IMG/VR virus record: IMGVR_UViG_3300033153_002282
Span: 1-22,826 of that record
Direction: 5' to 3' (one strand)
Length of the DNA stretch: 22,826 nucleotides
Source of the DNA: a virus
How positions within the stretch are numbered: the first letter of the stretch is position 1; every line of letters begins with the position of its first letter. Below, one piece after another: positions 1 to 22,826 of this stretch. The position numbers and the translations under genes are program-made. The notes beneath the pieces were generated by a model that made no database searches, was not told where the DNA came from, and was given only the letters and a program-made list of their open reading frames with translations.

Positions 1-159
1 CTCGTAGGCGCACGGGCTGAACGTGGGCTGAAAGGTAAGCGTATCAAGGAATTCATGGATTCCCTGCGCGGTGCAGGTGCAATCAAAGACAAGAGTTTCC
101 AGAAACTGGGCGTCTCGAAAGTCCCGGTCACAATAGAACAAGGAGAAGGTGATGAGTGA
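1..159 (+). CDS. C-terminal end of an unrecognised phage protein (partial)
   Basis: The frame is open from the first base and ends at TGA 157-159, so only the last 52 residues are present. The visible part is basic at first (ERGLKGKRIKEFMDSL) and ends in an acidic tail (EQGEGDE). I do not recognise the family. Its stop overlaps the start of the next gene by 8 bases, and the ERF recombinase gene follows one gene later, so it probably belongs to the same recombination or replication operon. A single-strand DNA binding or nuclease-related role would fit the neighbourhood, but nothing in the fragment shows it. Confidence 0.6.
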   Translation, partial: LVGARAERGLKGKRIKEFMDSLRGAGAIKDKSFQKLGVSKVPVTIEQGEGDE

Positions 160-502
160 GACAATGACGTGTGCAGAAGGCAAACAAGACGATTGGGCCA
201 AATGGGTTGAAAGCGCCCAAGACGATTACGGTCACCAGTGCGTTATGGTAGCCGTTGTCGTTGGCGAAGCGCTCGATGAGGGTCTTTCGCCCAAAGATGC
301 AGCAGACAAGATGTACGGCTATGGTTTGACCGGCTTTATGGCTGGCGCCGTCGCCAAGATGGTAAGCCAGTGTCATGTGCGCGGCGATGAATTCCGCCGC
401 TGGTGGAACGTCAAAACGCAAATCAATAAGGAAGGCGAGAAGGCAAACGAGAAAGGCGGAGTTTTGAATCCTGCCATCCTCACAGCGAAAGAAGGAGAAT
501 GA
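152..502 (+). CDS. conserved phage protein of unknown function
   Basis: This encodes 116 residues. I chose ATG 152 over the GTG at 149 because AGGAG at 141-145 then has a normal 6-base spacing. The protein has a mixed helical middle (EALDEGLSPKDAADKM), then a small-residue segment (GLTGFMAGAVAKMV) followed by a CHVRGDEFRRWWN motif, and ends in a basic stretch and GGVLNPAIL. From memory, the RG-EFR-WWN and NPA-L pattern recurs in small phage proteins of unassigned role near recombination genes; this is not checked. It starts inside the stop region of the upstream gene and ends one base before the ERF gene, so it is part of the same transcript. No catalytic motif is visible. Confidence 0.75.
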   Translation: MSETMTCAEGKQDDWAKWVESAQDDYGHQCVMVAVVVGEALDEGLSPKDAADKMYGYGLTGFMAGAVAKMVSQCHVRGDEFRRWWNVKTQINKEGEKANEKGGVLNPAILTAKEGE

Positions 503-503
503 A

Positions 504-1433
504 ATGTCCGTTCCATTGATATACGCCAAGATGCACGCAATTATGCAAGGCATCAAGGGCGTATCGAAGAGCCAACATGCGCCAATGGGGTATGACTTCA
601 GGGGCATCGACGATGCCTACGATGCGGCACAGCCCCAGTTTGTTGAGCATGGCGTGATCTGTATGCCGGAAACGCTCAAGATCACACGCGAAACCATCCC
701 CAGCGCCGAGGACAGAAAACTTCGCATCTGGACTATTGTTGAGGTCGCCTACAACTTTTACTGTGTCGAGGACGGCAGTAGCGTCCGTGCTGTTGTCGCC
801 GGTGAGGGCATGGACTACGGTGGCGACAAGGCCACCCCATGTGCCATGTCAACTGCGTACAAGACAATGATGTGGCAAACATTTTGTATTCGTGTGCAGG
901 GGCAGTCTTACGATACCGAGACACGAAACGACGCACCCAGCTTGCCAGCTGGCCGAACGAGCGTCGCAAGGCCACCCCCGCCGAGAACGCCAACCCCGCA
1001 AAGAGCGCCAGCCCCGGCAGCCGCAATACCGCAGGGCGGCAGCCACGTCTGCCCTAAATGTGGTGGGGAGATGTGGGACAACTCTGCCGAACGCAAGCAA
1101 GACCAACAAGACATTGCAAACGGCACCAGAACAAAGAAGGCCCGGCCAGCCTATAGTTGCAAAGACAAGGATTGCGGCGGCATCATCTGGTCAAGCAGCG
1201 ACGCTACAAAGCCACCGCCGCCACCGCCACAGCCGGCAGGCCCAGCGGAAACGGCTATCAATGAGATGGACATGATCGCTGACATCCAAGATGGGATTGA
1301 CACGGATGCAATCCGGGCATCGAGCATCAAGGCTATCTGCGCCAGCGTCGGGATACCAGATCATACGAAATGGGCCGAAGGAACATACGAGCAGATCAAG
1401 GCGTTGCACGCCCGGACAGTTGGAATAATGTAA
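504..1433 (+). CDS. erf: ERF-family single-strand annealing recombinase with zinc ribbon
   Basis: This encodes 309 residues. ERF proteins anneal complementary single strands and help phage genomes recombine or circularise. The ERF core lies in residues 1-135: an N-terminal helix, a YDFRGIDDAYDAAQPQFVEHG segment at about 30-50, and the family signature GEGMDYGGDKATPCAMSTAYK at about 100-120 followed by a hydrophobic F-I strand. Residues 150-178 are a proline and alanine rich linker. Residues 181-229 carry two cysteine pairs (C183, C186, C219, C224) that look like a zinc ribbon. A second proline run at 237-245 leads to a helical tail. AAGGAG at 492-497 supports ATG 504. The RusA gene downstream fits a recombination module. 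The ERF assignment is firm; the zinc ribbon is inferred from cysteine spacing. Confidence 0.88.
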   Translation: MSVPLIYAKMHAIMQGIKGVSKSQHAPMGYDFRGIDDAYDAAQPQFVEHGVICMPETLKITRETIPSAEDRKLRIWTIVEVAYNFYCVEDGSSVRAVVAGEGMDYGGDKATPCAMSTAYKTMMWQTFCIRVQGQSYDTETRNDAPSLPAGRTSVARPPPPRTPTPQRAPAPAAAIPQGGSHVCPKCGGEMWDNSAERKQDQQDIANGTRTKKARPAYSCKDKDCGGIIWSSSDATKPPPPPPQPAGPAETAINEMDMIADIQDGIDTDAIRASSIKAICASVGIPDHTKWAEGTYEQIKALHARTVGIM

Positions 1434-1459
1434 TAAAACCATAGCGCGAGGAGACGGGC

Positions 1460-1876
1460 ATGGCAAAGACGACAGAGCCGGAGAACGGGAAGCCAGCAAA
1501 GGGCAACGCAGCAGAGGCCAAAGCGGAGAAGGAGCGCAGATTCCAAGTTCTCCAGCGTTTCGCTAACCGCGAGACGTATGAGAATCGAGTCGTGCCAGAT
1601 GTTGCATGGCTTGTCAGGATGGTCGAGGAGCTCAAGGCGAAGGTCGCCAAGCAGATGGACATCAACAAAGAACTCCGGAAAGACTTGCTCCATCTTAGGA
1701 GGATGCTTACGCGCCAACGTGATCTCGGGAAGGAAGCTGAAGCAGAACTCACCCGCCTCAAGAAACTTGTCTTCGGGAAGGCATTTATCAAAAAAGTAAT
1801 GTTAAAATCAAACTTCGCGCCGGGTGTTTTATCTCTCCAGAAAGCCATCGAGGAAGCATTGGAGAAGGAGACATGA
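1460..1876 (+). CDS. coiled-coil phage protein, first member of a paralogous pair
   Basis: This encodes 138 residues starting at ATG 1460 behind a GAGGAGACGGGC ribosome binding region. The first 30 residues are lysine, glutamate and alanine rich and probably disordered. The middle (about 50-110) is strongly heptad-like, with VRMVEELKAKV and EAEAELTRLKKL. The C-terminal 40 residues carry LKKLVFGK, then GVLSLQKAIEEALEK, which recurs in the next protein. I do not recognise a function. The coiled coil suggests oligomerisation or a structural or adaptor role. Confidence 0.75.
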   Translation: MAKTTEPENGKPAKGNAAEAKAEKERRFQVLQRFANRETYENRVVPDVAWLVRMVEELKAKVAKQMDINKELRKDLLHLRRMLTRQRDLGKEAEAELTRLKKLVFGKAFIKKVMLKSNFAPGVLSLQKAIEEALEKET

Positions 1877-2199
1877 ACGAGAAAGATAGGAAACTTAGGC
1901 GCGGAGCATACGACGCTGGATACACCGCTGCAAAAGCGTGGTATCAGGGGTCGGCGATGCGCGAGAGACTGGAAGCGAAAGAAGAAGAACTCGCCAACCT
2001 CAAGGAGCTTGTCTTCGGGGATGAGGTGAGGGAGAAGATCGTGGATCGGTATGAGAAGCAAGCGACTACCGTGACATTACTGTATATTCGGGCCGGAGTG
2101 TTGGACTTCCAGCAGGCAATCAAGGAAGCGATGGAGAAGCCAATTCCCCACAGCAAATCACAAGAGCGGAGATTCAAAGCACAGGAGAAGAAGCCATGA
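1873..2199 (+). CDS. small helical phage protein, second member of the paralogous pair
   Basis: This encodes 108 residues. ATG 1873 overlaps the upstream TGA (ATGA), with GGAGAAGGAG in front. Residues 30-90 contain ELANLKELVFG and then GVLDFQQAIKEAMEK, matching the end of the upstream protein in order and spacing apart from an extra stretch between the two motifs. The C-terminus is basic (KSQERRFKAQEKKP). The N-terminus (MNEKDRKLRRGAYDAGY) is unlike the upstream protein. The function is unknown. The pair looks like a duplication followed by divergence of the N-terminal part. Confidence 0.75.
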   Translation: MNEKDRKLRRGAYDAGYTAAKAWYQGSAMRERLEAKEEELANLKELVFGDEVREKIVDRYEKQATTVTLLYIRAGVLDFQQAIKEAMEKPIPHSKSQERRFKAQEKKP

Positions 2200-2333
2200 C
2201 AGACAGGGAGAGGCTAGCAATCAAGGCAAGGAAAGTAATAGCTATCATTCAGAAGCAAGCCCACAGCACTGCGGCCTGGACTAAAAATATCCCGTTCCCA
2301 CACAATATATATAGGGGGGTATGGCCGAAATGA
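2196..2333 (+). CDS. small basic phage protein, 45 residues
   Basis: The frame runs from ATG 2196 to TGA 2331-2333. ATG overlaps the previous stop (ATGA), and AGGAGAAG at 2183-2190 is well placed. The protein starts MTDRERLAIKARK, is basic and helical at first, and ends in aromatic and proline residues. Its first eight codons resemble those of the genes at 2330 and 2599. It has no recognisable domain. Support comes from the ribosome binding site, both ATGA overlaps and the shared leader, so I consider it real despite its size. Confidence 0.6.
   Translation: MTDRERLAIKARKVIAIIQKQAHSTAAWTKNIPFPHNIYRGVWPK
2293..2319 (+). promoter_or_regulatory. possible phage RNA polymerase promoter (weak)
   Basis: The AT-only run AATATATATA is followed directly by a run of six G (2314-2319). 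TATAGGG is the shape of T7-class initiation regions, and this is the most AT-rich spot in the early block. It lies inside the coding frame of the 45-residue protein, no second convincing copy was found elsewhere, and the G run may simply serve as the ribosome binding site of the gene at 2330. Confidence 0.2.
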
Positions 2334-2602
2334 CAGACCAAGAGAAGCTAACATTGCCTATGCAGCGGCATAGCAATTGTCCTGATACCCAGTGCAGGAC
2401 GTGCCTTGATGATATTAGTGCGCTTGGGGATTTCTTGCATCAAGAAACCAAGTTGTCGCGCCGGAGCATAGACATTCTGGGTCATTACAGAACATGGCTT
2501 GATCGCAACAAAATCCCAGCAGAAACGGAGCATGGATGGCCTACGGTAAATGTGTTCTCTGCGGCCAATGTCAATGCCTACCTATCGGAGTGGAAAGAAT
2601 GA
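2330..2602 (+). CDS. hypothetical phage protein
   Basis: This encodes 90 residues. I chose ATG 2330 over the in-frame ATG at 2321 for three reasons: it makes the same ATGA overlap as the neighbours, it places the G run at 2314-2319 at a 10-base spacing where 2321 would leave only one base, and it yields the MTDxEKL leader shared with the genes at 2196 and 2599. The protein has an early cysteine group (NCPDTQCRTC at about 15-24) and then helical, tryptophan-containing segments ending LSEWKE. The early cysteines could bind a metal, but no partner pair is obvious. The function is unknown. Confidence 0.65.
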   Translation: MTDQEKLTLPMQRHSNCPDTQCRTCLDDISALGDFLHQETKLSRRSIDILGHYRTWLDRNKIPAETEHGWPTVNVFSAANVNAYLSEWKE

Positions 2603-2955
2603 CAAACACAGAGAAGCTAGCCGCGCTGATTGGGGAGGAGGGGCATGAGACTGTATTGTTGCGCTATGATTACGCACCCTGCGAAGAACATGAAGAAAAG
2701 TGGCCCCTAACCCCCTACGAGCTAATCGAGATCGCGGAGGGGCGGTGGAAGGTGAAAGGTTATGCTATACGAACACATTCTTTCATCAGTCAATCGAGGG
2801 AAGTGGCAACATGCGAATATTGCTTGGGGGGTGATGATGGTTATATTCCACTTGAAGTTAGCGATATTTATGGTGAGGGTAAAACAGAACAAGAAGCCCG
2901 CATGAAGTGCGCTATCAAGGCGATGGAGAGGCTTGCAAGAGAAAAGGAGAAATGA
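2599..2955 (+). CDS. hypothetical phage protein with shared N-terminal leader
   Basis: This encodes 118 residues. ATG 2599 overlaps the previous stop (ATGA). The frame extends further upstream to 2536, but that part lies within the preceding gene and has no ribosome binding site. The protein begins MTNTEKLAALIGEE. The middle has W-KVKGYAIRTHSF followed by CEYCLGG, and the C-terminal helix EQEARMKCAIKAMERLA resembles the end of small phage proteins with a phage-ABA-sandwich-like layout. That comparison is tentative. No enzymatic motif is visible. Confidence 0.7.
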   Translation: MTNTEKLAALIGEEGHETVLLRYDYAPCEEHEEKWPLTPYELIEIAEGRWKVKGYAIRTHSFISQSREVATCEYCLGGDDGYIPLEVSDIYGEGKTEQEARMKCAIKAMERLAREKEK

Positions 2956-3209
2956 TGGCTGTACAAACCTATGTGGCATTTATCTTGAAATGTTTAGACT
3001 GCGGCTTAGAGGTGGAAGTAGGCCCAACCCACAAATTCGTAGGGGCTGATTCGGGTGAACCACGTCGAGCATACTTCCATCCACAGGCCAACGAAGGTGA
3101 TAACGCTGTTGGAATAAGCAGTGGTACTGGGAGTACATTCCGATGTATACAGTGCCACGCTCTAAGGTGGGCAGAAGCAAAAAAGGCTAGAGGAGGAGAA
3201 AGAGAATGA
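2955..3209 (+). CDS. small zinc-ribbon-like protein
   Basis: This encodes 84 residues. Two in-frame ATGs lie at 2952 and 2955. I take 2955 because AGGAGA at 2945-2950 is too close to 2952. Near the N-terminus is LKCLDCG and near the C-terminus RCIQCHALRW, two CxxC pairs that would form a zinc ribbon around a region rich in polar and glycine residues. Such single-ribbon proteins often bind nucleic acid or act as small adaptors, but the target here is unknown. It sits in the unbroken early operon. Confidence 0.65.
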   Translation: MAVQTYVAFILKCLDCGLEVEVGPTHKFVGADSGEPRRAYFHPQANEGDNAVGISSGTGSTFRCIQCHALRWAEAKKARGGERE

Positions 3210-3367
3210 GTAATGACCATGTGCATCCTATCTTTAGGGGGCTGATAAATTCGATTGCTCCCAAGCAACAGCACGATGAACAGGCGCAAGTAATTGCTCG
3301 CGAACTCACAGAAGAGCCTCTTGCGCAGTTCCGGCGAGAGCTGAAGGAGGAGAAGGATGCTAACTGA
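3206..3367 (+). CDS. small hypothetical protein, 53 residues
   Basis: The frame runs from ATG 3206 to TGA 3365-3367. It overlaps the upstream stop (ATGA) and has a very strong AGGAGGAGAAAGAG leader. The sequence begins MSNDHVHPIFRGLINSIAP and ends in a charged helix (AQFRRELKEEKDAN). The next gene starts inside it at 3357, and the charged tail is partly dictated by that gene's AGGAGGAGAAGG ribosome binding site. The function is unknown. Confidence 0.6.
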   Translation: MSNDHVHPIFRGLINSIAPKQQHDEQAQVIARELTEEPLAQFRRELKEEKDAN

Positions 3368-3761
3368 CCTGATACAAGAGCGCCACCTCAAGTGGCTTGG
3401 GGTTGTGGAGTGGAAAGATTCATCCTGCGAACCCATACGGCTAACAAAGGCAGAAAGTCCTTCCTCCTTTTGCATCGCATCATTTGCAACGGAAGTTATG
3501 TACGGCGATGAGAATAGGTGGGAGTTCTTCAGGTGGATTGACAACCACACAGCCTCTTGCATCCTCGAACACGCCTTCAGGGTGAAGCTAGAAGTAGAAG
3601 AGTTGACTATAGAACTCGCGGGGGACGGTCTTGGAACATCGGGCTATGCAGTCCAAAGCATCCACGAGCCATGTTCTCCTGTCGTGCAATATGAAACATA
3701 CGAGGAAGCTCTGATCGCCGCCGTCGATGTGCGGATGAAAGCGGAAGCCGATGAAACATAG
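3357..3761 (+). CDS. hypothetical phage protein
   Basis: This encodes 134 residues from ATG 3357, directly behind AGGAGGAGAAGG. The N-terminal half has alternating hydrophobic strands. The C-terminal quarter has GYAVQSIHEPCSPVVQYETYEEALIAAV, a strand-turn-helix pattern seen in small alpha/beta sandwich phage proteins. I do not recognise a named family. A short gap (3762-3775) separates it from the replication initiator. Confidence 0.7.
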   Translation: MLTDLIQERHLKWLGVVEWKDSSCEPIRLTKAESPSSFCIASFATEVMYGDENRWEFFRWIDNHTASCILEHAFRVKLEVEELTIELAGDGLGTSGYAVQSIHEPCSPVVQYETYEEALIAAVDVRMKAEADET

Positions 3762-3775
3762 ACCGGAGATAATTC

Positions 3776-4471
3776 ATGTATGCTAAGGTATTCGCGCAAG
3801 TTCTGGACTCGTCCTTGGCCGAAGATTACGAGGCCCGTCACGTCTTTATCGACCTGCTACTCTTGGCCGACCAAGACGGCATAGTTGACATGACACACGA
3901 TGCTATTGCGCGCAGAACAAACGCGCCGCGTGACGTTATCGTGTCCGCTATCAAGAAACTGTCGGCCCCTGACCCTGAGAGCCGGACACCGGACGCAGAT
4001 GGCCGGCGGATTGTCCTTCTCGACGCGCACAGGGATTGGGGTTGGCGGATTGTCAATTACAGTGTTTTCCGCGACATCAGGAACCGAGAGGATCGCAAGG
4101 CATACATGCGAGGATACATGCGCCAACGCAGGAGCGAAGAGCCTGTCGGAGAAGTCGCGGCAGCAGAAGAAGAATCCGCTATCTCATCTGCCGACATGAA
4201 ATCCCTTGACAAACTCGCCACAAGAGTCTACGGACAGACCCCAACGGGCAACCTGATGGAAGCCCTGGAGAATTACGACTTCGCCTGGGTCAAGACAGCC
4301 ATGCTCAAAACCGAGGCGGCGGGGAAGAGGAAGTGGGCATACACCAAGGCGATACTTGTGTCATGGGCCAAGCAAAAGCACATGGACAGGTCGGTGGGCG
4401 ATGGCCCACAGTCGCCGGAGGAAAAGGCGGAGCAGGAAGCATACGATAATATCGGAAAGGGCGATGAATGA
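3776..4471 (+). CDS. replication initiator, O/DnaD-like winged-helix protein
   Basis: This encodes 231 residues from ATG 3776 with CGGAG at 3764-3768. Residues about 20-100 form a helix-turn-helix of the kind used by phage replication proteins: YEARHVFIDLLLLADQDGIVD, then HDAIARRTNAPRDVIVSAIKKL, then a beta-wing ending in WGWRIVNYSVFRD. A basic linker follows (RKAYMRGYMRQRR, 108-119). The C-terminal part (about 145-200) ends in KWAYTKAILVSWAKQ, which matches the closing helix of DnaD-type domains. In other phages such proteins bind the origin and recruit a helicase loader. The gene directly downstream is a candidate partner. The family call is good; the origin-binding role is inferred. Confidence 0.75.
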   Translation: MYAKVFAQVLDSSLAEDYEARHVFIDLLLLADQDGIVDMTHDAIARRTNAPRDVIVSAIKKLSAPDPESRTPDADGRRIVLLDAHRDWGWRIVNYSVFRDIRNREDRKAYMRGYMRQRRSEEPVGEVAAAEEESAISSADMKSLDKLATRVYGQTPTGNLMEALENYDFAWVKTAMLKTEAAGKRKWAYTKAILVSWAKQKHMDRSVGDGPQSPEEKAEQEAYDNIGKGDE

Positions 4472-5073
4472 TTGAAGCGATGTTCTACATCATCTGGAAG
4501 GGCTCCATCAGCAAGCGATGGCGCACACTCGGCGAGGACATGGCAAAGATCGCGTGGCGCCAGCGACACAGCGAACTCAGTTCGATTTCAGACGCGGACT
4601 GCAAGAACGCCTGTGAAAAGCTGGTGATGGAGCCGGACATCAAGTACGCCCCGGCGCTGGGCAGTGTCGTCAAACGCATTGTCCACGAGAGCCAGCCGAA
4701 GGCCAAGAATCCGTTCGAGAATGAAGACGAAAGTTACACGCGACCAACGCCGGAGTTCAAAAAACTCATGCTGGTCGCTCGTCGTGTTGCGACTGGCAAC
4801 AACCTTGCACGCAAATTGCAGATGTATGAGATGCTTCCCGGTATTTGGCAGGAGCATGGCGTTACTGTATCGCAGGACGAACATCTGTATCTCGCCAATT
4901 TGTGCGCTGTAACAAAGAGAAGTCTGGAGCAATGGAAAGCCGATGCGCCGGTGCGCAAGGCAGCGAAAGAACACGAGAAAAAGCTGACGCACGCGGAACG
5001 AATAGCCCTAGCACGCAAGCGCAGGGCGGAGAGACAGACGGTTGGCAATGCACTTGGGAGGGTGTTGAAGTGA
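4468..5073 (+). CDS. possible helicase-loader (P-like) replication protein
   Basis: This encodes 201 residues from ATG 4468, overlapping the initiator stop (ATGA). The first 80 residues resemble the layout of lambda P-like loaders: a short hydrophobic opening, then ISKRWRTLGEDMAKIAWRQRHSEL, an inner helix of the form CEKLVMEP, and YAPALGSVVKRI, comparable to the P-like W-PSL-EF segment. Residues 130-200 are helical and very basic (AERIALARKRRAERQ). No Walker motif is seen, so this is not an AAA ATPase loader of the DnaC type. The call rests mainly on position and pattern and could be wrong. Confidence 0.4.
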   Translation: MIEAMFYIIWKGSISKRWRTLGEDMAKIAWRQRHSELSSISDADCKNACEKLVMEPDIKYAPALGSVVKRIVHESQPKAKNPFENEDESYTRPTPEFKKLMLVARRVATGNNLARKLQMYEMLPGIWQEHGVTVSQDEHLYLANLCAVTKRSLEQWKADAPVRKAAKEHEKKLTHAERIALARKRRAERQTVGNALGRVLK

Positions 5074-5480
5074 ACAGACTGAAATTCACATTGCCGTATC
5101 CGCCGTCAGTGAACCGCTATTGGCGGCACATCGTTATGGGCGACAAGCCGCGTACAATCATCTCCAGGAAGGGGCGTGAATACCGAGCGACCGTCATTTG
5201 CCAGTTGGCAAATCTCGTAGGCGTACCAGCCGCACACCCTATACGCCTCGGATGCAGAGTATTTCTGCCGGATCGACGGCGCCGGGATATCGACAATATT
5301 CTCAAGGCACTGCTTGACAGTATGCAACACGCTGGTATGTATAAGGACGACAACCAAATCACCGAACTCAATGTCTGGAAGCCCGCCGTAAAAAAACCTG
5401 GCAGTGTAGACATAACGCTTACATGGCCCTGGAAAGAAGTCGGAAGCCCATTTTGGGAAGGAGAAGGAGATGATAGTTAA
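5070..5480 (+). CDS. rusA: RusA-family Holliday junction resolvase
   Basis: This encodes 136 residues, slightly longer than the roughly 120 of E. coli RusA. The start is GTG 5070, overlapping the upstream stop (GTGA), with GGGAGGG at 5056-5062. The N-terminus has the typical FTLPYPPSVNRYWR opening. The acidic metal site is intact: RRRDIDNILKALLD puts aspartates at 73 and 75, and GMYKDDNQI puts D93 and D94 at the third position. RusA is a homodimeric endonuclease that cuts four-way junctions symmetrically. Here it would resolve recombination intermediates made by the ERF protein or debranch DNA before packaging. The C-terminal tail is an acidic, glycine-rich extension. Confidence 0.9.
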   Translation: MNRLKFTLPYPPSVNRYWRHIVMGDKPRTIISRKGREYRATVICQLANLVGVPAAHPIRLGCRVFLPDRRRRDIDNILKALLDSMQHAGMYKDDNQITELNVWKPAVKKPGSVDITLTWPWKEVGSPFWEGEGDDS

Positions 5481-5778
5481 AGTGAAAACGCCGAACGCCA
5501 CGTTTACAGTGGAGGCAAAGGGGCGCGAGAGCTTTATAGAGGATGGTTCCCATGGGGCCATCGAGAAGACAGAAAAAGGCGAACCATCTGTGGCTCTCCG
5601 TGCGTTCCTGTCGGCGGTAGAGGCGAGAGAACTTGCGGCTGTATTGCAAGCGGTTACGGATGCAACATGGTGGGGTACTCCAGTTCTGGTGTCTATCTAT
5701 CCGGAGGAAGGAGGAAAAGATGCCAAGGGAAACTCGGCCGATCAAGACGACACGCAAGCCACGCCTGCGCGAGTATGA
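5470..5778 (+). CDS. hypothetical phage protein
   Basis: This encodes 102 residues. ATG 5470 overlaps the rusA end by 11 bases, and GGAGAAGGAG lies directly upstream. The first 20 residues are beta-like (MIVKVKTPNATFTVEAKG). A middle helix is rich in alanine and leucine (AFLSAVEARELAAVLQAV) and the tail is acidic and polar. The function is unknown. Confidence 0.65.
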   Translation: MIVKVKTPNATFTVEAKGRESFIEDGSHGAIEKTEKGEPSVALRAFLSAVEARELAAVLQAVTDATWWGTPVLVSIYPEEGGKDAKGNSADQDDTQATPARV

Positions 5779-6034
5779 CCCAAAGCCGCCCAGCAGGCAA
5801 GTCTTTCCAGACGTTTCCTACGAGCTTGAATGGAGGGAAAGCATAAGCCGGCTATACGAGATTGCAAAACTGCTTACGTCGCGGCCAGGGTCAGAAATGG
5901 TGAAGCGAGACTTGCGGCGGATGCTCGCGCAGGTATGGTTGCTGATACCAGAGCGCGTTCAACTTGTCGCACGCAGAGACTTGCCGGAAAAGATGCTCTG
6001 CGGGGAAATAGATGATACAGAGGGAGGTGGATGA
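5720..6034 (+). CDS. hypothetical basic phage protein
   Basis: This encodes 104 residues from ATG 5720 behind GAAGGAGGAAAAG. The frame opens earlier at 5633, but that section lacks a ribosome binding site. It overlaps the previous gene by 59 bases, more than is usual in this operon. The N-terminal 25 residues are strongly basic (RPIKTTRKPRLR). The rest is helical (ISRLYEIAKLL, VKRDLRRMLAQVWLL) and the tail is acidic. Nucleic acid binding is possible from the charge alone. Confidence 0.6.
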   Translation: MPRETRPIKTTRKPRLREYDPKPPSRQVFPDVSYELEWRESISRLYEIAKLLTSRPGSEMVKRDLRRMLAQVWLLIPERVQLVARRDLPEKMLCGEIDDTEGGG

Positions 6035-6492
6035 TGGATAAAGAAAGGGTTGTTGGCCTGCTCAATAATGTAATCGGTGGGCTAGCTGGTTTGCGAGAAT
6101 TCAGAGACGAAATCTTTGAAGAAATTAAGGAAGAACTGTACCCAAAAACAAAACCTAAGCCGCTCAAGTTGGAGGCGGGGTGCAGGGTGGAATTTTGGTA
6201 CGCCTCTGGAAGGAAAATGACTGGTACAGTTTTGTCTGTCTCCGACAAAATGGTATGGGTTGATGAGGATAATACTAGCCCCGATACTTGGAATACATGC
6301 CGTCTGACCGTAACCGAAGCGGCCACGCCGGAGGTGGGGGACTATGTGCAGTTGTGCGGAGGTGATGTGGGGGTGATTACAGCTACCACCGGCATGTGGT
6401 ATAGGGTTTTCGTTCCGGGCAAGCCAATGGTCGGCAGCCAGAAACGTAAAGACTTCACCATCCTATACAAGGTGCCGAAGGAGAGAGAATGA
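6034..6492 (+). CDS. hypothetical protein with SH3-like beta segments
   Basis: This encodes 152 residues. ATG 6034 is preferred over ATG 6031 because GGGAGG at 6022-6027 is then spaced by 6. A helical N-terminus (1-45) is followed by a segment reading GCRVEFWYASGRKMTGTVLSVSD and later VGDYVQLCGGDVGVITATTG. Both have the small-barrel pattern of SH3-like folds, where a GxV turn follows a V-F strand. Such repeats often bind nucleic acid or protein. No named family is recognised. Confidence 0.65.
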   Translation: MDKERVVGLLNNVIGGLAGLREFRDEIFEEIKEELYPKTKPKPLKLEAGCRVEFWYASGRKMTGTVLSVSDKMVWVDEDNTSPDTWNTCRLTVTEAATPEVGDYVQLCGGDVGVITATTGMWYRVFVPGKPMVGSQKRKDFTILYKVPKERE

Positions 6493-6593
6493 TGGACAAA
6501 CTAACATTCATACTTGCCGTGCAGGCGTTTACCGACTGCTGCCTGATACTCGCAGTCTGTCTGATTGTGGGCGAGATAAGGAGGGGTAAATGA
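6489..6593 (+). CDS. tiny single-pass membrane protein, 34 residues
   Basis: The frame runs from ATG 6489 (or the adjacent ATG 6492) to TGA 6591-6593, with AAGGAG at 6478-6483. The sequence has a hydrophobic stretch from about residue 5 to 28 (LTFILAVQAF, then CCLILAVCLIVG) and a short positive tail (EIRRGK), so the C-terminus would face the cytoplasm. The start and stop form ATGA overlaps with both neighbours. It may affect the host membrane or be a small accessory protein. It is too short for a family call. Confidence 0.5.
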   Translation: MMDKLTFILAVQAFTDCCLILAVCLIVGEIRRGK

Positions 6594-6793
6594 TAACCCA
6601 CAGGTTCAAGTGCGGCGCAGTCGCCCGATGGAAGAATGTGCCCGACAACCCGCTCTCCATGGGCGGCATCGTCAACTGCTCGAAGTGCATCAGGCAACAG
6701 GCCCATGTCCCCGCCCACTTCTGCCCGGCGCAGGATAGGGAATATGTGCTGCGAGACAAGGACGGAAAGCGGGTAGGAAGGCGGCGTAAGTGA
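6590..6793 (+). CDS. small cysteine-containing basic protein
   Basis: This encodes 67 residues from ATG 6590, overlapping the previous stop (ATGA), with AAGGAGG at 6578-6584. Cysteines lie in FKCGA, VNCSKC and HFCPAQ, which could bind one zinc, and the C-terminus is strongly basic (DKDGKRVGRRRK). It sits just before the methyltransferase and overlaps its GTG start by 4 bases. The function is unknown. Confidence 0.65.
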   Translation: MITHRFKCGAVARWKNVPDNPLSMGGIVNCSKCIRQQAHVPAHFCPAQDREYVLRDKDGKRVGRRRK

Positions 6794-8550
6794 GGCCGAA
6801 CACGATCCATTGCGGCGATGCGCTCGAATGGCTTAAAACGCTGCCGGATGAGTGCGTTCAGTGTTGCGTTACGTCTCCGCCTTATTGGGGACTGCGCGAC
6901 TATGGCGTCAAGGGCCAACTCGGCCTTGAGAAAACGCCAGAGGAATATGTCGAGACGATGACAGAAGTCTTTCGAGAAGTCCGCCGCGTCCTGCGCAAAG
7001 ACGGGGTTTGCTTCATAAACCTTGGGGATTCATATTTTGGTAGCGGGAAGGGATTGTATAGGGATGGCAGGTCACATGGCACGGAAGGAAAAAAGCAAAG
7101 AACTAACGCCGGGAGCATCGGAGTAAGGCATGGGCCTTCTTGTGACATTTCCGACACAATCCCACAAGATTGTCCATTGCATGATTCGATTTGGAACCAT
7201 CCCTGTGATGGGTGTCAAGCGGCTTCCGTTCTCCACAGTCTGCACAAAGATCGTTCTGTCGCTTCTGCACCAAGCGGCGATTCACGCGCCCCCAGCCAGG
7301 CGCATACGGAATCTGCGCACGACCATCTTCCCAAGTCCCGCTCTTCGGGCCAGAAACCGACTCGCCAATCATTTTCCGCCAAGCAGGATCAGCAGCATAT
7401 ACAAGCCCCCTCTCGCGAGCAGCATCCCGCATCTCAACTGTCCAGGCCTGACGAATCTTCTCAGCGACACCGGGAAGCGAGCCACCAGTCGGATAATTCT
7501 TTTTCTTCCCCGCCGTTGCCTGCCTCATGCACTCGCGATGCTCCGCAGTCCGAACATATGATTTCTGTCCCTGGCGTTTCTCCGAAAGACGTTCTTTCCA
7601 TGTCGGGTCAGCACGCCAACAGGCTCGACAGTATTGCGACTGCCGGTGCATTCGCTGCCCACACATCGGGCATGGCCTTGAGTTCTTGTCCATACCGACA
7701 TTTTACCATACCGTTCCATCACTGTCAACTCAAGCCCAAAGACCTCGTAGGCATACCCTGGCGGCTCGCCTTCGCACTCCAGGCCGATGGCTGGTGGCTG
7801 CGCTCAGACATCATCTGGCATAAACCAAACCCCATGCCCGAATCCGTCACAGACCGCCCGACCAAGTCCCATGAGTATATCTTCCTAATGAGCAAGGCGG
7901 CGAAATACTACTATGATGCCGAGGCGATAAAAGAGTCTCAGATTACGCCGCTCGACACAAAAGCACACCAGACATTTGGCGCACCCGGAGGCAAGGCAGA
8001 AAAAGTGTACGGTGCGAAAGTAAGTGGGAATAAATGGGAGCCAAGCGGCTCCCGCAACAAGCGCGATGTCTGGACTATCGCCACTCACCCATTCAAAGAG
8101 GCCCACTACGCGACATTCCCGCCGAAACTCATCGAGCCGTGCATTAAGACCGGAACGTCTGAGCGCGGGTGCTGCCAACGATGCGGTGCGCCGCATACAA
8201 GAATAGTCGAAAAGGGGAACCTGGTTCCAGACAACCCCGGTTACAAGCCTAGGGGGAACAAGCGCGGCGGCTCTTTTGTGAAGAATGCCATGACACCTGC
8301 CGGGAGTTCTCAAGGGCATCCCAACTTTCACTATGAGCAGACAACTGTGGGTTGGCAACAATCTTGCAAATGTGATGATGGAAAACCCCAGCCCTGTATC
8401 ATACTCGACCCGTTTATGGGCTCAGGCACAACGGCTATGGTCGCACAGGGACTTGGCCGTGACTTCATAGGCTGCGAACTCAACCCCAACAACGTGAAAA
8501 TGGCAAAGCGGCGCATCTTCGGGCCACTGTATGCAGGAGCAATATCTTGA
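6790..8550 (+). CDS. DNA methyltransferase (SPPY class) interrupted in frame by an antisense HNH gene
   Basis: This encodes 586 residues from GTG 6790 (GTGA overlap, AGGAAGG at 6775-6781). Motif IV is SPPYWGLRDYG at residues 29-39, and motif I is DPFMGSGTT at 540-548 near the C-terminus. This order defines the beta class that methylates the amino group of adenine or cytosine. The body between them is canonical (LKPKDLVGIPWRLAFALQADG, then IIWHKPNP) and includes cysteine pairs near CCQRCGAPH. However, residues about 112-312 do not look like a folded domain: they are rich in Ser, Pro, His, Gln and Arg. They coincide with the HNH gene on the other strand. Without this part the protein would have about 390 residues, normal for the family. 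It could modify phage DNA against restriction. Whether it is active with the insert is unknown. Confidence 0.85.
   Translation: MRPNTIHCGDALEWLKTLPDECVQCCVTSPPYWGLRDYGVKGQLGLEKTPEEYVETMTEVFREVRRVLRKDGVCFINLGDSYFGSGKGLYRDGRSHGTEGKKQRTNAGSIGVRHGPSCDISDTIPQDCPLHDSIWNHPCDGCQAASVLHSLHKDRSVASAPSGDSRAPSQAHTESAHDHLPKSRSSGQKPTRQSFSAKQDQQHIQAPSREQHPASQLSRPDESSQRHREASHQSDNSFSSPPLPASCTRDAPQSEHMISVPGVSPKDVLSMSGQHANRLDSIATAGAFAAHTSGMALSSCPYRHFTIPFHHCQLKPKDLVGIPWRLAFALQADGWWLRSDIIWHKPNPMPESVTDRPTKSHEYIFLMSKAAKYYYDAEAIKESQITPLDTKAHQTFGAPGGKAEKVYGAKVSGNKWEPSGSRNKRDVWTIATHPFKEAHYATFPPKLIEPCIKTGTSERGCCQRCGAPHTRIVEKGNLVPDNPGYKPRGNKRGGSFVKNAMTPAGSSQGHPNFHYEQTTVGWQQSCKCDDGKPQPCIILDPFMGSGTTAMVAQGLGRDFIGCELNPNNVKMAKRRIFGPLYAGAIS
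7103..7693 (-). CDS. HNH homing-type endonuclease nested antisense in the methyltransferase
   Basis: This encodes 196 residues and is the only minus-strand gene I can support. The start is ATG at 7693-7691, with an in-frame TAA 12 bases upstream. An N-terminal zinc finger has C8, C11, C22 and C25. The middle has basic helical segments that resemble NUMOD-type DNA-binding repeats (for example MIGESVSGPKSGTWEDGR). The C-terminal HNH core has C150 and C153, the DTHHRDG motif (H162, H163), N175 and CRKCHKKAH (C180, C183, H184), so the catalytic and zinc residues are complete. It stops just inside the conserved TNAG segment of the methyltransferase. HNH enzymes of this type nick or cut DNA and spread their own genes. 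No ribosome binding site is seen; it may be translated as a leaderless message. Confidence 0.88.
   Translation of the reverse strand: MDKNSRPCPMCGQRMHRQSQYCRACWRADPTWKERLSEKRQGQKSYVRTAEHRECMRQATAGKKKNYPTGGSLPGVAEKIRQAWTVEMRDAARERGLVYAADPAWRKMIGESVSGPKSGTWEDGRAQIPYAPGWGRVNRRLVQKRQNDLCADCGERKPLDTHHRDGSKSNHAMDNLVGLCRKCHKKAHALLRCSRR
7700..7728 (-). promoter_or_regulatory. near-consensus sigma70 promoter for the HNH gene
   Basis: On the minus strand TTGACA (7728-7723) is a perfect -35 box. After a 17-base spacer, TAAAAT (7705-7700) matches the -10 consensus at five of six positions. TGG directly before it is an extended -10 element. With normal geometry the first transcribed base is 7693, the A of the HNH ATG, so the message would have no leader. 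Confidence 0.75.
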
Positions 8551-10973
8551 AGCTATTCACTGACACCCTGATAGATGATGAACTGAGAATAGAACACGAT
8601 TCCGTCAAGAGCGGGGTCGCGCGATACAAGCGGCTCGTCAAGGAAACCGAAGGACGCGGCGAGGGCGCATCGCTCAAGGCATCTGAACGCCTGTTGGTCT
8701 ACTGGTTCAAGGCTTTCCGCAGGCGCGTCCGCAAGGAACGCCGCGCTTGTGAGAAACGCCAGGCCGGAATTGGACGCGGCGTCTACGGCCAATACATGCG
8801 AATCCTCGATACCAGCCAGGCCACCGTTATTGCCATGCACACCGTACTCGGAATATGCCTTACCGAGCCGGCAGGCATCCATACCACGAAAGTCGTGCTT
8901 GCCATCGGACGCAACCTCTGCGCTCACATGGCGCGCAAACGCTTCAAGCATACTGACCATGATTCATGGAATGCACTGATGCACGCCAACAGGAAGCAAG
9001 CCAAGCCCAGGGACGTACTCAAGGTTGCTCGCAAGTTCTTCCCCGACGAAGTGTGGCCGCTACGGGTGCAGGGCAAAATAGGCGGGACCCTGCTCAAGCT
9101 ACTCACCGGCGTTGCGACTGTGCCGGACGCCACCGGCCACCACCATCCCGCGTTCGATATTTACGATGTGCGCAGGGGACGCCGCACTTACTATTACATC
9201 CGCCTCACCCCGGAAGCGGATAAGATTATCCGCGACGGGCACGCCTATCGGCAAGTCCTGCGCCCCACCTTTCAGCCGATGGTTGTCCGGCCTCTCGCGT
9301 GGACGCAAGATAACCCCGGCGGCTACCTCAGTCACAAGGTGCCCATCATCAAGAGGCTGCGTCGCCATCGCACCAATGTCGAAGTCGTGAACGACACGGT
9401 ACTGTCAGCCGTGAACGTCCTGGGCGCGACCCCGTGGCGCATCAACAAACGCATCCTCAAAGTCGCCCAAGCCCTGCGAGACCAGGGCGGCAATGTCCCC
9501 GGCATACCGCGCATGACCAAAATAGAACCGCCACCTGTCCCTCCGGACTTTACTACCAACATTGACGCGAGGAAGGCATGGAAGCGTGAGGCTGCGATCA
9601 TCCACGGACGCAACGTTGGACTCAAAGGTGAACGGGTTGTGGCCTGGCACAAGCTCGACATTGCTGATCGCTTCAAGGATTACGAACGCATCTACTTCCC
9701 GCACGACCTGGATTTCCGGGGCCGCGCCTACGCGCTCCCGCTGTTCCTGAATCATCAGGGTGACGACCTGTGCCGGGGCCTGTTGGAGTTCGCAGAGGCA
9801 AAATCGGTATCCATGGACGACAGTGCAAAGCGTTGGCTCGGCGTACACATGGCAAATTGCTGCGGTGTGGACAAGGTTTCACTCGACGACAGGGATCAAT
9901 GGGCGCGCGACAACAGGCATCGCTTTCTTGCATGGAGCATGAATCCACTCGATTGCAGCGATTGGCTTGAGGTAGACAAACCCTTCCAGGCACTCGCCAC
10001 CGCCTTTGCAATGCACGACCTGCCCGACGCCGCTTCGCGCCTCCCAATCCAAGTTGACGGTTCCAACAACGCACTCCAGCACTACGGCGCCATGCTCAGA
10101 TGCCCTGTTACCGCCGCCATGGTCAACCTCGTGCCGGGCGATATGCCTGCCGATGTCTACGCCGATGTTGCAGAGAGCACCCGCCAGCTTGTGGCCGCTG
10201 ACGCCGCCGCCGACCACTCTTGCGCCCTGAAGCTCGAAGGCTGGATAACGCGCAAGGTGGTCAAGCAGACGGTTATGACCTCTGTCTATGGCGTTACCGC
10301 GGTCGGCGCACGCCGGCAAATCCACGAATGGCTCGTCAAGGCAGGATTTGTTGACCGCGAACTCTACAATATCACCAAGTACCTTGGCGGGATTGCCCGC
10401 AAGGCCCTTGCTCGCGTCTGCGCCGCTGCATACGAGGCCATGCTCTGGCTCACCAAGTGCGCCCGCCTCATTGCCAGAGATAAAAGGAACAAAAAGAAGG
10501 AGATTGTCTACAAGGGCCAGACCGTGCGCTGGGCAACCCCGCTCGGGATGCGTGTCGAGCAGCCGTACAGGGACACGAAATCATTCAGAATCGACACCAT
10601 CCTCCACAGATTACAAATCAATGAGGTCACGAACGACGCCCCGCCCCGCACATCCCGGCAAATCAACGGGTTCGCGCCAAACTTTGTACACAGCATAGAT
10701 GGCGCACACATGATGCTGACGGCGAATAGCGCGCATGAGGCGGATATAGCCTTTGCACAGGTCTTCGACTCATTCTGGACGCACGCAGCGGACATGGATA
10801 CGCTATCACGGCTGCTGCGTGAATCCTTCGTCAAGTTGCACGAAGTGCCATTGCTGGGCGATCTGTACCGGCAGATGCAGGCAGAGTATCCCGACCGGAA
10901 GTTCCCGCCCCCGCCGGAGACGGGGGACTTTGACGTAAGGCAAGTGCTGGATTCGGACTATTCCTTCAGTTGA
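8547..10973 (+). CDS. single-subunit T7-type RNA polymerase
   Basis: This encodes 808 residues (T7: 883), shorter at the N-terminus. The start is TTG 8547, overlapping the methyltransferase stop (TTGA), with AGGAG at 8534-8538. No ATG is available nearby in frame. Family landmarks in order: NPGGYLSHKVPIIKR, FPHDLDFRGRAYALPLF, motif A QVDGSNNALQHYGAML (D504), motif B RKVVKQTVMTSVYG (K573, Y581, spaced by 8 as in T7), motif C QVFDSFWTHAAD (D741), and the C-terminal foot LDSDYSFS comparable to T7 DFAFA. Both catalytic aspartates are present. The His that normally precedes the motif C Asp is Phe740. It would transcribe phage middle and late genes from its own promoters and suggests an Autographiviridae-like phage. 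Confidence 0.95.
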   Translation: MKLFTDTLIDDELRIEHDSVKSGVARYKRLVKETEGRGEGASLKASERLLVYWFKAFRRRVRKERRACEKRQAGIGRGVYGQYMRILDTSQATVIAMHTVLGICLTEPAGIHTTKVVLAIGRNLCAHMARKRFKHTDHDSWNALMHANRKQAKPRDVLKVARKFFPDEVWPLRVQGKIGGTLLKLLTGVATVPDATGHHHPAFDIYDVRRGRRTYYYIRLTPEADKIIRDGHAYRQVLRPTFQPMVVRPLAWTQDNPGGYLSHKVPIIKRLRRHRTNVEVVNDTVLSAVNVLGATPWRINKRILKVAQALRDQGGNVPGIPRMTKIEPPPVPPDFTTNIDARKAWKREAAIIHGRNVGLKGERVVAWHKLDIADRFKDYERIYFPHDLDFRGRAYALPLFLNHQGDDLCRGLLEFAEAKSVSMDDSAKRWLGVHMANCCGVDKVSLDDRDQWARDNRHRFLAWSMNPLDCSDWLEVDKPFQALATAFAMHDLPDAASRLPIQVDGSNNALQHYGAMLRCPVTAAMVNLVPGDMPADVYADVAESTRQLVAADAAADHSCALKLEGWITRKVVKQTVMTSVYGVTAVGARRQIHEWLVKAGFVDRELYNITKYLGGIARKALARVCAAAYEAMLWLTKCARLIARDKRNKKKEIVYKGQTVRWATPLGMRVEQPYRDTKSFRIDTILHRLQINEVTNDAPPRTSRQINGFAPNFVHSIDGAHMMLTANSAHEADIAFAQVFDSFWTHAADMDTLSRLLRESFVKLHEVPLLGDLYRQMQAEYPDRKFPPPPETGDFDVRQVLDSDYSFS

Positions 10974-10987
10974 AAGGAGGTAACTCC

Positions 10988-11272
10988 ATGACTGACCAAG
11001 AGTTGAAGGAGATTCGGGATTGGTTAGACAGGCCCCATCCCATGAGGAGTCGAGAAATCATTATCAATCTCCTCGGAGAGATCGACCGGCTGAGGGCCGA
11101 GCGCCAGTGGATCAGCGTCAAGGACAGGATGCCAGAAGAAGGCATAGGTGTCTTTGGTGCTAGGCCCAATGACGATAAGACTTATGATGTATCCGTTAAA
11201 ACGATGTCAGCCGATGACGTGCTCGATTATGGCTACACCCACTGGATGCCGCTGCTCGCCCCGCCCAAGTAA
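10988..11272 (+). CDS. DUF551 domain protein
   Basis: This encodes 94 residues. ATG 10988 is chosen because AGGAGGT at 10976-10982 fits it; the frame opens slightly earlier, inside the RNA polymerase gene. Residues 1-40 are a helical leader beginning MTDQELKEIRDWL. Residues 41-92 are the DUF551 pattern: WISVKDRMPEEG at the front and YTHWMPLLAPP at the end. DUF551 proteins are common in phages, and their role is not known. It follows the RNA polymerase by 14 bases and closes the early or middle block before the noncoding region. Confidence 0.85.
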   Translation: MTDQELKEIRDWLDRPHPMRSREIIINLLGEIDRLRAERQWISVKDRMPEEGIGVFGARPNDDKTYDVSVKTMSADDVLDYGYTHWMPLLAPPK

Positions 11273-11280
11273 TCCACCGG

Positions 11281-11289
11281 TTATCCACA
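11281..11289 (+). other. DnaA box
   Basis: TTATCCACA is an exact match to the strongest E. coli DnaA box. It is the only exact copy that I saw in the window. It also forms the left part of a small dyad, CCACA (11285-11289) with TGTGG (11297-11301). Confidence 0.45.
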
Positions 11290-11377
11290 ACAGCCGTGTG
11301 GTGGAATCCCCCACGCCCCCTCTCTGTGTGGGAAAATCCTACACATTGCCATAACTCCCATCATACCAACGCCAGAA

Positions 11378-11400
11378 GTGTCTCACAGGTTTTGAGACAC
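11378..11400 (+). terminator. terminator-like hairpin
   Basis: GTGTCTCA (11378-11385) and TGAGACAC (11393-11400) are a perfect 8-base inverted repeat with a 7-base loop. A T run (CCATTTT) follows about 10 bases later, which is weaker than a standard rho-independent terminator. It could end early transcription or bind a regulator. Confidence 0.4.
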
Positions 11401-11452
11401 CCGTTCCATTTTGATAATAAATGGGGGACTTATGCCCATTTACCTCCGTAGA

Positions 11453-11473
11453 GTGGGGAGAAATTCCCCGGTT
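11453..11473 (+). repeat. direct repeat copy 1, with inner dyad
   Basis: This 21-base unit matches copy 2 at 19 of 21 positions and has GGGGA and TCCCC arms that can pair. A degenerate third unit lies upstream at 11420-11440, with arms AATGGG and CCCATT. Confidence 0.6.
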
Positions 11474-11475
11474 GG

Positions 11476-11496
11476 GTGGGGAGAAACTCCCCGATT
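11476..11496 (+). repeat. direct repeat copy 2, with inner dyad
   Basis: This is the second copy, starting 23 bases after copy 1. Its arms GGGGAG and CTCCCC pair perfectly around AAA. Two units one or two helical turns apart could be operator sites, iterons or RNA hairpins in the leader of the gene at 11533. Confidence 0.6.
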
Positions 11497-11532
11497 CACC
11501 CATTGTGTCGCATTTTGGAACACGAGGCGAAT

Positions 11533-12102
11533 ATGCAGCGACATGTCTATGTCTTCTTCGCCACTGGCCGCTCCAAGCAGGTCAAACGCCGATATGGCCT
11601 TGTCTCATGGCTTGTCCGCGTCCTCACCTTCAGCCCTATCTGCCATTGCATGATCGGGTTCGACGGTGTTGTCCTCGACCCCGGCCTTGACGGAGTGCGA
11701 TATTGGGCGCCGATAGATGGATTTATCAGGCATTACCCGTCTCTTTATGCCCTATTTCGCGTTCCTGTGCCCTATGGGCTCGATCTAGACTTCTTCAGGC
11801 CCAATGTAGGCGTCCCCCAGCCGATCTTCCCCAGGCTGCTTAGACTGCTTCTGTGGGGCCGTGGGCCATGGATATACGACTGCCTGTGCGTTGCGCTCTC
11901 GTGCCTTCACGCCGCAGGCGTGCCCGCCAAGCAGCACATTAGCACCCCTGCCGGCCTCTACCGCTGGCTCAGAAAGAAAGGCTATGCCTATGCCTGCCAT
12001 GCCGGGCGGACAGAAGAATCCTTCCGCGATGCCGCGAGACACCTTTGGCTTAATCGAATGGCTCGACGAGAAGCTCTGCCCACCAAAGCTGCCAAGCCCT
12101 AA
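11533..12102 (+). CDS. possible permuted papain-like cysteine hydrolase, unknown role
   Basis: This encodes 189 residues from ATG 11533 with a modest GAGG at 11524-11527. An early basic segment is followed by SPICHCMIGFDGVVLDPGLDG (H38) and, much later, WIYDCLCVALSCLHAAG (C117), then a TPAGLYRWLRKKG helix. A histidine with a following beta-strand placed before the nucleophilic cysteine is the layout of circularly permuted NlpC/P60 or LRAT-like enzymes. The H38 and C117 pair is my inference, and no third residue is assigned. It sits in front of the connector gene, where podophages often carry small unknown or virion-associated proteins. It might cut a peptide or lipid bond, but this is not shown. 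Confidence 0.55.
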   Translation: MQRHVYVFFATGRSKQVKRRYGLVSWLVRVLTFSPICHCMIGFDGVVLDPGLDGVRYWAPIDGFIRHYPSLYALFRVPVPYGLDLDFFRPNVGVPQPIFPRLLRLLLWGRGPWIYDCLCVALSCLHAAGVPAKQHISTPAGLYRWLRKKGYAYACHAGRTEESFRDAARHLWLNRMARREALPTKAAKP

Positions 12103-12208
12103 AGAATTGAGTACCGAAGACGGCAGGATTACTTACGCAATGCACATGGGCCAACGGGACCTGATAACCAACCTGAAGACCCGCATGGCGCGCGAAGGAG
12201 GAGGATGA
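12029..12208 (+). CDS. small hypothetical protein before the connector
   Basis: The conserved-looking part starts at ATG 12029 (59 residues: MPRDTFGLIEWLDEKLCPP, then TEDGRITYAMHMGQRDL). In-frame ATGs at 11999 and 11984 are alternatives; 11984 has AGAAAGG close upstream, so the true start is uncertain. It overlaps the end of the gene at 11533. It looks like the short helical proteins often found upstream of podophage portal genes. The function is unknown. Confidence 0.6.
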   Translation: MPRDTFGLIEWLDEKLCPPKLPSPKELSTEDGRITYAMHMGQRDLITNLKTRMAREGGG

Positions 12209-12209
12209 T

Positions 12210-12566
12210 ATGGGTGGTGATATATCCGCAGGAACAGCGGTAAGGGAACTTGGCCGCGGTACAGAATCATTAGGTATCCCGAGCGGCGGGGAGGTAGCGC
12301 GCCAAGGTGAGCGGTTTCGCAAAGAACACAAGCGCGTTTGGCACAAGATCAAGGGTGTGTTTGTGCCAGTTTACCCAGAACAAGAACCCATCAATATTGA
12401 ATTTCCCGAGCAAGAAGAGCCAGAACCACTGGTTGACGAAGAAGAGGCCAGCAATCTCGCACGGCAACGCAGGGCACTTGAAGCCAGGCGCAGGGGCCGC
12501 AGTTCGCTTCGCATCGACAACCCGGCTATGGCTACCAGCTTTGGTTCAGGATTGAGAATTCCCTAG
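12210..12566 (+). CDS. small head-region protein of unknown function
   Basis: This encodes 118 residues from ATG 12210 with GGAGGAGG directly upstream. The N-terminal half is glycine-rich and then basic (RFRKEHKRVWHKIKG). The middle is very acidic (EFPEQEEPEPLVDEEE). The end reads RRRGRSSLRIDNP and GSGLRIP, a tail that I associate with small phage proteins next to portal genes. It ends at the base before the connector start, so the two are translated together. It may be a head completion or minor virion protein. Confidence 0.65.
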   Translation: MGGDISAGTAVRELGRGTESLGIPSGGEVARQGERFRKEHKRVWHKIKGVFVPVYPEQEPINIEFPEQEEPEPLVDEEEASNLARQRRALEARRRGRSSLRIDNPAMATSFGSGLRIP

Positions 12567-14162
12567 ATGAGCGACAAGAAAACACTCAAGTCAGAGTTTG
12601 CGGCCGCTGACGCCGCCCGCGAGCCGTTCATGAAACGGGCGAGGAACGCTGCCAGGCTTACCCACCCGACTATGCTGCCGGAGGTAAGCACCACACAGGC
12701 CGATGTGCTGGCGAGTTCATACCAGGGTATCGGGCAGGACGGTCTCTCAAATATAGTCAACAAGGTTGTTCTCACCATCTTCCCGTCGAACTCACCATGG
12801 TTCCAATTCAAGCCCTCCGCGCGTGCGCGTCTCCTGCCTTATTGGACGCCCAAGACGCTCAATGATTTCGTCAAGGAACTCCACGACCGCCAGCAACTCA
12901 TCGAATCACAGTTCAATAGCACAAAGTATCGCGTCAAGTTCCGCACCGCCTTCGAGCATACCCTTGGCCTTGGCAACTCGCTCACGCTCTGCGGCGGTGA
13001 AGATGGTGATTACTGGTTCCAGAATTTCAGGCTCGATCACTTTGTCCAGAAGCGCAGTTCGGGTGGAGACGTGCTCTGGGGCATCACAAAAGAGATGAAA
13101 GACCCGATGGAACTCTCCAGCGAAGACATAAGCAGGGCCGAGCTACCGTCTCGCGAGGAACTTGAAAGGAAAGAGGGCAAAGATCGCAACCAAGAACTTT
13201 ACACAAAATGGATTCGGCAATCCGACGGCAAGTGGCTCATCCAACAGGAAATGAACGACAAGATTATCCGCTGGTCAATCGAACCCGTCAACCCCTATCT
13301 ACCGCTCGGCTATATTGAACTGAGCGGCGAAGACTGGTCACGCGGGTTTGTCGAGGAAAAGATGCCGTGGCTACGCACGTTTGACACCCACCACCGTTCG
13401 CTTCTGGACTGGGGTGTCGCAATCTCAAAGCTCATACTCATACTTGACGCCATGAACGCTGGCGGCATCACGGCCAAAGACCTGGCAGGCCCAAGCGGCC
13501 AAATCCTGATTGGCAGTGTACGTGATGGCATAGCCCAGGGCGTTGCGTTTCTCACCAGCAAGATGTCTGCCGACATAAGCGTCCTGGCAAAGATGACCGA
13601 CAACATCGGGCAACTGCTTGGCAAGCAATTCCTGCTGCATACCGAGGCGCAGCGCCATGCTGAACGGGTCACGGCCACCGAAGTCATGCAAGTTGCAAGC
13701 CAACTCGAAGGTGCGCTCGGCCCGATCTATGCCGAAATCGCTTCGGAGATTCAGCCGCCCTTGCTCAAACGCATGATGTACCAGATGGAACGCGACAAGC
13801 TGCTGACACCGCTGCCGAAAGAGATTGACGAAATGATAGATATTGATGTTCTCACCGGCCTCGAAGCTCTTGAGCAACAGAGGAAGCTGGAGAACGGCCT
13901 TGCCGCCCTGCAAGTTCTCCGTTCGATGCCGGAGCTCCTGGCGCGTCTCAGCCCTGAACGGGCGCTGACATTCATCTTGCAAGGCTTCAGCCTCAATGAA
14001 ACTCGGCTCACCAGAACAGAGGAGGAACTTGAGGCCGAAGTCCGAGCGCGCCTCGGCGAACAAATCCAACTTGCCGCAGGACAACAGGCCGCCAAGACGG
14101 CCGGCGCGGTAATCGAAGAAGGAGCGAAACAACAGGCGGCAACGGCCGCCCCCGCCGCATAG
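12567..14162 (+). CDS. head-tail connector (portal) protein, T7 gp8-like
   Basis: This encodes 531 residues, close to the 536 of T7 gp8. ATG 12567 directly follows the upstream TAG with only a weak purine stretch, so translational coupling is likely. Landmarks include AREPFMKRARNAARLTHPTMLP at about 17-38, ANNIV-type helices (GLSNIVNKVVLTIFPSNSPWFQF) and GLGNSLTLCG. Further on are WLRTFDTHHRSLLDWGVAISKL and AERVTATEVMQVASQLEGALGPIYAEI near 370-400, a hallmark of podophage connectors. The last 40 residues are alanine and glutamine rich. It forms the dodecameric DNA entry ring at one capsid vertex. Confidence 0.93.
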   Translation: MSDKKTLKSEFAAADAAREPFMKRARNAARLTHPTMLPEVSTTQADVLASSYQGIGQDGLSNIVNKVVLTIFPSNSPWFQFKPSARARLLPYWTPKTLNDFVKELHDRQQLIESQFNSTKYRVKFRTAFEHTLGLGNSLTLCGGEDGDYWFQNFRLDHFVQKRSSGGDVLWGITKEMKDPMELSSEDISRAELPSREELERKEGKDRNQELYTKWIRQSDGKWLIQQEMNDKIIRWSIEPVNPYLPLGYIELSGEDWSRGFVEEKMPWLRTFDTHHRSLLDWGVAISKLILILDAMNAGGITAKDLAGPSGQILIGSVRDGIAQGVAFLTSKMSADISVLAKMTDNIGQLLGKQFLLHTEAQRHAERVTATEVMQVASQLEGALGPIYAEIASEIQPPLLKRMMYQMERDKLLTPLPKEIDEMIDIDVLTGLEALEQQRKLENGLAALQVLRSMPELLARLSPERALTFILQGFSLNETRLTRTEEELEAEVRARLGEQIQLAAGQQAAKTAGAVIEEGAKQQAATAAPAA

Positions 14163-14183
14163 TCTTAGATCATGGAGAACGTC

Positions 14184-14540
14184 ATGCCGGAAACGCAGAC
14201 GCCCATAGAGGCCCCAACCGATGGTGGGACAACCTCGGCAGACGCACCCGCCGCAACGCCGCAGAAGCCGCTGGCAAAGAAGCCGAAGCGCAAGCCTGGC
14301 CGCCCGAAGAAAACAGCGCCCAAGCCATCGGGGTCGATGTCCAGTGCCCCGGTGATTGAATTGCACCAACTCAAGGTTGAGGGAGAATTTGCCACCCGAG
14401 AAGAGTTACAGGAGGTTCGCACCCGGCTGGATGCCTTGGAAGCAAACGCCAAGCTCGCCGTGGCGGAAGACCCGCTGGCCGGACTCAACAACCTGGAACG
14501 CGCACAGGCGCTCGCCAAGAGCAAGAAAGCGGAGGGATAA
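14184..14540 (+). CDS. AT-hook-containing protein between connector and scaffold
   Basis: This encodes 118 residues. ATG 14184 is preferred over ATG 14172 because GGAG at 14175-14178 then lies at a normal distance. The first 40 residues are proline, threonine and alanine rich and disordered. KRKPGRPKKTAPK at about 33-45 is a clear AT-hook (GRP core with flanking Lys and Arg). The rest is a predicted coiled coil (FATREELQEVRTRLDALEANAKLAV). It could bind DNA or stabilise packaged DNA, or work with the scaffold. Its place between connector and scaffold suggests a head role. Confidence 0.7.
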   Translation: MPETQTPIEAPTDGGTTSADAPAATPQKPLAKKPKRKPGRPKKTAPKPSGSMSSAPVIELHQLKVEGEFATREELQEVRTRLDALEANAKLAVAEDPLAGLNNLERAQALAKSKKAEG

Positions 14541-14544
14541 TACC

Positions 14545-15351
14545 ATGCCAGACGACCCAATGCCCCCCACTCCAGACGCCCCAGCCGGTGACGCGCCAAC
14601 CCCGACAGACACACCAGCGGATACGGACGCGCCGCAGGTGCCAGAGAAGTTTCTCAAAGAGGATGGCTCTGTAAACACAGACGCTTTGCTGAAATCGTAC
14701 ACGGCACTTGAGCAAAAGCAATCAGCGGCCAATGCGACAGCACAAGGCCCAGACGCGCTCGCGCTCCCAAGGGATGAGCCGATTGATGACAACGCCAGCG
14801 TAGACGAAATTGTCCGTGCTGCCGGACTTGAACCAAATGACGTTGGACGCCAGTTCATGGAGAAGGGCAACTTGACCGCTGCGCAGTACAAGGCATTCAA
14901 GGCAAAAGGCATCCCCCGTGGCATCATCGACCAGTACATGAAGATGCAGGCCCAAGTCTATCGCGCCGCACAGGCCAAACTGGTTGCAGAGGCCAGCGAA
15001 CTCGCTGGCGGCGACAAGCAGCGCGATACCATACTCCTTTGGGCCAAAGACAATCTCTCACAGGAGGATCGGGCATTTTATGATGTCCAAGCCATGAACC
15101 CGGATACTGCCATCAGGGGCTTCGAGTGGCTGCTCGCCAAACACGCTAGGGCTGTCGGCGCTGGTGACGCCCAACCGCTCATTACCGGCGATGGCGCAGC
15201 GACTCCTACCGGCGGGTATACCTCTCAGTCTGAATGGCTGAAGGCCAACAACGACCCGCGCTACGAAACAGACAGGGCTTACAGGATGGCCGTTGACGCA
15301 CGAGCCGACAAAACCGATGTAAGAATAATTCACGGAATGACCCCAACATAA
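14545..15351 (+). CDS. capsid assembly scaffolding protein, T7 gp9-like
   Basis: This encodes 268 residues from ATG 14545 with GGAGGG at 14531-14536. It starts with an acidic, proline-rich disordered tail (1-32), then the typical VPEKFLKEDGSVNTDALLKSYTALEQ segment of podophage scaffolds at about 32-57. Helices follow with FMEKGNLTAAQYKAF and GIPRGIIDQYMKMQ, and the end is GYTSQSEWLKANNDPRYETDRAYRMAV. The order connector, scaffold, capsid is that of T7. It guides procapsid assembly and should leave or be degraded before maturation. Confidence 0.88.
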   Translation: MPDDPMPPTPDAPAGDAPTPTDTPADTDAPQVPEKFLKEDGSVNTDALLKSYTALEQKQSAANATAQGPDALALPRDEPIDDNASVDEIVRAAGLEPNDVGRQFMEKGNLTAAQYKAFKAKGIPRGIIDQYMKMQAQVYRAAQAKLVAEASELAGGDKQRDTILLWAKDNLSQEDRAFYDVQAMNPDTAIRGFEWLLAKHARAVGAGDAQPLITGDGAATPTGGYTSQSEWLKANNDPRYETDRAYRMAVDARADKTDVRIIHGMTPT

Positions 15352-15539
15352 CGGACAAGTCAAGAAACGCTCCCACTGGAATACGCCTGATTTGCCCGTG
15401 TCCGCACAACTCCCACGAGCCGTACCACTCCAGGGACAATCTACCCAGACCCCTGGACGCACACGATAACTCCGAAGAGTAAGTAGCGACGAAACACCAC
15501 TAGGATACGTAAACACATTTACTCTATGGAGACCAAGCA
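15352..15539 (+). other. noncoding leader before the major capsid gene
   Basis: This stretch of 188 bases has no supported gene. It contains a perfect 7-base dyad at 15429-15457 and the capsid gene's ribosome binding site (GGAG within CTATGGAGACC). This is where T7 has its strongest promoter, phi10. The end (ACATTTACTCTATGGAGACC) resembles the T7 initiation end only loosely. It may hold a phage promoter that I cannot define. Confidence 0.4.
15429..15457 (+). repeat. inverted repeat upstream of the capsid gene
   Basis: TCCAGGG (15429-15435) and CCCTGGA (15451-15457) pair perfectly across a 15-base loop. There is no T run after it, so it is more likely an RNA processing or binding site, or chance, than a terminator. 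Confidence 0.35.
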
Positions 15540-16526
15540 ATGGCAGACGAATATATTCTCAGCCTTACCGGTGAAGAGGCGACGCGATGGGCTGCGGCCA
15601 AGAGGACTTACGACCGCAACGTGATTCGCCACTTCCTCCCCCGAACCTTCGCCTACGCAATGGTGAAGCCCGAAGACCTCTTGGGCGGTGTCTCAAAAAA
15701 CATCGTTCGGCGTTACAAGATGGTCACACACAAGAAGGTTGACCATGCGAACACCCCGCGCCAGAACATCATCAAGAAAATCGTAACGATCCAACTTGAG
15801 GATGATGAGACGATCAGCGCTGCGAACTACTCCAAGAAGGACGAAATGGTCGATCACTATGACGCCAGTGGCGAGATGGCCTTCGAGTCTGGCAAGGCCA
15901 TGGCGCAACTGTACGACGTGCAGACGCTCCGGCAGGCCATCATCGCGGCGCGTACTGCCGCCGATGGCAACTTCCCAGGTGGACAGCAAGTCACCGAGAC
16001 GCTCGATACTGACATCGCGACGACATACCCCATGTCCGTTGTCGGCAGCAAGAAACTTCAGGACAACATCAAGGCAGCGCATTTGCTCATGTTCGAGGAT
16101 GATGTGCCTGATGAGATGGAGAGATATTGGTTTATGAAGAAGCGTGAGCACAATGTTCTCCAACAAGACGACACGCTCATGTCCGTTGACTATGTGGGCA
16201 GGCAGTTCGCCGACAAGATCAAAGGCAAGCTGGTGATGATTGACGGCGCCTGGATCATCCCGACGAACAACTACCCGCAGGCCGACTACAGCGTAGCGGA
16301 CGCGGAGACCCCCACCAAGAACGGCACGGACGCCTATCTCGTGGACGCTTCCGACTCCGTGGCATGTTGCTTTACCAGCATGGCGCTGCGCAAGGCCGCG
16401 CCGGAGAACATCACCGGGCTGTACTATTGGGATGATGACCGCCGCGACTGGACAATCGGCGCGGTCGGCTACAAGACCATTGAAACCTATCGGCCCGAAT
16501 GCGCAGCCGAAATCCGTGTCGCATAA
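15540..16526 (+). CDS. major capsid protein, T7 gp10-like
   Basis: This encodes 328 residues, close to the 345 of T7 gp10A, from ATG 15540 with GGAG upstream. The pattern fits the podophage HK97-fold capsid group: early VIRHFLPRTFAYAMVKPEDLL, TIQLEDDETISAANYSKKDEMVDHYD (the E-loop and A-domain lead), long spine helix MAQLYDVQTLRQAIIAARTA, WFMKKREHNVLQQDD, and the closing GAVGYKTIETYRPECAAEIRVA. The position after the scaffold confirms it. No frameshift-type extension like T7 10B is obvious. Confidence 0.9.
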   Translation: MADEYILSLTGEEATRWAAAKRTYDRNVIRHFLPRTFAYAMVKPEDLLGGVSKNIVRRYKMVTHKKVDHANTPRQNIIKKIVTIQLEDDETISAANYSKKDEMVDHYDASGEMAFESGKAMAQLYDVQTLRQAIIAARTAADGNFPGGQQVTETLDTDIATTYPMSVVGSKKLQDNIKAAHLLMFEDDVPDEMERYWFMKKREHNVLQQDDTLMSVDYVGRQFADKIKGKLVMIDGAWIIPTNNYPQADYSVADAETPTKNGTDAYLVDASDSVACCFTSMALRKAAPENITGLYYWDDDRRDWTIGAVGYKTIETYRPECAAEIRVA

Positions 16527-16537
16527 GGAGATAAACA

Positions 16538-16741
16538 ATGGGAAACCCAGTCAACACCACCGATTACCCTGCGTTCGCAGGCACCACCGGCAAGCAGGAC
16601 ATGATGCGCGAACTCTGGGCACGCAAGGGTTCGATGGGTGCTATGCAGCAACTCATCTTCCGCATCGCCAACACGCCGTTCAGCGGGTGTACTGATGAGG
16701 ATACGATTTATACCCCAGACGGCGTGTTCGAGTCCGAATAG
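16538..16741 (+). CDS. small protein after the capsid gene
   Basis: This encodes 67 residues from ATG 16538 with AAGGAGAT upstream. It is polar, with a short helix (TGKQDMMRELWARKGSMGAMQQL) and an acidic end (DEDTIYTPDGVFESE). It lies 11 bases after the major capsid gene. A head accessory role is likely from place only; I do not recognise the family. Confidence 0.6.
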   Translation: MGNPVNTTDYPAFAGTTGKQDMMRELWARKGSMGAMQQLIFRIANTPFSGCTDEDTIYTPDGVFESE

Positions 16742-16742
16742 T

Positions 16743-16759
16743 GCGGCTCAAAATGCCGC
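16743..16759 (+). terminator. small GC hairpin after the capsid unit
   Basis: GCGGC and GCCGC pair around TCAAAAT, just after the stop of the gene at 16538. T7 has its main terminator after the capsid gene. Here the stem is short and no T run follows, so termination is doubtful. Confidence 0.25.
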
Positions 16760-16816
16760 TGTATACAAACACCAATGGGCGGTTAACTCCCGTCCAAAAC
16801 ATTCAGGAGAAACAAA

Positions 16817-17512
16817 ATGGCTGCGAAACTGACTTACATCGGAACTAATAACGACGTTGCCGTTGACGGTGACGCCGACACGACGACTGGTGTGCTTCGC
16901 ATAGGACTCACCGGCGCGTTTTACGACCTTGGCGCAACCGCCGGCAGGCACGGCATAAAGTGCTACTTCACGTCCAGCGCAACGTCGGGCGATACCCGAG
17001 CCGCGTATATCCGCCACAAGCAGACTGGTGCAGGCACGACGCACGCAGACGCATTGCGTGCATATCAGAACGTCGAGGCCAACATCAGTACCGCCCGTGG
17101 CGCGCATATCAGTCTGGACTTCCTGGCGACCGCTGGTGGCTCGGAGTGCTCCGGGCTTGGTACGGCGCTCACCGCCACGCTGCATATCCCCAACGTCGCC
17201 TCATGGGCACCGACCGGCACCTATTCCGCGATCCAGGCCGAGATTTACTCTGACGGTACAGACAGTGATCCGGCTGGCATGACGGAGTTGTCGTTCATTC
17301 GTATCGCCAACAGCGGTGGCTCCGGCAAGGCCGACGTGGATACTGACGCATGTATCTTCAGCATTGCGGGCTTCACCGCCGCAGCGGACGCCGCGCACGC
17401 CGTCAGCAGTACAAGTCTCGCGGAGCTTCCGGCCGGCAGCATCGGCCTGCAAATCAAGGTCGATGGCGCGATTTACTTCATCCCCGCCGTCATCGCATCC
17501 GAGTGGGACTAG
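16817..17512 (+). CDS. probable beta-rich structural (capsid surface) protein
   Basis: This encodes 231 residues from ATG 16817 with CAGGAGAAACAAA upstream. The composition (Gly, Ala, Thr, Ser rich, with alternating hydrophobic residues) is typical of virion beta proteins. Recognisable stretches are TTTGVLRIGLTGAFYDLG, a helix HADALRAYQNVEANIS, and a C-terminal GLQIKVDGAIYFIPAVIASEWD end of the kind seen in phage decoration or head proteins. No catalytic residues are evident. The context after the capsid gene supports a head surface role, but a tail role is not excluded. Confidence 0.65.
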   Translation: MAAKLTYIGTNNDVAVDGDADTTTGVLRIGLTGAFYDLGATAGRHGIKCYFTSSATSGDTRAAYIRHKQTGAGTTHADALRAYQNVEANISTARGAHISLDFLATAGGSECSGLGTALTATLHIPNVASWAPTGTYSAIQAEIYSDGTDSDPAGMTELSFIRIANSGGSGKADVDTDACIFSIAGFTAAADAAHAVSSTSLAELPAGSIGLQIKVDGAIYFIPAVIASEWD

Positions 17513-17533
17513 GCTTAACCAAGGAGAGACGGT

Positions 17534-17734
17534 ATGCAGATTACGCAGAAGTTTCTGGAAGAATCGCGCGACGCGCTTAAGCAGCAAGCCGAACATACCG
17601 CGAAGCAACACTCGCAATGCCTCGGCGCGCTGGAAGTAGTCGAGCAACTACTGCGACGTTTAGCAGAGCCCGAAGCCGAACCAGAAGCTCAGCCGGAAGA
17701 CAGCAATATCGTTCCTCTTGGCGACGAGACGTAA
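17534..17734 (+). CDS. small coiled-coil protein
   Basis: This encodes 66 residues from ATG 17534 with AAGGAGAGACGG upstream. Residues 1-47 are heptad-like (FLEESRDALKQQAEHTAKQ, LGALEVVEQLLRRL) and the rest is acidic, with EPEAEPEAQPE repeats. It resembles small phage proteins with a bZIP-like helix and an acidic tail that are found next to structural genes. The function is unknown. Confidence 0.6.
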   Translation: MQITQKFLEESRDALKQQAEHTAKQHSQCLGALEVVEQLLRRLAEPEAEPEAQPEDSNIVPLGDET

Positions 17735-17748
17735 CCCTTCTCCTCCCA

Positions 17749-17777
17749 GGGGGTGGTCGCTCGCCCCGGCCGCCCCC
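17749..17777 (+). terminator. strong GC hairpin flanked by short direct repeats
   Basis: GGGGGTGG (17749-17756) pairs with CCGCCCCC (17770-17777) with one G-U pair. CCCTTCTC occurs on both sides (17735-17742 and 17780-17787). It lies between two small genes. There is no T run; it may attenuate transcription or mark an insertion or deletion scar. Confidence 0.35.
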
Positions 17778-17809
17778 ATCCCTTCTCACACCCTTGACGG
17801 AGATACCCC

Positions 17810-18043
17810 ATGCCACCCGGATTACATGAACGTATTGCCTCTCTCGAAACCCGATGCGTTGAACGCGGGAAGGTCATAGCCAAACTCGACAAAACCGTGG
17901 ACAATCTCGAAAAAACAATAGCAATACTCAACGGAACATTGCGGCTCGCGCTGTTCAAGGTACACATAGTCTGGCTTGGCGCGGCTGCCATTCTGAACGT
18001 GGCAACGATACTCATAGTCACGCGCATTCTCAGCAAAGCATAA
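17810..18043 (+). CDS. XhlA-like coiled-coil membrane protein
   Basis: This encodes 77 residues from ATG 17810 with ACGGAGAT upstream. Residues 4-40 are a heptad coiled coil (HERIASLETRCVERGKVIAKL, DNLEKTIAIL). Residues 53-72 form a single membrane helix (VWLGAAAILNVATILIVTRIL) with a Lys at the end. This is the layout of the hemolysin XhlA or holin-accessory family. It could take part in host membrane opening at lysis. No endolysin is seen nearby, so the lysis role is inferred. Confidence 0.6.
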   Translation: MPPGLHERIASLETRCVERGKVIAKLDKTVDNLEKTIAILNGTLRLALFKVHIVWLGAAAILNVATILIVTRILSKA

Positions 18044-18055
18044 GGAGGATAACCC

Positions 18056-18346
18056 ATGGCAGTAGACACGCTACTTTTCGATGCACCAGCAACAGTCAAT
18101 GTGACCAACACATCTGCGATAATCGTTGCGGCAAACGACCGCCGCGAATATCTGTGTATCACCAACCTGACGGCAGAGTCGATCTTTCTTGCCGCAGGCC
18201 ATGCAGCGGCACTCAATTCAGGCTGGCCGATTCTTTCCGCAGGCGCATCGCTCGAAATGTTCAAGGGGCAAAACTTGACCGAACAGGCAATTCACGCAAT
18301 TCACGGCGGTGTAGGCAACAAAGCCTGCGCTATTCAGGAGGCATAA
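18056..18346 (+). CDS. small beta-sandwich-type virion protein
   Basis: This encodes 96 residues from ATG 18056 with AAGGAGGAT upstream. It has NTSAIIVAANDRREYLCITN, SIFLAAGHAAAL, GWPILSAGASLEMF and AIHAIHGGVGNKACAIQEA, a strand order that recurs in small phage structural proteins. I know of no enzymatic role for this type. Position next to the large 607-residue protein suggests that both are part of the virion. Confidence 0.65.
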   Translation: MAVDTLLFDAPATVNVTNTSAIIVAANDRREYLCITNLTAESIFLAAGHAAALNSGWPILSAGASLEMFKGQNLTEQAIHAIHGGVGNKACAIQEA

Positions 18347-18347
18347 C

Positions 18348-20171
18348 ATGGCTTTGAATAATGGAGGTTCATTCGGCGGCGATATTGTTGCCGATGTTGA
18401 CCTCGGTGATGTTAACGTTATCGAAGCGATTGCGGACGATTCCGCCTTTACGCCGGCAACCAGTAAGGTCTTCCCGGCAGGTGCAGCGTTTGACGACACA
18501 ACCCCCGATAGCGTAGACGAAGGCGATGTCGGCGTTGTGCGCATGAGCGGCAATCGCAACCAATACATTACCATCCGGGACTCAGCGGGCAACGAACGCG
18601 GCGCAAAGGTGGACGCAAGCAACCAACTTGCCGTTGCCGACAGCGCCGTATCCGCTGGTGTTGGAGCAACTGATGATGCCCTAGTAGACGCGGGTGCAGA
18701 AGGCTCCGTCTCGGCCAAGCTGCGCCGTGTCACGACCACGCTTGCAGCGATTAGCGGCAGCATCGACGGCGGCCTTCACGCTGAAGACGACGCCCATACA
18801 ACCGCAGACAAGGGGGCAATGGCGCTTACAGTAAGACAGGACGACGCCAGGGGTGGCGGGCTCGCAGGCGCCAGCGGCGACTACCAGCCACTCATTACCA
18901 ACGAGCACGGCATCCTGCGCACCCAAGCACAGCAGCATTACAGCCTTGACGAATGCAATGCCGTTACCGGCTGGTCTGTTCTTGACGATGCCACTACCGG
19001 CAACGGCGCAGAAGACGCCCTCGACACCGATCTCAACCATGTAATGGGTACAGCGTCTATTGAATTCAACAAGGTTGACGGGACAGGCCACACCGAGGCC
19101 GGAATCCAGAAGACGCTCACCGCTGGTGATCTGACGACCTACCACAAGGGTGGCGGGTCTTTTGTTGCATCAATGTACCTTGCCAATACTGACGACGTGG
19201 CCTACGTGTTCCTCCGGGTTGGCACCAGCGCCGCACACTACAATGAATGGCGCATAGACGGCGACGAACTTACGCCAGGCGCGTGGAACGCACTCAACTT
19301 CCCGATGATGGCCCCATCAAGTGCTGGTAACACAGGCAACGGATGGAACATCGCGTCCACCACCTATGTTGCGATTGGCGTATCATTCGACGGCGAAGAT
19401 GATGCGCTCGCCAACATTCGTGTTGACCATATTGCCGCCAATACCGGGCTGCGAACCACGGCAAGCATTGGTTCAGAAGTAACCTCTGTCGTCAACACGC
19501 CAAACATCAACCTGCATAAGATTCGCAACAAGGCCGTCAATGTTGGTTCCGGCGCGGTCGGCACAACCGGCACGCAGCGCGTTGTTCTCGCGACTGACGA
19601 TCCCGCCGTTACTGGAATCGGCCCAACTGACGCCGCCCTTGTTGACGCGGGCGCAGTCGGCTCGGTCAATGCGAAGCTCAGACGCCTGACTACTGATGTT
19701 GCCACAGTCAACACGAATCTCGGTACGCTGGAAACCGACGTAGAAGCAACCAACACGGCGCTCGGCACAATCGAAACCGACATAGAAGCGACCGAAACAA
19801 CGCTAACCAACATCGAGAAGTGCCAGATGGGGAACGCCGCGCCGACCATTGATTCCTACGGCAACGCGGCAATCAATGCCGCCACTGGTGCGCGCACTGA
19901 AATCATCGCTACCCCCGGCGCGAACAAGCAGCTCTGGATATATGGTCTGCTTCTCACCGTTGACACCGCCGATGTAACGGTAACGCTGGAGTCGGCAGCA
20001 AACGCCCTGTCAGGCGCCATGCCGCAAGCCGACAACGGTGGATTTGCCCTTGAACCGTCCGGCAACTTTGCCATGCCCTTCTTCAAGTGCAACACAAACG
20101 AGGCGTTCAACATTACCATGGGCACCGGCGTTGGGGACGGCATCGTTTCCTACGCTGTTGTGAGTGTCTAG
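18348..20171 (+). CDS. large virion protein, probably fibre- or decoration-like, with repeats
   Basis: This encodes 607 residues from ATG 18348 with CAGGAGGC upstream. Residues about 60-200 contain NRNQYITIRDSAGNERGAKVDASNQL and ALTVRQDDARGGGLAGASGDYQPL, which match segments common in phage structural and fibre proteins. Residues 104-135 and 423-454 are an internal repeat (GVGATDDALVDAGAEGSV and GIGPTDAALVDAGAVGSV). Residues about 200-400 look like a jelly-roll (GWNIASTTYVAIGVSFDGEDD). Residues about 455-496 are a coiled coil with ETDVEAT and ETDIEAT units. The C-terminal 110 residues form another beta domain. The protein probably forms an elongated multimer on head or tail. The host-binding role is unproven. 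Confidence 0.65.
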   Translation: MALNNGGSFGGDIVADVDLGDVNVIEAIADDSAFTPATSKVFPAGAAFDDTTPDSVDEGDVGVVRMSGNRNQYITIRDSAGNERGAKVDASNQLAVADSAVSAGVGATDDALVDAGAEGSVSAKLRRVTTTLAAISGSIDGGLHAEDDAHTTADKGAMALTVRQDDARGGGLAGASGDYQPLITNEHGILRTQAQQHYSLDECNAVTGWSVLDDATTGNGAEDALDTDLNHVMGTASIEFNKVDGTGHTEAGIQKTLTAGDLTTYHKGGGSFVASMYLANTDDVAYVFLRVGTSAAHYNEWRIDGDELTPGAWNALNFPMMAPSSAGNTGNGWNIASTTYVAIGVSFDGEDDALANIRVDHIAANTGLRTTASIGSEVTSVVNTPNINLHKIRNKAVNVGSGAVGTTGTQRVVLATDDPAVTGIGPTDAALVDAGAVGSVNAKLRRLTTDVATVNTNLGTLETDVEATNTALGTIETDIEATETTLTNIEKCQMGNAAPTIDSYGNAAINAATGARTEIIATPGANKQLWIYGLLLTVDTADVTVTLESAANALSGAMPQADNGGFALEPSGNFAMPFFKCNTNEAFNITMGTGVGDGIVSYAVVSV

Positions 20172-20172
20172 C

Positions 20173-20607
20173 ATGAGCCTGCCATTACTCTTTGTTGGCT
20201 CCGGCCCCGGTGGGGGAGGGGCACCGCCCCCGCCCCCCGAAAACTCCTGCAACGACTGCGAGCCACCGATACCGGATACGCTGTATGTGACCTTCACCGG
20301 TTTGGCTGGTGATTTTGCCGTAGCAAATGGAAAGCAGACTCTTGCTTGGACTTCAGGGTGTTATTGGGATGTTGTTGGTAGCGGAATAGACTGGCTAAGG
20401 TTAAATTGGTCAACTACTAAATGGAAGATACTCCTGAAAGTAAACCAGCCGGATGTTTGCGACAAAGAATGGCGGGGCGCAGAGGGAGACGAATGTGATC
20501 CTTGGGACGTGACTTATACAGAATACAGTTGTATCGACGCTGAGTGCGTTGACACAGACTCGTGTGAGGACAGCGCAGGTGCAACCGCTGTGGTGAGCTC
20601 TAGCTAG
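20173..20607 (+). CDS. cysteine-rich protein with Gly/Pro linker
   Basis: This encodes 144 residues from ATG 20173, overlapping nothing and two bases after the upstream stop. The ribosome binding site is weak, so translation may be coupled. The start is MSLPLLFVG, then GPGGGGAPPPPPENSCNDCEPP. The body reads LYVTFTGLAGDFAVANGKQTLAW and GSGIDWLRLNWSTTKWKILLK, a beta domain. Eight cysteines (SC, DC, GC, VC, EC, SC, EC, SC contexts) suggest metal or disulfide pairs. This form of a small tail-surface domain on a linker is seen in some phage and bacterial surface proteins. The function is unknown. Confidence 0.6.
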   Translation: MSLPLLFVGSGPGGGGAPPPPPENSCNDCEPPIPDTLYVTFTGLAGDFAVANGKQTLAWTSGCYWDVVGSGIDWLRLNWSTTKWKILLKVNQPDVCDKEWRGAEGDECDPWDVTYTEYSCIDAECVDTDSCEDSAGATAVVSSS

Positions 20608-20615
20608 GAGAAAAC

Positions 20616-21041
20616 ATGGCAATAGAACAGATAACTACGAAGCCCTGGGAACTCGACGATCCCGAACGGGTTGCCAAGTTCCGCGAGGGCATCCCTGGCG
20701 AGACGGCCGATGTATGGACGGCCAAACCAGACATCGAGGCTTGCTGGCGCGGCGAGCACCGAGATTGGCATACCGAAGACGGCAAGCACTATCAGGATCA
20801 ACTCTGGTGTGGCTTCTGGGAGGAATTTATCAACCCATCGGGGCACTCCTGTGAATTATGCAAGCAACACAGGATATTCAACTGGCAATCGTCGCATCTT
20901 CAGGAAGCATTGACAGGCTTGATAGCAGCTAAAGGGAGGGATTACGTTGGTGCTCTTATCGTCAAGGCGGTAGAGGATACAAAACTATCTGGAGAACAAG
21001 CATTGGAGTTGACAGATGAATTCAACCTTGAGTTTGCGTAA
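20616..21041 (+). CDS. hypothetical protein
   Basis: This encodes 141 residues from ATG 20616 with AGGAGAAAAC upstream. It is rich in Trp, His and acidic residues: KPWELDDPERVAKFREGIPGE, then HRDWHTEDGKHYQDQLWCGFW and HSCELCKQHRIFNW. The C-terminus is helical. The CELC pair and histidines may bind a metal, and the protein has no family that I recognise. The next gene begins inside its last 26 bases. Confidence 0.6.
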   Translation: MAIEQITTKPWELDDPERVAKFREGIPGETADVWTAKPDIEACWRGEHRDWHTEDGKHYQDQLWCGFWEEFINPSGHSCELCKQHRIFNWQSSHLQEALTGLIAAKGRDYVGALIVKAVEDTKLSGEQALELTDEFNLEFA

Positions 21042-21189
21042 GCGGATAAAGCACGCGGCAAATACCGTCGGGCGCGCTGACATGACGGGCTGCGCCCCAT
21101 GCAAGAAGAAAATGATGTTGCGTGCCAACCTCACGCCGGAAAAAACTGCCGAAGTTCTCGACGAGAAACCCGCCGCAATCAGCGAATAA
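21016..21189 (+). CDS. small protein with CxxC motif, 57 residues
   Basis: The frame runs from ATG 21016 (TTGGAG at 21004-21009) to TAA 21187-21189. The N-terminus is basic (LSLRKRIKHAANTVGRADM). Then comes GCAPCKKKMMLRANLT and an acidic end. CxxC followed by lysines is common in small phage proteins of unknown role. It overlaps the upstream gene by 26 bases. Confidence 0.5.
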   Translation: MNSTLSLRKRIKHAANTVGRADMTGCAPCKKKMMLRANLTPEKTAEVLDEKPAAISE

Positions 21190-21240
21190 AACGGACGCAT
21201 TGTGCGCATGTCGCTTTTTTCTCTTTTGAGGAGAATCGTT

Positions 21241-21621
21241 ATGGAGCCTGTAATAGGAACCATCTTGGCCGGGTTGTGGACTGCTATTGGCGCACCCCTC
21301 ATCATTCAGGGTTTCCGGTGGCTCGGTAGCACCATCAACCGGAACAAGGCAATGGAAGGATCGCTGATTGACGACAAGATCATTGCCTCTCTACGCACCG
21401 CTGTCTCCAACGTCGGCGCCAAGACGGCTGATGCCATCCGCAAGAACCCCAAGGAATGGAAGAAAGCCAGCAAGGAAATACTCAGCGAAGAGGCAAAGGA
21501 TCAGGCGCTCTTGCTGCTTGACGATAAGGCGCGCCGGAGATTTTACGACATGGGCGATGCCGCGCTTGACATCCTAGTTCGCAAGCTCGTAGATGACCGC
21601 GAGAAAGTGAAGAGCCTGTGA
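21241..21621 (+). CDS. protein with N-terminal hydrophobic segment
   Basis: This encodes 126 residues. ATG 21241 is preferred because GAGGAGAATCGTT lies in front; the frame extends upstream to a GTG at 21202 without a ribosome binding site. Residues 4-26 are hydrophobic (VIGTILAGLWTAIGAPLIIQG) and could cross a membrane once. The rest is a charged helical body (AVSNVGAKTADAIRK, KKASKEILSEEAKDQALLLL). It lies just before the tail tube genes. It could be a holin-like or virion assembly protein; no family is recognised. Confidence 0.6.
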   Translation: MEPVIGTILAGLWTAIGAPLIIQGFRWLGSTINRNKAMEGSLIDDKIIASLRTAVSNVGAKTADAIRKNPKEWKKASKEILSEEAKDQALLLLDDKARRRFYDMGDAALDILVRKLVDDREKVKSL

Positions 21622-22448
21622 CAAAACTGGAGGCTGTCAATCGGATGCTGCGGGGGGCGCACGAGTACCGTGTTGCCGCCCTCGACACCGGCGGCGTGAC
21701 CACCGCTGCGCAGGCGGAGATAATCCTCGACGAGCGCAACACACTTGTGCAAGCCGAAGGCTGGCATTGCAACCGCGAGTACGATGTCACCATCGAGACT
21801 GCCGACACGACCAAGGTTGCAGTCGCCATCGCTGGCGATGGTGACTGGGACGCTTCCGCGAAGACAATCACCAGCGTGGCGGCGTTCGCGGACTACACTT
21901 GGGCGTCAGGCGATCAGATCAGCGTAACCGCTGGTACAGGCGTTACGGTTGCATGGTACGAGATCGCGTCCAAGACCAGCGACGATGTGATCGTGCTCAA
22001 GGAGGAAATCGCTGCGGCAGACACCGACGACGTGGCCACCGACATTATCGGGTGGGAAGACGCGCTTGTCGCCGGTTCCGATGTACTGCGCCTCGATTCC
22101 TACAACAGCACCATCGACGTTGTGCTCCGCAACGGTATGCTCTTTGACCGCGACGACAACACCTTCTCCTTTGACGATGAGATGACGGTAACGCTTGTGC
22201 GGGAATTGGACTTCACGCACATTTCTGAATATCTCCAGAATCTCATTGCCGCAGACGCCGCTGTCGAGTTCCAAAACTTCCTCATTCAGGGAACAGGGAT
22301 GGACGCAACGCTCCGAGTCGCAGCGGCGCAAGCGCGAATGCGAGCGCGGCAAGAGGAGCAACGGGTTGCACAAGTGAACATTCTTGAAACAGCGCACGCT
22401 TACCGGATTCGCGGGGAATCAGGCGTCAATTACCCAGTGCGGAGATAA
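21618..22448 (+). CDS. tail tubular protein A (T7 gp11-like) with inserted beta domain
   Basis: This encodes 276 residues from GTG 21618 (GTGA overlap). The family opening MTKLEAVNRMLRGAHEYRVAALDTGG and AEGWHCNREYDV at about 47-56 is clear, as are the later VLRLDSYNSTIDVVLRNGMLFDRDDNTFSF and VRELDFTHISEYLQNLIAADAAVEFQ segments. T7 gp11 has 196 residues; the extra length lies at about 60-150 (DWDASAKTITSVAAFADYT, WASGDQISVTAGTGVTVAWYEI, DDVIVLKEEI), which reads as a separate beta module. The protein forms the gatekeeper ring between connector and tail tube. Confidence 0.88.
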   Translation: MTKLEAVNRMLRGAHEYRVAALDTGGVTTAAQAEIILDERNTLVQAEGWHCNREYDVTIETADTTKVAVAIAGDGDWDASAKTITSVAAFADYTWASGDQISVTAGTGVTVAWYEIASKTSDDVIVLKEEIAAADTDDVATDIIGWEDALVAGSDVLRLDSYNSTIDVVLRNGMLFDRDDNTFSFDDEMTVTLVRELDFTHISEYLQNLIAADAAVEFQNFLIQGTGMDATLRVAAAQARMRARQEEQRVAQVNILETAHAYRIRGESGVNYPVRR

Positions 22449-22449
22449 C

Positions 22450-22826
22450 ATGGCAAACACCACGCTCGATCTCCCGACCCTCTATGGCGGCGTGTCGCGC
22501 CAGCCGGCAGCTATCCGACATGCGAACCAAGTCGAGGAGGCAGACAATATTCTCTTCTCCGTCGAGAACGGAATGTCAAAGCGACCAGGCTCGGAGATGG
22601 CTTTCGCCGTCTCCAGCCTGGCAGCCTCCTCTGATTACAAGATGCACGTCGTCCACCGAGACGAGAATGAGAAGTATCTGATAATCATCGGGCAGGGAAC
22701 AGTGCGAGCTTTCGATACATCCGGCACCGAGTTCAATGTGCTTATCAGCGACGCCGCCGCCGCCTATATCGTTGCCAACAGTCCGTCTGTTTCCGAACTG
22801 CGCGCAATCACGATTGCAGACTACAC
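22450..22826 (+). CDS. tail tubular protein B, T7 gp12-like (partial)
   Basis: The first 125 residues are present from ATG 22450 and the gene runs off the end of the window. The opening LDLPTLYGGVSRQPAAIRHANQVEEADN, then VENGMSKRPGSEM and HVVHRDENEKYLIIIG, and AITIADY at the edge all match the start of T7 gp12 (GGISQQP, KRPP, RDEHEQYY, VTVADY). It forms the tail nozzle. It comes straight after protein A, as in T7. Confidence 0.9.
   Translation, partial: MANTTLDLPTLYGGVSRQPAAIRHANQVEEADNILFSVENGMSKRPGSEMAFAVSSLAASSDYKMHVVHRDENEKYLIIIGQGTVRAFDTSGTEFNVLISDAAAAYIVANSPSVSELRAITIADY

Follow-up and report, generated by a model that had tools for sequence, protein, structure and literature searches.

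What is a dyad-rich non-coding stretch doing downstream of the RNA polymerase gene and ahead of the late genes in a phage with a T7-type polymerase? The question is raised by a 22.8-kb virus record (a single contig and a fragment of the genome; hereafter the window), where a first-pass annotation had proposed that positions 11273-11532 form a replication origin or a switch region. The early genes of the window encode an ERF recombinase, a DnaD-like replication protein that is a candidate binder of the stretch (3776-4471, + strand; phrog_186, E 3.8e-8, match at residues 159-200), RusA (5070) and a DNA methyltransferase; the replication-type genes that could be recognised are those for ERF, the DnaD-like protein and RusA, with no recognisable T7-type DNA polymerase in this fragment. 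Further along lie the gene for a T7-type single-subunit RNA polymerase (8547-10973, + strand; PF00940, E 1.3e-118; PF14700, 8.8e-34; phrog_414, 1.2e-188), a DUF551 gene (10988-11272, + strand; PF04448, E 3e-10 for 10970-11272), the stretch itself, a gene whose family was not recognised (11533-12102, + strand) and which has a homologue following the polymerase gene in 60 relative loci, and then the virion genes for a T7-type connector, scaffold, capsid and tail.

The polymerase has 808 aa and is matched over its length by T7-type models, and more weakly by an N4-like family. Among the matches listed, the polymerase, connector and capsid proteins are at most 33% identical to those of named phages. 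Protein scans of viral contigs gave no loci for three window proteins and a single locus, at 24% identity, for the connector, while a polymerase search of 392 genomes from the phylum of G001 (the genome of locus L096) returned seven genomes with a match at E 1e-20 or better, the best at 37%.

Elsewhere in the window, the protein encoded at 149-502 matches Tad4, an inhibitor of Type I Thoeris (PF25186, E 6.1e-11), and its gene is likely an anti-defence gene. The polymerase carries the C-terminal motif VFDSFWTH, compared with IHDDYGTH in L003 and IHDSFGTH in L002, and the W of this motif is invariant across a seven-sequence alignment of close relatives. A reading frame at 11861-12208, overlapping the end of the 11533 gene, matches the DNA of the related loci L146 and L148 at the same position and is probably a small overlapping gene.

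Dyads and other elements of the stretch

The stretch is non-coding, being bounded by the stop codon of the DUF551 gene at 11272 and by a start codon at 11533 that has a ribosome-binding site. The earlier claim that it is the only long one is nearly right: it is the longest such region seen, and shorter ones of about 188 nt and about 120 nt lie ahead of the capsid gene and at 2200-2320, respectively. Counting stems of at least 6 pairs (one G-T allowed, loops of 3-9), its 260 bases hold six stem-loops against a mean of 1.43 in dinucleotide shuffles; six was reached by 0 of 500 shuffles and 0 of 174 window tiles. A stricter count of hairpins with perfect arms of at least 6 gave three against 0.81, with as many in 13 of 300 shuffles. 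The stretch is confirmed as real and non-random.

The elements listed by the first-pass annotation are present. An exact TTATCCACA box, matching a DnaA-box, lies at 11281-11289 (+ strand), and shuffles of the whole window average 0.1 exact copies; the window has four DnaA boxes with at most one mismatch against 2.97 expected, which is no enrichment, and the box is probably a chance match. The 8-bp perfect hairpin at 11378-11400 consists of two outward-facing TGAGACAC half-sites that form a dyad with a spacing of 7 nt; the half-site also occurs in the corresponding gaps of L148 and L188. An AT-rich patch (A/T at 14 of the 17 bases preceding 11423) spans 11404-11422, and the 17-nt word CGTTCCATTTTGATAAT at 11402-11418 (+ strand) is found exactly, in the opposite orientation, in L148. 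The two 21-base repeats, identical at 19 of 21 positions, form tandem dyads at 11453-11473 and, 23 nt downstream, at 11476-11496 (both + strand), with no additional copy within 3 mismatches (two matches, 0.17 expected by chance; 2 of 100 shuffles equal). The degenerate third repeat is the dyad TGGGGGACTTATGCCCA at 11422-11438, which differs from the tandem-repeat consensus by 5 mismatches. An addition to the earlier inventory is dyad family 1, with copies 30 nt apart on the + strand: a degenerate one at 11296-11314 (3 mismatches to a consensus derived from L148) and a good one at 11326-11344 (0 mismatches; 0.01 expected within 3).

Searches for promoters, terminators and RNA families were largely negative. 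A scan of 10500-12500 for sigma-70 promoters with spacers of 16-18 gave 0 matches; TTGAGA-15-GATAAT at 11392-11418 looks promoter-like by eye, with a 15-nt spacer outside the range of the scan, and the L148 counterpart of the word within it points away from the late genes. A possible promoter pair for the T7-type polymerase, CCCGTTCC-N15-GGGGG at 2291 and 11400, was equalled in 119 of 2000 shuffle sets and was dropped once the word at 11402-11418 had turned out to be the part common with L148. No T7-type promoter motif repeated before several genes was found: the comparison of the gap with the capsid-gene leader was matched by 65 of 200 shuffles and was significant in 0 of 11 phages. The word CCGTAG..TG is common to the gaps of the window, L146 and L187, and in L187 reaches the start codon of the next gene. 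Hairpin promoters of the N4 type, which go with a virion-type polymerase, were rejected here because the polymerase is T7-type and because, under the N4 rules, transcription from a purine triloop on the + strand would run leftward. No intrinsic terminator (a G+C stem followed by a T run) was found within 11273-11532. Rfam, searched over the window up to E 2, gave one match below the gathering score (2869-2983), and none at the gathering score in L146, L148 or L187.

The non-coding leader of the capsid gene, at 15352-15539, carries the pattern GGACAATCC ... GGGACCCG ... GATAACTCC, which is also present in relatives. An alignment of 8 of 11 leaders (L110, L152 and L163 left out) gave a consensus fold of 11 pairs, six of them with both-side changes in at least one sequence, at a weak energy of -4.1 and without a shuffle control; in L146 and L187 this leader has no Rfam match at the gathering score. 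It is possibly a structured RNA.

A probable inserted block and the words shared with one relative

Loci for comparison came mostly from protein scans of viral contigs and from genome contigs. In 60 relative loci, forming 41 clusters at 90% DNA identity, both the polymerase and the homologue of the 11533 gene could be placed, and the gap between them is at most 110 nt in 37 of the 41 clusters, the relatives' lengths being estimated from alignment offsets with an accuracy of some tens of bases. The longer gaps are those of L148 (196 nt), L211 (444 nt), L125/L126 (573 nt) and L154 (702 nt); that of the window is 559 nt. The closest relatives, L146 and L147 (polymerase 60% and capsid protein 74% identical), have a gap of 87 nt and lack the array, and no perfect dyad of at least 6 was found in the L146 gap. 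The last part of the window gap, a leader with its ribosome-binding site at 11499-11530 (+ strand), is identical at 25 of 32 positions to the sequence just before the next gene of L146, a match that none of 500 shuffles and none of the 221 other tiles equalled. A tblastn match to the DUF551 gene was obtained in 0 of 221 other loci. Because the gap is so short in most clusters and the last 32 nt of the window gap match L146, the DUF551 gene and the dyad array (10974-11498, + strand, the right edge being placed from the leader shared with L146) are probably a block, missing from most relatives, that was inserted after the polymerase stop codon and upstream of an older leader.

Some of the other long gaps also contain palindromes or repeats. 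The L154 gap has two 23-nt palindromes directly before the next gene; that of L211 has tandem 10-nt units and six palindromes, a number reached by none of 300 shuffles, whose mean is 0.76; and in L125/L126 palindromes are no commoner than in shuffles (2 against 1.75; 164 of 300). Read by eye, L154 2773-3423 contains a tRNA-like gene and an acetyltransferase-like ORF. L211 1485-1893, a gap of 409 nt, holds about nine tandem copies, counted by eye, of the 10-nt unit TACGCATCTC and its variants, with several palindromes, and the 555-nt regions L125 2439-2993 and L126 2812-3366 are apparently non-coding and have the perfect palindrome GGTGTCAACGTTGACACC.

Only one relative, L148, shares the array. 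Its polymerase is 48% identical to that of the window, and the region examined (7126-7342, 217 nt) extends at its end into the start of the next gene. In this gap a 19-21-nt dyad occurs three times (as TGTGTAGGAAAATCCCACACG and variants of it) and the unit TATCRAAATGGAACGC twice; there are also two dyads whose TGAGACAC half-sites face inward, the second spanning the start of the next gene. The window stretch and the L148 gap have 42 9-mers in common (both strands counted; 21 words), compared with a maximum of 8 in 648 control tiles (206 from L148, 442 from the window). The best tiles from other loci share 20 (L142, a locus originally retrieved for its match to the GGGGA/TCCCC pattern), 18 (L067) and 14 (L072); the words of L067 (4294-4408) lie inside its 892-aa polymerase ORF and those of L072 inside its polymerase match. 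A gapped local alignment of stretch and gap separated poorly from controls, scoring 61.5 forward and 73.0 reverse against control maxima of 59.0 and 71.5.

Consensus sequences built from L148 only are the fairer test of this sharing. With family 1, matches in the window within 3 mismatches occur only in this gap (0.01 expected), the palindrome read on the other strand being set aside in the count; among the relatives scanned (L146-L222 and seven more loci), the consensus is also met within 2 mismatches at one place in L152/L153, inside the span of the polymerase match. The TATC..GGAACGC unit has one window match, with 2 mismatches, where 0.01 are expected within 3, while for the TGAGACAC family the window site is no better than three other sites (4 mismatches each). 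As written, the patterns of families 1 and 2, composed after both gaps had been seen, are confined to the window and L148 gaps among 223 sequences totalling 3.0 Mb (the window, its own record L001 and 221 others). The pattern of the 17-nt word also matches L189 once, and a shorter form matches L073 and L067; the TGAGACAC half-site alone is common across sequences, with one in the L188 gap. Relative to L148, family 1 has the same orientation and the part with TGAGACAC and the 17-nt word is inverted. The tandem GGGGAG-AAA-YTCCCC dyads nearest the late gene share only an 11-nt word with L148. Conservation of the repeats in relatives, a check named by the first-pass annotation, is seen for several words in the same gap of L148, but the 21-base tandem dyads themselves are reduced to that 11-nt word. 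At the DNA level the stretch has no relatives in phages or plasmids (six phage matches at E 0.2 to 3), and no phage match better than E 3 was found for the L148 gap.

Operators, RNA leader, cargo or origin

Because several paired words recur at the same place in one related phage, the stretch is probably a control region rather than a product of chance. The switch or operator reading proposed earlier gains support from these words at the same locus in L148, and our tentative preference, held at slightly less than even confidence, is that the dyads are candidate DNA-binding operators controlling the early/late junction. The array and the DUF551 gene would have arrived as one block, downstream of the phage RNA polymerase gene and ahead of the late operon. 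Its dyads and words, of at least three families (two family-1 copies, the TGAGACAC dyad, and tandem 17-bp dyads 23 bp apart), would be recognised in double-stranded form by dimeric proteins of the phage or its host, and these would set the amount of transcription passing from the early/polymerase unit into the late genes, either by covering a promoter or as a road-block. We infer protein binding, the identity of the binders and transcription as the process controlled. An array with parts that are inverted, repeated or lost between relatives, and with dyads of 15-23 bp of which some are nearly spacerless, is best read as dimer-bound DNA; L148 and L154 have three palindromes with a spacer of only 1-2 nt, a spacing more in keeping with DNA sites than with hairpins in RNA. 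As in the operator arrays of phage repressors, dyads of about 17 bp recur here at short, regular intervals, and the position between the polymerase unit and the late genes suggests control of passage into the latter. A Pfam search with 21 of the window's proteins revealed no repressor, activator or HTH regulator. Nor is the array a general requirement for late expression, because L146, which lacks it, has a polymerase 60% identical and late proteins 48-74% identical to those of the window.

A 92-aa protein of L148 (4137-4415), encoded two genes before the polymerase, has a TFIIB-like zinc ribbon (PF13453, E 5.6e-7) and is a possible candidate binder of the array. In the window, a 67-aa protein at 6590 has a sub-threshold zinc-ribbon match only (E 0.03).

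Much of the same material could be read as RNA, with hairpins acting in the mRNA on its processing or stability, on its translation, or by antitermination in late transcription. Folding of the stretch is better than that of its shuffles at z -2.57, with 3 of 200 equally good; for the L148 gap, z is -6.15 and 0 of 200 shuffles do as well. The L148 fold, however, is largely made of repeat copies paired with one another, palindromes present in several copies are bound to fold well, and within the window the folding energy is unexceptional (46 of 174 tiles as low or lower). The tandem hairpins lie within 80 nt of the start codon and have AAA loops, and their single stem difference keeps pairing (G-U or G-C). 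Family 1, in contrast, lacks the paired changes that an RNA helix should show: 92.5% of cells are paired against 93.0% in shuffles, with no both-side changes in five copies. The capsid-gene leader is a possible structured RNA in these phages, and leaders of this kind may therefore be in use; however, an RNA element would be unlikely to tolerate an inversion such as that of part of the array in L148. The suggestion that the stretch forms RNA structures in the leader of the 11533 gene keeps its support from folding and is weakened for family 1 by the missing paired changes; we consider it distinctly unlikely. Least probable of all the readings is that the block is cargo (a moron), a DUF551 gene with its own flanking signals or a hairpin-rich mobile element, whose dyads have no role for the phage. 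The gene and array do sit between the polymerase stop and the older leader, and L154, L125/L126 and L211 have long gaps at the same spot, but L148 carries the words without a DUF551 gene, a terminator-like site is absent inside 11273-11532, and families 1 and 2 are absent elsewhere in the 3.0 Mb searched.

Replication offers a stronger competitor, one that we still hold to be unlikely. As with lambda O, which acts at the iterons of its origin, the DnaD-like protein (3776) would bind the dyads as iterons, the AT-rich patch at 11404-11422 would open and the helicase would be loaded. The first 120 aa of this protein, which we read as its putative DNA-binding part and for which no Pfam model scored above cut-off, have a counterpart of 40% identity in L148. 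When the window is compared with the 221 other loci, this part is seen only in the window and L148, and only these two share the words, with at least 4 kb of upstream DNA available in 19 of the 41 clusters (L148 included); yet this co-occurrence concerns two phages, in which other common genes are possible. The window's own initiator gene has no internal iterons (the tandem family was searched for there and not found), whereas the L148 initiator gene contains two copies of CGCTGTAACGCC and a third that differs by one change, repeats such as a gene-internal origin would have and which count against an origin at the array. The primary origin of T7 likewise lies right after its RNA polymerase gene (gene 1). 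Against an origin at the array, the cumulative GC skew of this 22.8-kb fragment turns near 6.8 kb and 20 kb, not at 11.4 kb where the first-pass annotation had proposed to look for a turn; the DnaA box is single and unenriched rather than part of a cluster, with none in the L148 gap; and there are several unlike dyad families instead of one iteron. The skew and the solitary box speak against the origin proposal, and the initiator homologue and words found together only in L148 speak for it.

A scan for tandem GGGGA-N5-TCCCC dyads gave 12 viral contigs, some of them near-duplicates. In L136, L140 and L142 the motif lies inside initiator-like ORFs, as in lambda-type origins; the L136 ORF matches phrog_6643, a replication-initiation family (E 1.4e-4), helix-turn-helix matches of the L136 and L140 ORFs are below cut-off, and the L142 ORF has no family. 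In L139, L141 and L143, on the other hand, genes for terminase, portal or virion proteins lie close to it, and in further contigs, too, it is overlapped by mechanical ORFs. In L137/L145 it stands beside a helicase-like gene with a DnaA box. L145 800-1000, which has many GGGGAACGC repeats, the tandem dyad and a DnaA box next to the helicase-like gene, looks like an origin.

The operator and origin readings could also be combined, an idea to which we give little credence: in a hybrid phage the T7 origin position would have been given to a DnaD-like initiator, and an orientation-independent array, its core working in either orientation, would serve as both origin and early/late gate.

Comparison with known systems

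The array resembles a lambda-O iteron origin in its repeated dyads, its AT-rich patch and the presence in the genome of a replication protein of the O/DnaD kind, and differs in lying 7 kb from the initiator gene, in the missing skew turn and in its mixed dyads. With the T7 primary origin it shares the place directly after the polymerase gene and an AT-rich patch, but neither tandem polymerase promoters nor a T7-type DNA polymerase were recognised in this fragment. Phage control regions of the lambda OR type contain several dyads at operator spacing, and the tandem 17-bp dyads about 23 bp apart, several per region, are like them; unlike them, the array here has several dissimilar dyad families, stands between the RNA polymerase and late genes, and has no repressor gene found nearby.

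The spaces separating gene blocks in T7-like phages are usually taken to hold nothing but polymerase promoters. In the T7-like Pseudomonas phage LUZ100, which has temperate features, a MarR-like repressor has been proposed to block the phage-polymerase promoter (PMC10134795). LUZ100 resembles the window in its T7-type polymerase and late genes, and repressor control is proposed there for phage-polymerase transcription; unlike the window, its replication genes are of the T7 type, it encodes an integrase as well as a MarR-like regulator, and the proposed target is the promoter transcribing the polymerase gene, not the gap after it (PMC10134795).

If operators do lie between the polymerase and the late genes, this would point to repressor-type or replication-coupled control in this group of phages. 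The array would then be a feature present in some members and missing from close kin, and it supplies short DNA words with which the proteins that bind it may be fished out.
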